Source: Bacteroidota bacterium (lineage in GTDB: Bacteria > Bacteroidota > Bacteroidia > Cytophagales > Cyclobacteriaceae). Taken from it: a DNA stretch of 64,000 bases. Under the pieces are notes generated by a model. That model saw only the letters and a program-made list of their open reading frames with translations. It ran no database searches and was not told the origin of the DNA. Positions 1 through 64,000 of this stretch are shown here, piece by piece; the stretch's first letter is position 1, and every line of letters starts with the position of its first letter. The stretch lies in the NCBI GenBank assembly GCA_016866235.1, contig VGMW01000003.1, positions 62,001 through 126,000 of the forward strand, in the 5' to 3' direction. A program made the position numbers and the translations under genes.

Positions 1-754
1 GCATCAATTCTTCCTGAGGTATGAGCCCCATGATCGCAACTGAACTCAAAATATATACCGCGGCTACCAACATGGTGCCTAAAAGCGTTGCTTTGGGTAC
101 ATTAACCTCTGGACGATCAATACTTCCCGCAGGAATAGTCGCAGCTTCAATTCCAAGGAAAGCAAATAGGGTTAACGTAGCGGTGGCTGTTATCGCACCA
201 AAATCACCCATGCCGCTCACATTAAATTCCTTGAAATTGGAAATATCTACCAGCCAGATTCCCATAACGCCTATGAGCAATAATGGAACAATCTTTAAAA
301 TGGTTGTCAGCAATTGCACCGTGCCGGCTACGGGTATGCCTCGCGCATTGACCCATGTCAAAAACCAAACCGCCGAAACAGCAATCGCAAGTGATACCGG
401 TACATTACCATTAATGGAAGGCACCAGTACACCAAGGTAACTCACAAATGCCACGGAAATCGCTGCATTGGTTGACCAAATTGAAAGCCAATAACTCCAA
501 GCCACCAAAAATCCTGCAAACGGCCCTAGCCCTTCTCTGGTAAACGCATACGGTCCTCCATCAGCGCCAGGGATCCATCGACTCAGATTGGAAAAAACGA
601 CCGCAAGCAGTATGGCACCAGAAGTCGAAATCAACCATCCCAATAAACTAATGCTCCCAAATGCCGCCAGGGAAACAGGCAACATAAAAATTCCGGAAGC
701 CATCATGTTTCCGGCCGTTAACGCACTGGCTCTCCAAAGTCCTATTTTTTTCAA
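1..754 (-). CDS. APC-family amino acid permease, AdiC-like (C-terminus cut off by window edge)
   Basis: Inner-membrane amino acid/polyamine antiporter or permease of the APC superfamily. About 250 residues are visible, reading from the start near 754 to the left edge. The N-terminal segment carries a GNMMASGIFMLP motif that matches the first, broken helix of the AdiC/PotE group, and a FLGIEAATIPAGSIDRP segment matches the conserved helix 6 region. Repeated hydrophobic helices are evident. No ATG fits the family N-terminus; a TTG at 752-754 does. It begins 9 nt after the stop of the upstream peptidase and in the same frame, so the two genes are probably co-transcribed. Substrate cannot be told from sequence; arginine/agmatine-like exchange is only a family analogy. 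Confidence 0.85.
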   Translation of the reverse strand, partial: MKKIGLWRASALTAGNMMASGIFMLPVSLAAFGSISLLGWLISTSGAILLAVVFSNLSRWIPGADGGPYAFTREGLGPFAGFLVAWSYWLSIWSTNAAISVAFVSYLGVLVPSINGNVPVSLAIAVSAVWFLTWVNARGIPVAGTVQLLTTILKIVPLLLIGVMGIWLVDISNFKEFNVSGMGDFGAITATATLTLFAFLGIEAATIPAGSIDRPEVNVPKATLLGTMLVAAVYILSSVAIMGLIPQEELM

Positions 755-763
755 AAGCTGTCG

Positions 764-2368
764 TTAATGATCCTGTTGAATCAACAATTTGGCCCTGACC
801 ATCGAATTACCCTGCCTCGACAAAAGAAGGTATAATCCTGGACTGAGCAGTCTGACATCCATCAGCCATTCCTTTTTTTCCTGTGACCATTGTCCATTAA
901 TCTTCATCAGACTTCCGGTAGATGTAACCAGTTGAAGACTTTCAGCCATGTGCTGTCCGGTTCTCCAAACGACCTGACTGGCTGACCTTGCCGGATTTGG
1001 ATAAAGCGCCGAACCAATTTCCTTTTTAATGGACGTTATGGTTCTCATTTTAAGATAATCTGGAATTCCGTAACCATATTGATTGTCCGGATTACCATAC
1101 CGATCCCCTGATTTAATCAACACACCCTTTAAGCCAGCCAAAGATTTATCGGCTCTTGATTGCAAAACCCCTGCGGCTAACCCTGCCACCAATGGCGCTG
1201 AAAAAGAAGTACCACTTCCACTCGCGACAGTGGTTCCTTGGAAAAGGAGAGCGGTACTGCTACCCATAGCCATCAAATCTGGTTTGATTCGTCCATCAAC
1301 TGTTGGTCCGGTTGAACTAAAAGAGGAAATACTCTTTTTGAAATCCACAGAACCGGCTGCAATAACCTCTGGGCTGTCGGCAGGTGCAGTAATATATTTC
1401 CAAGATGAACCTCCTTCATTGCCCGCACTAACCACCACTAAAATTCCTTTGGAGGCTGCCAGCGTCGCAGCACGTGAAATCACGGCGGTCTTTCCATCCA
1501 TTTGCTGGTAGGTATAATTCATCGAAGGATCATCAAACCTGCTGTAACCCAATGAGGTGTTGATGATGTCTGCACCTGCACTGTCCGCACGTTCGGCCGC
1601 AAAAAGCCAATTGTACTCTTCAACCCTGAATTCAGTAGGCACATGTTCCGTCACATACAACAGGTAATTTGCCTCCGGCGCTGCACCGGTAAAGGATTCA
1701 CCAGATTTAGCAGCTAGAATCGAAAGTACATCAGCTCCATGCGAATCGTAACCATAAACATCTTTTCTATTGAAGACAAAATTGTAGCTATCCTTTAATC
1801 TGTTGTTTGAAACAAGGTGATTGAAGCCGGCTGCACTGTTGACTGCCGGAAACCCACTATCCATGATGGCGATGGTAACTCCTTCTCCACGAAGTTGGTC
1901 ACTATGCATCACATCAATTCCCAACATGGACAACTGTACCAGGGTCTCCTGTGTTTTACGCTGATTTTCATTCGACTTAATTCCTTCACTTTGTCCAACC
2001 GGAAGCTGACCTGGCGCCACTTTTTCGTATCTGGTGACAAATGAAAGTTTACTTATTGTTTTCAGGGTAGCAGTATCCACCTCTGTAAGGGCTGCATTCA
2101 TCCATTTGGTAGTAAACAAAACTTTTCCGCCAGCGCTACGGATTTGTTGTATATAGTTGGATGAAACCGGCAGGTCACTCTGATCCAGTGGTATACTGTT
2201 TCGTACCCTGCGTTCAAGGGCTGCATTAGAAAGAAATTTTAAGGGTTCATTAAGGTTGAACGTAGTGCCGGATTTGTCTTTAAAGTAAAATACATATCGA
2301 TCCTTCTGTGCGAATGAAAGATTGATGGTTAGTAAAATCAGGCCAATAATTTTGAATATACTCGTCAT
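764..2368 (-). CDS. Secreted S8 (subtilisin-like) serine peptidase with C-terminal T9SS sorting domain
   Basis: A 534-residue peptidase. The ATG at 2368 gives a clean signal peptide ending near SFAQ; a GTG four codons upstream is the alternative. The catalytic triad is visible: Asp170 in IMDSGF, His210 in YDSHGADV and Ser388 in GTSFSAP, with the oxyanion-hole Asn in SAGNEGG. An N-terminal inhibitor-like propeptide region precedes the catalytic domain. The last about 80 residues start with LYPNPA and have the beta-sandwich pattern of the type A sorting domain used by the type 9 secretion system, so the enzyme is predicted to be exported across the outer membrane and secreted or surface anchored. 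The permease gene follows directly. Confidence 0.92.
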   Translation of the reverse strand: MTSIFKIIGLILLTINLSFAQKDRYVFYFKDKSGTTFNLNEPLKFLSNAALERRVRNSIPLDQSDLPVSSNYIQQIRSAGGKVLFTTKWMNAALTEVDTATLKTISKLSFVTRYEKVAPGQLPVGQSEGIKSNENQRKTQETLVQLSMLGIDVMHSDQLRGEGVTIAIMDSGFPAVNSAAGFNHLVSNNRLKDSYNFVFNRKDVYGYDSHGADVLSILAAKSGESFTGAAPEANYLLYVTEHVPTEFRVEEYNWLFAAERADSAGADIINTSLGYSRFDDPSMNYTYQQMDGKTAVISRAATLAASKGILVVVSAGNEGGSSWKYITAPADSPEVIAAGSVDFKKSISSFSSTGPTVDGRIKPDLMAMGSSTALLFQGTTVASGSGTSFSAPLVAGLAAGVLQSRADKSLAGLKGVLIKSGDRYGNPDNQYGYGIPDYLKMRTITSIKKEIGSALYPNPARSASQVVWRTGQHMAESLQLVTSTGSLMKINGQWSQEKKEWLMDVRLLSPGLYLLLSRQGNSMVRAKLLIQQDH

Positions 2369-2429
2369 TCGCAGGTTCACAGCAACCTTGCAATATCGTT
2401 AAACTAAATTTTTCTTTTCAATTTTGGGC

Positions 2430-2999
2430 ATGGCACTTCGAGCACCGGTCTATGCCGGAAATATTACCAATCTCAGCGATGCCCGCTATTTTGCTGGCAT
2501 GGGGGTTCAATGGCTGGGTTTTCAGATTGACCCAAATCAGACTTCTTATTTGAATCCTCAAAAGTTTCGTGAAATAGTTGGCTGGGTTACTGGTCCAGCC
2601 CTTGTTCTCGAACCGCAACCAAATATTTCAACCAATGATTTGACTCAATTAGCCGGGGATTATGGAATTGATTTGCTTAGGTTGCTTCCTCAGGCCGCAT
2701 ACGCCGGACCTTGCGGTTATTATTTGGACAGCCCTATGACGAGCCCCTCGGTCCAATCATCTGCTTTTATTATCATCGATCCGGGAACTACAGAACCTGT
2801 GGAAATCTTTTATGATTTAATCGAATCATGTTTACAAGCCACGCCGATTTTTGTCCGTGCTAAATCTATAGCCAATGCTCAGCAGTTGTTGGATCGATTT
2901 CCATCCATTGGATTTTATGTTAGCGGTAGCCAGGAGGTTAAGCCGGGAATCGCCGATTACGACTACCGGGAATTACTGGAATACCTTGACGCCGATTAG
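2430..2999 (+). CDS. TrpF-like (phosphoribosylanthranilate isomerase family) protein lacking the catalytic Cys
   Basis: A 189-residue protein whose N-terminus (AGNITNLSDARYFAGMG, then LGFQIDP and LNPQKFREIV) follows the TrpF pattern of KICG-x-T-x-x-DA, LGF and S-R-Y-V-x-x-x-x-x-x-I. The C-terminal FYVSGSQEVKPGIADYD matches the phosphate-binding DVSSGVE-PG-KD segment. The general-base cysteine of TrpF is replaced by Ala9, while an Asp at about 117 (FIIID) could match the second catalytic residue. The protein is also shorter than ordinary TrpF. No other trp gene is nearby. The ATG at 2430 is preferred over a TTG two codons upstream. It may be a paralogue with another function; the role is unknown. 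Its stop overlaps the convergent amidohydrolase by 4 nt. Confidence 0.75.
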   Translation: MALRAPVYAGNITNLSDARYFAGMGVQWLGFQIDPNQTSYLNPQKFREIVGWVTGPALVLEPQPNISTNDLTQLAGDYGIDLLRLLPQAAYAGPCGYYLDSPMTSPSVQSSAFIIIDPGTTEPVEIFYDLIESCLQATPIFVRAKSIANAQQLLDRFPSIGFYVSGSQEVKPGIADYDYRELLEYLDAD

Positions 3000-4693
3000 A
3001 AATTTTTAAAGACAGTCTTTCCACCCACCACAGTCCAAAGGACTTTCGTTTCGTAAATCCTCATAGGATCTATGGTGAAAAGATTTTCAGAAACCATGAT
3101 AAAGTCTGCCAGTTTACCTTTTTGAAGTGTTCCCTTTCGATTTTCTTCGAAAGAGGAATACGCGCCCATGTAGGTATAGGCATGCAATGCCTCTTCAATT
3201 GAAATTTTTTGTTCTGAAACCCAACCCTTTTCTGGGAAACCCTCTGGAGTTCTTCGGTTCACGGCAACGTGAATTCCTCGAATTGGATTTAGACTGATGG
3301 CTGCGGGCCAGTCGCTGCTGTAAACGAGATTTACCTTTGCTTTCAACATGCTGTTCCATGCAAAAGAGTATGGTAGCCTAGACTGCCCAATCGCCTTTTG
3401 CCAAACTTCAATGGTCTGTGGATCGGCATGAATCGGCTCCATGGATGCCATGACACCAAGCGTACGGAAACGCGGTATATCATTTGGCGAAATGGTTTCA
3501 ATGTGTTCAACCCTGTGTCGGGAGTCACGCTCACCATTTATCTCTGCAGCATTGTCATAAGCATCCAGCGATGTTCTTACACCCCGGTCACCAATCGCGT
3601 GTGTATAAATTCTGAATCCAAGCTTATCGAATTCAGACACGAGTGACTTATAACGCTCGGTTTCCATGGACATTTGTCCAGTGGCGAGCGGATCCCGCTC
3701 ACTCAGGTCATCATACTTACCAATCATAGAGGCTGTATGTCCTTCAATAACCCCGTCGATAAGAAATTTTATGGCATCTGCTCTGATCCATTTATTGTCA
3801 CGTCCAATACTGTCCTTAAGGTGATTGAAAATTAAAATATCGTCGGGCGAGGTAGAGGCATCTGCCGAAAATGCCGCTGCATATCGTAGAGTAAGTTGAT
3901 TGCTCTCAAGCAGTTCTTTGAATAAGGAGACATCTTCAGCCGATCCACTTGCATTTTGCACAGAGGTGATGCCAAGTGAAGCGGCATATTGTAAACCTTT
4001 TTTCAATGCAAAAAGCTTTTGTTCACGGGTGGGGGGTGGAATCAGCATCGAAACAAGTTGCATGGCCGATTCTTTTAACAAACCGGTTGGCTCCCCGTCG
4101 GGACCGAAAACTATTTCACCAAACCCTTTGAAACGTGTCGATGGATTAATCCCTGCCAACTTTAGTGCTGGTCGATTGGCATACGCGCTGTGGCCATCAT
4201 AAGCACGAATAAAAAGGGGTTTATCAGTTTGAATCTCTTTCATCGCCCGGTGGTCGGGGAGTCCTCCCTCATAAAATGTGTATTGCCATCCGCGACCGGT
4301 AATCCATGGGGCTTCAGGATTTTCCCTTATGAACTGGTTGGTGTTTTCAATAACCTCCGCGGCACTGCGGGTAGCGCTTAATTCCACTTGGGTAAGGCCC
4401 ATTGAGCCACCCAAAAAGTGAATATGAGCATCATTGAATCCTGGCAGGACCAAACGGCCACCTGCATCCAACATTTCGGTACCTGAACCGGCAATAGATT
4501 TTATTTCCTGATTAGAACCTAAAGCCAAAATAGAATCCCCAGCAATAGCCATGGCCTCATAAAATACGGGTGCTGAATTCAGGGTATCCTTTCCAGGCCA
4601 AATTTTACCATTAAATACAATGAGTGCGGGGGTGGGACCTGAATAGCAGGCTGCCATCAGGACAATAAGGAGGAGGTAAACCAGATTTCTCAT
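2996..4693 (-). CDS. Lipoprotein amidohydrolase, YtcJ-like (amidohydrolase family 3)
   Basis: A 565-residue metal-dependent hydrolase. The N-terminus is a lipoprotein signal with the lipobox LMAAC and lipidated Cys16, so it should be membrane anchored, probably facing the periplasm. The TIM-barrel metal motif AHIH (His90, His92) follows the typical LVLPGFND lead-in. Later metal or catalytic segments HAIGDRG, RVEHIE and SSDWP are all present, and the C-terminal KGKLADFIMVSENLF is the usual small beta-domain return. The family includes YtcJ and NfdA-type exoenzymes acting on N-acyl or N-formyl amides; the substrate here cannot be assigned. Confidence 0.88.
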   Translation of the reverse strand: MRNLVYLLLIVLMAACYSGPTPALIVFNGKIWPGKDTLNSAPVFYEAMAIAGDSILALGSNQEIKSIAGSGTEMLDAGGRLVLPGFNDAHIHFLGGSMGLTQVELSATRSAAEVIENTNQFIRENPEAPWITGRGWQYTFYEGGLPDHRAMKEIQTDKPLFIRAYDGHSAYANRPALKLAGINPSTRFKGFGEIVFGPDGEPTGLLKESAMQLVSMLIPPPTREQKLFALKKGLQYAASLGITSVQNASGSAEDVSLFKELLESNQLTLRYAAAFSADASTSPDDILIFNHLKDSIGRDNKWIRADAIKFLIDGVIEGHTASMIGKYDDLSERDPLATGQMSMETERYKSLVSEFDKLGFRIYTHAIGDRGVRTSLDAYDNAAEINGERDSRHRVEHIETISPNDIPRFRTLGVMASMEPIHADPQTIEVWQKAIGQSRLPYSFAWNSMLKAKVNLVYSSDWPAAISLNPIRGIHVAVNRRTPEGFPEKGWVSEQKISIEEALHAYTYMGAYSSFEENRKGTLQKGKLADFIMVSENLFTIDPMRIYETKVLWTVVGGKTVFKNF

Positions 4694-4734
4694 GGACCAA
4701 TTTAGGTATTGAATTCCTTTCGAAGTAAAAAGGC

Positions 4735-4742
4735 TATTTTTG
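4735..4742 (+). promoter_or_regulatory. Bacteroidota -7 promoter box for rpe (TATTTTTG)
   Basis: TATTTTTG matches the TAnnTTTG -7 consensus exactly and lies 15 nt before the rpe ATG. A TTG element sits 23 nt upstream, slightly further than the preferred 19-21 nt. The box also explains why the upstream in-frame TTG at 4740 is not the start codon. Confidence 0.45.
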
Positions 4743-4757
4743 AACTTAAATCACAAC

Positions 4758-5414
4758 ATGTCTGCACTTATAGCACCATCCATTTTGTCTGCTGACTTTG
4801 CAAATCTTCAGCGTGATATTGAAATGATCAATTCCAGCAATGCCGACTGGATCCATATCGACGTGATGGATGGGCGTTTTGTCCCAAACATATCAATGGG
4901 AATACCTGTTGTTGAAGCTGTAAATAGAATTGCCAGAAAGCCCCTGGATGTACACCTCATGATCGTTGAGCCTGAAAAGTTTGTGGAGGCATTTGCCAAG
5001 GCTGGTGCCAGGGTAATTAGTGTCCATGAGGAAGCTTGTAACCATCTTCATAGGAACATCCAACAAATCAAATCCCTGGGAATTCAGGCGGGTGTTGCCA
5101 TTAATCCGCATACCCCGGTTTCCGTCCTTGAAAATGTGCTCATGGATATTGATTTGGTCTGTTTGATGTCAGTTAATCCTGGCTTCGGAGGACAAAAATT
5201 TATTGAAAATACTTACGAGAAGATTAAGGCGTTGAAGGGAATGATTGTTTCTATGGGCTCTAAGGCCAAGATTGAGATCGATGGAGGCGTTTCGATGACC
5301 AATGCTGCTAAGCTCCTGGGCTACGGTGCTGACGTCCTTGTTGCGGGTAACTCAGTTTTCTCTTCTCCTCAACCAATTAAGGCCATCGAGGAATTGAAAT
5401 CAATCCAGTACTAG
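4758..5414 (+). CDS. rpe: Ribulose-phosphate 3-epimerase
   Basis: Interconverts ribulose 5-phosphate and xylulose 5-phosphate in the pentose phosphate pathway. At 218 residues it has the normal family length. The metal and catalytic residues are seen: His33 and Asp35 in HIDVMDG, His66 in DVHLMI, and Asp175 in IEIDGGV. The N-terminal APSILSADF and the MSVNPGFGGQKF loop are signatures of the family. The ATG at 4758 is chosen because it opens the conserved MSALIAPS; the upstream in-frame TTG falls inside a -7 promoter box. It appears monocistronic. Confidence 0.97.
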   Translation: MSALIAPSILSADFANLQRDIEMINSSNADWIHIDVMDGRFVPNISMGIPVVEAVNRIARKPLDVHLMIVEPEKFVEAFAKAGARVISVHEEACNHLHRNIQQIKSLGIQAGVAINPHTPVSVLENVLMDIDLVCLMSVNPGFGGQKFIENTYEKIKALKGMIVSMGSKAKIEIDGGVSMTNAAKLLGYGADVLVAGNSVFSSPQPIKAIEELKSIQY

Positions 5415-5506
5415 GTATTTAATTATAACTATTTGTTTATCATATAGTTATATTATTTTAATTAAATTAATACTGCAATAAATTATTCCGGCTAAGGCTA
5501 AAAATT

Positions 5507-7687
5507 TTGTTTAGGGCTACCGGACATATCGTTACCATTCTTCTGCTCTCAAGCATCTGCTCCTTTTCGCAGGTATTCATCGATCCTGGACTAGGTTACA
5601 TCATAAACACACCACAAGGTTGGGCTGCACCAAGACTCAATATTGGTCTGCACAATGCCGCGGCCAACCGTTTGGGATACTACCTGACCCTTGAGTATAA
5701 AAACAATGTGCCAGGAGAGGCCGCAGGTGGTTTGTATTTCCGTGATATTATTGGGCTTAACCTTCGACTGACAAACTCCTTTTATCTGTATGGGGGAATG
5801 GGTGTCTTCTCGAAAGGTATTTTATCAAGTGCACCTTCCGTTACCCCTGCTCGAAAAGAAATAGGACTTTCTTATAACAATATGAAGAGCAGGTTTAACA
5901 TCGACCTGGGATATTCTTCCAAAATTGGAGTAACCGCCAACATCGGATACGTTATCGCTGAACACCATGTGGGTCCGGACCGAAAAAATAAGTTCAAGGA
6001 ACTCACCTTTCCCCTGGAGACCATTTACGCTGAACTTCAAAAGCGAAACATCAGGAAATGGCTGAGTCGTTTTGCTTTTACTTTTACAACAGGTGGAGGG
6101 CAATACTTTATTAATCATCAATTGGATGGCCTCGGTTATTTTCAATCCAGGTTTGAAGGCCCATATCTTTTTGACTTGAATTCATTAACCGAAAGCCCTG
6201 TCAATGGCGTTACTGGGATTAAAACCTGGGTCACCAATGCCCGTCCAGTAGATTTTCGTTACACAGGCAATGATCAACTATTTGGTGCCGACACCATAGC
6301 TGTGAAATATGCTGCGAAGGCAGCAGCTGGGCTGGCGAATGTCCAGTTAGCCTATCAATCAAAATATTTCAGGGCAGGGGTTGGGATAGGATCCGAACTT
6401 ATTGCCAACGCTGCTTTTTCAACCAAAGCTTTTGACGGTCAGCTAAGGCCAATTCGATTCGGCAGTGGCCCAGTTTCACTTCGCAAATATTACGTCTATC
6501 TCGGCGCCCCTGTTTACCGTGTTTCCAAATTCACATTTGGACTGGATGTACAGGTAGGTCAATATGGATTTAAGAAGAATTACAACAACTCAGCTTACGT
6601 TGCCGACAACTATATAAACACTGGTGCGTTCGCAGAGTATGCCTTGTCGGAATATCTAAGTGTGGTTGCAAGGCCTTCGTATGAAAGCAAATCCTGGACT
6701 CAGGAAATTTCTGCTTTGAATACCTCCATTCCGTATTCCTCTCGGTCGGTGGGGATTTCCGTTGGACTTAATTATCGATTACCTGAATTACCAAGATGTT
6801 ACCTCGAATCCTGTCAAATTCAGATTAACCATGCCCATGGAAATAAACAGTACCGTAGTAACGCCCATCCACTCACCAGAAAACAAAATCCTGGCTATGG
6901 AGAAAACTACCCCGCTAGGGTTAAAATTTCCGGCCTGGAAATCGAAACGGATTTCAAGGGTAGATTTTCAATCATGGCCAGCCTAGGATTTGGCAGCGCA
7001 AACCTTTCACATTCAATTTCAGGCCTTGGACTTTATCAGTCCGCCTCTTCGACTGGAACCGCAGCGGTTACGGGTCCGTACCTTTTTCTGCCCTCCACCC
7101 AAAATCAATACGCAGGGTTCAGTCAATGGATAACTGGAAAACAATCGACCTCTTTTACAATAAATCCGGGCGACCTGGTTGCAATAGCTTATCCAAACAA
7201 ATTTAAACTCACCTCGAAAACATTCACATTTCCAGTTAACCTGACCATTGCCTATCGGGCGGGAAAGGCAAACATTGGCGCCGGTCTGGAGTCAGAGGTC
7301 ATTAGCAATGGTCAATACACCATCAAACAAGATTCTGGAAAATTCAGACCCATTGCGTTGGGATCCGGACCAGTGTCCATTTTAAAGTATTTCACTTACG
7401 TAGGTTTGGATTTGTTTGAAAACAAAGACTACACTGTGACAGCCGATATGAGACTTGGGCAATTTCATTTTACAAAAAATTACAATGCACCTGAACAACG
7501 AACTTCATGGTATACCAACGTAGGTTTCATGGCTCAGCGGAAAATTATTCCTGGTCTGCAGGCTTACATTCGGCCATCCGCTGAACTCAAGGGTTGGGTA
7601 ATTCCTTTTGAAGAACTTGATCTCGACATCCGACATCAGGCATTTACTTTCTATTTGTCGGCAGGGGTACGATACACCCTTCCCTAA
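5507..7687 (+). CDS. Exported protein with two related beta-rich halves (putative outer-membrane barrel)
   Basis: A 726-residue protein with no family that I recognise. A TTG start at 5507 gives a short signal peptide ending in SFSQ. The rest alternates hydrophobic and polar residues with many aromatic strand ends and finishes in VRYTLP, as outer-membrane or surface beta proteins do. The sequence contains an internal duplication. A block around residues 305-345 (RPIRFGSGPVSLRKYYVYLG, then a VGQYGFKKNYN segment) recurs around residues 615-660 (RPIALGSGPVSILKYFTYVG, then LGQFHFTKNYN), and each copy is followed by a matching barrel-end segment with RPS-E. The AT-rich stretch upstream (5415-5506) shows no clear promoter. 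Function unknown. Confidence 0.7.
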   Translation: MFRATGHIVTILLLSSICSFSQVFIDPGLGYIINTPQGWAAPRLNIGLHNAAANRLGYYLTLEYKNNVPGEAAGGLYFRDIIGLNLRLTNSFYLYGGMGVFSKGILSSAPSVTPARKEIGLSYNNMKSRFNIDLGYSSKIGVTANIGYVIAEHHVGPDRKNKFKELTFPLETIYAELQKRNIRKWLSRFAFTFTTGGGQYFINHQLDGLGYFQSRFEGPYLFDLNSLTESPVNGVTGIKTWVTNARPVDFRYTGNDQLFGADTIAVKYAAKAAAGLANVQLAYQSKYFRAGVGIGSELIANAAFSTKAFDGQLRPIRFGSGPVSLRKYYVYLGAPVYRVSKFTFGLDVQVGQYGFKKNYNNSAYVADNYINTGAFAEYALSEYLSVVARPSYESKSWTQEISALNTSIPYSSRSVGISVGLNYRLPELPRCYLESCQIQINHAHGNKQYRSNAHPLTRKQNPGYGENYPARVKISGLEIETDFKGRFSIMASLGFGSANLSHSISGLGLYQSASSTGTAAVTGPYLFLPSTQNQYAGFSQWITGKQSTSFTINPGDLVAIAYPNKFKLTSKTFTFPVNLTIAYRAGKANIGAGLESEVISNGQYTIKQDSGKFRPIALGSGPVSILKYFTYVGLDLFENKDYTVTADMRLGQFHFTKNYNAPEQRTSWYTNVGFMAQRKIIPGLQAYIRPSAELKGWVIPFEELDLDIRHQAFTFYLSAGVRYTLP

Positions 7688-7849
7688 GCGAATTTTAGAG
7701 GGTAAACACTGCAGGTTTTTGGGGTTCGCTACAAATCCAAATAATCTTTAAAAAAATAGCTTTTTAGGCCATTTTTGACCTCTTTTTTTAGGGTAGAATA
7801 CCCATTCATTTAGTACCTTTATACCCTTAAATTTTAACCTACCCAAACA

Positions 7850-10327
7850 GTGGCTGAAGACCAGGGAATACCGTTGCCATCCAACGTCATCCAGATCAAT
7901 ATAGAGGATGAAATGAGGGGCGCTTACATCGACTATTCTATGTCGGTGATTGTTTCCCGGGCTCTGCCGGATGTGCGGGATGGTCTTAAGCCTGTTCACC
8001 GAAGAGTGCTTTTCGGGATGCAGGAATTGGGTGTTAATTACAATAAGTCCTACAAGAAATCGGCCCGTATCGTAGGGGAGGTTTTGGGTAAGTACCACCC
8101 ACACGGAGATGGTTCTGTTTATGATACCATGGTCCGCATGGCCCAGGATTGGTCACTGCGTTACACACTCGTAGATGGACAGGGTAATTTTGGTTCAATC
8201 GATGGTGATCCTCCTGCGGCAATGCGTTATACCGAGGCACGCCTCAGACGAATTGCAGAGGAGATGCTGGCGGACATCAACAAAGAGACTGTTGATTTTC
8301 AACCCAACTTCGACGATTCACTTCAGGAACCCACTGTTCTTCCCTCTGGCATTCCAAACCTTTTGGTGAATGGGGCTTCAGGGATTGCAGTAGGTATGGC
8401 CACCAATATGGCACCTCATAACCTTTCGGAGGTTATTGATGGTATCATCGCCTACATCGACAACCGCGAAATCACCATCCAGGAGCTTATGAAGTTCATT
8501 GTAGCTCCGGATTTCCCAACCGGTGGTATCATCTACGGTGTTTCAGGAGTTCAGGAAGCATTTCTGACCGGCAAAGGAAAAGTCACCGTTCGTGCCAAAG
8601 CCGAAATTGTTACCACGCCTGGTGGTAAGGATCAGATTATCGTTACAGAGGTGCCTTACATGGTCAACAAGGCACAGATGATTGAAAAAACTGCGATGCT
8701 GATCAGTGAGAAAAAAATTGAAGGCATCAGCGACATCCGGGACGAATCGGACCGGGAAGGTTATCGAGTGGTATACGACTTGCGTAAAGACGCCATACCG
8801 AATATCGTTCTAAACAATCTTTACAAGTACACGCAGCTTCAATCCTCCTTTGGTATTAACAATGTTGCCCTTGTAAAAGGGAGGCCACAGACGCTTAATC
8901 TTAGAGACCTTATTGTACATTATGTAGACCATCGACATGAGGTGGTTATTCGTCGTGCGCAATTTGATTTGGCTGAAGCAGAGAAGAGAGCACACATCCT
9001 TGAAGGTTATCTCATCGCCTTAGACAATCTAGACGAGGTCATTGCCTTGATTCGGAATTCAAGAGATCCGGAGGTTGCCAAAACTGGCCTCATGGAAAGA
9101 TTCGGTTTGTCCGAAATTCAGTCCAAGGCCATTTTGGAAATGAGGTTGCAGCGCCTAACCGGCCTGGAGCGTGAAAAGATTCAACAAGAGTATAAAGAAG
9201 TTCAGGAGCAAATTGCTTACCTGAAAGAGCTCCTCGCCAATGAATCCAAGCGGATGGCCATCATCAAAGCTGAACTACTTGAGATAAAGGAGAAATATGG
9301 TGATGAACGTCGTACCCAAATCGTACCCCACGACGATGATATCACCTTGGAAGACATGATTCCCAATGAGGAGATGGTTATTACCATTTCCAATCAGGGA
9401 TACATCAAGCGCACGCTACTGTCTGAGTACCGTACTCAGGGTAGAGGAGGGGTAGGATCCAAAGGAACGGGTACCAAAGAAGATGATTTTGCTGAACAGC
9501 TTTTCATCGCTCAGGCGCACAATTACCTTTTAATTTTCACTGAAGCTGGTGATGTCTTTTGGAAAAAAGCTTACGAGATTCCTGAAGGTGGCAAAACAAG
9601 TAAAGGCCGTGCCATTCAAAACCTGATCAACATTAAACCTGGCGATAAGGTTAGAACGGTAATGAACGTCAGAGATCTAGAGGATCAGGAATACCTAAGC
9701 AACAACTTCGTTATTCTATGTACTGAAAAGGGCGTCATAAAGAAGACAGCTTTGGAGGCCTATTCGAGGCCAAGAACAAATGGAATTACCGCCATCACCG
9801 TTCACGATGGTGACCGATTGTTGAATGCCGCTTTGACCAACGGAAAAAATGAAATCGTGATTGCTAAGCGATCAGGTAAGGCTGTACGCTTCAATGAATC
9901 GGACGTTCGGCCAATGGGAAGAACTGCGGCTGGGGTGCGTGGTGTTACGTTGGAAGGGGAGGACGATAGGGTCGTTGGCATGGTTTGTATCAACAATCAA
10001 TCCGCCAACCTATTGGTTGTTTCTGAAAAAGGATATGGGAAGCGGTCATCGCTCGACGACTACCGAATCACCAAAAGAGGTGGAAAAGGCGTAAAAACCA
10101 TTCTAGTGACCGAAAAAACTGGCAAGCTTGTTGCAATAAAGCAGGTCAGTGACCAAGATGAACTCATGATCATCAATAAATCAGGCATAAGCATCCGTAT
10201 CCGTGTTGAAGAGCTCCGCGTTATGGGCAGAGCAACGCAAGGCGTAAGGGTCATCAAACTGAATGAAGATGATGCAATTACCTCAGTTGAAAAAATTGAG
10301 GTTATGGAAGAACCTAACCAGGAATAA
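7850..10327 (+). CDS. gyrA: DNA gyrase subunit A
   Basis: Breakage-reunion subunit of gyrase, 825 residues, starting at GTG 7850. The active-site tyrosine is Tyr127 in [10 protein letters not shown]. The winged-helix CAP region, the tower and coiled coil, and a six-bladed C-terminal domain with a GyrA box near residue 528 (QGRGGVG) are present. That box deviates slightly from QRRGGKG, but with a full-length pinwheel the protein is gyrase rather than topoisomerase IV ParC. In the quinolone-determining region the sequence reads [10 protein letters not shown], placing Gly88 where E. coli has Ser83. The TPR gene 10360-11550 follows after 32 nt and probably shares the transcript. Confidence 0.96.
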
Positions 10328-10359
10328 ATACAGACAAAAAGTTTAAATCCAACCTACCT

Positions 10360-11550
10360 ATGAAACGATTGATCGCAGCGGTTTCACTTGTTCTTTTGGT
10401 AACCGCTTTTGCTTATGCTCAAAAAGAAGCACCCAAGCCTAATGTGAATAAGGCATTAACCCTCGCAAAGCAGGGAAAATTTGATGAGGCTAAGGCCATT
10501 GTTGATGCCGTTCCAACCCATTCTAAAACACAGGATGATGAAAAGGCCTGGTTTTACCGTGGACTTGTTTATATCGCAATGGACACCAGCTCAACCTATA
10601 AGGGAGGAGCTGATAACGTTAAAGTTGGTGCTGAGGCGTTAACCAAGGCAACAGAAATTGCTCAAAAAAGTGGTAAAAAACTCGCAGTTATGGACGAGGC
10701 TTCTCAGATGAGCGTGCCATTGGAGGACCTGATTGCTCGTTTCAATTATGCTTTTCTGATTAAAGGCGATAAACTCTTCGGTCAGGAAAAATTTGCAGAT
10801 GCAGTAGTGCAGTTTGAAAAGGGATTAACCCTCAAGCCTGATACCGCAATTTATCGTTATGCCGGTTATGCAGCCCACAATGCTGGTGATGTTGATAAGG
10901 CTATCGTCTTTATCGGTCAGTATGTTGAAAATGGTGGAAACAACGCACAGGCCATTTTCTTGCGCGTTGGTTCTATCTATGAGTACAAAAAGGATTTCGA
11001 GTTGGCGTTAAAAGCGGCACGTGAAGGCCTCAAGATTGTTCCAAACGAAAACAACCTTCGTCAGATTGAGCTTAACTGTCTGATCGAACTGAAGCGTTAC
11101 GAAGAGGCAACTCAAAACTTGTTGGCCAGCCTGAAGGCGAACCCAAAAGATGTTGAATCTAATTATTTGCTTGGAGCACTTTACGAAGAGCTTAAAAACT
11201 CTGATGAGGCCAAGAAGTATTTCAAAAAGTGTCTCGAAATAGATCCTAAATTCCTCAAGGCAGCACTGTCCATGGCACGCTACGGAAACATTGGGTTTCA
11301 ATCTGTAAAACGTGAGATGGATGGACTCGATTTTAAAAAGGATAAAGATAAACTCCTCGCATTGGATAAATTATACCTGGAAAGACTCCGTGAGGCAGCA
11401 GTCCTTTGGGAATCATGTGAGAAAATCAGTCCAAACGAACGCGAAGTTTTAGAAAACTTGCAGTTGATCTACTCACCTTCTCAACTGGATGACAAGGTGA
11501 AATATGCTACCATCGAAAAGAAGATGAAGATCAACGGATTCTTGGAGTAA
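10360..11550 (+). CDS. Secreted/periplasmic TPR-repeat protein
   Basis: A 396-residue protein with a clear signal peptide (MKRLIAAVSLVLLVTAFAYA-Q) followed by tetratricopeptide repeats: A-W-Y-G-Y patterns at about residues 25-75, 130-200 and 200-290, for example YLLGALYEELKNSDEAKKYF. TPRs bind other proteins; nothing shows a catalytic function. The gene lies 32 nt behind gyrA and ends before a strong intrinsic terminator at 11571, so the gyrA transcript probably ends here. Proteins of this type behind gyrA are seen in other Bacteroidota, to my recollection; the link to gyrase function, if any, is unknown. Confidence 0.85.
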   Translation: MKRLIAAVSLVLLVTAFAYAQKEAPKPNVNKALTLAKQGKFDEAKAIVDAVPTHSKTQDDEKAWFYRGLVYIAMDTSSTYKGGADNVKVGAEALTKATEIAQKSGKKLAVMDEASQMSVPLEDLIARFNYAFLIKGDKLFGQEKFADAVVQFEKGLTLKPDTAIYRYAGYAAHNAGDVDKAIVFIGQYVENGGNNAQAIFLRVGSIYEYKKDFELALKAAREGLKIVPNENNLRQIELNCLIELKRYEEATQNLLASLKANPKDVESNYLLGALYEELKNSDEAKKYFKKCLEIDPKFLKAALSMARYGNIGFQSVKREMDGLDFKKDKDKLLALDKLYLERLREAAVLWESCEKISPNEREVLENLQLIYSPSQLDDKVKYATIEKKMKINGFLE

Positions 11551-11570
11551 TCCACATTGCATATCCTATT

Positions 11571-11603
11571 AAAAAGCTGAGGCCTGGTGCTTCAGCTTTT
11601 TTT
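11571..11603 (+). terminator. Rho-independent terminator after gyrA-TPR operon
   Basis: A perfect 10-bp stem (AAAAAGCTGA with TCAGCTTTTT), an 11-nt loop and a run of seven T at the end lie 20 nt after the TPR stop codon. Confidence 0.9.
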
Positions 11604-11629
11604 ATGCAGTCAATTTAAATCAGCTTAAG

Positions 11630-11660
11630 TTGGGTCTGCAGAAAAGTTTCCCTACTTTCG
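11630..11660 (+). promoter_or_regulatory. Putative promoter of the TPR-histidine kinase gene
   Basis: A TTG (-33) at 11630-11632 is followed after 20 nt by TACTTTCG at 11653-11660, one base off the TAnnTTTG consensus. It sits just after the terminator and 15 nt before the kinase ATG. Confidence 0.45.
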
Positions 11661-11675
11661 GACTTATCAAAATTC

Positions 11676-14243
11676 ATGCTCTTCAGGAATTTTATTCTTT
11701 CAAATCACTTAGTTGGGATAATCTATTTCTTATTTCTGGGAAGTTTATTTGGTCAATCCTCTGGCTTTAAAAAGCTTTCGGAAAACGATTATAAAAATGA
11801 AATAGCCAAAGGCAGGAATCAGGAACAGAAAGCAGAAGCCAGAACCAGACTCTTTTTCCATTTCACTGAATTGGGGGCTGAACATGCCTCCGGTCATTTG
11901 AAGAAAGGTGATATGTTTTGGAGTGAGCTCACACCACTTCAGAGAATTTCATGGGAGGAGGCATACCAGGGGATGTCTTATTATTTGAACGGAGATCTTG
12001 ACGCAGCAGAAGTTCAACTTAGAAAATCGGCTTCCTCTTCCTTGAACAATAAAGAATGGCTTTCATTAGGTTTTAGCTACCACCAGATTGCAAATGTTTT
12101 CCGTGACCGGGGAAAATTTGACTCCGCAAGAGCAAATTACGCCAAGGCAGCTGAACAGTACAGGAAGTATACCTCGTCTTATTTTTGGATTAAACTGAGA
12201 ACGGATCGGGCACTAATGTTCCTTCGAAGAGCTGACTTGAACAAGGCGCAGGTTGACATCCGGAATGTTTTCACCCTATGTCAAAAATTCAATGACCGTG
12301 AACTCAATGCCCAGGCATATTGGCTATTGGGTGAGTATCACAGGCATGCAATGAATTTTTCTGAATCAAACCAGATGCTGACTCGTGCTTTCGCAAATAC
12401 AGACAGTGGCAGTGTTACGTATTGGCACGCCATGCAAAGTAGGGCTGAGCTAGGTTTAAGAACAGGAGCTTTTGAGTCTGCTACACGTGATTTGCAACAA
12501 ATCATCCAAAACCAAAATAAGTTTCCAAATCTTTGTGATCGGGCTAATCTCCTGTTGAAAACTGCTGAGGGTTATATTGATAATGGTTATTATGCTGTTG
12601 CTGTTAACTACCTGAATAAATGTAAAGACCTTACCGAAAAATCCGGATATCAGAACCTTTCTGCATTGGTAGACCTGAATGATTCATGGATGGCCTATTG
12701 GCTAAACAATCCAGCATTATCGCTTGAACGATTGAGTATTTCTGAAAAATCCTTTCTCAATTCTGGTGATTCATTGAATTATTCCAACTGTATCAATGTA
12801 CGTGGGATGAATTTGATTAAAATGAAAAAGTATGACTCGGCTTTGATCTATTTTAATGCAGGTTTTAAGATCAGGGACGCGTTAGGTGACGCTCCACTAC
12901 TTTCTGCAAGCGTTTATCACCTTGGCGAATTATTTAATTTAATGGGAGATTATGACCGAGCACTTTCATACTTATGGAGGGGTCTTAAGATGGATCAAGC
13001 ATTGGCCGATGGTTATGGTGTTAGCATGTATGGATTTCAATTGGCCTATGCCAATCGTAAAAAGGGTAGACTCGATTCAGCTAAGTACTATTTGAAGATT
13101 TCAATTGAAACCGGAGTCGATCACAAATCCTTTGAGTCACTTCAGAAATCGTATTTATTGTTATCGGAGATCCAGGAGAAGACAGGAAATAAGCAGGAGA
13201 GTTTAGAAAGCCTAAAAAAATACATCATCGTCAGCGATAGTATATCAGCACGTAATTCAGTACAGAGTTTTGCAGCCTACCAAACCATGTTCGACCTGGA
13301 AGAACAAAAACGCCAGGTTGAAATCTTGAATAAGGATAGAATGTTACTCGATGCACAAGCCAGGAACCAGCGCATACTGGTATATGTACTGTTGGCTGGA
13401 TTGCTTTTGTCTTTTGGATTATGGTTTTTCTATTATCGTTTTGGTAAGCGAATGGCCAATTTGAATGTTTCTCTTAAAGACACAGCGGAAGAGATCAATC
13501 AGAAAAATAAAGAGTTGGAGTTGGCGCTGTCCAATTTAAGCAGAGCACAAGATCAGTTGGTGAAATCGGAAAAAATGGCTTCGGTTGGTGTACTGGCATC
13601 TGGAATTGCTCATGAATTGAATAACCCACTGAATTTCATCCATGGTGGCCTGCAGCAGCTGGAGCAGCAGATCGGTAAACCTGAAAAAAATCCTGGCGAT
13701 CTGGCCACTTTTGTTGAGATTATGAAGGAGGGTTTGAACCGTGCTACAACCATTCTAAAAGGGCTTGGTCATTATAGCCGTCAGTCAGATAAAATGGACG
13801 AGCGCTGTGACATCCATAAGATTATTGACAACTGTTTACTCATTCTGAACAATTCGTTGAAATACCGAATTGAGATTCAAAAGCAATTTTCGTCACAGGA
13901 ATTTATGCTGATTGGAAATGAAGGTAGATTGCATCAGGCCTTATTGAACATTCTTTCCAATGCTGAACAGGCGATCGTAGGTCATGGTACCATTTCCATC
14001 ATAACGAGGGTATCAGGTCCTGTTAAGACCATTGAAATTTCAGATACCGGATATGGCATTTCTAAGGAAAATTTAGCCAAACTCGGCTCCTTGTTTTTTA
14101 CCACCAAAGAACCAGGAAAGGGGACTGGTTTCGGGCTTTCCATTTCCTATAAGGTGATTCAAGAGCATGGAGGAACTGTTGAAGTTGAATCGGAGGTGGG
14201 TGTTGGGACTAAATTTTACCTTATATTCGGTGGGTCCAATTAA
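11676..14243 (+). CDS. TPR-containing membrane sensor histidine kinase
   Basis: An 855-residue two-component kinase. Order: signal or anchor sequence (about residues 1-30), a long periplasmic tetratricopeptide array (about 80-520), one transmembrane helix (about 565-587), a short coiled coil, a HisKA domain with the phosphoacceptor His in IAHELNNPLNF (about 646), and an HATPase domain with N box LLNILSNAEQA, G1 DTGYGI (about 789) and G2 GKGTGFGLSIS. All kinase boxes are intact, so it should be active. TPRs in the sensor part suggest sensing of a protein or peptide. The receiver gene starts 26 nt downstream and is the probable partner. Confidence 0.93.
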   Translation: MLFRNFILSNHLVGIIYFLFLGSLFGQSSGFKKLSENDYKNEIAKGRNQEQKAEARTRLFFHFTELGAEHASGHLKKGDMFWSELTPLQRISWEEAYQGMSYYLNGDLDAAEVQLRKSASSSLNNKEWLSLGFSYHQIANVFRDRGKFDSARANYAKAAEQYRKYTSSYFWIKLRTDRALMFLRRADLNKAQVDIRNVFTLCQKFNDRELNAQAYWLLGEYHRHAMNFSESNQMLTRAFANTDSGSVTYWHAMQSRAELGLRTGAFESATRDLQQIIQNQNKFPNLCDRANLLLKTAEGYIDNGYYAVAVNYLNKCKDLTEKSGYQNLSALVDLNDSWMAYWLNNPALSLERLSISEKSFLNSGDSLNYSNCINVRGMNLIKMKKYDSALIYFNAGFKIRDALGDAPLLSASVYHLGELFNLMGDYDRALSYLWRGLKMDQALADGYGVSMYGFQLAYANRKKGRLDSAKYYLKISIETGVDHKSFESLQKSYLLLSEIQEKTGNKQESLESLKKYIIVSDSISARNSVQSFAAYQTMFDLEEQKRQVEILNKDRMLLDAQARNQRILVYVLLAGLLLSFGLWFFYYRFGKRMANLNVSLKDTAEEINQKNKELELALSNLSRAQDQLVKSEKMASVGVLASGIAHELNNPLNFIHGGLQQLEQQIGKPEKNPGDLATFVEIMKEGLNRATTILKGLGHYSRQSDKMDERCDIHKIIDNCLLILNNSLKYRIEIQKQFSSQEFMLIGNEGRLHQALLNILSNAEQAIVGHGTISIITRVSGPVKTIEISDTGYGISKENLAKLGSLFFTTKEPGKGTGFGLSISYKVIQEHGGTVEVESEVGVGTKFYLIFGGSN

Positions 14244-14269
14244 TTGTACGCGTACTAAACCATAAATCA

Positions 14270-14641
14270 TTGAGTCAAAAAAGAACGATACTGTACATTG
14301 ACGATGAAGCAGTTAACCTGTTCCTATTTAGACGAATGTTTGAGGATCGTTATGAAGTCATTACGGCAAGTTCACCCAATGAAGCGCTGGCAAAACTCGA
14401 ATCAACCCCTTCAATCACGGCAGTTTTTTCAGATATGAAGATGCCAGGCATGGACGGGATCTCTTTTGTTAAAAGGGCCAAAAAGCAATTCGACCACATT
14501 GCCTATTATATTATTACGGCCTTTAGTTTTAATACAGATATTGATCGGGCAATAGCAGATAAACTAATTAAACGAGTTTTTCCAAAGCCGTTTGATGTAC
14601 CAACCATTCAGGAGGAGTTGGACGGCATTCCTGCCTTCTAA
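14270..14641 (+). CDS. Stand-alone response regulator receiver protein
   Basis: A single receiver (CheY-like) domain of 123 residues without an output domain. The acidic pocket Asp11-Asp12, phosphoacceptor Asp55 (VFSDMKMPG), switch Thr83 (YYIITAFS) and Lys106 (FPKPFD) are all in place. The start is TTG at 14270; the family N-terminus begins within a few residues and no ATG is available. It follows the TPR histidine kinase by 26 nt and is its likely phosphorelay partner. Its target may be another protein rather than DNA. It ends 2 nt before the stop codon of the convergent peptidase. Confidence 0.93.
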   Translation: MSQKRTILYIDDEAVNLFLFRRMFEDRYEVITASSPNEALAKLESTPSITAVFSDMKMPGMDGISFVKRAKKQFDHIAYYIITAFSFNTDIDRAIADKLIKRVFPKPFDVPTIQEELDGIPAF

Positions 14642-14643
14642 AA

Positions 14644-16338
14644 TTATTCCTGGTTCACTTTAAAAGTTCCTAGCAATTTAGTTTTTGGATCGATGGTAAT
14701 CGATGTAGGCCTGTTGGCTAATGGAAAAACAAGTTTTGTTTCCCGTTCCGTAATTTGGCTACTCAACACCTCTGGTTGAGATTCACCTGATTGAACACCA
14801 AATTCAATAGTAAAATGAAAAGGTTGGCTTTGAAGTTGCTTTAAAGTGAGCTGAAGTTCTTTTTTACGACTGTCATACTTCCAAGTTGATTTAATTTCCG
14901 GGAGGCCAGGTTGCCTCAGCCATTGATTAAAAAAATCTTGTAGGGGTTCATTTGATGCCTTTTCCATTTCGAGCCTGAAGTCATCCGTAGTGGCATTTCC
15001 ATTGAAGTATCGTTTGTAATAATTCTGGATCCCATTTTTGAATGCTGCATCACCGATACGAGTGCGCAACATATGAAGAACCCATGCACCTTTTTGGTAG
15101 GTGAGTGCACTGGTTACTTTCGACATGTCGTTTAAATTCTCGTGTACGATGGGAGCGTCCTCATTTTTCGAGAGATAGCCTACAATCTGATCACGTGACT
15201 TTTTCAAGCCGTGGATAAAAGCATCCCTGCCCTCCTGATGTTCAATAAACAAAAGTGTAAAGTAGGTGGCAAAACCTTCGCTTAACCAGACGTCATCCCA
15301 ATCCGATTCAGTCACTGCATTACCAAACCATTGATGGGCAATTTCATGAATAACTACATTTCGCCAACGAGGATCCTTTTTACCACTAACTGAAGTTTCA
15401 CTATACAAGATGGCCGATGCCGCCTCCATTCCACCACTCACACTGTTGGATTGTATGTTGGCGAGGCGTTCATAAGCGTATGGTCCAACATAGTCGCTGT
15501 AAAATTTGAGTACTTCCTTGGTTGGTTCTTCAAAATCGGAAAAGCCTGCTTCCCGATCCTGGGCATAGACCCAGGTTTCAATTGATTTACCTTCGAAGCG
15601 ATCTACATACTGTACAGCAAATCTTGCTACACCCAATACATAAAGCCAAGGTGCGATGGGAACACTTTGCTTCCAATGCGTGAACCGAATTCCATTGGCC
15701 AAATCCGATTGCTCTACCAGTAGACCATTTGAAACCACTTGATAATGACTTGGTGCTGTAACTAAAAATTCACTGGTGGCTTTATCGGATGGGTGGTCAA
15801 TAACTGCCAGCCAGTTTCTTGCCAAATCAGGCCAATTGTCACTGAAGAAGGTTCGATCACCATATTTATTCTTGGCAATCTTCAAGCCTGATGCCGGGAT
15901 TCCTGAATAATTGACCACGTAACGTCGTTGTTCATTTGGGGCTGGGGTAGGGGATAGTCCAATGATTAATTTGTTCTGTTGATGCCTGAACTCAATGGAT
16001 CTACCATTGAACAACACTTCACGGACCATCATTCCTTTACCATGGGTTGATGGGTCAGCGTTTATAAGATCAAGAATCAATTCAGATGCGCCAGGTCCAA
16101 TAAACCGAACGTCCATGGCCATGGATACAGTAATCCGATCGGTATCATCTGAAAGGGTAATATTGAAAGCATAGTTTATGGCGTCAATTGAAGTATTTTT
16201 TGGATAAGTATCGGCCAATGCAATGCTGGTATGAATCGAAGCAGCCACGAAAACGAGCAGTCTGATCGAAGATTGAAAGTTTCTCAAATGACTTATGATT
16301 TTTGTTAATGAAAAGAGAATGGTGAGGAGAAAATTCAA
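14644..16338 (-). CDS. M1-family metallo-aminopeptidase, exported
   Basis: A 564-residue gluzincin peptidase removing N-terminal amino acids from peptides. Zinc site HEIAH (His331, Glu332, His335) with the third ligand Glu354 in WLSEGFATYF; the substrate-binding GAMEN motif is represented by GGMEA (302-306). It lacks the long C-terminal ERAP-like domain of PepN, so it belongs to the short M1 branch. The N-terminus is hydrophobic and ends near IALA, implying export. No ATG is available: TTG at 16338 or, giving a more canonical signal peptide, TTG at 16287. It lies 20 nt after the M24 peptidase gene, so both are probably one peptide-degrading operon. Confidence 0.93.
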   Translation of the reverse strand: MNFLLTILFSLTKIISHLRNFQSSIRLLVFVAASIHTSIALADTYPKNTSIDAINYAFNITLSDDTDRITVSMAMDVRFIGPGASELILDLINADPSTHGKGMMVREVLFNGRSIEFRHQQNKLIIGLSPTPAPNEQRRYVVNYSGIPASGLKIAKNKYGDRTFFSDNWPDLARNWLAVIDHPSDKATSEFLVTAPSHYQVVSNGLLVEQSDLANGIRFTHWKQSVPIAPWLYVLGVARFAVQYVDRFEGKSIETWVYAQDREAGFSDFEEPTKEVLKFYSDYVGPYAYERLANIQSNSVSGGMEAASAILYSETSVSGKKDPRWRNVVIHEIAHQWFGNAVTESDWDDVWLSEGFATYFTLLFIEHQEGRDAFIHGLKKSRDQIVGYLSKNEDAPIVHENLNDMSKVTSALTYQKGAWVLHMLRTRIGDAAFKNGIQNYYKRYFNGNATTDDFRLEMEKASNEPLQDFFNQWLRQPGLPEIKSTWKYDSRKKELQLTLKQLQSQPFHFTIEFGVQSGESQPEVLSSQITERETKLVFPLANRPTSITIDPKTKLLGTFKVNQE

Positions 16339-16358
16339 AAGTTATAAACCCGGAAACC

Positions 16359-17801
16359 CTAATCCTTTGGTTTTAATGGTGCACGAAATTGAATGATTCC
16401 TGGTTCATTGATTAGTTTTTCCAATTCTTCAATTTTTGAGGGTACAAAGGCACTCAGATTTTCAACGCCGGTTTCGGTTACAACGGCTACATCTTCAATT
16501 CGAATGTAGAGCCGTTCTTCTGGTATCCAGATCATTGGGTCAATGGTGAAGACCATGCCAGGTTGCAGCGGTAGATGATGAATCCGACCAACATCATGAA
16601 CGGCCATTCCAACCGGATGCTGGAAATGTCCTCTAAACTTTACTCCTTCCTGAACAGCTTTCAGGTGTGCAGGATTTTCAAATTTTTTTCCAATTAGGTA
16701 TTGGTTCATATCGGCTGCAGCCTTGTCCAGGACTTCGTTGGAGGTAACGCCTGGCTTAATGTATTTAAACAGTGCGTCACGGTAGGCAACAATATAGTTG
16801 TACAGGTTTCGCTGTGCATCAGAAAATTTTCCATTTACAGGCCAGATTCGGGTAACGTCGCTCGTATAGTAATGGTAATCCGGTGCGTAGTCCATCAGGA
16901 CCAGGTCTCCATCTTTGAGCACGTCGGATTTATGAAAGTAATGGCCAATAAAAGCATTTGTTCCACCTGCGACAATTGATGCATATCCATCGCCGCGTGC
17001 ACCATTAAGGTGAAAAATATACTTTGCTGCAGCGTCCAATTGATACTCATAAACACCTGGGGCGGTAGAGCGCATGGCCTCCATAATGCCTTGTCCAGCC
17101 AAAACGGTAGCTTGTTTGATTATTTGAATTTCATTTTTACTCTTGATTAAGCGGAGTGCATCGAGGGTCGGAGAGAGGTCTTTAATTTCAAATTGGGGAA
17201 ATCGATTTTTAATCAATGTTACGAAGGCTGATTCGCGCGAAGGTTGACCATCCCATGGATCTGCAGCTGCCCGGGCTTGACCGGCAAGCAATTCATCTCT
17301 GCTGTCATTACCATTTTCAGCAGGACTAAGCGGAGTAAATAGGGTTAGCGCTGGAAGTTTTATTAAGTCACCACCGATGAGATCGGCTGAGAGTGATTCG
17401 AGGCCTTTTACAAAATCGATGCCGGTAAGGGATTTAATAAGGTCTGCGTCTTCAGCGGAAAGGGTTTTTCCTTCGCCCGCTTCACGGTTCGAATCGCGGT
17501 GCGGCAAGTAAAGGGTGCATTTACGGTTCTTTCCATTGAGCATCAGGTAGGCATGGGCGGCTTCAATTCCGGTAAGGTGGTAGAATTCATTGGATTGCCG
17601 GAAGACGCTGAAACCCGCCAATCCGCGTGCACCTTGTACAATGGCCATCGCATTGGCACCAATGGCATCGAGGACTTTTGTTCGGCGTGCGGTGAACTCC
17701 TCTGGTGTAAAGTCAGATTGGTAGTGGAGTTTTTCTTGTGCAGCGACTGGTGATAGGATTAATCTTACACAGAGAAGGATGCTTGGGATAAAAATTTTCA
17801 A
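16359..17801 (-). CDS. Exported Xaa-Pro aminopeptidase-like M24B metallopeptidase
   Basis: A 480-residue pita-bread-fold peptidase with a signal peptide ending at VAAQ, so it acts outside the cytoplasm. The N-terminal creatinase-like domain runs to about residue 215 and the M24 domain follows. Dimetal ligands: Asp304 (LMDYAPD), Asp315 (TSDVTRIW), His395/His402 (HPVGMAVHDVG) and Glu436 (RIEDVAV). Where most family members have Glu in the EPG motif, this protein has Asp421 (FTIDPMIWIP), a conservative change. The start is TTG at 17801. The M1 aminopeptidase gene follows; together they would complete the breakdown of proline-containing peptides. Confidence 0.92.
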   Translation of the reverse strand: MKIFIPSILLCVRLILSPVAAQEKLHYQSDFTPEEFTARRTKVLDAIGANAMAIVQGARGLAGFSVFRQSNEFYHLTGIEAAHAYLMLNGKNRKCTLYLPHRDSNREAGEGKTLSAEDADLIKSLTGIDFVKGLESLSADLIGGDLIKLPALTLFTPLSPAENGNDSRDELLAGQARAAADPWDGQPSRESAFVTLIKNRFPQFEIKDLSPTLDALRLIKSKNEIQIIKQATVLAGQGIMEAMRSTAPGVYEYQLDAAAKYIFHLNGARGDGYASIVAGGTNAFIGHYFHKSDVLKDGDLVLMDYAPDYHYYTSDVTRIWPVNGKFSDAQRNLYNYIVAYRDALFKYIKPGVTSNEVLDKAAADMNQYLIGKKFENPAHLKAVQEGVKFRGHFQHPVGMAVHDVGRIHHLPLQPGMVFTIDPMIWIPEERLYIRIEDVAVVTETGVENLSAFVPSKIEELEKLINEPGIIQFRAPLKPKD

Positions 17802-17874
17802 GATGAATTGGAAAGGTGGTTGAAAATATTTGAGGACTTAAACAACTAATTAATAGATTCTGGAAATACAATCT

Positions 17875-18270
17875 CTACCAATATTCAATCGGAAAAGAAT
17901 TAAAGCTTTTGAAATGGCTATCCCTGGTAACCAATTTAATTTGATGTTGTTCAGCGAGGGCCGCTTTCCAAACATCATTTTCTGGTAAGGGAGTTCCGTT
18001 ACTTTTTAGTTGGCTTTTAAGCTTTCCATAGGCCATGGAAGTATTTGCGTCGCAAACTAAATTGGTGCAGGCTTGAGCAAATCTTTCAATCCTTAGAATG
18101 TTTTCGTGTCTTTTGGTCGATTGTTCGGCTCCGAAAAATAATTCACCCAAAACAATGCTAGGCACCTTGATTACTCCTGGCACTAAGCTCAACTTTTCTA
18201 GGATAAGGGGCTCATTGGCAAACAGGCCAATTACTATGTTTCTGTCAAGAAGACAATCGTTACCACTCAT
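17875..18270 (-). CDS. PIN-domain ribonuclease toxin (VapC-like)
   Basis: A 131-residue PIN domain, the expected toxin length. The acidic metal-binding residues are Asp9 (LLDRN), Glu43 (LGELFFGA), Asp99 (PENDVW) and Asp117 (VTRDSHF). VapC-type PIN proteins cleave RNA with Mg2+; the target is unknown. The first motif is LLDRN where LLDTN is usual. The ATG at 18270 lies within the last 11 nt of the antitoxin gene, the classical coupled arrangement; a GTG six codons upstream is possible but would deepen the overlap. Confidence 0.88.
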   Translation of the reverse strand: MSGNDCLLDRNIVIGLFANEPLILEKLSLVPGVIKVPSIVLGELFFGAEQSTKRHENILRIERFAQACTNLVCDANTSMAYGKLKSQLKSNGTPLPENDVWKAALAEQHQIKLVTRDSHFKSFNSFPIEYW

Positions 18271-18487
18271 TCTGGTCGATATTTTCACAACCTAGTTCAA
18301 TTGCCGAAGAAATTTCCTTGAGATCTTCATGTTGGAAAATGCCTGCAAACTGGAGCAAGGATTGGCGATTCTGTTGCTGGGTTTTGATTAACAAACTTTT
18401 CATATAATGGATCACATGCTCTTGTTGTTCTTTGGTCAACAGGTTAAGGGATTTAAGGAATTCAGTTTCAAATGTTGCGGCGGCCAT
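18260..18487 (-). CDS. Antitoxin of the PIN-domain pair
   Basis: A 75-residue protein upstream of and overlapping the PIN toxin. It has a helical N-terminal half (FLKSLNLLTKEQQEHVIHYM) resembling small antitoxins of the DUF2281-like type, and an acidic tail ending CENIDQNEW, the kind of C-terminal peptide that binds and blocks PIN toxins in Bacteroidota pairs. Antitoxins normally autoregulate their promoter; the upstream AT-rich intergenic region (18488-18778) is the likely site. No characterised DNA-binding fold is obvious. Confidence 0.8.
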   Translation of the reverse strand: MAAATFETEFLKSLNLLTKEQQEHVIHYMKSLLIKTQQQNRQSLLQFAGIFQHEDLKEISSAIELGCENIDQNEW

Positions 18488-18778
18488 AATGATGAAGTTA
18501 AAACTTGTCCAAATTACATTTTATCGGCCTTATATTAATATGGGTGTATAAGCTCAGTGCAATAATGGCAATCTTTAAACAGCTCCTTAAATGACCCTTT
18601 TTCAAACATTTTACCCAGTCTGATGCGTTATATAATTTATATTATGTTAAGTATAAATATAGCCTGAGACCTTATCTTATGACTGAGCCGGATCTGGAAT
18701 TGAAAATCATAGCGTTGAAATACTCAATACACTGAGTAAAATTACTCAGCATACTGAGTAATTTAATAAGCACCCCAT
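18488..18778. other. AT-rich 291-bp intergenic region between antitoxin and PfkB-type kinase genes
   Basis: No gene is visible. It should hold the toxin-antitoxin promoter and the 3' end of the kinase transcript, both on minus. It contains AT-rich near-palindromic stretches around 18527-18542 and 18629-18660 and the ordered inverted-repeat array at 18721-18764, listed separately. Confidence 0.6.
18721..18764. repeat. Array of four alternating TACTCA / TGAGTA half-sites
   Basis: Four half-sites alternate in orientation: TACTCA (18721), CTGAGTAA (18732), TTACTCAG (18742) and CTGAGTAA (18754). The last two form an 11-bp perfect hairpin, AAATTACTCAG (18739-18749) with CTGAGTAATTT (18754-18764) around a 4-nt loop. 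The middle two form a competing 8-bp hairpin with a 2-nt centre. On minus the region starts 15 nt after the PfkB-type kinase stop and is followed by a T-rich stretch, so part of it could be that gene's terminator. The regular array also suits a multimeric DNA-binding protein. Confidence 0.7.
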
Positions 18779-19924
18779 TCAAGCCTTTTCTCTTATCCAG
18801 CTCTTAATGTAAGATTTCAGATCGCTTAATGACGGACTGTATCCCCTCTGAACATAGGCGCCGGATGCCGCCATACCCAATAACACCCGCTGCTCAACCG
18901 AAAAGCCTGCTAGCCAACCTAGACAATACCCAGCATTTAAATTATCACCTCCCCCAGTCAAAACCGCCGGTTCATCTACCAAATGACCTTCCAATTCCGT
19001 AACACCATCCTTGCTGCACATAATGCACCGGTCCACCGGATGTACCAGCAAATAATCAACTTTCATGTTGCTGAAAAGCCTTCCCGCCGCTGTTCGCACA
19101 TCCGGTACCTGGGCCGAATACAAGGCTGTGAAAATTTTTAAAGCCTCATTCTCATTCAGTCCAAGGGTGATCTGACCATGAACAGCATAACTGCTGATAA
19201 GCTCTAAAACTTCCCTCACCTGATCATCCGTCTTTCGGCTCGGATCACATAAATCAAATAAAAATAGTTTGTCCCGAACCTGATTGGGTATCAGGATATC
19301 TTTTAAAAAGCCCTCCCAGATTTCGGCTGCGTAAGGAAGATTTGCCCAATCGACAAAAGCAATGAGCCTGGCTTCCGTCACGGCCTGCTTAAGCCGCTCC
19401 ACCCCTGCTGTTCGTCGGACATAATTCCAATTGTAATGATCAAAAACAGCGAGTTCGGAAAAGATAATCTTTCCGTCCTCAAATTCGATGGCATCGCTCT
19501 TCCCGGGATTAACTACGCTGAGTTTACGGTAGGTCAATTCCTCTGAATCAAACACTGAGTGAAGATGTGGATACCCCATAGCACCGATGCAAAGACAATC
19601 GACGCCGAGGTGTCCAAGCGTATCAGCAAGAAGTGGTGCATTACCACCTGGTTTTGTCTTTTGGGTAATCATTTCAATTTGACCGCTCTTACCCGCTGCC
19701 GCACTGATTCGGGCAGAAAATTCAGTCATCGTATGAAACCAATGAACTTCCACTCCTGCCCTACTGCTTACCGGTCGTTTAATTCGGTCAACAAATCCAT
19801 CAAAACCCGCCATGGCATGAAACTTATCCTTTTTCTGTTCCAGCTCTTCAATTCCCGAAAGCAACGCACTAAGCTTTTCCTGATTGGTATTCATTAGGTT
19901 TTTAATCTGAACATAATCAGCCAT
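18779..19924 (-). CDS. PfkB/ribokinase-family carbohydrate kinase
   Basis: A 381-residue sugar or nucleoside kinase of the ribokinase fold. The N-terminal AGFDGFVDRIKRP and KPGGNAPLLADTLGHLG match the substrate-binding start of PfkB proteins. The C-terminal signature appears as TGGGDNLNAGYCLG with the catalytic Asp at about 327; it differs from the usual DTTGAGD-F. ASGAYVQRGYSP follows as the adenine-loop region. The substrate cannot be assigned. The gene seems to stand alone, with the repeat array 18721-18764 just beyond its stop. Confidence 0.8.
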   Translation of the reverse strand: MADYVQIKNLMNTNQEKLSALLSGIEELEQKKDKFHAMAGFDGFVDRIKRPVSSRAGVEVHWFHTMTEFSARISAAAGKSGQIEMITQKTKPGGNAPLLADTLGHLGVDCLCIGAMGYPHLHSVFDSEELTYRKLSVVNPGKSDAIEFEDGKIIFSELAVFDHYNWNYVRRTAGVERLKQAVTEARLIAFVDWANLPYAAEIWEGFLKDILIPNQVRDKLFLFDLCDPSRKTDDQVREVLELISSYAVHGQITLGLNENEALKIFTALYSAQVPDVRTAAGRLFSNMKVDYLLVHPVDRCIMCSKDGVTELEGHLVDEPAVLTGGGDNLNAGYCLGWLAGFSVEQRVLLGMAASGAYVQRGYSPSLSDLKSYIKSWIREKA

Positions 19925-20128
19925 GAAACTTTATAGCAATCGTAATGATCAGGGTCAATGATGACTTTAGGCAAATCATAATTTTATAACTGATTTTAAA
20001 ATGGTTCTGTGACTTGTTTAGGACTCCAAAAACAAATCAATTAAGTGATGAAAATCTGAAGGTGATCGATCAGGCTCATTCAGTAAACAGTCAAACCGGA
20101 TATTTATTTGATCCAAAAATTTAAAGCC

Positions 20129-20803
20129 ATGAAAACAAACGAAGAAATTCAAAAGGATGTAATGCAAGAAATCAAATGGGATCCTCAGCTGCGTACCGTA
20201 GCCACTGAGATCGGGATTTCGGCTAAAGAGGGCGTTGTAACCCTTTCAGGTATAGTGGATACCTATGCCAAAAAACTTGCGGCAGAAAAAGCAGCACAAC
20301 GGGTTCACGGTGTTAAGGTGGTGGCGGTTGATATTGAAGTTAAGCCGGTTAAAACAGGTGTGAAAACAGACACCGAAATTGCTGAAGCCATTAAAAATGC
20401 CCTGATGTGGAACAGCGCTGTTAATGAAGACCGGATAGAAGTTAAGGTTGACAATGGCTGGGTCTATTTGAATGGAAATGTAGAATGGGAATATGAGAAA
20501 CGAACAGCCGAATCGGCTATAAAAAACCTTTTGGGTGTTCGTGGTGTTACCAACAACATCACCATTAAGTCAAAATTCATTGATGCTGATGAAATCAAAA
20601 ATAAAATTGCTGCTGCCTTTAGCAGGAACGCCCGACTCGATGCGAATACAATTCGTGTAGAGGTGATCGGCTCCAACGTCTCCTTGAAGGGCACCGTTCG
20701 ATCATGGACTGAAAAAGAAGAAGCGGAGCGAATCGCCTGGTCTTCACCAGGTGTGCTAACGGTCGATAATAAAATTGAAATTTTTAACGAGGTATTTGTC
20801 TAA
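20129..20803 (+). CDS. Triple BON-domain protein
   Basis: A 224-residue protein made of three BON domains at about residues 5-72, 82-150 and 155-222, each with the L-G-V hallmarks (VTLSGIVDTYAKKLAAEKAA; VYLNGNVEWEYEKRTAESA; VSLKGTVRSWTEKEEAERIA). BON domains bind phospholipid or membrane surfaces and are found in osmotic-shock proteins such as OsmY. There is no signal peptide, so it is probably cytoplasmic. The ATG at 20129 is preferred to an upstream TTG. A large hairpin follows at 20816-20867. A stress role is inferred from the family only. Confidence 0.88.
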   Translation: MKTNEEIQKDVMQEIKWDPQLRTVATEIGISAKEGVVTLSGIVDTYAKKLAAEKAAQRVHGVKVVAVDIEVKPVKTGVKTDTEIAEAIKNALMWNSAVNEDRIEVKVDNGWVYLNGNVEWEYEKRTAESAIKNLLGVRGVTNNITIKSKFIDADEIKNKIAAAFSRNARLDANTIRVEVIGSNVSLKGTVRSWTEKEEAERIAWSSPGVLTVDNKIEIFNEVFV

Positions 20804-20815
20804 AAAAATAAATTG

Positions 20816-20867
20816 ATGACTGGATTCGGTTTAGGGTATTTCTTTCCTGAAGACCGAATCTGGTCAT
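20816..20867 (+). terminator. Long stem-loop after the BON gene
   Basis: Arms ATGAC-TG-GATTCGGT (20816-20830) and ACCGAATC-TG-GTCAT (20853-20867) pair over 13 bp with a 2-bp TG/TG mismatch and a 22-nt loop. It lies 12 nt after the BON stop and 25 nt before the convergent kinase stop. No proper T run follows, so it may be a transcript-protecting hairpin or a bidirectional stop rather than a classical terminator. Confidence 0.5.
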
Positions 20868-20892
20868 TGAATAAAAGTCATTTTCAACTCAA

Positions 20893-23800
20893 TCATTTAC
20901 GGATTGAGATGGTAACCTTGGTCCCCTTTCCAAATTCAGATTCTATGGCTATCAATCCATTTACCGCTGTAATAAATTCTCCGATCAATCGATAGCCCAC
21001 CCCACTACCCATGGATGGCATTTTTATTTTCTCTCTGGACTCAATCGTGTGTAGTACGCGCTCCAGCACATCCTTTCTCATTCCAACACCGCTATCTGAA
21101 ACTTCAATGTTGATAAAGGATTCGGTATCATAAGCTGTTAATGTGATTTCACCATTCACCGTATTTTTAACGGCATTATCCACAAGGTTTCCAATAATGG
21201 TTTTAAGTGTGAAGGAATAGGTTTTAATCACCAGGTCTTCACTATTCACGGTTATTTTGTTGCCATAAACTGCTGCAGGTTGTTGGTAGAATTCCCAGAT
21301 ACTCTCCAACATCTGATGGATTCCCACAAATTCAGGTTTGTTAATGCCTGTCTCGCTTTGTAAAACCCAATTTTGAAAATCCTCCATAAACTTATAGATC
21401 CTAGTCAGGGAGGTCACCAATTCACCGCTGAGTTTTTTATGTGGCGACGTAGCATCCAAATCAGTAAACAATGACCGCAAGGAGGAGGTTACAAAACGCA
21501 TTGGGCTCTTTAAATCATGCAGTAATACCAGCAGTACCTTTTCCTTGAATTTTATTTGATTTCCAATGATTTCCAGTGACTGGTTGAGTTCCTGGTTACT
21601 TTTGGTTAATTCCAAATTAACCTGGTTGAGCTCAGATGTTTTGGTGGCAATCTCGAGCTGAAGTCTTTTTTGTTGCTGATGAATGTAATAAAGACGGATT
21701 TTAAAAAAGAGCCACAATAAAAACAGAAAGGCCATGGCTGAGAGACCGTAAATCATGGAGGTTTGATACCATTTCGGCTCTACTTTAAAGGAAAACAAGC
21801 CTGCCTGGTTTTGTCCCTGACCAAAAGGAGTATGGGGCAAAAATTCAATCCTGTAGTTGCCGGGTAATAAGTTCTCAAAATTAACCCGCTCAGATGCATT
21901 CAGGGTTTTCCATGAAGCCTCTGAAGGCAAAATGCGGTACCAAATTTTATTGTTAAACAAATTTGGGCCAGCTACTTCTTCAAATTGAATTTCAAAAGAT
22001 TCTCCGGACAACAGACTTAAAGATGAAGGGATACTCACGAACTGTCCATCTATAACCATTCTTGGCACCACAATAGGATCATTTGGCCGAATGAAATCGA
22101 CTGGAGAAAACCTAACCAATCCATTGGCTGAGGGAAGAATGATCGCATCACCATCGACTGCAAACGATGGATTAGTGCCGCCATTAAATTCAGACGAAGT
22201 AAATCCATCTTTTTCTGTAAACAACTCAAAAAGTGGTCTTGCACGATTGTCCTGAATAAAATCCTGCAAATCACCTAATCTGACCTTTATCAGTCCTTTA
22301 TTTGTTGGCATCCACAGGCTCCCGTAGTCATCTGGGATGAAAGCATGGATGGCTTCCATAACACCATCCTCATCCATTGGCATCTTAATAACCTGATCAT
22401 CTTTAATCAAAAAATAGCCATCGCCATAAGTTCCTGCCAGGATGCCTAGTTGATTGATGAAGGTCAGATTGCGAACATTGATTCCTGTTAGATCATTAAA
22501 AGGTTTTACCTCTGAAGTTTTCAAATCGAGCCTTATCAAACCATCACGGTGTGCAATCAGCGCCTCCTTGTTTTCCAAAAAGTGAACCTGAGATGTCCTT
22601 GTATTTACCCTAAGCTTATCAAACAGCTTAAACTGTCTTTTAACCTTAAGCGGTCGGCTTAAATAGTTCTCAAATTGATAAAGCGAATTGTTGGTAAGCA
22701 CAAAGAAAACACCGTCTCTCATGCCAATTTGCCGAACCTCTCCGTCAAGGTTTGCAATAAATTCTACACTTCGTCGATCGTCATTCAGCTGAAGTCGACT
22801 TATTTGTTTATCACCTGATGAAAACCAAAGTCCATTAAGGCTGTCGATCCAAACTGCGACTATATTTATTCCGCGGAAAACCTGCTCTTCCTCAGTTGGA
22901 GTCCAACGATATAAATTATCATCACTAACAAAAAAATATTCATTACGTGCCGTGGTTAATGGTGCGTAATAATAGGAAGGCTCTGAGTTTGGAATGTTAT
23001 TCAGGAAAAGATTCTCAAATCGCTTTACCTGATAAATCAATAAATCGCTGGAACGACTTCCGATATAGATTAAACCAGTGGCAGGATCTTCCAAAATGGC
23101 ACTGATGTCCTTTAGTCCTCTAACACCCTGAATTATTTCTGCTTCCAAGGTGTTTTGCCTGTAAAAACAACGATAAAGTTGGCCGTTAGAAATTAAAAAT
23201 CCATTGTCCTGGTTGTCACTAAAAAACTCAAAATCATTGGTCGATTGGTTTTGTTCTAAACCTTTGATTACAACTGGTGTGTAGCCTTCCCTTGAGACAC
23301 GACCCAGATTTCCTCGACTGCTTAGAAAAACTTCACCACTCAAATACACAAGACTTCGTCCTTTTGAATGACGTGGTAATGAAAAGTTTGTCCAGTTATT
23401 TTTCTGATTAAAAAAATAGACCGGTTCGCCACTAAATTCAAGCGCGATACATTCACCATTCGGTAGAACCTGAAACTCGGCCAAGTGACGAATTAAATTT
23501 AAGTCAGCATGTGCTTTGGTGATGTTGGCCAGATACGCATCAGATTCATTGATGGTCAAAAGTCCACCACGTCCATCTGGTGTCAGGAAGTTACCAAGCT
23601 CATCGTGGAAGAAGTACTTATTCGCAGAAGGAATCCGGACCATTCGCAACAAGCTGTTGCTCTTGAGGTTGGTTGTATTGAATTTGGTTAAACGGGTTGC
23701 TCTTTTACCATCGATTCGGACTATCCCATAGTTCGTTGAAATCCAAATGAAGCCAACACTGTCTCTGTAAATATCTCTTACATTGTTAAGTTTATCTGAA

Positions 23801-23913
23801 AAGTCAGCCTGATATGGAATGTAGGTTGGTTTCTGTGCAAGGCTAATGTGACAGATGGAAATGAGGTAGCAACAAACTGCTATCCTCAGCAATTCCTTAA
23901 CCTTAAAAAACAT
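20893..23913 (-). CDS. Reg_prop/Y_Y_Y sensor histidine kinase (HTCS-like, without own output domain)
   Basis: A 1006-residue membrane kinase. A signal peptide (to about SLAQ) precedes two-component propeller-type repeats (residues about 40-610), a Y_Y_Y beta-sandwich (about 620-700, ending GNYRIEF), a transmembrane helix (about 712-737), a coiled coil, a HisKA box with His799 in LLHDLKSPMRF, and an HATPase domain with N box NLVDNAVKNT and G1 SDSGVGM. The G2 box reads GSGVGYRLI, less regular than GLGL. The ATG at 23913 fits the signal peptide; an upstream TTG would overlap the regulator gene. The LuxR-type regulator lies 4 nt upstream in the same operon, giving a split version of the hybrid sensors common in Bacteroidota. 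Confidence 0.92.
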   Translation of the reverse strand: MFFKVKELLRIAVCCYLISICHISLAQKPTYIPYQADFSDKLNNVRDIYRDSVGFIWISTNYGIVRIDGKRATRLTKFNTTNLKSNSLLRMVRIPSANKYFFHDELGNFLTPDGRGGLLTINESDAYLANITKAHADLNLIRHLAEFQVLPNGECIALEFSGEPVYFFNQKNNWTNFSLPRHSKGRSLVYLSGEVFLSSRGNLGRVSREGYTPVVIKGLEQNQSTNDFEFFSDNQDNGFLISNGQLYRCFYRQNTLEAEIIQGVRGLKDISAILEDPATGLIYIGSRSSDLLIYQVKRFENLFLNNIPNSEPSYYYAPLTTARNEYFFVSDDNLYRWTPTEEEQVFRGINIVAVWIDSLNGLWFSSGDKQISRLQLNDDRRSVEFIANLDGEVRQIGMRDGVFFVLTNNSLYQFENYLSRPLKVKRQFKLFDKLRVNTRTSQVHFLENKEALIAHRDGLIRLDLKTSEVKPFNDLTGINVRNLTFINQLGILAGTYGDGYFLIKDDQVIKMPMDEDGVMEAIHAFIPDDYGSLWMPTNKGLIKVRLGDLQDFIQDNRARPLFELFTEKDGFTSSEFNGGTNPSFAVDGDAIILPSANGLVRFSPVDFIRPNDPIVVPRMVIDGQFVSIPSSLSLLSGESFEIQFEEVAGPNLFNNKIWYRILPSEASWKTLNASERVNFENLLPGNYRIEFLPHTPFGQGQNQAGLFSFKVEPKWYQTSMIYGLSAMAFLFLLWLFFKIRLYYIHQQQKRLQLEIATKTSELNQVNLELTKSNQELNQSLEIIGNQIKFKEKVLLVLLHDLKSPMRFVTSSLRSLFTDLDATSPHKKLSGELVTSLTRIYKFMEDFQNWVLQSETGINKPEFVGIHQMLESIWEFYQQPAAVYGNKITVNSEDLVIKTYSFTLKTIIGNLVDNAVKNTVNGEITLTAYDTESFINIEVSDSGVGMRKDVLERVLHTIESREKIKMPSMGSGVGYRLIGEFITAVNGLIAIESEFGKGTKVTISIRK

Positions 23914-23917
23914 GTTT

Positions 23918-24544
23918 CTAATGGTGGTCAAACTGATCGTACAGCCTGGCCAAATCAAGCGTGGTGTCAACGCCTAACTTTTCCATCATTCGGATTTTAA
24001 AGGTGCTGGCTGTAGAGACCTGTATATTAAGTTTCGACGATATAGATTTTAAGGAATCACCTTTAACCACAAGCTTCAAAACCTCCATTTCCCTTTTGCT
24101 CAGTCTATCCAATGGATTGGCCATGGTACTGCCAACTTCAATTTCAACAGGAAGATTTTTACGGTAATATCCCTTTTCCAAAACATGTTGAATGGCTTCC
24201 AATATCCGGAGGTCAGATTCATCTTTATGAACGTAACCCCGAATACCCATATTCAAATATCTCGCAGCAAAAAACTCGGGCGACTGCATGCTTAAGATTA
24301 ACACCGGATAGCTTCCGTAAAGTGGTAGTATTTTATTCACAAAATAGCCTCCGTCGTGGGTATAGGAAAAGGTCAGGTCACTTATGATCAGATCAGGTCT
24401 GAAGTCCACCAGGATATCAATTACAGATGTTTCATCCCAGGCTTCCTCCATATGAACGTTCGGGTAATGCTGCTTGAGCAGCGCCTTTACACCAGTACGC
24501 ACAATACTGTGGTCATCCACCAACAAAATTTTAGGACTTTCCAT
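23918..24544 (-). CDS. NarL/FixJ-type response regulator (receiver plus LuxR HTH)
   Basis: A 208-residue DNA-binding regulator. Receiver domain with acidic Asp10-Asp11, phosphoacceptor Asp56 (LIISDLTFS) and the conserved Lys in YVHKDE. A LuxR-type helix-turn-helix follows at about residues 145-205 (LSKREMEVLKLV, then the recognition-helix region STASTFKIRMMEKLGV). It is the first gene of a two-gene operon with the propeller-type kinase 4 nt downstream. The divergent alkane-monooxygenase-like gene starts 91 nt away, so it is a candidate target, by position only. Confidence 0.94.
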   Translation of the reverse strand: MESPKILLVDDHSIVRTGVKALLKQHYPNVHMEEAWDETSVIDILVDFRPDLIISDLTFSYTHDGGYFVNKILPLYGSYPVLILSMQSPEFFAARYLNMGIRGYVHKDESDLRILEAIQHVLEKGYYRKNLPVEIEVGSTMANPLDRLSKREMEVLKLVVKGDSLKSISSKLNIQVSTASTFKIRMMEKLGVDTTLDLARLYDQFDHH

Positions 24545-24635
24545 AGGGATTCAAATTTCGGCTTTTTGTGAGTTTAAAATATGAATAGTTTATAGTCTTT
24601 TTACTACCAATACATCATGCTTTGTAGATTTGTTT

Positions 24636-25703
24636 ATGCGCTCATTTAAAAACCTTGGTTTTTTATCTGTCTTTGTCTTACCCGTTTTGTTGTTTGTCGG
24701 GCATTACATCGGTGGAAGTTGGAAATTCCTACTCCCCTGCTTTGTATTTGTACTGGTTCCGGTATTGGACTTACTGGTAGGAACCAATCATGAAAATTTA
24801 AGCCAGGCTGAAAGTCCCAATCCCCTCTATCGCCTACTATTATTAGGTTGGGTTCCGCTGCAGCTCTATGTATTCTTTTGGGCTGCACAAATCCTTCGAA
24901 ATGCCAGCATGTTTGAAATTGTGTTGACAGCTTTCAACGTAGGCTTGTTAACTGGCGGCATTGGCATCACCATCGCGCATGAACTGGGTCATAAAGCAAA
25001 TAAACTTGACAGGATTTGCAGCCAGCTTCTTCTGATGACCGTTTCCTACATGCATTTTTACATAGAACACAATCGTGGACACCATGTAGCCGTCGCTACA
25101 CCTGAAGATCCAGCAACGGCGCGAAAAGGAGAAAATTTTTATGCCTTCTGGGTGAGGTCTGTATTTCAGGGCTACTTGCATGCCTGGAAACTTGAGAATG
25201 AAAGCTGGAAACGAAAAGGCATCAATCCATTAAACCTCAGGAATGCGATGATATGGTACGCCGTCTTTCCTGTTTTATTTTGTGTGCTCGTGATGGCTTT
25301 AACTTATAGCGCAGAAGACCAGATAAAATGGTGGGTCTATCCGATGTTTTTCGTTCTTCAAAGCATCATCGGATTCACGCTATTGGAGTTGGTTAATTAT
25401 GTTGAGCACTATGGTATTGTTCGAAAAATGGATAGTAATGGTCGATATGAACGTGTGAACCCACTTCACTCCTGGAATACCAGCCACTTGATATCCAACT
25501 TTTTCTTGTTTCATCTTCAACGTCACTCCGACCATCATACGGTGGCTTCAAAGCCATATCAATATCTTTTGCACATCGATGAAAGTCCTCAACTGCCATC
25601 CGGTTATCCGGCGATGATTCTAATGGCGCTCGTACCTCCGGTATGGTTTAGTTTTATGGACAACAGGCTAGAGCGGTGGAAAAAGACTTTAGTGCTTGCC
25701 TGA
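24636..25703 (+). CDS. AlkB-type membrane-bound alkane 1-monooxygenase
   Basis: Integral-membrane non-haem di-iron hydroxylase, 355 residues from the ATG at 24636 (a TTG two codons earlier is possible). The histidine motifs of the AlkB group are present in order: HELGHK (115-120), EHNRGHH (144-150), NYVEHYGI (254-261) and LQRHSDHH (294-301). Six or so hydrophobic helices are visible. AlkB oxidises terminal carbons of medium-chain alkanes with electrons from rubredoxin. No rubredoxin is fused or adjacent, so the electron donor lies elsewhere. Homologues include fatty-acid or hydrocarbon hydroxylases, so substrate is open. The neighbouring divergent two-component operon may control it. Confidence 0.92.
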   Translation: MRSFKNLGFLSVFVLPVLLFVGHYIGGSWKFLLPCFVFVLVPVLDLLVGTNHENLSQAESPNPLYRLLLLGWVPLQLYVFFWAAQILRNASMFEIVLTAFNVGLLTGGIGITIAHELGHKANKLDRICSQLLLMTVSYMHFYIEHNRGHHVAVATPEDPATARKGENFYAFWVRSVFQGYLHAWKLENESWKRKGINPLNLRNAMIWYAVFPVLFCVLVMALTYSAEDQIKWWVYPMFFVLQSIIGFTLLELVNYVEHYGIVRKMDSNGRYERVNPLHSWNTSHLISNFFLFHLQRHSDHHTVASKPYQYLLHIDESPQLPSGYPAMILMALVPPVWFSFMDNRLERWKKTLVLA

Positions 25704-25727
25704 TATTATTTTTCCATTCGAACAAAC

Positions 25728-26849
25728 ATGAAGGAAATCCGGGAGATTGTATCGGCGTGGGAATCGAATAATAAAAAAAGTGTTCGGTGTGTTTTGGCGA
25801 CGGTGGTGCATTTGCAAGGATCGTCTTATAGAAGACCTGGAGCCAAAATGTTGATTAATGAGGAGGGTGAAATCACCGGAGCCATAAGTGGCGGCTGTCT
25901 GGAAGGAGATGCATTAAAAAAAGCAATGCTCGCTTTACAGGATGGAATGCCTCGTGTTATCACTTATGATACCAGCGACGAGGATAATATTTCAGTCGGT
26001 GTACAGCTTGGTTGTTCGGGCATTGTTTCTGTTTTATTCGAGCCATTGGCTCTGGAAGAAAAAGGAAATCCGATTGAACTGTTGCGGGAACTAATCCAAC
26101 GAGAGTCTCCCGGTGTATTGATCACTGTCTATGAACCTGATGTGTCAAAGGGTAACCATTTTGGAACCTGTGCCATCGTATTCAAGGAAGACAAGATTGT
26201 CCTGAATGAAGGTAGGCAGCTCCCCTCTTCGGTTCTTGAACGTGCTTCGGCGGTACTGAGTGGTGAAAAAAGTGAATTTATTGTCAACACAGACACTAAC
26301 AAAAAACTGAATGTCTTTTTTGAATTTATTCCGCCAACCATTCATTTGTTGATCGCTGGTGCAGGCAATGATGCCATTCCAGTTTGTTCCATCGCTGAAA
26401 TGCTGGGATGGAAAATAACGATTGCTGATGGCCGTTCTTCCCATGCAAGAAAGGACAGATTTACTTCTTCATGTACCCTGAAGGTTAGCCAACCGGAACG
26501 TGCATTGGAGGGCATACAGATCACTCCGCGCACTGCGATTATTTTGATGACCCATAATTATCAGTATGACCTTGGTATTTTTAAGGCGCTGCTGCCCCAT
26601 AACCCGGGCTGTATTTTATTGCTTGGACCCAAAAAGCGTTTCGAGCGAATGTTAGAGGATTTGAAAAAGGCCGGAATTGTTCCCGATGGACCATTCTTAA
26701 ATAAAGTATTCAGCCCCGCAGGCTTAGAAATTGGTGCTGAAACGCCAGAGGAAATAGCGTTGAGCATGCTTGCCGGAATACAGTCGGCTTTATCGGGTAA
26801 GCCCGGTGGACAACTTCGCCAGAAATCAGATGTAATTCATAGTAGTTAA
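25728..26849 (+). CDS. XdhC/CoxI-family molybdenum cofactor insertion protein
   Basis: A 373-residue protein of the family that binds molybdenum cofactor and delivers it, after sulfuration, to xanthine-dehydrogenase-type enzymes. The N-terminal segments GSSYRRPGAKMLI, GAISGGCLEGD and LGCSGIVSVLFEPL are typical of XdhC. The C-terminal Rossmann-like half begins IHLLIAGAGND and includes TRAIILMTHNYQYDL. The conserved Cys in GGCLEGD is kept. The next two genes encode a MoaC-MoaB fusion and a cysteine desulfurase, consistent with a cofactor maturation unit. No xanthine dehydrogenase subunit gene lies in the window. Confidence 0.88.
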   Translation: MKEIREIVSAWESNNKKSVRCVLATVVHLQGSSYRRPGAKMLINEEGEITGAISGGCLEGDALKKAMLALQDGMPRVITYDTSDEDNISVGVQLGCSGIVSVLFEPLALEEKGNPIELLRELIQRESPGVLITVYEPDVSKGNHFGTCAIVFKEDKIVLNEGRQLPSSVLERASAVLSGEKSEFIVNTDTNKKLNVFFEFIPPTIHLLIAGAGNDAIPVCSIAEMLGWKITIADGRSSHARKDRFTSSCTLKVSQPERALEGIQITPRTAIILMTHNYQYDLGIFKALLPHNPGCILLLGPKKRFERMLEDLKKAGIVPDGPFLNKVFSPAGLEIGAETPEEIALSMLAGIQSALSGKPGGQLRQKSDVIHSS

Positions 26850-26894
26850 GACCGAAGTCCTTTTGTATAAGTAACTTTATTGACTTTGTAGAAC

Positions 26895-27791
26895 ATGGTA
26901 GACATTACTCATAAGACATTTAGCTTAAGAAATGCAGTGGCTGAAGCTACCGTAAATGTTTCTCTTTTATCCACCATCGAAGCCATTCAACAGAACAGGG
27001 TACCAAAAGGAAATATTTTTGAATTCAGTCGGGCAGCAGGATTGTTGGCAGCTAAAAAAACCTATGAGGTTATACCCGACTGCCATCCATTGCCTGTTGA
27101 GCAGGCCAGCATTAAGCACGAGCTATCAGGACAATCCATACTTATTCGGGTTGAAGTTTCAACGATCTATAAAACAGGCGTTGAAGTTGAGGCCATGCAT
27201 GCGGCAGCAGTAACTGCCTTGACCATTTACGACATGCTGAAACCCATTGATCCGAAAGTTGAAATTGCAGGTATCAGGCTGCTGGAAAAGACTGGTGGAA
27301 AGACTGATTTTGTAGCATCCTATCCGGATGACCTTAAAATTGCGCTAGTGACTGTGAGTAATAAAGTTGTTGCTGGAGAGGTGGATAAACCGGGCGATAT
27401 TATCGAAGGTAAGCTGAAAAAACTAAATCTTACTTCCATTGAAAGGTTGGTCATTGGTGAACAAAAAATTGAAATCGAAAAGACTTGCAGGAATTTGATC
27501 GCCAAGTCCTATGACTTGATTTTATTGACTGGCGGCTCTGGTCTGCAGTTGATGGATGTAACGCCAGACGTGGTTCAGCGGCTGATTGATCGTGAAGTTC
27601 CTGGTATTATGGAAGCTGTCAGGGATTATGGACGACTGCGAAGGCCACAAGCCCTCCTTGGTCGTGGAGTCGCCGGCTTTAGTGGTGAAACGCTACTGAT
27701 AACCTTGCCTGGCTCACCTAAAGGTGCGAAGGAAAGTATGGACGCAGTTTTTCCTACCATCCTACATGTTTTCAGGTCGAAAAAATCCTGA
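26895..27791 (+). CDS. Bifunctional MoaC-MoaB (MogA-like) molybdenum cofactor biosynthesis protein
   Basis: A 298-residue fusion. Residues about 1-150 are MoaC, the cyclic pyranopterin monophosphate synthase, with MVDITHK at the start, KGNIFEFSRAAGLLAAKKT and the IPDCHPLP loop (typical form IPLCHPL). Residues about 155-298 are a MoaB/MogA-type molybdopterin adenylyltransferase with LLTGGSGLQLMDVTPD and LPGSPKGAKESMDA. Such MoaCB fusions occur in several bacterial groups. It catalyses an early and a late step of the same pathway. The cysteine desulfurase starts directly at its stop codon. Confidence 0.93.
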   Translation: MVDITHKTFSLRNAVAEATVNVSLLSTIEAIQQNRVPKGNIFEFSRAAGLLAAKKTYEVIPDCHPLPVEQASIKHELSGQSILIRVEVSTIYKTGVEVEAMHAAAVTALTIYDMLKPIDPKVEIAGIRLLEKTGGKTDFVASYPDDLKIALVTVSNKVVAGEVDKPGDIIEGKLKKLNLTSIERLVIGEQKIEIEKTCRNLIAKSYDLILLTGGSGLQLMDVTPDVVQRLIDREVPGIMEAVRDYGRLRRPQALLGRGVAGFSGETLLITLPGSPKGAKESMDAVFPTILHVFRSKKS

Positions 27792-28943
27792 TTGAAATCC
27801 GAATCCATTTATCTTGATTACAATGCCACCACCCCTTGCGACCAGCGGGTGATAGACGGCATGTTGCCCTTTTTTAATACACATTTTGGAAATGCAGCAA
27901 GTCATCATCATTCGTTTGGCTTTTATGCCGAGGAAGCCGTGGAGCATGCCAGAAACAATATTGCGAAACTGGTAGGAAGTAAACCAGGTGAAATTATTTT
28001 TACCTCTGGTGCGACCGAATCAATCAACCTTGTACTTCGTGGATTACAGAACTATGCTTCCAAAAAAGGAAAGCACATCATTACATGGGCAACAGAGCAT
28101 AAAGCTGTTTTGGAAACCTTATCCTGGCTTGAAAATCAGGGTTATGAGGTAACGGTACTACCGGTTGATCAACAGGGTCAACCAGATCTAGAAACGCTTA
28201 AAGTTTCGATTCGTAGGGATACAATACTGGTGGTCATGATGATGGCCAACAATGAGACCGGCGTCATGATGCCTGTTCGTGAAGTAGTTAAATTGGTTCA
28301 TCCTTATGAAATCCTAACCCTATGCGATGCCACCCAAGCGGTGGGCAAAGTTCCGATGGATTTAAAAAGTTTAGGTGCTGACTTTGTGGCGTTTAGCGCA
28401 CATAAGTTTTATGGCCCGAAAGGAGCAGGTGCATTGTATATAGCGGGCGGCTCCAACAAAACAAATCTTGAACCCCTGCTCACTGGCGGTGGACATGAAG
28501 CCAACATCCGAAGTGGCACGGTGAATGTTCCTGGTATTGTAGGAATGGGTTTAGCAGCGGAAATTGCAATCACATCATTATCGGAGGATGTAAAAAGGAT
28601 AGGTGGTCTTCGGGATCACTTTGTTTCTGAACTAATTAAAACTGGGGTAGTCGAACCAAACTTCGGGAGCAGTACCCTCCTACCCAATACGGCCAACCTG
28701 AGGTTTAATTTTCAGGGAAGTGACCTTTTACTTCAGAAAATTTCATCAAAGGTTGCAGCATCTTCTGGCTCTGCTTGCTCCTCGGTGGTTCAAAAACCAT
28801 CCCATGTATTGAAGGCCATGGGTTTAACGGACCAGCAGGCTTTGTCCAGCATCCGTTTTAGTCTTGGAAAATTTACAACCAAATCGGAACTGGATCGGGC
28901 AGTGGAAATTATAACTGAAAAAATAAATTCGATTAAAAACTAA
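27792..28943 (+). CDS. Cysteine desulfurase (NifS/IscS-like, aminotransferase class V)
   Basis: A 383-residue PLP enzyme that takes sulfur from cysteine. The PLP lysine lies in SAHKFYGPKGAG, the aspartate in LCDATQAVGK, and the persulfide Cys in the C-terminal ASSGSACSS. The N-terminus IYLDYNATTP is that of the family. The start is TTG at 27792, immediately after the TGA of the MoaC-MoaB gene, implying translational coupling. With XdhC and MoaC-MoaB as neighbours, sulfuration of molybdenum cofactor is a better guess than general iron-sulfur assembly: in Rhodobacter capsulatus, XdhC works with the NifS4 desulfurase. Confidence 0.93.
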   Translation: MKSESIYLDYNATTPCDQRVIDGMLPFFNTHFGNAASHHHSFGFYAEEAVEHARNNIAKLVGSKPGEIIFTSGATESINLVLRGLQNYASKKGKHIITWATEHKAVLETLSWLENQGYEVTVLPVDQQGQPDLETLKVSIRRDTILVVMMMANNETGVMMPVREVVKLVHPYEILTLCDATQAVGKVPMDLKSLGADFVAFSAHKFYGPKGAGALYIAGGSNKTNLEPLLTGGGHEANIRSGTVNVPGIVGMGLAAEIAITSLSEDVKRIGGLRDHFVSELIKTGVVEPNFGSSTLLPNTANLRFNFQGSDLLLQKISSKVAASSGSACSSVVQKPSHVLKAMGLTDQQALSSIRFSLGKFTTKSELDRAVEIITEKINSIKN

Positions 28944-28951
28944 GGAAGGAT

Positions 28952-29806
28952 TCAAAAGTCCAGCTCTAATTGCTCTCCGATTTTCATGGTATAAAAAGCC
29001 TGATTTTCTTTTCGACACGATTCCTCAAAAAAATCGGGTTCTACTGAATTGAATTTGAACAAATGGTAATGGTGAGGAATAACCAGTTTTGCTCCGGAAG
29101 CCTTCGCCAATCTGGCGGCTTCAAGTCCATCCATGTTACCAGCCACACCTCTTGAAGGAATATTACCATTGATGGGTAGAAGTACAACATCAGGGGAATT
29201 CTGACCTATCATTTTCTCCAATCCATCAAAAAAAAGCGTGTCGCCTGAGTGATAAATTGTCCATGGACCTAGTTCAACAACAAACCCCATATAACAACAA
29301 CGGCCATGATCATCACGATCAATTTCATTGTGTGCCGATGGAATTCCAAAGAAATTAACACTCCCTAATTTTATCTGCTGACCATCGTTGATGCCAATAA
29401 ATCTGTTGGTAGAAATACCTAACCTGTTCGCAGCGAATTCCTTATTTGCCTCAGGCAGTAAAAAATGAGCCTGTGAATTATTAGCCAGAATAGGCATTAA
29501 AGTTTCAGCATCGAGGTGATCTGTATGGTTATGACTTGATGTGATGATATCAATTCCATAAAGTAAATTTGGTGGTACGCACAGTGAACTCATACGTTCA
29601 TGTGGTTTGCCTGTATTCTGATATTTTTTGGTCAGGGAATCAGAAAGGTAGGGATCCATCAGAAGGGTTGTTCCTTCACATTGAAGTAGGAATCCACTTT
29701 GGCCTAGCCATCGTAAGTGAAGCGTACTTTTTTCTGAATTTTTGTAGGTGAGCAACTCTTCTGCGATAACATGAGGTTGCTCAACAGGCTTGATGAGGTG
29801 TGTCAT
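28952..29806 (-). CDS. MBL-fold metal-dependent hydrolase (UlaG/UPF0173-like)
   Basis: A 284-residue metallo-beta-lactamase-fold hydrolase. The metal motif is SSHNHTDHLD (two His, then Asp-His), after LRWLGQSGFLLQ and LLMDPYLSD; later His residues appear in IPSAHNEIDRDD, YHSGDTLFF and IPHHYHLF. This pattern resembles UlaG-like lactonases and NAPE-PLD-type phosphodiesterases; the substrate is unknown. It has no signal peptide. The 5' leader contains a 45-nt GA dinucleotide tract beginning 27 nt before the start codon, and a good promoter lies behind it, so expression may vary with tract length. It is convergent with the cysteine desulfurase gene, 8 nt apart. Confidence 0.88.
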   Translation of the reverse strand: MTHLIKPVEQPHVIAEELLTYKNSEKSTLHLRWLGQSGFLLQCEGTTLLMDPYLSDSLTKKYQNTGKPHERMSSLCVPPNLLYGIDIITSSHNHTDHLDAETLMPILANNSQAHFLLPEANKEFAANRLGISTNRFIGINDGQQIKLGSVNFFGIPSAHNEIDRDDHGRCCYMGFVVELGPWTIYHSGDTLFFDGLEKMIGQNSPDVVLLPINGNIPSRGVAGNMDGLEAARLAKASGAKLVIPHHYHLFKFNSVEPDFFEESCRKENQAFYTMKIGEQLELDF

Positions 29807-29830
29807 GTTGTATGTAGTTTTAGTGTTTTA

Positions 29831-29880
<50 letters not shown>

Positions 29881-29894
29881 TTTTCATAATGATG

Positions 29895-29924
29895 CAAACC
29901 TAGATTCCAAAATTCACATACCAA
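29895..29924 (-). promoter_or_regulatory. Bacteroidota promoter of the MBL-hydrolase gene
   Basis: On minus, TTG (29924-29922) is followed after 19 nt by TAGGTTTG (29902-29895), an exact TAnnTTTG -7 box. Transcription would start near 29888, about 10 nt before the GA tract, giving a leader of about 80 nt. Confidence 0.6.
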
Positions 29925-30064
29925 GTAATTGGTTGGATAATTCATCCGTTCAATGGATACTTTAAATCAATTTGGGATAAAGTTTAACCTCATATCACAA
30001 TTTAAAATTTAAGGTGATGCTTTAGACATTCCATAGAAATTCCCCTAATGAAATTTTAATCAGC

Positions 30065-31093
30065 CTATAATCTACCTCGTACAATCTTAGCTGCCTCCGT
30101 CATTACCTTAAGTTTATGCTTCGCGGCCCACCGTGCAGTCTGACTAAGTCCACAGTCAGGTGCCACGGATAATTTTTCAGCGGGCACGTGCTGCAAACAC
30201 ATTTGAATCCTGTTTACCACATCTTCAATGGTTTCCTGGTAGTAATTTTTAACGTCCACTACCCCTACAGAGACATCAACTGCTTCTGCAAAGGATCTCA
30301 ATAATTCAATCTGCGAAAATTCCCGGTTGGCCATTTCAAGATGAATTTCATCGACTTTCATGTTAAGGAAGTCAGGCAGCATTGGTTTTAAACTACGATT
30401 TCCTACCGGACGTCCTTTGAAATTTCCAAAACACAGATGTGTTGACAGCCTACACTTACCGGTAATACCTTCTACCGTGCGATTGAAAATATCAACCAGT
30501 CTTTTCGTGTCCTCTTTGTAGGCGTAACAACTCATGCTTGGCTCATCAACCGTAATTTCCTTACACCCTGCCTGAATCAAGGACTTCAATTCATTGTTTA
30601 CTATGGGCAATAAGGCTTCGGTGATGTCATACCGGTCCTTGTATGAGCCACCCGGCTGTAGTCTGCCACTAAGGGTATAAGGACCAGGGACACTGGCCTT
30701 CAAAACCGGTCCGTTAGGCGCTAGCCTTTTTAGTCGTTCAAACTCTGCCACTATGCCTAATCCCCGCGGAGCTGAGAGTGTGCCAATTATATGATGTTTA
30801 CCACGCTGATCGTGTGCGGGTGGACCGAACTTCCGAACATCTTCAAAACTTTCTTTGATGCCTTCCAAGTATCCGTAAAACGAAAGATTAAAATCAATCC
30901 GGGTTTGTTCACCGTCGGTAATAACATCAAGTCCTGCGCGGACTTGATCCTGAATGGCGATCATCACTGCGTCATCGATGAGTTCCTGTCGGTCTGCAGC
31001 ACCAAATTTATCCTTGTTTAACACTGAAAATTCAAGCCAACCGGGCATTGGATAACTTCCGATTACGGTGGTTCGGATGGGAATTGGTTGCAT
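30065..31093 (-). CDS. MetE C-terminal-like methyltransferase (cobalamin-independent methionine synthase family)
   Basis: A 342-residue protein equal to the catalytic half of MetE only. It keeps the start RTTVIGSYPMP, the folate-homologue segment DGEQTRIDF, and the zinc ligands in STHLCFGN (His, Cys), HLEMANRE (Glu) and APDCGLSQT (Cys). Full MetE has a second N-terminal barrel that is missing here. Short MetE-like proteins may use methyl donors other than folylpolyglutamate; which donor and acceptor apply here is unclear. It is 27 nt behind the SIS-domain gene on the same strand, so both may be co-transcribed. Confidence 0.88.
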   Translation of the reverse strand: MQPIPIRTTVIGSYPMPGWLEFSVLNKDKFGAADRQELIDDAVMIAIQDQVRAGLDVITDGEQTRIDFNLSFYGYLEGIKESFEDVRKFGPPAHDQRGKHHIIGTLSAPRGLGIVAEFERLKRLAPNGPVLKASVPGPYTLSGRLQPGGSYKDRYDITEALLPIVNNELKSLIQAGCKEITVDEPSMSCYAYKEDTKRLVDIFNRTVEGITGKCRLSTHLCFGNFKGRPVGNRSLKPMLPDFLNMKVDEIHLEMANREFSQIELLRSFAEAVDVSVGVVDVKNYYQETIEDVVNRIQMCLQHVPAEKLSVAPDCGLSQTARWAAKHKLKVMTEAAKIVRGRL

Positions 31094-31120
31094 AAAAAAA
31101 GAGTAAACCTTTAAAAATAA

Positions 31121-31894
31121 TCAATGATGGGAAAGCAACCTGGATAGTCTTTCCCCATGTTCGTCGTATGCCGCTTCAAAAATTCTTGTTGCCTGATCCT
31201 TACCGGCTATTGAGGCACTGCATAAAACCTTTGGTGGTTGCCCGTTTTCCGTAAGCACCCGTGCGACTTCAGCCTTGATGCAATTTACAATCATCGCACC
31301 TCCAATGGTTGATCCCGGACTTACCGGAATCTCCAGTCCGGGAACATGCACCATGGCATCACCATCTGGTGCACCGGTATCCAACACCAAATCAGAAAAA
31401 TCACTAAGCTTTTTACCGTCAGTTCGCTTGCTTTGGTTTGCCTCTGAATGTTTTTTAGTGATGATGCTGACAACCTTAATGTTATTTCTTTTAAAAACCT
31501 CTGCCATCTCAATGGGAACAACATTGCAACCACTGCTGCTAATCACCAAAGCTGAGTCTAGTTCTGACAAACTAAAGTTTCGGAGAATTCGCTCAGCCAA
31601 ACCGGGAACATTTTCCAAAAACATGGCCTGACGTTGACCATTACTGCCCACCACAGGGTTATGAAAAGTCAGCGATAATTCAACGATTGGATTAAATCCA
31701 GGGAAACTACCGTAGCGTGGCCACATCTCTTCAACCATCATTCGGCTATGGCCTGAGCCGAAAACATGCACGACCCTTCCTGAAAGAATGGATTTACCAA
31801 ACCAGGCTGCAGCGGTAATAATTTTATCTTTTTGAGCCTCCACCGTATTGGTGAGCTCACGACACTTATCGAGGTAATCTTTGGTCAAGTCCAT
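31121..31894 (-). CDS. SIS-domain phosphosugar-binding protein (UPF0309-like)
   Basis: A 257-residue protein with one sugar isomerase (SIS) domain. The nucleotide/phosphosugar loop motifs HVFGSGHSRMMVEEM and LVISSSGCNVVPIEMAE are visible, followed by VLDTGAPDGDAMVHVPG. Such proteins bind or isomerise phosphorylated sugars or amino sugars such as MurNAc-6-phosphate relatives; substrate not assignable. It is followed at 27 nt by the MetE-like gene. Upstream, a small hairpin at 31923-31940 separates it from the anti-sigma gene on the same strand. Confidence 0.85.
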   Translation of the reverse strand: MDLTKDYLDKCRELTNTVEAQKDKIITAAAWFGKSILSGRVVHVFGSGHSRMMVEEMWPRYGSFPGFNPIVELSLTFHNPVVGSNGQRQAMFLENVPGLAERILRNFSLSELDSALVISSSGCNVVPIEMAEVFKRNNIKVVSIITKKHSEANQSKRTDGKKLSDFSDLVLDTGAPDGDAMVHVPGLEIPVSPGSTIGGAMIVNCIKAEVARVLTENGQPPKVLCSASIAGKDQATRIFEAAYDEHGERLSRLLSHH

Positions 31895-31922
31895 AACAGA
31901 CTTTCAAGTTACCAATAAGAGC

Positions 31923-31940
31923 CCGTGTCGACAAACACGG
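31923..31940 (-). terminator. Hairpin after the sigma/anti-sigma operon
   Basis: CCGTGT pairs with ACACGG around a 6-nt loop, 12 nt after the anti-sigma-like gene's stop on minus. The tail (GCTCTTATTGG) is only weakly T-rich, so termination is uncertain. Confidence 0.4.
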
Positions 31941-31951
31941 AAAAGAATGCG

Positions 31952-32452
31952 TTAAAGGTCGGCTGCTTTATTTTGCTGCACAGCTGGAACAACAGAGCGG
32001 TCAGCGAATTTTTTCTCAAGTATGTCTAACCTGACCACCAAATTTAAAATCAAGGCATCTCTTAGGTTATCGGTAGGCTCCTGGTCCCATTCTTTTCTTA
32101 AAATCTCATACATAGCCTGCATGCGTTCGTATTCAGTACCCGGACTTACCGACTCCCCTTCCTTATCTCCTTCCAACCACCCCAACCGCTCACTTATTTT
32201 ACCCGCATAGAAGTTTTCGGTCTCTTCAAAATCGAGTTTACTGACGAGTGCTTGTTTTTCCGAAGTATACCGCTCTACCATGAGTGCTGAAGTCGTACAG
32301 AAAAAAAATACAGCTGCTGCAGCCCACCAGGAAAAAGCCAAGCCATCTTTTTTTCTCACTCCTTTCAGGACATCTTCATGGATATATTCTGGCACCTCTT
32401 TGTTGTCCAGTTGATCCTTATTCTCACGAATAAAATTTTCCAATGAATTCAT
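31952..32452 (-). CDS. Putative anti-sigma factor, single-pass membrane protein
   Basis: A 166-residue protein. Its cytoplasmic N-terminus (NFIRENKDQLDNKEVPEY) resembles the short sigma-binding segment of small anti-sigma proteins, one transmembrane helix follows (about residues 39-60, SWWAAAAVFFFCTTSALMV), and a coiled-coil-prone periplasmic part with many charged residues ends the protein. The gene overlaps the sigma factor by 4 nt, the usual arrangement for a sigma factor and its membrane-bound inhibitor. No zinc-binding HxxxCxxC motif is present. The call rests mainly on context and topology. Confidence 0.7.
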   Translation of the reverse strand: MNSLENFIRENKDQLDNKEVPEYIHEDVLKGVRKKDGLAFSWWAAAAVFFFCTTSALMVERYTSEKQALVSKLDFEETENFYAGKISERLGWLEGDKEGESVSPGTEYERMQAMYEILRKEWDQEPTDNLRDALILNLVVRLDILEKKFADRSVVPAVQQNKAADL

Positions 32453-32997
32453 GGCTTTTGGTGTTTTAACAATTCAATTAATTTTTTTTTCGAACGACTG
32501 AATTGGCTTTTTGAAGTTGATTCAGTGATATCAAGAATCTCAGCAATTTCACTGTGGTCATACCCCTCAATCAGATATAGTGACAACACAGTTCTGTAGC
32601 CATCGGGCAATTGGCGTATGGCTTCCGTTACCTGCGCCGCCTCGAAGGGAAATGGGTTCTCATTAGCATCTTCTAACGCCGGAATGCCTTCCTCCTCGCC
32701 GTCTGCAAAGAATATTAATCTGTTGCGTTGGACAGCATTAACAGATTTATTGATCACAATCCTTTTAAGCCAGGATCCGAAAGAAGCTTCGGAACGGTAG
32801 GATGATAGATTTCGGAACGCGCTGATAAATGAGTCTTGTAAAATATCACTGGCTTCATCTTCCCGCCTTACAATCCTGTAAGCCGTATTGTACATGGCTT
32901 TAGCATACAGTTTATAAAGCCTTGAAAAAGCTGCCTCTTCACCACGAATTGCCGCGGCAACCAATGCAGAGTGAATATGGTCGGAGCCTTTCTCCAA
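32449..32997 (-). CDS. ECF-type RNA polymerase sigma factor
   Basis: A 182-residue sigma-70 family protein with only regions 2 and 4. Region 2 (about 20-90) includes AYRIVRREDEASDILQDSFI and FGSWLKRIVINKSVNAVQRN; region 4 (about 125-175) includes LPDGYRTVLSLYLIEGYDHS and the helix-turn-helix EIAEILDITESTSKSQFSRS. The start is TTG at 32997, since no ATG precedes region 2. The gene for the putative anti-sigma factor overlaps its end by 4 nt. The promoter set it reads cannot be told from the window. Confidence 0.93.
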   Translation of the reverse strand: MEKGSDHIHSALVAAAIRGEEAAFSRLYKLYAKAMYNTAYRIVRREDEASDILQDSFISAFRNLSSYRSEASFGSWLKRIVINKSVNAVQRNRLIFFADGEEEGIPALEDANENPFPFEAAQVTEAIRQLPDGYRTVLSLYLIEGYDHSEIAEILDITESTSKSQFSRSKKKLIELLKHQKP

Positions 32998-33059
32998 TGA
33001 TCTGGATCTTAAACCTTATAGACCCTTAGAATTGCCAAAGGCTGCATCCAGGGGAATAC

Positions 33060-33833
33060 TTATTTCAACTTGCTCATATTTTCCTTGGCAGGAAGGAAAT
33101 CTGGAGCTTTGGCCAGGGCTTGTTCAAAGTATTTTTTAGCAGAGGCAGAATCCCCACTATCCCTTGCTATCATGCCCAGCAAATTCAAAACTGAAACTCT
33201 TATTGGATAATCCTTATTCAGTTTGTCAGCAGTTACGAAGGAAACAGTCATTTCATCAGCCTCTTTTCGAGTCAGCATAATGTCTGCATTGGCTTGTGCC
33301 TCTTTATAACGCTTGAGATCGAACTGAAGGAAAGCCACTTTATACAGTGCTGCAAATGAATTGGTTGCCAGGTAAAGTGATTCAAAATTTTGTAATGCTT
33401 TGTCAAGAATTTTCAATTCCTCAAAGGCAGTTCCTGCAAGCTCCAGCGCCACTGGGTTTCGCGGATTTCGGTTGAGCAATTCCTGGCCCACCAATGCTGC
33501 CGAAGTGTACCGTTGGTTTTCATAATACAGAAATCCAAGCGTCAGCAAAAGGGAGTCGTTGGCAGGATTTTCTACGATGATGTCGTAAAGTGCATCCCTG
33601 GCCACATCGTAATCAGCGAAGCGTGTCGCTACGGTGTATTTATTGAAGAAATGATTGAAGAATCCACTGTTTGCCTCTTGAATTTCAGACGGCGCGACTA
33701 CTGAATCCTTTTTAGTCACCGGGACTGTTGCAGCAGGAGGTGCATTTTTATCGGATTTCTTTTTGCCTTGAGCTGACACAGCAAAGGACATTAGAATGGT
33801 AGCAATACAGAGGTAGTGATTCATGGATTTCAT
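33060..33833 (-). CDS. Exported TPR-repeat protein
   Basis: A 257-residue protein with a signal peptide (MKSMNHYLCIATILMSFAVSAQ), a Lys/Pro-rich linker and about four tetratricopeptide repeats from residue 70 on, for example LLTLGFLYYENQRYTSAALV and ALELAGTAFEELKILDKALQ, closing with GDSASAKKYFEQALAKAPDF. Probably a periplasmic protein-interaction module. It lies 8 nt after the CCA-adding enzyme gene and about 60 nt before the sigma factor, all on minus. Function unknown. Confidence 0.85.
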   Translation of the reverse strand: MKSMNHYLCIATILMSFAVSAQGKKKSDKNAPPAATVPVTKKDSVVAPSEIQEANSGFFNHFFNKYTVATRFADYDVARDALYDIIVENPANDSLLLTLGFLYYENQRYTSAALVGQELLNRNPRNPVALELAGTAFEELKILDKALQNFESLYLATNSFAALYKVAFLQFDLKRYKEAQANADIMLTRKEADEMTVSFVTADKLNKDYPIRVSVLNLLGMIARDSGDSASAKKYFEQALAKAPDFLPAKENMSKLK

Positions 33834-33841
33834 GGACTGAA

Positions 33842-35278
33842 TTATTTCGTAGTTTGTTTAACAGGTGTGATGCCATTTTCTGCTGCGAAGTTTAACATAA
33901 ATCGCCAGGCTTCTTCGCGGTCATTTTTAATTTCCCCTTCCAGTATGGCATCTTTGATCCGATCCTTAATGATTCCAACCATTTTTGAAGGAGGAATTCC
34001 AAAGTGCTGCATAATTTCCTCGCCGGAGACGGGTGGTTGAAAATTTCGAATACCATCTTTTTCTTCAACCTCCAACATTCTTTTTTCCACCTCATCAAAG
34101 TTTTTTAAGAAGCGGGTGACTTTTTCCGTGTTTTTGGAGGTGATGTCGGCGCGACATAAAATCATGAGCGCATCCAGATCCTCGCCGGCCTCAAACAACA
34201 ATCGTCGAATGGCAGAATCGGAAACATTATAGACCAGTGATATGGGACGCAGGTGCAACCGCACCAGCTTCTGCACAAAATTCATGTTCTCCCCCATCGG
34301 TAGCTTAAGTCTTCGAAAAATACCCGGGGTCATTTTGGCACCCCGTTCTTCGTGACCATGAAAAGTGAAACCAACCTTCGGATCGTATCGTTTGGTCGCA
34401 GGCTTGGCGATGTCATGAAGGATGGCCGACCACCGCAGCCACAGATCATCAGACACCTTGCAGACATTGTCCAGAACCTGCAGGGTATGATAAAAATTAT
34501 CCTTGTGTGCATTGCCGTCTACATATTCCACACCCTGCAGGGCTGCCATTTCTGGAAAATATTGATGCAGGAGTCTACCGTGAAAAAGAAGTTTGAAGCC
34601 ATAGGAAGGTTGTGGACAAGCAATAATTTTATTGGTCTCATCAATGATCCGCTCCATTGAAATTATTTTGAGCCTTGCGGCATTTCGAATGATGGAATCA
34701 AAAGTGTCGGGATCGATATCGAAATTAAGTTGATTGGCAAACCTAATGGCACGCATCATCCGAAGTGGATCATCCGAAAAGGTACGGTCTGCCTCCAGTG
34801 GCGTTTTAATAACCTTTTTCCGTAGGTCATTGAGGCCGCTAAACGGATCAATCAGTTCACCGAAATTTTCAGCATTAAGACTTACCGCGAGTGCATTAAT
34901 GGTAAAATCCCTGCGGTTTTGGTCATCAGAAAGTGTTCCATCCTCCACCAAAGGCTTTCTGGAGTCTTCGCGATAAGATTCTTTTCGGGCACCAACAAAT
35001 TCCAATTCATACTCACCGGACCGGATCATGGCGGTTCCGAAATTTTTAAAAATGGAAATATGTGCTCCGCCCAAGGCCTCAGAGACCTTTTCAGCCAGAG
35101 CAATGCCACTGCCAAGGCAAACGAAGTCGATATCTTTAGAAGTGCGGTTGAGGAAAAGATCTCTCACGTAACCACCTACTACATAAGCTTTAACACCCAT
35201 ACCCGAAGCGGTGGCAGCCACCAGTCCAAACACAGGGTTTGACTTAAAATGTTCTCTGAAATCCACTTCTGCCAACAT
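33842..35278 (-). CDS. tRNA nucleotidyltransferase / poly(A) polymerase family protein with HD domain
   Basis: A 478-residue class II nucleotidyltransferase. The head domain carries AYVVGGYVRDLFLNR and the metal-binding DID motif in SKDIDFV, then RRDFTINALA and the RNA/nucleotide loop DPLRMMRAIRFANQL. A C-terminal HD phosphohydrolase domain is present, with LRWSAILHDIAKP. This architecture matches bacterial CCA-adding enzymes, which complete or repair the 3' end of tRNA; assignment to CCA addition rather than poly(A) addition is by similarity in layout. The exported TPR gene follows 8 nt downstream. Confidence 0.88.
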   Translation of the reverse strand: MLAEVDFREHFKSNPVFGLVAATASGMGVKAYVVGGYVRDLFLNRTSKDIDFVCLGSGIALAEKVSEALGGAHISIFKNFGTAMIRSGEYELEFVGARKESYREDSRKPLVEDGTLSDDQNRRDFTINALAVSLNAENFGELIDPFSGLNDLRKKVIKTPLEADRTFSDDPLRMMRAIRFANQLNFDIDPDTFDSIIRNAARLKIISMERIIDETNKIIACPQPSYGFKLLFHGRLLHQYFPEMAALQGVEYVDGNAHKDNFYHTLQVLDNVCKVSDDLWLRWSAILHDIAKPATKRYDPKVGFTFHGHEERGAKMTPGIFRRLKLPMGENMNFVQKLVRLHLRPISLVYNVSDSAIRRLLFEAGEDLDALMILCRADITSKNTEKVTRFLKNFDEVEKRMLEVEEKDGIRNFQPPVSGEEIMQHFGIPPSKMVGIIKDRIKDAILEGEIKNDREEAWRFMLNFAAENGITPVKQTTK

Positions 35279-35345
35279 AGCATCAAAACTACTTTAACAA
35301 GGGCATATTCATTGGAAATTGTTCGTCCCGCACGACCAAATGAGT

Positions 35346-35353
35346 TACATTTG
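35346..35353 (+). promoter_or_regulatory. Putative -7 box of the pyrG operon (TACATTTG)
   Basis: An exact TAnnTTTG box 23 nt before the pyrG ATG. The -33 element is poor (TTCG at the expected distance), so the call is tentative. Confidence 0.35.
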
Positions 35354-35376
35354 GGGCAATTTTTTCCTGAATTTCG

Positions 35377-36993
35377 ATGGCTTCAGCCAAATACATCTTT
35401 GTGACCGGTGGTGTCACTTCCTCCCTTGGAAAAGGGATTATATCGGCGTCACTTGGCCTATTGTTAAAAGCCAGGGGGTTTAAGGTGACCATTCAAAAAT
35501 TTGACCCTTACATCAATATTGATCCGGGAACGCTCAATCCATACGAGCATGGTGAATGTTATGTTACCGACGATGGAGCTGAAACTGACTTAGATCTAGG
35601 TCATTATGAGCGATTTCTGAACATCAGAACCTCCAAGGCAAACAACATTACGACAGGCAGGATTTATAACAACGTCATTACGAAGGAGCGCAAGGGTGAG
35701 TATTTGGGTAAAACTGTACAGGTTGTTCCGCATATTACCGATGAAATCAAGCGTAACATTTATGCCCTTGGTGAAACAGGAAAATTTGACTTCATCATAA
35801 CAGAGCTGGGTGGCTCGGTCGGTGATATCGAGTCTTTGCCATTTATTGAGGCTGTACGACAGGTGAAATGGGACCTTGGACCTGGCAATGCCTTGGTTGT
35901 CCACCTTACACTAATTCCTTTTTTAAGTGCAGCTAAAGAACTGAAAACCAAGCCAACACAGCATTCAGTTAAAGAACTACTTGCAGAAGGAATTCAGCCT
36001 GATATTCTAGTTTGCAGGACGGAGTATCCCCTACCCACCGACATCCGCAAAAAGCTTGCATTATTCTGCAACGTTCACATCAATTCTGTCATTGAGGCGA
36101 TGGATGCAGAAACGATCTATGACGTTCCCCTGCTTATGCGGAAGGAAAAGCTTGACGAAAGGGTATTGGCCAAGCTGAAGGTAAGCTCACGTCGTCAGCC
36201 CAACCTTGACGACTGGAAAACTTTCCTGGGGAAACTAAAGAATCCAAGTGACGAGATTGAGATTGGCCTGATCGGTAAATACGTTTCGTTACCTGATGCC
36301 TATAAGAGCATTGCAGAGGCCTTTATTCACGCGGGTGCTCGAAATGATTGCAAAGTCAACCTGCATTGGATCTCCAGTGAAGACATTACCCGGGATACGG
36401 TCGATGGACTGCTGGCAGGATTGGACGGTGTGTTGGTAGCACCAGGTTTTGGTGAACGCGGCATTGAGGGTAAAATTGAGGCCATTCGATATGTTCGGAC
36501 CAAAAAAATTCCATTCTTCGGAATTTGCCTTGGAATGCAGTGTGCCGTTGTTGAGTTTGCAAGAAACGTTTTGAAGATCAATGCCAGCTCAACCGAATTG
36601 AATCCTAAAACCAAACATCCGGTCATCGACATGATGGCGGAACAAAAGAAGATTACCTCCAAGGGTGGAACGATGCGTTTGGGCAGCTATGATTGTAAAT
36701 TGTTGAAAGGAAGTAAAGCAGCAGCTGTATACGGAACCCAAAAAGTCAAAGAAAGACACCGTCATCGGTACGAATTCAACAACAATTATCTGGCAAAGTT
36801 TGAGTCCGCGGGAATGAAAGCCAGCGGAAAAAATCCGAACTCAGGGCTTGTTGAAGTGGTTGAACTTAAAGACCACCCATGGTTTATCGGTGTTCAGTTT
36901 CATCCTGAACTTAGAAGTACGGTTGAAAATCCACATCCGCTGTTTATTCGTTTTATTGAAGCCGCCAGAAAGGCGAAAAATTCCAAAATCTAA
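35377..36993 (+). CDS. pyrG: CTP synthase
   Basis: Makes CTP from UTP, ATP and glutamine. The 538 residues match the family length. The synthase domain has the P-loop region [20 protein letters not shown] and the metal-binding [11 protein letters not shown]; the C-terminal glutaminase has the nucleophile Cys in [18 protein letters not shown] and the His-Glu pair in VQFHPELRS. yidC follows 15 nt downstream, so the two are likely co-transcribed. Its start is 98 nt from the divergent CCA-adding enzyme gene. Confidence 0.98.
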
Positions 36994-37008
36994 GACCTCA
37001 TTTTTTCC

Positions 37009-38778
37009 ATGGATAGAAACAATCTGATAGGCTTCACCCTCATGGCGGTTCTGCTGTTTGCGTACTTTGCCTTTTTTGCTCCGGATCCGGTTCAGTCGAC
37101 ACAGCCGCTGGTCCAGGATTCACTTCAGGTGAAGGCACCAATGACGCTCCCATCTTCTATGGATTCTATATCAGTCGTTGAATTGGATACCATTCCACTT
37201 CGCGAGATCGTATTAGAAAATGATGATGTCCGCATTACCCTTTCCAATCAGGGAGCAGTGGTCACCAAGGCCCAACTTAAAAATTTCAAATCCTATTCAG
37301 GTGATACCCTCACCCTTATCGCGAAGGGGACATCAACTTTTAAAACCAGTATTTCCTTCGATGGAAAAGACACCGATCTGAATGCGCTGAACTACCAAAG
37401 TGAGCTTGCCCTTTCCGGAGACACAAAAACCGCACGGTTCTATGTCAACGGCGCAAAAGGAGAACGCATTGAGCATACCTGGTCGCTTCCTGCTAAAGGT
37501 TTTGTCATCGACCAAAAAGTCAAAACCATAGGCATTAATCATCAGAAGGAATTTGCTGAATGGCAGTGGACCAACCGAATGCCACTCGTTGAAAAGGATC
37601 TTAATGACAGCAGAACCAAAACAGCCATAAATTTTCATACACCGGCTGATGATGAAACAGACGGAACCTCCGAATCCTCGCTGGATCAGGAGAATATGAG
37701 CTTGCCACAGGGTACCGATTGGGTGGGCATAAAGCAGAAATTCTTTTTATCGGCCGTGTTGTCGAAGGATGGATTTGCCGGTGGTGAAATTGAAACCTTT
37801 GTTCCTGCCGGAGACGAAAAGACAGTTAAGACCGGAAAAATCCTGGTCAAAATACCCACGTCTAAAATTGCTAGTGAAGGAGCAGACCTCCGTTACTACC
37901 TGGGACCAAACGATTACAAAACCCTGGGTGAAGTTGCTCCGGGCTTTCGTGAGAACGTATACCTGGGCTGGCCTCCGGTAAAATGGGTGAATGAATACCT
38001 GATTGTTCCGGTCTTTCTTTTCTTAACCAAGTATTTCGCCAATTATGGATTGATCATCATTATTCTGGTCATCATTATTCGTTTGGTGTTGCTTCCACTC
38101 TCCTACAAGAGTTATCTCGGCATGGCTAAAATGCGTTTGCTGAAGCCTGAGTTGGATGAACTGAAAAAGAAATTCCCTGACGACCAGATGAAGTTCAGTC
38201 AGGAACAGATGAAATTGTTCAACGAGGCAGGTGCCAGTCCTTTTGCCGGTTGTATTCCGCTGTTGCTGCAAATGCCGATACTGTTTGCCATGTTTTACCT
38301 GTTTCCCTCTTGTATTGAATTCAGGCAACAGACCCTCCCATTTGCCGAGGACATATCAACATACGATTCAGTGTTGAGTTTGCCCTTTGCCATACCATTT
38401 ATGGGAAGCCACATTAGCATCTATACGTTGCTTATGACGATCAGCACACTGGCAATTACCTGGCAGAACAATCAGATCTCTACGGTGGATGGACCAATGA
38501 AATCACTGTCCTACATCATGCCTTTGGTTTTCTTCTTTGTTCTGAATTCTTTCCCTGCCAGTTTGAGTTTTTATTACCTGGTCGGAAACGTAGCTTCATT
38601 TGCTCAGCAGATTTTGATCAAGCGTTTTGTTGATGAGGACAAAATCAGAGAAGTGATGGAGGCCCACAGGAAAAAAATGGCTGCGTCGCCAAATTCAGGG
38701 AAATCGGCCTTCATGTCGAGGTTAACCGATGCATTAAAAGCAAGTGAGGAAGCGCGCAAGAAAACTAAGCGGAGTTAA
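37009..38778 (+). CDS. yidC: Membrane protein insertase YidC
   Basis: Inserts and folds inner-membrane proteins, alone or with Sec. The 589-residue protein starts with an N-terminal helix (NNLIGFTLMAVLLFAYFAFF), has a large periplasmic beta-supersandwich to about residue 340, then the five-helix insertase core: FLFLTKYFANYGLIIIILVI with the conserved Arg of the hydrophilic groove in IIIRLVLLPL, a coiled hairpin ELDELKKKFPDDQMKFSQEQ, GCIPLLLQMPILFAMFYLFP and the last helices to about 540. It follows pyrG and precedes the parA gene by 29 nt. Confidence 0.97.
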   Translation: MDRNNLIGFTLMAVLLFAYFAFFAPDPVQSTQPLVQDSLQVKAPMTLPSSMDSISVVELDTIPLREIVLENDDVRITLSNQGAVVTKAQLKNFKSYSGDTLTLIAKGTSTFKTSISFDGKDTDLNALNYQSELALSGDTKTARFYVNGAKGERIEHTWSLPAKGFVIDQKVKTIGINHQKEFAEWQWTNRMPLVEKDLNDSRTKTAINFHTPADDETDGTSESSLDQENMSLPQGTDWVGIKQKFFLSAVLSKDGFAGGEIETFVPAGDEKTVKTGKILVKIPTSKIASEGADLRYYLGPNDYKTLGEVAPGFRENVYLGWPPVKWVNEYLIVPVFLFLTKYFANYGLIIIILVIIIRLVLLPLSYKSYLGMAKMRLLKPELDELKKKFPDDQMKFSQEQMKLFNEAGASPFAGCIPLLLQMPILFAMFYLFPSCIEFRQQTLPFAEDISTYDSVLSLPFAIPFMGSHISIYTLLMTISTLAITWQNNQISTVDGPMKSLSYIMPLVFFFVLNSFPASLSFYYLVGNVASFAQQILIKRFVDEDKIREVMEAHRKKMAASPNSGKSAFMSRLTDALKASEEARKKTKRS

Positions 38779-38807
38779 TTAACTTGCCTGTTTGAGAGGA
38801 GAAAACG

Positions 38808-39581
38808 ATGGGAAAGATCATTGCGATAGCAAATCAAAAAGGCGGAGTTGGAAAAACCACTACGGCCATCAATCTGGCCGCCAGTCTGGCTGTACTGGAA
38901 AAGCGGACTTTATTGCTGGATGCCGATCCACAAGCCAATTCTACATCGGGCTTTGGTTTGAACCCGAACGAAATCAGAAAGAGTATCTATGAATGTATGA
39001 TCGATGGCGTAGCCCCTAAGGACGCTATCGTTCAAAACGAACTCAAACACCTTCATATTCTGCCATCCCACATCAACCTGGTGGGCGCAGAGGTAGAGAT
39101 GGTAAATCTGGAGCGTCGTGAGGAAAAGATGCGTGAGGTTCTGGAGACAATCCGCGATGACTACGATTTTATCATCATTGACTGCTCCCCTTCCCTTGGC
39201 CTGATTACGATCAACGCCCTCACCGCTGCGGATTCTGTAATCATCCCTGTTCAGTGCGAATACTTTGCGCTGGAAGGACTGGGAAAACTTCTGAACACCA
39301 TAAAAATTATCCAAACCAGGCTTAATACTGGCCTGGAAATTGAAGGGATTCTGCTCACTTTATACGATTCCCGAACTACCCTTGGCAATCAGGTTGTTGA
39401 AGAGGTTCGGACCCACTTCAGAAACATGGCCTTCAAAACTGTCATTCCAAGAAATGTTAAGCTGAGCGAGTCTCCAAGCTTCGGACTTCCTGTTATTACC
39501 CATGATGCAGAAAGTAAGGGCGCTATCAGTTATCTGAACCTCGCACACGAAATCCTGGAAAAAAATCTAGTCACGAAATGA
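38808..39581 (+). CDS. parA: Chromosome-partitioning ATPase ParA (Soj)
   Basis: A 257-residue Walker-type ATPase that drives origin segregation with ParB. The deviant Walker A is [18 protein letters not shown] at residues 11-28, the Walker B region [20 protein letters not shown]. There is no N-terminal DNA-binding extension, so it is the short chromosomal type. A good Shine-Dalgarno sequence, GAGAGGAG, precedes the ATG, unusual in this window. Its stop overlaps the parB start by 4 nt. parA-parB-DUF5683-dapB-lepB runs as one tightly spaced cluster. Confidence 0.97.
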
Positions 39582-40462
39582 CCAAACGAAATGCACTCGG
39601 CAGAGGACTGAGTTCTCTGCTTCAGGATACACCGGCCAGTCAGGGAATTGGTGAGACGGCACCGGCCAATATTTCAGGCTCCATGCATGAGGTATTGTTG
39701 TCCGATATTGAAGTGAATCCCTTTCAGCCGCGACACTACTTTGACCAAGAAATGCTGCGTGAACTGGCCGAATCCATAAAGGTTCATGGCATCATCCAGC
39801 CCTTAACACTTCGGAAACTTGCGAGTAACAAATACCAGATTATTTCTGGTGAACGGAGATTTCAAGCCTCCAGATTGGCTGGATTAAAATCAGTACCCGC
39901 ATTTGTCCGACAGGCGGACGACCAGCAAATGCTGGAGATGGCATTGATCGAAAACATCCAGCGCGAAAACCTTAATCCTATCGAAATTGCCCTGAGTTAT
40001 CAGCGGCTGATCACGGAGTGTGACCTCAAACAAGAGGAACTTGGTGAGCGCGTTGGAAAAAACAGGTCTACTGTTACGAACTATTTGCGGTTGCTCAAGT
40101 TGCCACCCGACATACAGATTGCACTGCGGGACAACATCCTTACCATGGGTCATGCCCGTGCCTTGCTTGGACTTGAAAATCCAGATGGTCAAATTTTGCT
40201 TTTCAAAAGAATCATTCAGGAAGACCTAAGCGTTCGGAGGGTTGAAGATCTGGTAAGAGACATGAGTCGGTCCTCCGGCAAAAGCTCTTCGTCAGCATCA
40301 ACCCCCAATAGGGATAATGCTATTACCCAGCTTCAATCTAAATTATCCTCACACTTTGGCACCAGGGTTCTGATTAAAAATGAAGGTGGCAAAGGTGAAA
40401 TTAGGATACCCTATTTGTCTGTTGAGGACCTCAACCGTATCCTTGAGATTCTGAAAGTCTGA
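39578..40462 (+). CDS. parB: Chromosome-partitioning protein ParB (Spo0J), CTPase/DNA-binding
   Basis: A 294-residue protein that binds parS sites and spreads as a CTP-dependent clamp. It starts with the N-terminal ParA-stimulating tail [13 protein letters not shown], then the ParB/Srx fold with [20 protein letters not shown] and the CTP-binding [15 protein letters not shown], a helix-turn-helix ([20 protein letters not shown]) and a C-terminal dimerisation domain ([20 protein letters not shown]). It overlaps parA by 4 nt and DUF5683 by 1 nt. No clear parS copy was found in the window. Confidence 0.97.
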
Positions 40463-41040
40463 TGAACGCCGCCTTAAAACGGTTAGCTTTTTTAGTACTT
40501 CTCCTGTCTTCTGTACGTTCTTTTTCTCAGGAGCTTGTGATTGTACCCGATAGTGTGGCGCAACAGCAGTCGTTTGATTATGCCAAACGGTTCGATCCGC
40601 GAAAGGCACTTTTTTTTGCTGCAGTGTTGCCAGGCATGGGACAGGTTTACAACAACAAGTACTGGAAGCTTCCGATCGTTTACGGAGGATTTGCTGCAGG
40701 GATTTATGTGATGGATTTTTATCAAAAGGAATACGCGGCGTACCGCACTGAGCTTTTAGAAAATCTTTCCGGAAATACCTTTCCAAGTACGCCGAGTAAT
40801 TTGTCTGAGGCCACGCTCAGAAGAGTGGTTGATTTTTATCGACGCAAGCGGGATTTTACGATCGTCCTTATGGGGCTTGGTTATTTGCTGCAAATCGTAG
40901 ATGCCCATGTCGATGCCCACCTCAAGGAATTCAAATACAACCCTAACCTTAAACGGATTGGATTGGCTCCTGAACTCAATAGCGACCAACTCACTGGCCG
41001 AACAGCCGGGTTCACAATCACCTACAAACTTTCAAAATGA
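40462..41040 (+). CDS. DUF5683-type membrane protein
   Basis: A 192-residue protein with a signal peptide or anchor (about residues 1-23, SFSQ), a DUF5683-like core with DPRKALFFAAVLPGMGQVYNN and KYWKLPIVYGGFAAGIYVMDF, and a second hydrophobic helix followed by DAHVDAHLKEF. Its function is unknown; the G-Q-x-Y-N-x-K-x-W-K motif is that of a family common in Bacteroidota and usually sited between parB and dapB. It is coupled by overlaps on both sides: 1 nt with parB and 4 nt with dapB. Confidence 0.85.
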   Translation: MNAALKRLAFLVLLLSSVRSFSQELVIVPDSVAQQQSFDYAKRFDPRKALFFAAVLPGMGQVYNNKYWKLPIVYGGFAAGIYVMDFYQKEYAAYRTELLENLSGNTFPSTPSNLSEATLRRVVDFYRRKRDFTIVLMGLGYLLQIVDAHVDAHLKEFKYNPNLKRIGLAPELNSDQLTGRTAGFTITYKLSK

Positions 41041-41741
41041 AAATTGCCCTTATCGGATATGGAAAAATGGGTAAAGCCATTGCTGCATTGGCCGTTGAGC
41101 GAGGACATGAATTGATAACTATTGATGTGGGTGACTCAATCGACATGCTTGCTGATCAAAAGCCTGATGTAGCCATTGAATTTACTACACCCGAAGCAGC
41201 ACCAAATAACATTCGGTATTGTTTAACCCATGGTATTCCAGTTGTATGCGGTACCACCGGTTGGTTGAGTGAATTGGAGCAAATCAAAAGTCTTTGCCTG
41301 CAGTCTGGTGGGTGCTTTTTCTATGCTTCTAATTACAGCCTTGGTGTTAACCTCTTTTTTAAACTCAATGCTCATTTGGCAAAATTGATGGCAGGTAAGG
41401 GATATGATGTTTCCATTCATGAAATCCATCATACGCAGAAAAAAGATGCACCCAGTGGCACTGCTATTACCCTCGCTGAGGGCATCATAAAAAACAATCC
41501 CGCATTCACATCCTGGTCACAGGATGGAAAGCAACCAGGTTCCATTCAGATCACCTCAGAGAGAAAAGATCCTTATCCAGGGACCCATGAAATTTCCTAT
41601 GCCGGAAAGGTTGATGAAATCCGTATTGAACATACGGCGCACTCTAGGGAGGGATTTGCTTCCGGAGCACTCGCTGTTGCCGAATGGTTACCTGGAAAGC
41701 AGGGTATTTTGGGTATGGACGATTTCCTTGGGATTGGATAA
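41037..41741 (+). CDS. dapB: 4-hydroxy-tetrahydrodipicolinate reductase
   Basis: Reduces 4-hydroxy-tetrahydrodipicolinate in lysine and diaminopimelate synthesis. The 234-residue protein has the dinucleotide-binding loop IGYGKMGKAI at the start, VCGTTGWL, the substrate loop EIHHTQKKDAPSGTA with the catalytic His pair, and ASNYSLGVNLFF. It is slightly shorter than the E. coli enzyme, as is normal for the Bacteroidota form. It overlaps DUF5683 by 4 nt; lepB starts 33 nt downstream. Confidence 0.96.
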   Translation: MKIALIGYGKMGKAIAALAVERGHELITIDVGDSIDMLADQKPDVAIEFTTPEAAPNNIRYCLTHGIPVVCGTTGWLSELEQIKSLCLQSGGCFFYASNYSLGVNLFFKLNAHLAKLMAGKGYDVSIHEIHHTQKKDAPSGTAITLAEGIIKNNPAFTSWSQDGKQPGSIQITSERKDPYPGTHEISYAGKVDEIRIEHTAHSREGFASGALAVAEWLPGKQGILGMDDFLGIG

Positions 41742-41774
41742 AATTGGTTTTCTTTGCACGCTAAATTCTGATTT

Positions 41775-43235
41775 GTGAATACGTTGGTTCTAGTCATTCT
41801 ATTTTTTCGCGCAGGGGCCACAGTTGGCTACTGGCAGGTATTTAAAAAGACAGGGATTGCACCCTGGATCGCTCTAATACCCTTTTATTCTGAATTCAAA
41901 ATCATGGAATTGGTTGGGAAACCAAAGTGGTGGATCGTCTACTTATTCATTCCCATTTTTAACATTTTCGCCTACTACATTCTTATTTTTGATCTGATCC
42001 GATGCCTTGGTAAGGAGTCCATCTGGAGTCAGATCATCTGCATTTTCGCCTTCTACCTATACTTACCCTGGATTGCCTTTCAGAAGAAGACCGTCTACCT
42101 GGGTAAGTTGGAATCTCTTCCCGTGCAGCATAAATCTCCGGTAAAGGAGTGGACAGAAGCCGTTGCTTTTGCCGTGATCGCTGCCACCTTAATCCGATGG
42201 ACCATTATGGAGGCCTACACCATCCCAACACCATCCATGGAAAATAGTCTGATGGTGGGTGACTTTCTTTTCGTCAGTAAGTTTCATTACGGAACACGCA
42301 CACCTGCTACCCCACTGCAGATTCCACTGACCCATCAAAAGATTTGGTTTACTGAATTACCTTCTTATTTAGAGTGGGTTAAACTTCCTCAATACAGACT
42401 CCCTGGTTTCACCTCTGTGAAGCGTGGAGACGTGGTTGTTTTTAATGTTCCCAGGCATGAAGAAAATAATTTTGGTATTTACGACACCTCACGCTGGAAA
42501 TACTACCCTGTTGATCTTAAGACAAACTACATCAAACGTTGTGTTGGGATTGCAGGAGACAAGCTTGAAATAAAAAATCGTGTTGTTTATACCAATGGAC
42601 AGGCAGAGACCACCCCTCCGCTTTCACGACAGGCTTATCGGGTAGTGGCCAACGACGAAATCAACGATAGGAACTTTCAAAAGCTAGAACTGGATCCAGA
42701 TGATTACCAGTACAATGGACGAAACAACTCCGGTCAGGCTGAGTACACCATGCACCTCACCGCTGCAACTGTTAATGAGCTCAGAAAATTACCATTTATT
42801 GTCGGTGCTGAATTAGAACGATCTTCTGAAGAACGTGGCGCTTTCTTATTTCCAAAGTTTGATTCGCTTCGATGGACAACCGAAAACTATGGCCCTGTAG
42901 TTATTCCTCAAAAAGGCATGACGATTTCAATCAACGACAGCACGCTTGCCTTTTACGGAACAGTTATCCGGGATTATGAATACAATAAAGATGTTCAGAT
43001 CAAAGGTGATAAGCTTACCATTGAAGGGAAACCGGTTGATCAATACACCTTCCGTCAGGACTATTACTTCATGATGGGAGACAACCGAAACAACTCGCTG
43101 GACTCCAGGTATTGGGGTTTTGTACCTGAAGACCATATTGTGGGCAAGGGATTTTTCATTTGGCTATCATTGGATAAATATGGCAGCTGGCTGAATAAAA
43201 TTCGCTGGAGCCGTTTCTTTAATCCAATTCGTTAG
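41775..43235 (+). CDS. lepB: Signal peptidase I with N-terminal DUF5684-like membrane domain
   Basis: Cleaves signal peptides at the outer face of the inner membrane. The 486-residue protein starts at GTG 41775. Residues about 1-120 form a separate membrane domain with three or so helices (FFRAGATVGYWQVFKKTGIA, FIPIFNIFAYYILIFDLIRC), of the DUF5684 type, fused in front of the peptidase S26 domain. The catalytic Ser154 lies in TIPTPSMENSLMVGD and Lys254 in YIKRCVGIAGDKLEIK, with the box GDNRNNSLDSRYWG near the C-terminus. The insert between boxes is long, as is usual in Bacteroidota. It ends 7 nt before the convergent ung stop. Confidence 0.95.
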   Translation: MNTLVLVILFFRAGATVGYWQVFKKTGIAPWIALIPFYSEFKIMELVGKPKWWIVYLFIPIFNIFAYYILIFDLIRCLGKESIWSQIICIFAFYLYLPWIAFQKKTVYLGKLESLPVQHKSPVKEWTEAVAFAVIAATLIRWTIMEAYTIPTPSMENSLMVGDFLFVSKFHYGTRTPATPLQIPLTHQKIWFTELPSYLEWVKLPQYRLPGFTSVKRGDVVVFNVPRHEENNFGIYDTSRWKYYPVDLKTNYIKRCVGIAGDKLEIKNRVVYTNGQAETTPPLSRQAYRVVANDEINDRNFQKLELDPDDYQYNGRNNSGQAEYTMHLTAATVNELRKLPFIVGAELERSSEERGAFLFPKFDSLRWTTENYGPVVIPQKGMTISINDSTLAFYGTVIRDYEYNKDVQIKGDKLTIEGKPVDQYTFRQDYYFMMGDNRNNSLDSRYWGFVPEDHIVGKGFFIWLSLDKYGSWLNKIRWSRFFNPIR

Positions 43236-43242
43236 GAAATTC

Positions 43243-43911
43243 CTACCATTCAATTTCTGCTTCTCCCCTTTCTCTTAACCATTGATTGATTTTGGAGAAT
43301 GGGCGTGAGCCAAAAAATCCTTTGTGTGCACTGAAAGGCGAAGGGTGAGCAGACTCCACCACGAAGTGTTTGGACCGGTCGATGATGAGTCCCTTGCGCT
43401 GCGCGTAAGCACCCCAGAGTAAAAATACCAGGCCTGTTTTTTCATTGGACAGCAATCGAATGACAGCATCGGTAAAGGTTTCCCAGCCCTTGTTCTGATG
43501 AGAGCCTGGGGAGGACGCTCTAACCGTAAGCGTGGCATTTAAGAGAAGTACCCCCTGGCGTGACCACCGCTCCAGATCACCATCCCTGGAAATCGGTTTC
43601 CCGGTATCTTCTGCGACTTCCTTAAATATATTTACAAGCGATGGCGGAAGGGTAACACCCTTCCGAACACTAAAACACAACCCATTGGCCTGACCTTGTC
43701 CATGATAAGGGTCCTGACCGACCACAACGATCCTTACTGCATCGAAACTGCACGTATCAAAAGCCCTGAAAATTTCAGGACCCGGGGGATAAACGGTGTA
43801 TTTTGAGTATTCATCCCTAACAAATTCAGTAAGGGTTTCGAAATAAGGTTGATCGAATTCGGCCTGCAAATGAAGCTGCCAATCGGGTGCAATTTTTACA
43901 GCTTTTGACAT
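43243..43911 (-). CDS. ung: Uracil-DNA glycosylase
   Basis: Family 1 UDG, 222 residues, removing uracil from DNA. The catalytic Asp67 lies in VVVGQDPYHGQGQANGLCFS and the His189 loop in ESAHPSPFSAHKGFFGSRPF, with the LLLNATLTVR strand. All residues needed for activity are present. It is transcribed convergently with lepB and divergently from apaG, 38 nt away. Confidence 0.97.
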   Translation of the reverse strand: MSKAVKIAPDWQLHLQAEFDQPYFETLTEFVRDEYSKYTVYPPGPEIFRAFDTCSFDAVRIVVVGQDPYHGQGQANGLCFSVRKGVTLPPSLVNIFKEVAEDTGKPISRDGDLERWSRQGVLLLNATLTVRASSPGSHQNKGWETFTDAVIRLLSNEKTGLVFLLWGAYAQRKGLIIDRSKHFVVESAHPSPFSAHKGFFGSRPFSKINQWLRERGEAEIEW

Positions 43912-43949
43912 GAGGAAGCAAATTCGGAATTTTTGATAGTTTTGGAATC

Positions 43950-44336
43950 ATGGTTACTGAAATCACACAGGGAATTAAGGTTTCCGTTGAAACGGAATAC
44001 CAGCCTGCTTACTCAAGTCCGAGTCAGTACCACCATGTTTTTACCTACCGTATAACCATTGAAAATCAGGGTGAATTCACCATTCAGTTGAAGCGAAGGC
44101 ATTGGTTCATATCCGATGCCGGATATGCATTCAGAGAGGTCGAAGGTGAAGGCGTTGTAGGTCAGCAGCCGATTCTTGAGCCCGGACAAAATCATCAGTA
44201 CGTAAGCGGATGTAACCTAAAGTCTGGTTTGGGTAAGATGAAGGGAAGCTTTCTCATGGAGAGAATTGTTGACGGCGCAAGCTTTGAGGTCGTCATTCCC
44301 GAGTTCACGCTGATGGCGCCCCACCGACTGAATTAA
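43950..44336 (+). CDS. apaG: ApaG-family protein
   Basis: A 128-residue single beta-sandwich domain (DUF525), with VEYQPAYSSPSQYHHVFTYR, IENQGEFTIQLKRRHWFISD and the conserved GEGVVGQQPILEPGQ. ApaG proteins are linked to Co2+/Mg2+ handling and resemble the domain of F-box protein Fbx3; the precise activity is not known. Its TAA is followed directly by the ATG of the methyltransferase gene, so the two are translated together. A TAGTTTTG box lies 5 nt before the ATG, too close to be its promoter. Confidence 0.93.
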   Translation: MVTEITQGIKVSVETEYQPAYSSPSQYHHVFTYRITIENQGEFTIQLKRRHWFISDAGYAFREVEGEGVVGQQPILEPGQNHQYVSGCNLKSGLGKMKGSFLMERIVDGASFEVVIPEFTLMAPHRLN

Positions 44337-45119
44337 ATGGAATATGGGCATGCGGCCAGGCAGTATTTGCTTCACTGGCTTCATTCAGAAAATTTACATT
44401 CTGTCCACTCCCCCGGCCTGTTTTCTTTTTGCCGCGATGTGATTTATTCAGACACATTCAATGGGGATGCTGAAGAACAAATCGAATCAATAAGAAGGAA
44501 ATGTATTGAAGATTCGAGAATTGTAAAGGGCATCGATTATGGTACCGGTTCAAATGGTGGATTGAGGTCAGTGGGTATAGCTGCGGTTGCTAAAGTTGAA
44601 ATCGCCCCTATTCGTTATGCGAGACTTTACAATCGCATTGTTCAATGGACTCAAGCGAATGAAATCTTGGAAATAGGGACCTCCTTAGGTCTTACCACAC
44701 TTTACTTATCCATCGAACCTAATCGAAAGGTGACCACCTTGGAGGGTCATGAAGGCATTGCATCAACAGCTGAAGAAAACTTCAAACGAGCGAACCGCCA
44801 TAACATTAGGGTGATCCACGGTGATGCCTCTAAAACACTATCACAAACCCTGAATGAAGGACTAAAACCTGATTTGGTGCTCATCGATGCAAGTCACCGC
44901 TACAACAGCACCATGGATTTCTTTGATCAGGTTATTGACCATGTGAAAGAATCTGGTGCAGTAATTATAGACGATATCCACAGCAGTAGGGAAATGACAA
45001 AAGCCTGGCAGGCAATCGTTCAGCATGTTAAAACCACCGCTGCTATCGACCTGTTTAGGTGTGGAGTCGTGTTGTTGGATAAGAGACTTGAAAAAAGGCT
45101 CTGGAGGTTCCGGATTTAA
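44337..45119 (+). CDS. Class I SAM-dependent methyltransferase
   Basis: A 260-residue protein with an N-terminal helical lead (residues about 1-95) and an O-methyltransferase-like Rossmann domain. SAM-binding motif I is ILEIGTSLGLTTLYLS (about 100-117), the acidic end of strand 2 is in VTTLEGHE, and LVLIDASHRYNSTMDFF resembles the metal/substrate region of catechol-type O-methyltransferases. The substrate is unknown. It begins directly at the apaG stop codon, so it shares that transcript, and ends 8 nt before the stop of the convergent ABC permease. Confidence 0.82.
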   Translation: MEYGHAARQYLLHWLHSENLHSVHSPGLFSFCRDVIYSDTFNGDAEEQIESIRRKCIEDSRIVKGIDYGTGSNGGLRSVGIAAVAKVEIAPIRYARLYNRIVQWTQANEILEIGTSLGLTTLYLSIEPNRKVTTLEGHEGIASTAEENFKRANRHNIRVIHGDASKTLSQTLNEGLKPDLVLIDASHRYNSTMDFFDQVIDHVKESGAVIIDDIHSSREMTKAWQAIVQHVKTTAAIDLFRCGVVLLDKRLEKRLWRFRI

Positions 45120-45127
45120 GCCCAGGA

Positions 45128-46363
45128 TTATTCGAAACGCAGGGATTCAATGGGATCAAGCTTGGATGCCTTATAGGCAGGATAATACCCGGATATCAAT
45201 CCAACACCCACGCATATAACAAAGCCAAGGCCCATCCAAAGCCAGGGCAAAATGAATACATCGATGTTCATCACGCGGGCCAGTAGATTACCAATTACAA
45301 TTCCTAGAATGATTCCTGCGATGCCACCGATGACACAAACTACTATCGCCTCAATGATAAATTGTTGCTGAATTCTTATCGGCGTGGCACCTAGTGCCTT
45401 CCTCACACCCACTTCCCGTGTGCGCTCAGTGACTGAAACGAGCATAATGTTCATCAATGCTATGGCCGCACCCAAAAGGGTGATAAATCCAACGCCAAAG
45501 CCTCCAATCTGTAAATAACCGATGATCGTGTTTAACTGCTGGGCCAGTGTTTCACTCTTTTCAATGTCAAACGAATTGGGGCTTCCAATCTCGTCGTTAC
45601 GAATGATGCGCATGAGGCCCGTTGCTTCGCCCATAGCCATATCCAGCATCCCTACATCCTTCACACCTATTGTCATCCGGTACTCAAGTCCCCTTCCTCC
45701 AGCTAGCTGATTGGCAACAGCAATGGGAATGTATACCGCATTATCAAAACTGTCACCTGAGAAACTGCCGCGCTCTTTTAAAAGACCCACGACCTTGAAA
45801 CGAGCCCCTTTAAAAGTGATATAGCTTCCAAGCGGATCCTGATCCTTCTCATAAATGGATTCATAAATTTTGCTGCCGATTACTGCCACCCTTGAACCAA
45901 ACTGAAGCTCCATGGTTGAAATATTTCGGCCCTTGTCAATATCCAAACCACGGATAGCGAAAAACTCTTCATTGATCCCTCTGACTCTAACGTTTGGATT
46001 GGTTTTTAGTGAAGAATGACTGATTTCAGCCACCGGGCTAAGCAAAGCGAAAATGGCCACGGAAGCATTGAAATTGTACCGGCTTCTGAATTCCATGACT
46101 TCTTTGTAGGTAACCGGTGGAAAGGTTCTTTCCTTCACTCCTCCCATAAAACCGCCTTTGCTGTCCTTAGAAGCAAGATCAAACGTATTGACGCCCAAGG
46201 AAGATAGACTGGAGGTAACAGAGTTCTCAATGGCATCAATGGCCGTGAGTATTCCCACCAAAGAGGTGATACCAATGGCCACAATACAGGCCGTGAGTAC
46301 TGAACGAAGCATGTTGGCCCTGACAGACCTCAGTCCTTCCTTAACATTTTCCCTTAAATCCAT
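45128..46363 (-). CDS. MacB-like ABC transporter permease (FtsX family)
   Basis: A 411-residue membrane protein: an N-terminal helix (residues about 18-42), a large periplasmic MacB_PCD domain (about 45-270, with [20 protein letters not shown] and [10 protein letters not shown]) and a C-terminal FtsX domain with three helices including [20 protein letters not shown]. Such permeases pair with a LolD/MacB-type ATPase to move lipoproteins, peptides or toxic compounds across the envelope. No ATPase gene is adjacent in the window, so the partner is encoded elsewhere. It is divergent from the exported protein at 46444, with an 80-nt gap. Confidence 0.93.
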
Positions 46364-46443
46364 CTATTCAGTCTGTTTGTCGTCAAAATCATAAGAAATG
46401 ATTCTTTCCGTTGGTATTTTCACACGAAAATAAGGCTTCAACG

Positions 46444-47700
46444 ATGCGCAGGCTGATTTTGTTCATCTTTTTATCCGGATGGTTCGCCGCCAAGGCCAAT
46501 CATTTGTTCATTCCTATGGATGAAAAACAAACCAATCACCTGAAAGCCTACGGAATTGCTTATTGGATCCTCAAAAAACAGGTGGAGGTTGATTGGCTTC
46601 TGAACTACCGGGGAGGAAGTTTTATGTGTCCGTACAGTCCTGAAATTCAAAACGAGTTGGTCGTGCGAGGGGTTAGTTATGAGATATTATCCTCTGCAAA
46701 AGTCAATTCAATCCTGACCGAAATCTCAAGTCCTGCCGTCAACTTTGACGTCATGAAACTGGAAAAGGTTCCGCGCATAGCCGTGTATTCGCCCAAATCG
46801 AAGCAGCCATGGGATGATGCCGTTACGCTGGTACTCACCTATGCTGAGATTCCTTACGAAGTAATTTTTGATGATGAGGTTCTACGAAACGACCTTCCCA
46901 AGTATGACTGGCTTCATCTTCACCATGAGGATTTTACCGGACAGTATGGTAAATTCTATAGGAGTTATGGAAATTTTCCATGGTACCTGGAGCAACAAAA
47001 AGAGGCAGAGGATATGGCCAGAAAACATGGCTTTGCCAAAGTCTCTCAGCTAAAACTTGCGGTCGTAAAACGTATTAAGGAATTTGTCGCGGGCGGTGGT
47101 TTTCTATTTGCCATGTGCTCGGCCACCGACAGCTTCGATATTGCACTTGCCGCTGAGGGTGTCGACATCTGCGCTCAGATGTATGATGGTGATGCAGCCG
47201 ATCCCGCGGCTCAATCGAAGCTTGATTATTCCCGAACCCTTGCATTCACAGACTTCCAATTGGTCAATGATCCCTTCGAATATGAATTTTCTGATACCGA
47301 TAACAATCAGATGGAGCGCGGGCTAAGGCAGGACAACGATTACTTTCAACTTTTTCAATTCTCTGCCAAGTGGGACCCCATTCCTACCATGCTCACCCAA
47401 AACCATGCCCTGACCATTCCATCTTTTTACGGGCAAACTACAGGCTTCAAAAAGAGGCTGGTTAAATCTGAAGTATTGATCATGGGTGAGACAGGTTCGA
47501 TTAAGGAAGCCCGGTACCTCCACGGTGTAATGGGAAAAGGATTTTGGACCTACTACAGTGGTCATGATCCAGAAGATTATCAGCACACGGTTTACGAAGA
47601 GCCCACTGACCTCAACCTGCACCCTAATTCACCGGGTTACAGGCTCATACTTAACAACATCCTTTTCCCGGCTGCCAAAAAGAAAAAGCAGAAGACCTGA
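46444..47700 (+). CDS. Exported conserved Bacteroidota protein with a class I glutamine-amidotransferase-like core
   Basis: A 418-residue protein starting at ATG 46444, which opens a signal peptide (MRRLILFIFLSGWFAAKANH). The middle reads RIAVYSPKSKQPWDDAVTLV, then KYDWLHLHHEDF, and KEFVAGGGFLFAMCSATDSF, in which Cys225 follows a strand in the position of the nucleophile elbow of class I glutamine amidotransferases and ThuA-like proteins. No ATP-dependent synthetase domain is present, so it is not asparagine synthetase, a name that circulates for relatives. It may be a periplasmic hydrolase or a binding protein. The C-terminus has a Lys-rich tail. Confidence in the fold is moderate, in function low. 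Confidence 0.65.
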   Translation: MRRLILFIFLSGWFAAKANHLFIPMDEKQTNHLKAYGIAYWILKKQVEVDWLLNYRGGSFMCPYSPEIQNELVVRGVSYEILSSAKVNSILTEISSPAVNFDVMKLEKVPRIAVYSPKSKQPWDDAVTLVLTYAEIPYEVIFDDEVLRNDLPKYDWLHLHHEDFTGQYGKFYRSYGNFPWYLEQQKEAEDMARKHGFAKVSQLKLAVVKRIKEFVAGGGFLFAMCSATDSFDIALAAEGVDICAQMYDGDAADPAAQSKLDYSRTLAFTDFQLVNDPFEYEFSDTDNNQMERGLRQDNDYFQLFQFSAKWDPIPTMLTQNHALTIPSFYGQTTGFKKRLVKSEVLIMGETGSIKEARYLHGVMGKGFWTYYSGHDPEDYQHTVYEEPTDLNLHPNSPGYRLILNNILFPAAKKKKQKT

Positions 47701-47706
47701 ATGCCA

Positions 47707-48312
47707 TCAATGCATTCTGTCGGGTCTTACTTCAAGATTTGCAACGATGTTGGCTTCTTCCGCCAGCCATTCCTTCCATCTGTTTTGGACATACTCGGGA
47801 TCGACATAATGCTTAGCGAGCGATATGAAGTTCTTATAGTGCCCTGCTTCAGATACCATAAGGTCATGGTAAAACACTTTTAGGTCTTCATCCTTAATTT
47901 CCTTCCACAACATTCTGAATCGTTCGCAACTGCGAGCTTCGATAAGGGCATTCAACAGGAGTTTTTCAACCAAATGTTTTTCCTTGGAGACCCCTTTCTT
48001 CTGAATACCCTGGATTTTTTCAACATACTCATCACGCCTGGGCTTTCCCAAAGACCAACCGCGTGCACGTAACTTCGCGATGACCATTTCGAAATGGCTC
48101 CATTCTTCTGCAACTACTGGCGTTAAAGTTTCCACCAACTTATCCAGATCATTAAACTGTATGATCATACTGATCACAGAAGAAGCTGCCTTCTGTTCAC
48201 AATATGCATGATCCACCAGGATCTCTCTGATGTTCATTTCTGCAATATTTACCCATCTTGGATCGGTGGGTAGCTCTAGTCCGAGCACATGTTTTTCGGT
48301 AACCATAGCCAT
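47707..48312 (-). CDS. miaE: tRNA-(2-methylthio-N6-isopentenyladenosine) hydroxylase-like protein
   Basis: A 201-residue di-iron ferritin-like protein. The iron-ligand pattern appears as VAEEWSHFEMVIAKLRARGW, LLNALIEARSCERFRML and VSEAGHYKNFISLA, with the early DHAYCEQKAAS helix. MiaE hydroxylates the isopentenyl group of ms2i6A37 in tRNA. Family members outside MiaE proper exist, but the helix set and length fit. It overlaps the preceding putative porin gene by 1 nt (TGATG), so both are one operon with lpxK. Confidence 0.88.
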   Translation of the reverse strand: MAMVTEKHVLGLELPTDPRWVNIAEMNIREILVDHAYCEQKAASSVISMIIQFNDLDKLVETLTPVVAEEWSHFEMVIAKLRARGWSLGKPRRDEYVEKIQGIQKKGVSKEKHLVEKLLLNALIEARSCERFRMLWKEIKDEDLKVFYHDLMVSEAGHYKNFISLAKHYVDPEYVQNRWKEWLAEEANIVANLEVRPDRMH

Positions 48313-50309
48313 CAGTCAAACAACACAAGTTCAAAACCGAGATCAATTACTGTGCGCTGCCCGGGATAGCCTGGGATGACCAGGTAACCTGGTCTACCGC
48401 CCGCTTGCAGGAGGTTATGGACGGTAAAAAAGAATCTTCCACGTTTTATTCGGCCGTTAATAAAAAAGTCGGCACCCAACCATTGATCAACTTTCTCTTT
48501 TTGTTGAATAAAGTAATGCTGGGTTACCGGATCGTAGCCAGGCGCATACCACTCAGGCCTCCAATTTAAATCAAAGCCAATGTGTGCCTCCAGATTGCCT
48601 TTGAAAAGAAAACCTTTATAAGACGCCTGGCCGTTTATCATCCAATCAGGTAACTGAAGAAATCCGTCTGAATTGCCGCCAATCAGATTTCGAATTGCTT
48701 CTCCTTCCAGCAGGAGCTTTTTGCCAACAGGAATTTGAATTTTAGCCCGTGGAGTAATGAGCGATTGGGTTCCGTCGGATTGAATCGGAAGTACCGTCTG
48801 CGCGCTACCATAATTTCCCAACTTCATGAATACCTGTTTTGAAAATAAAGTATACCCCATACCAGGTGAAAACCGGAATCTTCCAGCAGAAATTTTAGCA
48901 TAGGCGAGCGCCTCAAGCCCTGAGGTCGATTTGAAATCATTTTTCCATTCATCGTGAACCCCTCTGTAGGCTTGATAGAAAGAGCCAGGCGCTGCGAGCG
49001 ACTGGACAAAATGACCCTCCAGCCACCGACTGTTTAGTCTGGCCTCCAAACTATAATTGCCCAGCTGACTGATTTCAAACTTTCCTGTTAGCTCACTCAG
49101 CGAATCAAGACTCAAAGACAATCGGCCTCCTATGAAATGCTCAATTCCCCTGAAACCTGAACCAAAAGTGTCAACATCCAGGTAACGATAGCTGGTGCGG
49201 TAATTCCGGAATTTGTAGAAGGCGTTATAGAACAAAAAGTTCTTTCTCCCTTTTAAGCCCGCTTCCTGTTCCAAAATGCCAAAGTTCAACTGATCATCTG
49301 CGGCAGTGGTGTCGGTTTTAACACGAACCCAGTTGTCGTAAGGTTTTAGATTGTTTGCAGCTGAATAGGCATCAATAAAATTATTCTGTTGTTTGCTCCA
49401 TGAAACAGACTGATATACTTCGAGTGCTGAAGCCAGTCGGTATCGGTGCTGATAAAATAGTTCACGTCGAAGCTCGTTGGTTTCTGCCTTGTATAGAACT
49501 GGAGCTGCGTTGGTGGCAAAATAATTTTCGAAGGGTGCATCTGAAGTTAGGTTTACCCCACCATTTTCAAATACCCGATGCTTGATGCGACGGTAAAAAC
49601 CCAAGGCCTCATATCGTTCATCTTTTGAGCGATAACTGCTGTGGAAGTCATAATATTGACTGGTGACATGCCGATCACCTTTTCTACGCTTGTCCAATTG
49701 TTTGTCCACCAGAATCGGTCGATAGTTAAATCCAAAATTCCATCGTGGATTGATGTTGCGCTTGAATTCAATTCGAGTGGAGGATCGACCATTTCCACCC
49801 CAAATAATCTGGATTTTTGTGTAGGGCGATTTGGTGTCGAAAAATTCAGGTTCTTCTGAAAAAAAGTAAGGTTCATAGGACTCAAACCCGGATACTTTAC
49901 CTGCAAATCTTCGAACGGATGGTGTGATCTGGTATAGCGCAGTGCCGGTATTGCCGAGATCCTGCAACAATTGATTTGATTTTTTTGGATACGTCCAACG
50001 ATGATAATTTACAATGCCTGTATCGATAGGCCGATACCTGGCGCGATTAAGAAAAATGTCGTTGCGCGTTGTCCATAGCGTGGTATTGGGTCCGTACACA
50101 TTTTTGGTACTGTCGTCGAGGAACAATGAACCTTTTTTCCTGCCTGATCTTTGGGACGAGGTATCCGATTGCTGCCGTTGCTGACCGGCACCGGCACCAC
50201 CACGAAAACCTCCCATGCTTGGACGTTGGGCCTGGACCGTTTGCTCTGTTGGGATTAGCCAATAGACAGAACAAAACAGAATCAGTCGTATCGAAAAACT
50301 AATTTTCAA
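48312..50309 (-). CDS. Putative outer-membrane porin (Bacteroidota putative_porin family)
   Basis: A 665-residue protein with a signal peptide ending in VQAQ, a Gly/Arg/Gln-rich linker (GGFRGGAGAGQQRQQSDTSS) and a long beta-barrel-like region rich in aromatic residues, including FGFNYRPILVDKQLDKRRKG. The C-terminus reads RTVIDLGFELVLFD, ending in an aromatic near the end as barrels do. It belongs to the group annotated as putative porin in Bacteroidota; its cargo is unknown. The start is TTG at 50309, overlapping the last 11 nt of lpxK. miaE follows with a 1-nt overlap. Confidence 0.75.
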   Translation of the reverse strand: MKISFSIRLILFCSVYWLIPTEQTVQAQRPSMGGFRGGAGAGQQRQQSDTSSQRSGRKKGSLFLDDSTKNVYGPNTTLWTTRNDIFLNRARYRPIDTGIVNYHRWTYPKKSNQLLQDLGNTGTALYQITPSVRRFAGKVSGFESYEPYFFSEEPEFFDTKSPYTKIQIIWGGNGRSSTRIEFKRNINPRWNFGFNYRPILVDKQLDKRRKGDRHVTSQYYDFHSSYRSKDERYEALGFYRRIKHRVFENGGVNLTSDAPFENYFATNAAPVLYKAETNELRRELFYQHRYRLASALEVYQSVSWSKQQNNFIDAYSAANNLKPYDNWVRVKTDTTAADDQLNFGILEQEAGLKGRKNFLFYNAFYKFRNYRTSYRYLDVDTFGSGFRGIEHFIGGRLSLSLDSLSELTGKFEISQLGNYSLEARLNSRWLEGHFVQSLAAPGSFYQAYRGVHDEWKNDFKSTSGLEALAYAKISAGRFRFSPGMGYTLFSKQVFMKLGNYGSAQTVLPIQSDGTQSLITPRAKIQIPVGKKLLLEGEAIRNLIGGNSDGFLQLPDWMINGQASYKGFLFKGNLEAHIGFDLNWRPEWYAPGYDPVTQHYFIQQKEKVDQWLGADFFINGRIKRGRFFFTVHNLLQAGGRPGYLVIPGYPGQRTVIDLGFELVLFD

Positions 50310-51342
50310 GCTCAGCGTTTTTGGATTCTACTTTGGCGAGAATAATGTTATCAAATTCAGTTCCACTTTTCAAAAAGCGGATTGAAATGGGGAGGTAAAA
50401 CCAACCTTGATTAAGAAATAGACCCGTATTGCTAAATGATAAAAGTCGCACCATATCCTTTTCGGTGGTCAAAACATCAGCACCAGTGTTGGTAGCCAAA
50501 TTTGAAATTTCAAGGATCTCCTGATGGGAATAGTGGTGATGATCTGAAAATCTGAAGTGTTTAATGACCTCAAATGTTTTCCTGACTTCATTTAAAAGAA
50601 AGTCGGAATGAGCAATACCGGTTAGCAGAATAATTTTTTGGTTTATGGTTCGCTTCAATCCAAAGGCAGTTGGCTGTCCGTAGTGATAACCAGTGAAGAA
50701 AACGGGGACGTCACCTGAAAGCCTTAAAGCATTTTCTCGAGCCGAATTAAGTTCGGAGTCCGGTAGGTTGTCCGGACATTTGGTGAAGACCACCATATCG
50801 GCACGCTTTGCCCCTGTGCTGGATTCACGTAACCAGCCCGCGGGAAACATACGGTCCTTGTAAAAGGGGTCGGACCATCGGGTTAGTAATATGTTTAAAT
50901 CCGGTACCACCCTTCGGTGCTGAAAAGCATCGTCCATGATAATGACTTCCACTTGTTGCTCCTGATTCATCAGGGTTGGGATGGCAAGGGAACGGTCTTC
51001 TGAGACCACAACTTGAATTTGTCCACGGAATTTACGGTAAAGCTGCACTGGCTCATCGCCTGCGGATGCAGCAACGTCGGTATCGCTTAATACCCTTAGA
51101 CCGTATGTTAGTCTACCATAACCTCTACTGAGTGCTGCGACCCTATAGCGATCCTTGAGCATTTCAATTAGGTATTCGGTTACGGGCGTTTTACCGGATC
51201 CGCCCATGTTCAGGTTCCCAACTGAAATGGTAAACACGCCATCGAAGCGAAACGACTTTCTGTATCCGGTATCATAGAGATGATTCCGGAGGCGGGTAAT
51301 CAGGTGGTAAATCCACCCAAAGGGTAAGAGCAGCCGCTTCAT
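50299..51342 (-). CDS. lpxK: Tetraacyldisaccharide 4'-kinase
   Basis: Phosphorylates the 4' position of the lipid A precursor at the inner membrane. The 347-residue protein has the P-loop in VGNLNMGGSGKTPVTEYLIE (about 42-61), the RGYGRLTYG and DDAFQHRRV motifs with the aspartates that bind metal, and an N-terminal membrane-associating helix. TTEKDMVRL, typical of LpxK, is near the C-terminus. It is the first gene of an apparent lpxK-porin-miaE operon. Confidence 0.95.
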   Translation of the reverse strand: MKRLLLPFGWIYHLITRLRNHLYDTGYRKSFRFDGVFTISVGNLNMGGSGKTPVTEYLIEMLKDRYRVAALSRGYGRLTYGLRVLSDTDVAASAGDEPVQLYRKFRGQIQVVVSEDRSLAIPTLMNQEQQVEVIIMDDAFQHRRVVPDLNILLTRWSDPFYKDRMFPAGWLRESSTGAKRADMVVFTKCPDNLPDSELNSARENALRLSGDVPVFFTGYHYGQPTAFGLKRTINQKIILLTGIAHSDFLLNEVRKTFEVIKHFRFSDHHHYSHQEILEISNLATNTGADVLTTEKDMVRLLSFSNTGLFLNQGWFYLPISIRFLKSGTEFDNIILAKVESKNAELEN

Positions 51343-51457
51343 TGAATAGAGCCTGAAAAAGTGGCTACAATAATAAGCAGCCCAGTCTAAAGAACTTATA
51401 GATTGGGGGTGCCAGGGAGTGGTTCTTATCGTAGTTTCGAACCAGAATTTTAGGCTT

Positions 51458-52564
51458 ATGAGTAAAATAACCGTTCAGGATGTTGTGAACTTTCTGCAGG
51501 AACTAGCCCCCTTTCAGCTGCAGGAATCCTATGACAATTCAGGATTGATCACTGGCGATCCGGGTGACGAGGTCAGGGGCGTTTTGGTTTCATTGGATTG
51601 TACTGAGGAGGTGTTGGCTGAAGCTTTGGAGCGGGGCTGCAACGTGATCGTCTCACACCACCCTATATTGTTTAAGCCCATCAAAAGTCTGACTGGTAAA
51701 AATTATGTGGAGCGAACCCTAATGGAAGCCATCCGGCGGCGGGTAAATCTTATTGCGGTACACACCAATTTGGATAAGGTGATACATGGTGTAAATGCCC
51801 GCATTGCACAGAAACTCGGATTAACCAACCTTCGAATTCTTAGTCCTGAAAAAGGGTCATTGCTAAAGCTTGTAACCTTCGTACCTGATTCTCATCAAGG
51901 ACAGGTACTGGATGCCCTTCATCGCGCTGGCGCCGGCAATATTGGTCAATATGACCAATGCAGTTTCATTACAACAGGTACAGGTTCCTTCAGACCACTT
52001 GAAAATGCCAACCCATTTCTGGGTAAGAAAGGCAGCCTAGAACAAGTTGCTGAAGTCAGAATAGAGGTCATTTTACCGGTTTATGCAAGGAGTGCCGTTT
52101 TACAGGCCCTTGGAGCCAGTCATCCTTACGAGGAGGTTGCTTACTACCTTCAGGAGCTTGAAAACCTCAACCAGGAAATAGGCTCAGGAATGGTGGGTGA
52201 TTTACCTCAAGCTTTAAATTATATGGATTTTCTTAAACTACTGAAAATCAATATGAAATGTCAATCAATAAGACATACAAAATTAATAGGTCAAGCCATA
52301 ACCAGGGTAGCCATTTGTGGTGGCAGTGGCAGCTTTCTGTTGAATGATGCCATACGTTCTGGTGCCCAGGTCTTTGTTTCGGCTGACTTTAAGTACCATG
52401 AATTCTTTGATTCTGATGGGAAAATAATGATTGCTGACATCGGTCATTATGAAAGCGAACAGTATACAGGTGAGCTCCTGACAGAGGTTTTGACCCAAAA
52501 ATTCACTACCTTTGCAAGCCTTTTTTCAAAAATTGTTACGAATCCGATAAGCTACTTCAACTAA
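51458..52564 (+). CDS. Nif3-like dinuclear metal centre protein
   Basis: A 368-residue protein of the Nif3/YqfO family, starting at ATG 51458. The metal site motifs are ESYDNSGLITGD, VIVSHHPILFKPIKSL (two His), IAVHTNLD, and GHYESEQYTGELL at the C-terminus. The insert of about 100 residues in the middle (residues about 120-235, DALHRAGAGNIGQYDQCSF) is the PII-like YqfO domain found in the larger members. Members are GTP cyclohydrolase-like in fold, but function is not settled. It overlaps the next gene by 1 nt, so they share a transcript. Confidence 0.92.
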   Translation: MSKITVQDVVNFLQELAPFQLQESYDNSGLITGDPGDEVRGVLVSLDCTEEVLAEALERGCNVIVSHHPILFKPIKSLTGKNYVERTLMEAIRRRVNLIAVHTNLDKVIHGVNARIAQKLGLTNLRILSPEKGSLLKLVTFVPDSHQGQVLDALHRAGAGNIGQYDQCSFITTGTGSFRPLENANPFLGKKGSLEQVAEVRIEVILPVYARSAVLQALGASHPYEEVAYYLQELENLNQEIGSGMVGDLPQALNYMDFLKLLKINMKCQSIRHTKLIGQAITRVAICGGSGSFLLNDAIRSGAQVFVSADFKYHEFFDSDGKIMIADIGHYESEQYTGELLTEVLTQKFTTFASLFSKIVTNPISYFN

Positions 52565-53349
52565 TGGAAAATCAGACTATTGCACAAAAACTGGAGAACC
52601 TTGTAAAGCTTCAGGCCATAGATTCAAAAATTGACCAACTTAAAAAACTTCGCGGCGATCTCCCCAACGAGGTCCAGGACCTGGAAGATGAAATAGAGGG
52701 CTACAACGTCCGTAAGAGCCGATATGAGGGTGAATTAAAGGAGTTGGAAGACAGTATCAAGAGAAACAAAGAAGCCATTAAGGAATCTGAGAAGCTGGTT
52801 AAAAAATACAACGAGCAAAAAAACAACGTCAAGAACAATCGTGAGTTCGATGCCATCTCCAAAGAAATCGAACTTCAGGAACTGGAGGTTGACCTGAACG
52901 AAAAGAGAACCAAGGAGGCAAAAGAGAAAATCGAAGCCAAAAAAGCTGAAATCACCAACATCGACAAGGTGATTGCTGAGCGAGCTGAAGATCTTGGAAA
53001 CAAGAAGAAGGAGCTGGAAGAAATCATGTCCGAAAGCACAGAAGAGGAAAAGAAGCTTCTCTCCGACCGCGAAAAGGCCGCCAAGAAAATCGAAGAAAAA
53101 CTATTGAAATACTACGAGCGTCTAAGGGGCAGCCTTTCCAATGGTCTGGCCGTGGTACGCGTGGTACGTGGCGCTGCTGAAGGTTGCAACATCATTATTC
53201 CCCCTCAAAAGATCGCTGAGATCAGGGAGAAAAAGAAAATTGTTATCGACGAACACAGTGGCAGAATTCTGGCCGACGTGGATATGGAATCCATGGAGGA
53301 AGAAAAGCCTAAAAAAGCTGCTCCTGCAAAGCGTAAGAAAGTTGCCTGA
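52564..53349 (+). CDS. Coiled-coil protein with degenerate C-terminal zinc ribbon (COG1579 family)
   Basis: A 261-residue protein. Residues about 10-180 are a long charged coiled coil (KLVKKYNEQKNNVKNNREFD and onward), the N-terminal part of the COG1579 family, including CdsZ. At about 195-240 comes the zinc-ribbon template with PPQKIAEIREKKKIV and SGRIL. The template has two CxxC pairs; here only Cys208 remains, and the other three positions are Ala205, Asp229 and Ser232. Zinc binding is therefore unlikely. The C-terminus is Lys-rich (AAPAKRKKVA). It follows the Nif3-like gene with a 1-nt overlap. Confidence 0.85.
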   Translation: MENQTIAQKLENLVKLQAIDSKIDQLKKLRGDLPNEVQDLEDEIEGYNVRKSRYEGELKELEDSIKRNKEAIKESEKLVKKYNEQKNNVKNNREFDAISKEIELQELEVDLNEKRTKEAKEKIEAKKAEITNIDKVIAERAEDLGNKKKELEEIMSESTEEEKKLLSDREKAAKKIEEKLLKYYERLRGSLSNGLAVVRVVRGAAEGCNIIIPPQKIAEIREKKKIVIDEHSGRILADVDMESMEEEKPKKAAPAKRKKVA

Positions 53350-54835
53350 ACGTAGTCTTAAAATATTGAGAGCAGGTCTGTTGGCCTGCTTTTTTTTTCC
53401 CCTATGCACTGTAGGACAAAACCACAGTTGGCGGTTCGACCCTGAAACCGATGCGGTTTACAAACTGGTCGTTAATCTGCAAACAGAGCAGGCCTTTCAA
53501 CGGCTCAAAAAATTTACCGATCCATCAAAGCAGAATTACCGGATTTACCTTGAAAGTCTTGCTGAATGCATTGACATTCTGGTCTCTGAAAACGAGGCAA
53601 AATTTGAACTGGTAGAGGAAAATTTCAAACAGAGGATCCGACAGTTGGAGGACCAAAAAGAAACTGCAGAAACACTTTTTCTGCAGGCTGAACTTTACCT
53701 CCAGCGTGGATTTTGTCACCTCAACCTTGGCCATAACTGGAGCGCCATCTTCGACATTCGAAATGCCTACCAACTTACAGAAGAGTGCCTTGAAAAATTC
53801 CCCTCCTACATCCCTGTTCGTAAAACCAGCGGCGTATTGCAGGTTATGGTTGGTGCAGTTCCTGACAAATACCACTGGTTCATGAGTCTCCTTGGTATGG
53901 AAGGCTCAGTTAAAAAAGGACAACAACAATTACAGGAATTAGGTCAAGCCGGATTATCACTCTCCATTGAAGCCAACGTTCTGTATTACACCATTAAGGG
54001 ATTTATCAATCAGCAATTTGCTGAGGCTTCTGCAGGCATGGCTGAACTTATTAAAGGCTATCCCGATAATCGATTGCTTGGATTTATAGCCATCAACATG
54101 ATGGTGAAAAACGACCAAAGTGAAGAAGCACTTGCTTTGATCAAAAAAGTTGAGTCCAACCCCCGTGGACTGCCTCTGGTGTATCTGGATTATCTGCTCG
54201 CTGAAATTTATCTGCAAAAAGGTGAATACGCGCAGGCCATTACAACCTATCAAAAGTTTATGGGTAGTTACAAAGGCTCAAGTTTTAAGAAAGATGCTAC
54301 CATGAAGATTTCCTTGTGCTACCACCTTCAGGGTAAAAAGGATCTAGCCACAAAATGGTGGCAGAAGGCAAGAAATACAGGTAAGAATGTGGCCGAACCT
54401 GATATTTACGCCGATCACATGCTCAAGGAGGACCAATTGCCCAATGAGAAGCTTCTTCGTATCAGGTTTCTTACCGATGGAGGATATTATGAAGAAGCCG
54501 GTCAGCTAATTGCGCCATTAACCATGCAGTCCTTTAAGGATTCAAGGGATAAAGTAGAACTGATTTACCGAAAGGCAAGATTAGCCCAAAAAACCGGTCA
54601 GTTGACCACAGCCCAATCCCTGTACCTTCGAGCAATAGAATTAACTGGTAATGAAACGTGGTATTTTGCGCCAAGCAGTGCATTGCAGCTAGGCTACATT
54701 TTTCTATCCCGCGGCAAATTCTTCGAAGCCAAAGAATATTTTAATAAGGCACTTTCTTACAAGCGACACGCCTACAAAAACAGCATTGACGGAAAGGCTA
54801 AGTCAGCGCTTGATCAGCTGTCAGGTAAGTTTTAA
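53342..54835 (+). CDS. Exported TPR protein starting at a TTG that overlaps the previous stop
   Basis: A 497-residue protein. The only start that gives a signal peptide is TTG at 53342 (PERSLKILRAGLLACFFFPL, cleavage near TVGQ); this overlaps the last 8 nt of the coiled-coil gene. No in-frame ATG lies near. The mature part holds tetratricopeptide-like repeats in residues about 80-200 and 260-480, for example LFLQAELYLQRGFCHLNLG, and LLAEIYLQKGEYAQAITTYQ. The stretch coding for the signal peptide also has an intrinsic-terminator-like hairpin and a T tract (53371-53398). The stop overlaps the convergent phosphatase gene by 15 nt. Confidence 0.75.
   Translation: MPERSLKILRAGLLACFFFPLCTVGQNHSWRFDPETDAVYKLVVNLQTEQAFQRLKKFTDPSKQNYRIYLESLAECIDILVSENEAKFELVEENFKQRIRQLEDQKETAETLFLQAELYLQRGFCHLNLGHNWSAIFDIRNAYQLTEECLEKFPSYIPVRKTSGVLQVMVGAVPDKYHWFMSLLGMEGSVKKGQQQLQELGQAGLSLSIEANVLYYTIKGFINQQFAEASAGMAELIKGYPDNRLLGFIAINMMVKNDQSEEALALIKKVESNPRGLPLVYLDYLLAEIYLQKGEYAQAITTYQKFMGSYKGSSFKKDATMKISLCYHLQGKKDLATKWWQKARNTGKNVAEPDIYADHMLKEDQLPNEKLLRIRFLTDGGYYEEAGQLIAPLTMQSFKDSRDKVELIYRKARLAQKTGQLTTAQSLYLRAIELTGNETWYFAPSSALQLGYIFLSRGKFFEAKEYFNKALSYKRHAYKNSIDGKAKSALDQLSGKF
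53371..53398 (+). terminator. Terminator-like hairpin and T tract inside the TPR signal-peptide codons
   Basis: AGCAGG (53371-53376) pairs with CCTGCT (53385-53390) around an 8-nt loop and is followed by eight more T. It lies 21 nt after the stop of the coiled-coil gene, in the place and shape of an intrinsic terminator, yet it falls within the reading frame of the next gene. Confidence 0.5.
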
Positions 54836-55456
54836 CGACTTGCGGTCTGCCTTCAGGTGTTCAACCGAATTATTGGTCTCTATGGTAAACAGGGATCCAG
54901 TGTGGTTCAGGGTGTACAAACACAAATTGCTGTGCTCAAATAAATCCATGGACTTGATTGGATAGTTCAGCATTACACACAGCATGATCCTCATGGCCCT
55001 GCCGTGCATGCATACCAAAACCTTTTCCTCTTTGCTCTTCATGATACGCTCCAGCCCCATTTGAAGACGGATTGCAACTTCATCAGGACTCTCCCCTCCT
55101 TCTATTCCAATCTGCGTATTTCCATCCTGCCATTGCTTCATGAGCCAATGATAATAGGCATCCTCCTCAGGTGAAATTTTCTTGCCTTCGTGCTTACCCC
55201 AGCTAATCTCATTGAGTTCCGGAAGAATCTCCCAAGGCACCCCCGCATCAACAAAAGAGCTCACCGTCTGATGGGTCCGTAAAAGTGCGGAGGTATAGAC
55301 GCGTTCAAACCCCTGATCACGGTATGACTCAAAAAATAACCTGGCTTGTTCCACGCCAGAATCGTTCAGTGGGGCGTTCACTCCACTGCCCTGAACAATC
55401 CCGTTAAGATTATAGTCGGTCTGTCCGTGTCGGATCAAAAAGATTTTTTTGCCCAA
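54821..55456 (-). CDS. Histidine phosphatase family protein (phosphoglycerate mutase-like)
   Basis: A 211-residue protein of the branch-1 histidine phosphatases. The catalytic His10 is in LIRHGQTDYN, the acid Glu in NEISWGKHEGKKIS, and the second His in VLVCMHGRAMRIM. GGESPDEVAIRLQMGLERI is also typical. Such proteins include cofactor-dependent phosphoglycerate mutases, alpha-ribazole phosphatases and broad-specificity phosphatases; the substrate is not determined. The start is TTG at 55456, as the family N-terminus is right there. Its stop overlaps the convergent TPR gene by 15 nt. A TATATTTG promoter box lies upstream. Confidence 0.92.
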   Translation of the reverse strand: MGKKIFLIRHGQTDYNLNGIVQGSGVNAPLNDSGVEQARLFFESYRDQGFERVYTSALLRTHQTVSSFVDAGVPWEILPELNEISWGKHEGKKISPEEDAYYHWLMKQWQDGNTQIGIEGGESPDEVAIRLQMGLERIMKSKEEKVLVCMHGRAMRIMLCVMLNYPIKSMDLFEHSNLCLYTLNHTGSLFTIETNNSVEHLKADRKSLKLT

Positions 55457-55479
55457 GGCTAAACTGCGTAATTTGGCCG

Positions 55480-55487
55480 CAAATATA
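55480..55487 (-). promoter_or_regulatory. -7 box of the histidine phosphatase gene (TATATTTG)
   Basis: An exact TAnnTTTG box on minus, 24 nt before the TTG start. The -33 element at the right distance is TTT, a partial match. Confidence 0.4.
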
Positions 55488-55551
55488 TAAGCCTTATCGG
55501 ACAGTAAAACCTGTATCGATTTCTTCCGTGTAAGAGCATCAAAACAGATTA

Positions 55552-55992
55552 ATGAGCGGCCAGCGAACAGAGCGCATTTTTAAACCTGAATTTACCCTCG
55601 ACGCCATTCGTGCAACAGGAAAAAATACCCTTGCTGAGGCACTTGGAATAGAGGTAACTGCTATTGGTTTGGATTCTGTTACGCTTCGAATGCCCGTCGA
55701 TCACCGCACCCACCAGCCTATGGGAATTCTTCATGGCGGGGCATCAGTAGCCCTTGCTGAAACAGCTGGAAGCATTGCGGCAAATGGAACCATCGACCAC
55801 CAGACTCAGGTTTGTGTTGGAATGGAGATCAATGCCAATCATTTAAGACCGGTAAAGACAGGTTATGTTACCGGGGTCGCCTGTCCAATCCACCTTGGCA
55901 AATCCACCCAGGTATGGGAAATAAAAATTACAGATGATAGGGACAAACTGGTTTGCATCAGCCGATTGACCATAGCCGTGTTAAACAAATGA
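55552..55992 (+). CDS. menI: Hotdog-fold thioesterase, probably DHNA-CoA thioesterase
   Basis: A 146-residue 4HBT/PaaI-like hotdog enzyme with HQPMGILHGGASVALAETAG, in which the HGG loop and Glu are the active-site elements. In menaquinone synthesis such an enzyme hydrolyses 1,4-dihydroxy-2-naphthoyl-CoA. The assignment to that reaction is from context, since menF follows with a 4-nt overlap (ATGATG across the stop), then menD, menB and menE. Without the neighbours it would only be a PaaI-type thioesterase. Confidence 0.82.
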   Translation: MSGQRTERIFKPEFTLDAIRATGKNTLAEALGIEVTAIGLDSVTLRMPVDHRTHQPMGILHGGASVALAETAGSIAANGTIDHQTQVCVGMEINANHLRPVKTGYVTGVACPIHLGKSTQVWEIKITDDRDKLVCISRLTIAVLNK

Positions 55993-57143
55993 TGGAAACT
56001 GCAGAGGCCGGAAAACTAAATGCCGAAATCCTTAAAAAGATTACGGCTTTCGTTACGGAAACCAACGCATCTCTTGCCTGCTGGAAACTTCCCGGAGCAC
56101 ATGCTTCAAACCTTGTTATTTCGGAAGGCGCCATCCGACTCAATGAAACAAGAATCGAGGAAATTGGTTCTGGTTTTGTTTTCGCGCCTTTCAATCCAAT
56201 CGCTGAAAAGCTTTTTTTACCCGCCACGCACCTTTTTGAAATTAATGGCGAGGAAATCAAAGAACTGACTTCCGGCGATTTACTTTCCAACTTACCGGAT
56301 TCTCAGCAAAATATTTTTTATCAGGGTCCTGGTAACGCCTCCACTTCGGAAAAAGAAAATTTTCTTCAGTTGGTGTCGGACTGTAAAATGTTCATAGAAT
56401 CAGGTGAGGTTGAAAAAGTTGTGGCCTCCAGATCTCGTAGAATAACATTAAGCGGAAAACAGGATCCCATAGCGCTCTTTCAAATCCTTAGTAAAACCTA
56501 TCCAAATGCTATGGTGAGTTTGGTCTCAACGCCTGAGGCTGGAACCTGGCTTGGCGCTACACCAGAGCAATTGATCACCATTGATAAGCAGAATATTTTT
56601 AGAACAGTAGCCTTGGCTGGCACCCGAAAGGTTGACCCAACGGTACCGATAGAAAAAGTATCCTGGACTCAAAAAGAAATCGAAGAGCAAGCATTGGTCG
56701 AACGATATATTATTAGTGCTTTCAAAAAAATCAGATTGAGGGAATACGATGAATTCGGACCAAAGACGTTCAGGGCAGGAAATTTATTACACCTGAAATC
56801 GGTCTTTGAGGTTAATTTAAATGAAGTTCGTTATCCGGATCTTGGATCCGTTATGCTTAATCTATTGCATCCGACCTCTGCCGTTTGTGGGATGCCCAGG
56901 GAAAGGTCCCTTCAATATCTTTTATCCAACGAGGGGTATGATCGCACCTACTATGCAGGTTACCTTGGACCGGTGAATGTAAAGGAGGAAACTCATCTTT
57001 TCGTCAACATTCGATGTATGCGTTGGTTGGGCAATGAAGCGATCCTGTTTGCAGGTGCAGGCATCACTTCTGAATCAGAGCCGGAGGCGGAAGCCAATGA
57101 ATGTGATTGGAAGATGGCTACGATAGAAAAACTTCTAATCTGA
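55989..57143 (+). CDS. menF: Isochorismate synthase
   Basis: Converts chorismate to isochorismate, the first step of menaquinone synthesis. The 384-residue protein has the chorismate-binding core with GEVEKVVASRSRRI, LGATPEQLITI, ALAGTRKVDPT, a glutamate-rich metal site (HPTSAVCGMPRERSLQYL) and NIRCMRWLGNEAILFAGAG. No siderophore genes are present, so menF rather than entC. ATG 55989 is directly followed by a second ATG and overlaps the menI stop. menD starts 4 nt downstream. Confidence 0.92.
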   Translation: MMETAEAGKLNAEILKKITAFVTETNASLACWKLPGAHASNLVISEGAIRLNETRIEEIGSGFVFAPFNPIAEKLFLPATHLFEINGEEIKELTSGDLLSNLPDSQQNIFYQGPGNASTSEKENFLQLVSDCKMFIESGEVEKVVASRSRRITLSGKQDPIALFQILSKTYPNAMVSLVSTPEAGTWLGATPEQLITIDKQNIFRTVALAGTRKVDPTVPIEKVSWTQKEIEEQALVERYIISAFKKIRLREYDEFGPKTFRAGNLLHLKSVFEVNLNEVRYPDLGSVMLNLLHPTSAVCGMPRERSLQYLLSNEGYDRTYYAGYLGPVNVKEETHLFVNIRCMRWLGNEAILFAGAGITSESEPEAEANECDWKMATIEKLLI

Positions 57144-57147
57144 TTGC

Positions 57148-58860
57148 GTGCACCAGCATATCTACGATCTCGCTGAACTGTGTGCTTTACAAGGAATTTC
57201 TAAGGCCGTTATCTGTCCTGGTTCTAGAAGTGCTCCTCTGGTATTAGGATTCGCCAACCATAAGCGAATTAAATCCTACGTCATACCTGACGAAAGAAGT
57301 GCAGCCTTTATCGCACTCGGAATGGCTCAGGCTGATGGGAAAACGGTTGTCCTGATTTCAACATCAGGATCCGCAGCATACAACTTTGCTCCTGCAGTTG
57401 CTGAAGCCTATTATCAGCAAATTCCATTGCTCATACTTACCGCAGACCGTCCGCCGGAATGGATAGGTCAACGTGATGGACAAACCATTGTTCAGGATAA
57501 GATCTTTGGTGATCATGTTAAAGGATCCTTTACCGTTCACAGCGACTTCAAATCAGATCAGGATTGGATTGTTAACCGATATACCAATGAAGCCATCTTA
57601 TTGGCTGCCCGACTTCCACACGGTCCGGTTCATTTAAACTTTCCCCTCGCGGAACCCCTCTACCCTTCCGCCAATCAAAAAATTGAGTTTCGAAAACCGA
57701 GAATCATAGAGGAAAACTCTTCAGATCATGTACTTGATGGTTCGGTGATCAAAAGTCTGGCAAAGGAAATCAGCAAGACCAAAAAAATTCTTTGCCTTGG
57801 CGGGCAGTTTCACAACAGTGAAAAATTAAATAAGTCGCTTACCAATTTTTCGAAATTGACCGGCGCAGTGATAGCCGGCGATTTGCTGTCTAATCTTCAC
57901 GGAATTCCCTCGACAATTCGTTATGGTGAATTGTTCCTCGAAGGCATGTCTGAAAAGAATAAAGCCCTGATGAGACCAGACCTTCTGATAACCTGGGGAC
58001 AAGGGATTATCTCTAAGCAAACCAAACTTTTTCTCAGAAAGTTTCCGGCCAAACAACATTGGCACCTTCAGCCTGCAGGGGAAGTAGCAGACACTTACAA
58101 GGGTCTGACTAAAATTATCAGAACTGGCCCGGAACAATTTTTTGAGCAGCTCAAAGCCATTAAAGTGAATAAGCCATCCACGAAATCAATCTATTCAGAT
58201 TTGTGGCTTAAAGCTGAAAAGGATGCATCCGGTGTTATCAATAAGGAGTTGAAAAACATGGTTGGTGAAGCTGCGGTGGTAAAAGAAACCCTTAAGGCCT
58301 TAAACGGAAAGTATAAGTTGCATCTCGCGAACAGCATGAGTGTGCGGTACGCGAGCTTAAGTGGACTTCAACCAAATCAAAAGGACATAAGTGTTTTTTC
58401 CAACCGGGGAACCAGCGGAATAGATGGTTGCTCCTCGACTGCAGTTGGCCATGCCTGGTCAGGTAATGAAATGAACCTCCTGATCACTGGCGATGTGGCT
58501 TTTTTCTATGACCGAAATGCGTTTTGGAATAACAGCCGGCTTAAAAATCTACGGATTCTACTGCTCAACAACCACGGCGGTCGTATTTTCAGCATGATTG
58601 ATGGACCTAAGGATAGAAAAGAAGCAAACGAATTCTTTGTAGGTCCGCAACAGTTAACCGCAAAGCATTTATGCGATGAATTTGACTTTGAGTATCACCC
58701 GGTTGTAAGCGCACAAGAGGCTCCCAAGGCACTAAAACAGTTTTTTAAGCCAGGTGTAAAAACAAAGCTTTTAGAATTTATTGGTAACCCTGAAATGGAC
58801 AGAACAATTTTTGAAAACCTTAAAAAAACAGCAGCAAAGCATTATGGGAAAGAGTTTTAA
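57148..58860 (+). CDS. menD: SEPHCHC synthase (2-succinyl-5-enolpyruvyl-6-hydroxy-3-cyclohexene-1-carboxylate synthase)
   Basis: ThDP-dependent enzyme joining isochorismate and 2-oxoglutarate. The 570 residues contain [19 protein letters not shown], the ThDP-activating Glu in [14 protein letters not shown], the [17 protein letters not shown] segment, and the ThDP motif [15 protein letters not shown] with its LLLNNHGG end. The start is GTG 57148, 4 nt after menF. The C-terminus overlaps menB by 17 nt. Confidence 0.95.
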
Positions 58861-59668
58861 TTGGAAAAAAATTGGTGACTATAAGGAAATCCTTTTTGAT
58901 CAATACGAAGGTATAGCCCGCATTACCATCAATCGTCCTGAAAAGCATAACGCTTTTACTCCGCTAACCGTTTCTGAAATGTCACACGCCATGAACGTAT
59001 GCCGGGAGGAGGCTTCTATTGGCGTAGTTGTTCTCACCGGTGCTGGTGGAAAGGCATTTTGCAGCGGTGGTGATCAGTCGGTTCGCGGACACGGAGGCTA
59101 TGTGGGAGTAGATACGGTTCCACGACTCAACGTTCTTGATTTACAAAAGCAAATCAGGTCCATACCCAAGCCTGTGATTGCTGCCGTGGCTGGTTGGGCC
59201 ATTGGTGGTGGACATGTACTGCATGTGATTTGTGACCTTACCATTGCAGCTGAAAATGCGAGGTTCGGACAAACTGGTCCAAAGGTTGGAAGCTTTGATG
59301 GTGGTTTTGGTGCTTCTTATCTGGCCAGGATCGTGGGACAGAAAAAGGCACGTGAGATCTGGTATTTGTGCGATCAATATGACGCCAAAGAGGCACTGGA
59401 AATGGGACTCGTGAATACAGTGGTAAAACTGGAAGACCTGGAGGAAACTTATGTAAACTGGTCCTTGAAAATTTTGGCAAAAAGTCCGTTGGCCATCCGC
59501 ATGTTGAAGAGTGCTTTCAACGCTGAATTGGATGGACAGGCTGGAATTCAGGAATTGGCGGGCAATGCCACTTTGTTGTATTACCTGAGCGATGAAGCTA
59601 AGGAGGGTAAAAATGCGTTTATGGAAAAACGAGATCCTGACTTTTCAAAGTTTCCTAAGTTCCCTTAA
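58844..59668 (+). CDS. menB: 1,4-dihydroxy-2-naphthoyl-CoA synthase
   Basis: Crotonase-fold ring-closing enzyme, 274 residues, acting on o-succinylbenzoyl-CoA. Family segments are [20 protein letters not shown], the oxyanion-hole loops [12 protein letters not shown] and [11 protein letters not shown], and [20 protein letters not shown] with the DGG motif typical of MenB. The ATG at 58844 gives the usual N-terminus and overlaps the end of menD by 17 nt, so the two are coupled. menE starts 9 nt downstream. Confidence 0.97.
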
Positions 59669-59677
59669 TGCAACCAG

Positions 59678-60784
59678 ATGGGTATGAACTACCCCTCCAT
59701 TAAAATACATCTACCAGAGGAAAATAGTTGGTATGCTTCCGATGCGCTGGCCATCAGAAATGATGTAAAGGATTCAAAGAAATATTTATCTGCACTGATC
59801 GACCTACTGTACTGGTGGCACTACGGCAGCGATGATTTGGAAGTCCAGACTTCGGGCACAACTGGGGTACCGAAAATTCTAAGGTTTTCCCGTGAAGAAG
59901 TAAAGACATCAGCGAGTATTTCGCTTAAGGCCATTCCGATTCTACGGGGCCAGCATACTTTACTGGCCATGGACCTCAAATATGTTGGTGCCAAAATGCT
60001 GGTGGTTCGGTCGCTGATGGCAGGTGCTGATCTCACCGTCGTGCCGCCCACATCAAATCCGTTGCTCTTTCAAAGTCCGATAAAATTCCATTATGCTTCT
60101 TTTGTGCCCTTTCAGATAAATCAAATACTCGGAAACCTAGTTTCAAAAGAGCAATTGAATAACATTGACACCGTCTTGATTGGTGGAGGGCCACTTCAAT
60201 CAAATGTTGCTGAAATTTTATCAGTAATGAAAGGTGATTTTATTCATACCTATGGAATGAGTGAAACGCTTTCCCATGTCGCCATTCGTAGAATCAAAGA
60301 CCAAAGTGACCTGTACACCCTATTGGAAGGTTATCAATATCAAATCGAGCACGATGGATTTTTGTCGGTGATTTCACCATTTCAAAAAGAGGTTATTAAG
60401 ACCATGGATATCGCTGAATCGATTAGCAGCACAACGTTTCGATTATTGGGGAGAGCAGATCTCCTGGTCAATTCAGGCGGCGTTAAACTATTTCCGGATC
60501 TTATGGAACATAAGGTCAGAAAAGTAATTCAGGAATTTCCTGGCATAAAAGATTTCATGTTTACCGGCATTCCGGATTCAATGCTCGGAGAAAAAATGAT
60601 TTTGCTGATTGAAGGTGATCAGGTTTTGGCGTCTGACAACCTGCTTATCCTTGAAAAAATCAGACCACTCCTAAATCGATACGAGGTGCCGAAGGAAATC
60701 TATAACGTCGGAAGTTTCGCCCGAAATGAAAATGGTAAAATAGATCGCACCCGAACCTTAAAGGAATTCCTAAAGGGGCGGTAA
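59678..60784 (+). CDS. menE: o-Succinylbenzoate-CoA ligase (AMP-binding enzyme)
   Basis: Activates o-succinylbenzoate with ATP and CoA. At 368 residues it is the short version seen in Bacteroidota. The P-loop-like A3 motif is VQTSGTTGVPKILRFSREE, the A5 region HTYGMSETLSHVA, and the A8 hinge GRADLLVNSGGVKLFPDL with the catalytic C-terminal Lys in NENGKIDRTR. It is the last gene of the plus-strand men run and is followed by a strong hairpin at 60777-60814. Confidence 0.92.
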   Translation: MGMNYPSIKIHLPEENSWYASDALAIRNDVKDSKKYLSALIDLLYWWHYGSDDLEVQTSGTTGVPKILRFSREEVKTSASISLKAIPILRGQHTLLAMDLKYVGAKMLVVRSLMAGADLTVVPPTSNPLLFQSPIKFHYASFVPFQINQILGNLVSKEQLNNIDTVLIGGGPLQSNVAEILSVMKGDFIHTYGMSETLSHVAIRRIKDQSDLYTLLEGYQYQIEHDGFLSVISPFQKEVIKTMDIAESISSTTFRLLGRADLLVNSGGVKLFPDLMEHKVRKVIQEFPGIKDFMFTGIPDSMLGEKMILLIEGDQVLASDNLLILEKIRPLLNRYEVPKEIYNVGSFARNENGKIDRTRTLKEFLKGR

Positions 60785-60814
60785 AGGACCGGAAAAAATC
60801 CGGCCCTCCCCGCC
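60777..60814. terminator. Bidirectional hairpin between menE and the S24 regulator
   Basis: Outer arms GGCGG/CCGCC and inner arms CCGGA/TCCGG with a 5-A loop form a broken stem starting inside the last codons of menE. A CG-rich hairpin between convergent stop codons (60784 and 60832) fits a two-way transcription stop, though no long T run follows on either strand. Confidence 0.45.
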
Positions 60815-60831
60815 AGTCCGCTAAGACAATT

Positions 60832-61512
60832 TTATTCTGGAAAATTTAAACTGATGAAAGCCTTGGCCGACCAGATTTCCATTACCTCCATGGCATCTAT
60901 CTGATAAGGCGCATATTGTCGGTTATCGGAAACCAAAAACAGTTTACCGTTTTCATCAACATAATTGAAAACCCGTTTGTAAACTACCCCCTCGGACTTG
61001 GTTACCAGTACGTAAGTTTTACCACTTTTTATTTCCGATAGTGTGGCGACATGTTCACCGACGATAATGGTGCCGGATTCCAATGGAAGCATACTGTCTC
61101 CGCTGATTTCAAAGGCACGATAGGTCCCGCTGTTTAAAATTGGCAATGAAAAACGCGGCAACTCCTGGATAAACTCAGGGTCAGAATAGCCGTTTAGGTA
61201 TCCGGCAGCAGCTTTAACTGGTACCAGTTCAATAGTATTTTTAGGCTTGTATAAATCCTCTTCAATCGGCCTTACATTGCCCTTGTTTACTTTTATGATG
61301 TTATCGTAAGAAACCACTCCAAGCAAATCCTCGACCGATACATTTCCTAGTGCTGCTATTTTGCAGATGAGTTCCAACCTCGGCTCTGCCCGACCTTCCT
61401 CATAAGCCCCAACCAATGATCTTTTAATTCCAAGCTCATTGGCAAACTGATCCTGAGTCATGCCTAAACTCTTTCTAATAGCCCTGATGCTTTCATTCAA
61501 TTCCTTTTTCAT
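60832..61512 (-). CDS. LexA-like XRE-S24 transcriptional regulator
   Basis: A 226-residue repressor with an N-terminal XRE helix-turn-helix (residues about 4-62; SLGMTQDQFANELGIKRSLV) and a C-terminal S24 peptidase domain. The self-cleavage serine is Ser140 in EISGDSMLPLESG and the base Lys179 in GVVYKRVF; an Ala-Gly pair (Ala103-Gly104, KAAAGY) sits where LexA and CI-type repressors are cut. So it should cleave itself when activated, most simply by RecA filaments. The ATG at 61512 is chosen over a GTG three codons upstream. It lies 11 nt after the small gene 61524-61778 in one operon, whose promoter is overlaid by two operators. Confidence 0.92.
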   Translation of the reverse strand: MKKELNESIRAIRKSLGMTQDQFANELGIKRSLVGAYEEGRAEPRLELICKIAALGNVSVEDLLGVVSYDNIIKVNKGNVRPIEEDLYKPKNTIELVPVKAAAGYLNGYSDPEFIQELPRFSLPILNSGTYRAFEISGDSMLPLESGTIIVGEHVATLSEIKSGKTYVLVTKSEGVVYKRVFNYVDENGKLFLVSDNRQYAPYQIDAMEVMEIWSAKAFISLNFPE

Positions 61513-61523
61513 GATGTGCACGT

Positions 61524-61778
61524 TTAATTGGAACTAACTTTTTCTTTGCGCCTGAATAATATGATCCTGCCAGATTGTGGATTCCTTTTGCCCATAGAAT
61601 ATAAATTCTTCTGGTAGTACCGATTGGTATCCTTCATCTCTTCAATGTGGCGGAAGATTTTATCCATAATCTCTGAAACTGCATCCTGAGGTTCCGCCAA
61701 AGCGTAACCATAAACATCTGAAAATGAGAAGTTTACCTGAAATCTTCCGGAAGGAAGGCGTACACTTTTGAATTCCAT
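61524..61778 (-). CDS. Small protein upstream of the S24 regulator, unknown function
   Basis: An 84-residue protein with no family that I recognise. The first 45 residues (MEFKSVRLPSGRFQVNFSFS and on to EIMDKIFRHIEEM) could form a small mixed fold, and the C-terminus is very basic (GRIILFRRKEKVSSN). It starts immediately beside operator 61778-61800, with a leader of about 12 nt. The S24 regulator gene follows 11 nt downstream, so both are made together. Being in the regulated transcript, it may act as a modulator or effector of the switch. Confidence 0.7.
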   Translation of the reverse strand: MEFKSVRLPSGRFQVNFSFSDVYGYALAEPQDAVSEIMDKIFRHIEEMKDTNRYYQKNLYSMGKRNPQSGRIILFRRKEKVSSN

Positions 61779-61800
61779 TTGACTAAATTATTTAGTCAAA
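61778..61800. promoter_or_regulatory. Operator 1: 23-bp perfect inverted repeat at the start of the S24 operon
   Basis: TTTGACTAAA (61778-61787) and TTTAGTCAAA (61791-61800) are perfect inverted arms around TTA. The repeat touches the ATG of the 84-residue gene and covers the end of the -7 box. Core: ACTAA-N5-TTAGT. Confidence 0.8.
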
Positions 61801-61827
61801 TATACAACCTTCTTTAGGAAATACTAA
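61797..61827 (-). promoter_or_regulatory. Promoter of the 84-residue gene / S24 regulator operon
   Basis: On minus, TTAG (61827-61824) lies 19 nt before TATATTTG (61804-61797), an exact TAnnTTTG -7 box. The start of transcription would be near 61790, leaving a leader of about 12 nt. The -33 lies in operator 2 and the -7 overlaps operator 1. Confidence 0.65.
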
Positions 61828-61838
61828 TTTTATTAGTA
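61822..61838. promoter_or_regulatory. Operator 2: 17-bp inverted repeat over the -33 element
   Basis: TACTAAT (61822-61828) and ATTAGTA (61832-61838) surround TTT, giving the same ACTAA-N5-TTAGT core as operator 1. The centres are 41 bp apart, about four helical turns, so two dimers could bind the same face. Confidence 0.7.
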
Positions 61839-61845
61839 AAAATTA

Positions 61846-62886
61846 TCACCCCAGCCTTAAAAAGCCAGATTCTGCATTTAAAGCACTTGGAAGGTTGTTT
61901 TCATAAATACCCCCCGTCCCCAGTCCGTGTACCATATCGTTCCTGTAAAGCGCTGTAAACTGTGCTATGGCACTGAGTCCGACAGAAGACTCCAAAGCTG
62001 AAGTAATCCACCAACCCATTTGCCTTTCTTCAGCCAATGCGATCCAATCCCTGGTTCCATAAAATCCACCATGCAGACCTGGTTTAAGAACAATAAAGGT
62101 TGGTGAAAGGCGATCCAAAAGTCTTCCTCGGTCGGCCGAACTTACCCCTATCAATTCCTCATCCAACGCAACCGGAATAGGTGATTCCCGGCACACTTCA
62201 GCCATTAAATCAAGCTGACCAGCTTTTATGGGTTGTTCAATTGATTCAGGTTTAAATACAGATAACCGCTCCAGTTTATGCCAAACATCGGGCTTATGGA
62301 ATGCTCCATTGGCATCCAATCTTATATCAATTTGGTCTCCAAATTCATCCCTCAACCTTTCAAGTAAACTGCATTCTTCATCAAAATTTAGTCCGCCAAC
62401 TTTTAGCTTAATGCACTTAAAACCTTCACCTATTTTTTTCCGGGCCTGCTCCAACATGGCGACCTGATCAGCCATCCAAACCAATCCATTGATTGGAATC
62501 TTCTTCCCTCTCAAAAAGTCAGAATCATAATAAACACCAATGCCTCCATTGAAATAATCTCTTACCGCCATCTCCAATCCAAAACAGACCGATGAGGAAT
62601 ATTCGTTACTGTTAAGTTTCTGCAACACATCATCAGCTCCATTTTGAACGGCTGATAAATTCCTAACCGCCTTCACCAATTGGTTTAGCTCCTGCAGGAC
62701 TACCTGATCTGTCTCCACACTCAATCCTGCCAGAGGAGCCACCTCACCTGTACCTTTTAAGGTATTCTTCTGGTCATCAAAAAACTTGATCAGCCAAATA
62801 CCACGGTCTTCCATATTGCCTCTGGAGGTCCTTGCACTGAAATTGAATTTCAGCTTCAGATATTCATACTCAAGCCGGAATGCCAT
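61846..62886 (-). CDS. menC: o-Succinylbenzoate synthase
   Basis: Enolase-superfamily dehydratase, 346 residues from the ATG at 62886 (another ATG five codons upstream). The catalytic Lys pair is in CIKLKVGG, the metal ligands Asp in IRLDANGAF, Glu in ESIEQPI and Asp in VALDEEL, and the second catalytic Lys in FIVLKPGL. It is the only men gene on minus in this cluster, facing the plus-strand men genes across the S24 unit. It is divergent from queA. No menH or menA was found in the window. Confidence 0.92.
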   Translation of the reverse strand: MAFRLEYEYLKLKFNFSARTSRGNMEDRGIWLIKFFDDQKNTLKGTGEVAPLAGLSVETDQVVLQELNQLVKAVRNLSAVQNGADDVLQKLNSNEYSSSVCFGLEMAVRDYFNGGIGVYYDSDFLRGKKIPINGLVWMADQVAMLEQARKKIGEGFKCIKLKVGGLNFDEECSLLERLRDEFGDQIDIRLDANGAFHKPDVWHKLERLSVFKPESIEQPIKAGQLDLMAEVCRESPIPVALDEELIGVSSADRGRLLDRLSPTFIVLKPGLHGGFYGTRDWIALAEERQMGWWITSALESSVGLSAIAQFTALYRNDMVHGLGTGGIYENNLPSALNAESGFLRLG

Positions 62887-62951
62887 GGAACAAATATGCA
62901 TCGGTTAATTGATTTACGCTCCTGCAGTTCTGTTCAGATATCTTTGCATCC

Positions 62952-64000
62952 GTGATCCGCACTGCTGAGTTCGATTATGACCTTCCGGAGGAAAAAATTG
63001 CCCGGTTTCCACCCGCCGCTCGGGGTCAATCGAAATTACTATGCTACCATTCGGGTAAAATTGAGCATCGGAAATTTCCTGAAATCACACACGGCGGTCT
63101 GCTTCCAGAGCATTCCTTGCTTGTTTTTAACAATTCAAAGGTCATTCCTGCCCGCATTATCTTTAAAAATGCAACAGGCGCGTCGATCGAATTGTTTTTA
63201 CTGGAACCTTACCACACCGATCACCTCACTGCTCTTAGCGCCAAATCCTCCTCCACCTGGAGCTGTATGGTCGGTAACCGTAAACGATGGAAAAAGGGAC
63301 AATTACTCCTTCTTGACATCAACAACATCAGGCTGACTGCAGCATGGGAATACCATGAGTCAAACATTGTCCGTTTCACCTGGACGAATGATATTCCTTT
63401 TGCCAAAGTATTGGAGTCCTTAGGCGAGGTTCCTCTTCCACCCTATTTGAATCGTGACGCAACACCAGAAGACCATTCCAGGTACCAGACGGTATACGCA
63501 ACCACGGAAGGTGCTGTAGCAGCTCCTACTGCCGGTCTTCATTTTACAGATGAAATTCTGGGAGAATTGGAAAGAAAAAATTTCAAGCTTGAAAATATGA
63601 CGCTTCATGTTGGCGCTGGCACTTTTCTTCCTGTCAAAGATGAAGATGCCCAAAACCACAAAATGCATGAAGAGGTTTTTATTTGCTCCCGACAGAACCT
63701 GGAAAACCTGGCGAACCACACGGGTCCGGTTATTCCGGTGGGCACTACATCCATGAGAATGCTAGAAAGTCTTTACTGGATTGGTATAAAAACAATCAAA
63801 GGCCTAGGGGATACCTACAACCTAGACCAAAACTTTCCTTACGAGTACGATGGACACCTATTGAAAGCCCGGGAGGTTTTTGAAGCGCTGGCCAAACAAT
63901 TTCCGAATGGTCTGCAATGCACCACATCCATTTTTATCAGACCTGGATATAATTTTAGGGTATGTAACGGCCTGATCACCAACTTTCATCAGCCCAAATC
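62952..64000 (+). CDS. queA: S-adenosylmethionine:tRNA ribosyltransferase-isomerase (3' end beyond window)
   Basis: Makes epoxyqueuosine in tRNA from S-adenosylmethionine. About 349 codons are visible, open to the right edge. Family segments run in order: FDYDLPEEKIARFPP, LLVFNNSKVIPARI, PLPPYLNRDATPEDHSRYQT, EGAVAAPTAGLHFT, LHVGAGTFLPV, VGTTSMRMLES and NGLITNFHQPK. The start is GTG 62952, which gives the expected N-terminus; no ATG fits. There is no frame break. It is divergent from menC, 65 nt apart. A TATCTTTG box at 62939-62946 is too close to the start codon to be a certain promoter. Confidence 0.95.
   Translation, partial: MIRTAEFDYDLPEEKIARFPPAARGQSKLLCYHSGKIEHRKFPEITHGGLLPEHSLLVFNNSKVIPARIIFKNATGASIELFLLEPYHTDHLTALSAKSSSTWSCMVGNRKRWKKGQLLLLDINNIRLTAAWEYHESNIVRFTWTNDIPFAKVLESLGEVPLPPYLNRDATPEDHSRYQTVYATTEGAVAAPTAGLHFTDEILGELERKNFKLENMTLHVGAGTFLPVKDEDAQNHKMHEEVFICSRQNLENLANHTGPVIPVGTTSMRMLESLYWIGIKTIKGLGDTYNLDQNFPYEYDGHLLKAREVFEALAKQFPNGLQCTTSIFIRPGYNFRVCNGLITNFHQPK

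Follow-up and report, generated by a model that had tools for sequence, protein, structure and literature searches.

A conserved small gene ahead of lexA in the Cyclobacteriaceae and the paired operators of its promoter

Here, we describe a locus from a bacterium of the family Cyclobacteriaceae in which a small gene for a protein of 84 residues stands directly ahead of the gene for an S24 regulator. The regulator is almost certainly a non-canonical Bacteroidetes LexA of the CTAA-N5-TTAG group. Regulator and operator are of an already published kind, as judged from the parts of the original description used here (Sanchez-Osuna et al. 2021, PMC8565304), and the small upstream gene is the new part; it usually precedes lexA in the Cyclobacteriaceae, and no mention of it was found in the portions of the 2021 LexA paper that were available (PMC8565304). 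The explanation that we consider best, with somewhat more confidence than doubt, is a lexA operon of a Cyclobacteriaceae type in which the small protein is an accessory dedicated to LexA. A previous reading of the sequence alone had proposed a compact autoregulated, damage-responsive switch. The repressor is indeed compact, apparently self-regulated and of a damage-responsive kind, but it would not stand alone: it is very likely the master repressor of the SOS response. The features of the locus are given below in positions of the window, by which we mean the whole stretch of 64,000 nucleotides that was analysed.

60800..60816, minus strand: weak terminator-like hairpin with a T run, 3' of lexA (one found, 1.1 expected in shuffles)
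60832..61521, minus strand: lexA-type XRE-S24 repressor gene (open reading frame and Pfam domains)
61524..61778, minus strand: small gene of 84 aa upstream of lexA (open reading frame and conservation)
61777..61801, no strand: operator 2, a perfect inverted repeat with the core ACTAAATTATTTAGT at 61782-61796, overlapping the -7 end and the start region
61797..61804, minus strand: -7 promoter element TATATTTG, an exact match to the Bacteroidetes consensus
61823..61837, no strand: operator 1, ACTAATTTTATTAGT, covering the -33 position

The regulator and its neighbourhood

The non-canonical LexA of Bacteroidetes combines an HTH_3 domain with an S24 domain, an Ala-Gly cut site and a Ser-Lys dyad, and its motif, CTAA-N5-TTAG, lies ahead of core SOS genes; an extra C-terminal helix is a reported feature, although it was not a criterion of the authors, and a phage origin has been proposed for the family (all after the parts of PMC8565304 used here). 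The window protein resembles this family in its HTH_3 and S24 domains, its Ala-Gly and its Ser-Lys dyad, and likewise in the CTAA-N5-TTAG sites, which are found at its own promoter, ahead of dinB and of a gene with an SRAP domain and, in relatives, ahead of recA and of an splB-like gene (compared with the same parts of PMC8565304). Because of the domains, the cleavage residues, the operators at its own promoter and the motif ahead of SOS genes, we filed the regulator as a Bacteroidetes LexA. Unlike the published proteins, the window copy has no C-terminal extension, the helical nature of which is taken from that description (PMC8565304, as far as it was available).

The S24 gene comprises 229 codons from a GTG, or 226 from an ATG three codons further in. 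Both Pfam matches of its product exceed the curated cut-offs (HTH_3, E=9e-15; Peptidase_S24, E=5e-8); the CI-like HTH (PF01381) covers residues 12-66 and the S24 match residues 128-216 in GTG numbering, in which the predicted cut site is Ala106-Gly107. The dyad, Ser143/Lys182 from the GTG, becomes Ser140/Lys179 when counted from the ATG, so that the sequence-only reading, which had named an XRE-S24 protein with Ser140, Lys179 and an Ala-Gly site, was right in ATG numbering, and the domains and residues are confirmed. In the alignment of the window protein and its relatives, the Ala-Gly pair, the Ser and the Lys are invariant in all 31 rows. The C-terminal extension is present in every aligned protein of the genus (28/28) and of the family (30/30) and is missing from the window LexA, which stops about 30 residues early compared with the aligned relatives (window positions 60785-60850); the 47 nt from the lexA stop codon to menE are too short for the missing stretch.

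On one side of the locus lie menC and queA, and on the other menE, menB, menD and menF, all six names having been assigned by eye. Among 33 loci of the genus, which are of unequal length, the neighbours include menE in 28, menC in 26, queA, menB and menD in 23 each and menF in 14; menE is close by in four of 40 loci of other genera. Since the same men and queA neighbours recur across the genus loci, the arrangement must go back at least as far as much of the genus does. The earlier description of the unit as inserted in the men locus does not hold for a recent insertion, given how regularly menE and menC accompany it.

Promoter, operators and regulon

The 67 bp that separate the small gene from menC contain two exact ACTAA-N5-TTAGT palindromes, at 61782-61796 and 61823-61837. 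Their centres are 41 bp apart, or about four helical turns, just as had been read from the sequence, and the exact -7 element of that reading stands as well (minus strand, 61804-61797). This element equals TAnnTTTG, which we take to be the Bacteroidetes consensus. The repeat of operator 2 has 12-bp arms with 1 bp between them, and the exact palindrome forms its core. The -33 element, 19 nt upstream of the -7 at approximately 61824-61829, is weak (TTAG where TTTG is expected). The claim that an operator covers it is correct for the window but not for the relatives, in which the upstream operator is shifted outwards by about one turn of the helix, so that the -33 stays uncovered. Counted across the whole window, sites with up to one mismatch are no more frequent than expected (two found, 1.5 expected), and the exact motif is not enriched in the genome of the organism either (five, as against 16 for the reversed pattern); what makes the operators significant is that two exact sites share a gap of 67 bp and that they are conserved in the genus. 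An Rfam search of positions 60500-62100 returned no match.

Exactly two CTAA-N5-TTAG sites are found in 29 of 30 promoters of the genus, including that of the window, and the 30th promoter is cut by a contig end; by mononucleotide shuffling, 0.006 would be expected per 160 nt. The operators are spaced 51-54 bp apart in 28 of these promoters, compared with 41 bp in the window. In 23 of the 30, a TTG is found 30 bp ahead of the second operator, with a -7 element resembling TTATTTAG that runs into that operator. For other genera, 40 promoters of 250 nt were inspected, half of which (20/40) contain at least one exact CTAA-N5-TTAG and half (20/40) none.

Helical phasing was analysed in 42 promoters, namely those of the 40 other genera, one genus member and the window, using sites with at most one mismatch, which occur at 1.40 per promoter as against 0.19 in shuffles. 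An exact site has a neighbouring site in 20 of the 42 promoters, and the nearest spacings in these 20 are 21-23, 41-42, 51-52, 61-64 and 104 bp, with one misfit at 29 bp. The phase coherence at 10.5 bp (R=0.76, n=20) was reached by none of 20,000 random sets, and by eight of 20,000 if each spacing was counted once; corrected for the period scan, the corresponding figures are 0/2,000 and 18/2,000. The signal is weaker for exact sites only (nine promoters; 94/20,000, or 108/2,000 after correction for the period scan). Operator spacings that fall mostly at whole helical turns suggest cooperative binding of LexA, and the evidence for phasing is strong but not final, as the sampled genera are not independent of one another. 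While the paired operators are mostly helically phased here, the terms 'cooperativ' and 'helical phas' are absent from the paper on the Bacteroidetes LexA (PMC8565304).

In the promoters of 16 sub-group loci (L163, L164 and 14 among L195-L230) the CTAA motif is almost gone, L195 keeping one distant site, and the small gene is still present. GACA-N5-TGTC occurs in 11 of these promoters and TGTT-N9-AACA in 12, both counts standing without a shuffle comparison. These palindromes ahead of the small gene and lexA likely represent a switch of motif within one family.

Beyond the lexA operon, further operators were sought throughout the genome, as the sequence-only reading had suggested, and they were found ahead of dinB and of a pair formed by a 107-aa gene and an SRAP gene. 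The pattern RCTAA-N5-TTAGY has seven sites in this genome, as against 38 for the reversed control: two at the lexA operon, one ahead of the Pol IV gene (dinB, which scores above one curated cut-off), one ahead of the 107-aa gene and SRAP, and three (L001, L003, L066) that lie within coding ORFs and were taken as chance matches. At L002 (contig C1), the operator at 1501-1515 precedes the 107-aa gene, which overlaps the SRAP gene (the two genes at 1538-2540) and has no match in Pfam or NCBIfam. A 137-aa gene behind an operator in genome G030 (L297) is related to this 107-aa gene (BLASTP E=1e-14 over 78 residues).

No operator was found within 250 nt upstream of recA in the organism itself; in the genus, 13 of 18 recA loci, a count that takes in that of the organism, have one within this distance and five have none. 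For genes of the Pol IV/V type, taken as the best match per genome in 21 genus loci, the motif lies within 100 nt upstream in ten and is lacking there in 11. Two near-complete genomes of the genus contain eight motif sites each, compared with seven and 11 for the reversed control, and the sites precede lexA, recA, dinB, an splB-like gene, small uncharacterised genes and, once, an acyltransferase gene (the splB-like and acyltransferase names were read by eye). The whole-genome counts, which do not rise above the reversed-pattern control, speak against the LexA assignment, as do the recA and Pol IV/V-type loci that lack a site, the 20 family promoters devoid of an exact motif and the missing C-terminal extension. 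Paired operators 32 and 23 bp apart also lie near genes of 114-122 aa at L287 and L300 (G030 and G019), which are further candidate SOS genes of the genus.

The small gene and its linkage to lexA

That an 84-residue gene stands in front of the S24 gene was correctly noticed from the sequence. Since the two genes lie on the same strand with a gap of 2 bp, they are taken as one operon. The small gene is under purifying selection, with dN/dS of 0-0.14 in six pairs, two of which are saturated at silent sites, and the conserved positions of its product (L8, S10-G11, Q14, F17, G24-Y25 and L27) are retained among homologues at 21-39% identity. Two AlphaFold2 models (pLDDT 74 and 80) predict three strands followed by a helix and one more strand, with no sign of a membrane segment. 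Judged by its sequence, the small protein is outside the known families of the libraries searched (Pfam, PHROG, NCBIfam and PDB sequences), and Foldseek searches with the models gave no PDB match and no viral match at E<=0.001. Several candidates were rejected: antithrombins and the DNA-repair protein PprA, the best PDB structure matches (E>=0.2, large rmsd); Spindly, the best hit of a profile search of PDB sequences (E=0.064); scattered Pfam and PHROGs matches of one or two members each (best E 0.0004 and 0.0002, respectively); MutS_IV, another scattered match below its cut-off (E=0.014); and a single NCBIfam match far below its cut-off. Searches of open-licence papers for the partner or for LexA in this group found nothing on the partner.

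Within the genus, the small gene is present in 30 of 36 genomes, that of the organism included, and these are also the 30 genomes with an S24 match at E<=1e-60; the other six, of which four are less than 85% complete, have neither gene and give no more than weak matches. A family profile, built from 18 members of the genus together with four divergent relatives, detects the small gene in 206 of 295 family genomes and in 65 of 84 genera, and a LexA profile finds its target in 269 of the 295 at E<=1e-40. According to a joint tally by eye, 204 genomes have both genes, two the small gene only, 65 LexA only and 24 neither. The two genomes with only the small gene are split into 400 contigs (G598) and 930 contigs (G678), and at least two of the 65 genomes with only LexA carry a diverged copy of the small gene. 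In the genus g276, of which the family profile missed two of three genomes, a diverged ORF (L254, L255) was counted as a relative (hhalign 96.8 and 96.6%).

The linkage to lexA was assessed in 40 loci from 40 genera, drawn among those with the small gene, by asking whether an S24 gene is the first ORF of more than 150 codons to follow within 500 nt. This is the case in 39 of the 40, and in the 40th a single gene, DJ-1/PfpI-like by eye, intervenes; the conserved linkage to S24 genes, which the earlier reading had named as a point to check, is therefore borne out. The distance to lexA is short, or the genes overlap, in many genera, and it reaches 303 nt in some. A second S24 paralogue exists in all eight genomes of one sub-group (L279-L286). 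In seven of the eight it has Ala-Ser instead of Ala-Gly and a shorter C-terminus, and such paralogues may be unable to cleave themselves; that of G493 has both Ala-Gly and the extension. By profile search, each of the eight genomes has a single small gene, located beside LexA, and no similar small ORF was found ahead of the paralogue. Two profile matches of the small gene in one genome are confined to two of the 206 genomes.

LexA also occurs without the small gene in some genera, namely in all four loci of g26 and in one locus each of g221 and g220. In five of the six, the operators are paired at 20-21 bp (g26, the second site having one mismatch) or 52 bp (g221), and the 38 bp of g220 is a misfit. 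As loci without the partner still have operator pairs, neither LexA nor the spacing rule depends on the partner, and the idea that it is what makes the paired operators work was dropped because phased pairs also occur in its absence.

Outside the family, the small gene was not found among the genomes scanned: its profile matches 19 of the 241 genomes in the order, and a narrower profile matches six of 395 in the class, all of them members of the family. When named genomes were scanned with a pattern, 33 loci emerged, in records titled Cyclobacteriaceae, Cytophagales, Flammeovirgaceae or Bacteroidetes. Neither the window protein nor the genus alignment, used as queries, matched plasmids, phages or viral contigs. 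Two other families of the order have small ORFs directly ahead of S24 genes (L263:1840-2055 and L266:1918-2139) that are alike in layout, but their hhalign scores are no better than those of shuffles, and they were set aside.

Possible roles of the small protein

A role directed at LexA is our best bet because the small gene is linked to LexA and not to the S24 paralogue. The protein would be an accessory that tunes DNA binding, dimer contact or cleavage, by analogy with DdrR and gp7, and we regard it as nearly an even prospect that it acts on LexA or RecA. From what is known of the family, a LexA dimer on each operator would block the -33/-7 region; following the spacing rule, the dimers would share one face of the DNA and touch one another. 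RecA filaments on damaged DNA would then induce self-cleavage of LexA at Ala-Gly, again from family knowledge, after which the small protein and fresh LexA would be made together. More tentatively, the 84-aa protein might found a LexA-cofactor family of one bacterial family, binding LexA or the RecA-LexA complex and setting the threshold or reset of the SOS response, with LexA dimers cooperating at helically phased pairs of operators as lambda CI does.

The comparison with known systems is based on layout and description. DdrR is a small corepressor found only in Acinetobacter and encoded beside the S24 regulator UmuDAb, which means that such a design exists (PMC11332147, in the parts used here, as for the following points). 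DdrR and the window protein are both small, restricted to one lineage and encoded next to a damage-responsive S24 regulator, whereas ddrR is transcribed divergently from umuDAb and is unique to Acinetobacter; DdrR acts as a corepressor, and the window protein is likened to it by layout. The phage protein gp7 binds the LexA of Bacillus thuringiensis, as recounted in the same paper (PMC11332147). The proposed parallel is a small protein that would modulate a LexA, drawn from description only; unlike the phage-encoded gp7, the window protein has no relatives in the phage and viral collections searched.

Linkage alone would also fit an effector that merely shares the promoter, which counts against the accessory proposal. 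The small protein would then be an SOS effector, most likely a division inhibitor or another checkpoint protein, placed behind the lexA promoter for dosage. Division inhibitors linked to lexA are known from other phyla (sulA, yneA and divS). This rival, although the main one, seems to us rather unlikely. The small gene comes first after a LexA-type promoter, and the fold models indicate no membrane segment, both in keeping with an effector. In the 2021 paper the phrase 'cell division inhibitor' occurs once, in the introduction, so that in the parts used here the role has no holder in Bacteroidetes (PMC8565304). A pure effector would be expected to leave lexA at times and take an operator of its own, but none does so in the 40 sampled genera, and the protein has no similarity to any Pfam family.

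It is highly improbable that the small ORF is a leader that sets the translation of lexA and has no function as a protein: the short distance or overlap with lexA in many genera would suit a leader, but the low dN/dS, the residues conserved among distant homologues, the gaps of up to 303 nt and the intervening gene do not. Scarcely credible is the view that the S24 gene encodes a phage-type repressor belonging to a mobile element in place of a host SOS repressor, for which the CI-like HTH and the supposed phage descent of the published LexA family itself (in the parts of PMC8565304 used) could be cited, against the constant site among the men genes throughout the genus, the operators ahead of dinB, SRAP and, in relatives, recA, and the lack of partner relatives in the plasmids, phages and viral contigs searched with the window protein or the genus alignment.

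Under the preferred explanation of an accessory dedicated to LexA, as under that of an effector, the locus bears on a system of recent date, since the first description of a Bacteroidetes SOS repressor dates from 2021 (PMC8565304, as far as available). A conserved small protein linked to LexA is a concrete candidate for a cofactor of the repressor or for a checkpoint protein of the SOS response in these bacteria, and the helical phasing of the operator pairs is a testable sign of cooperative binding by a phage-like LexA.
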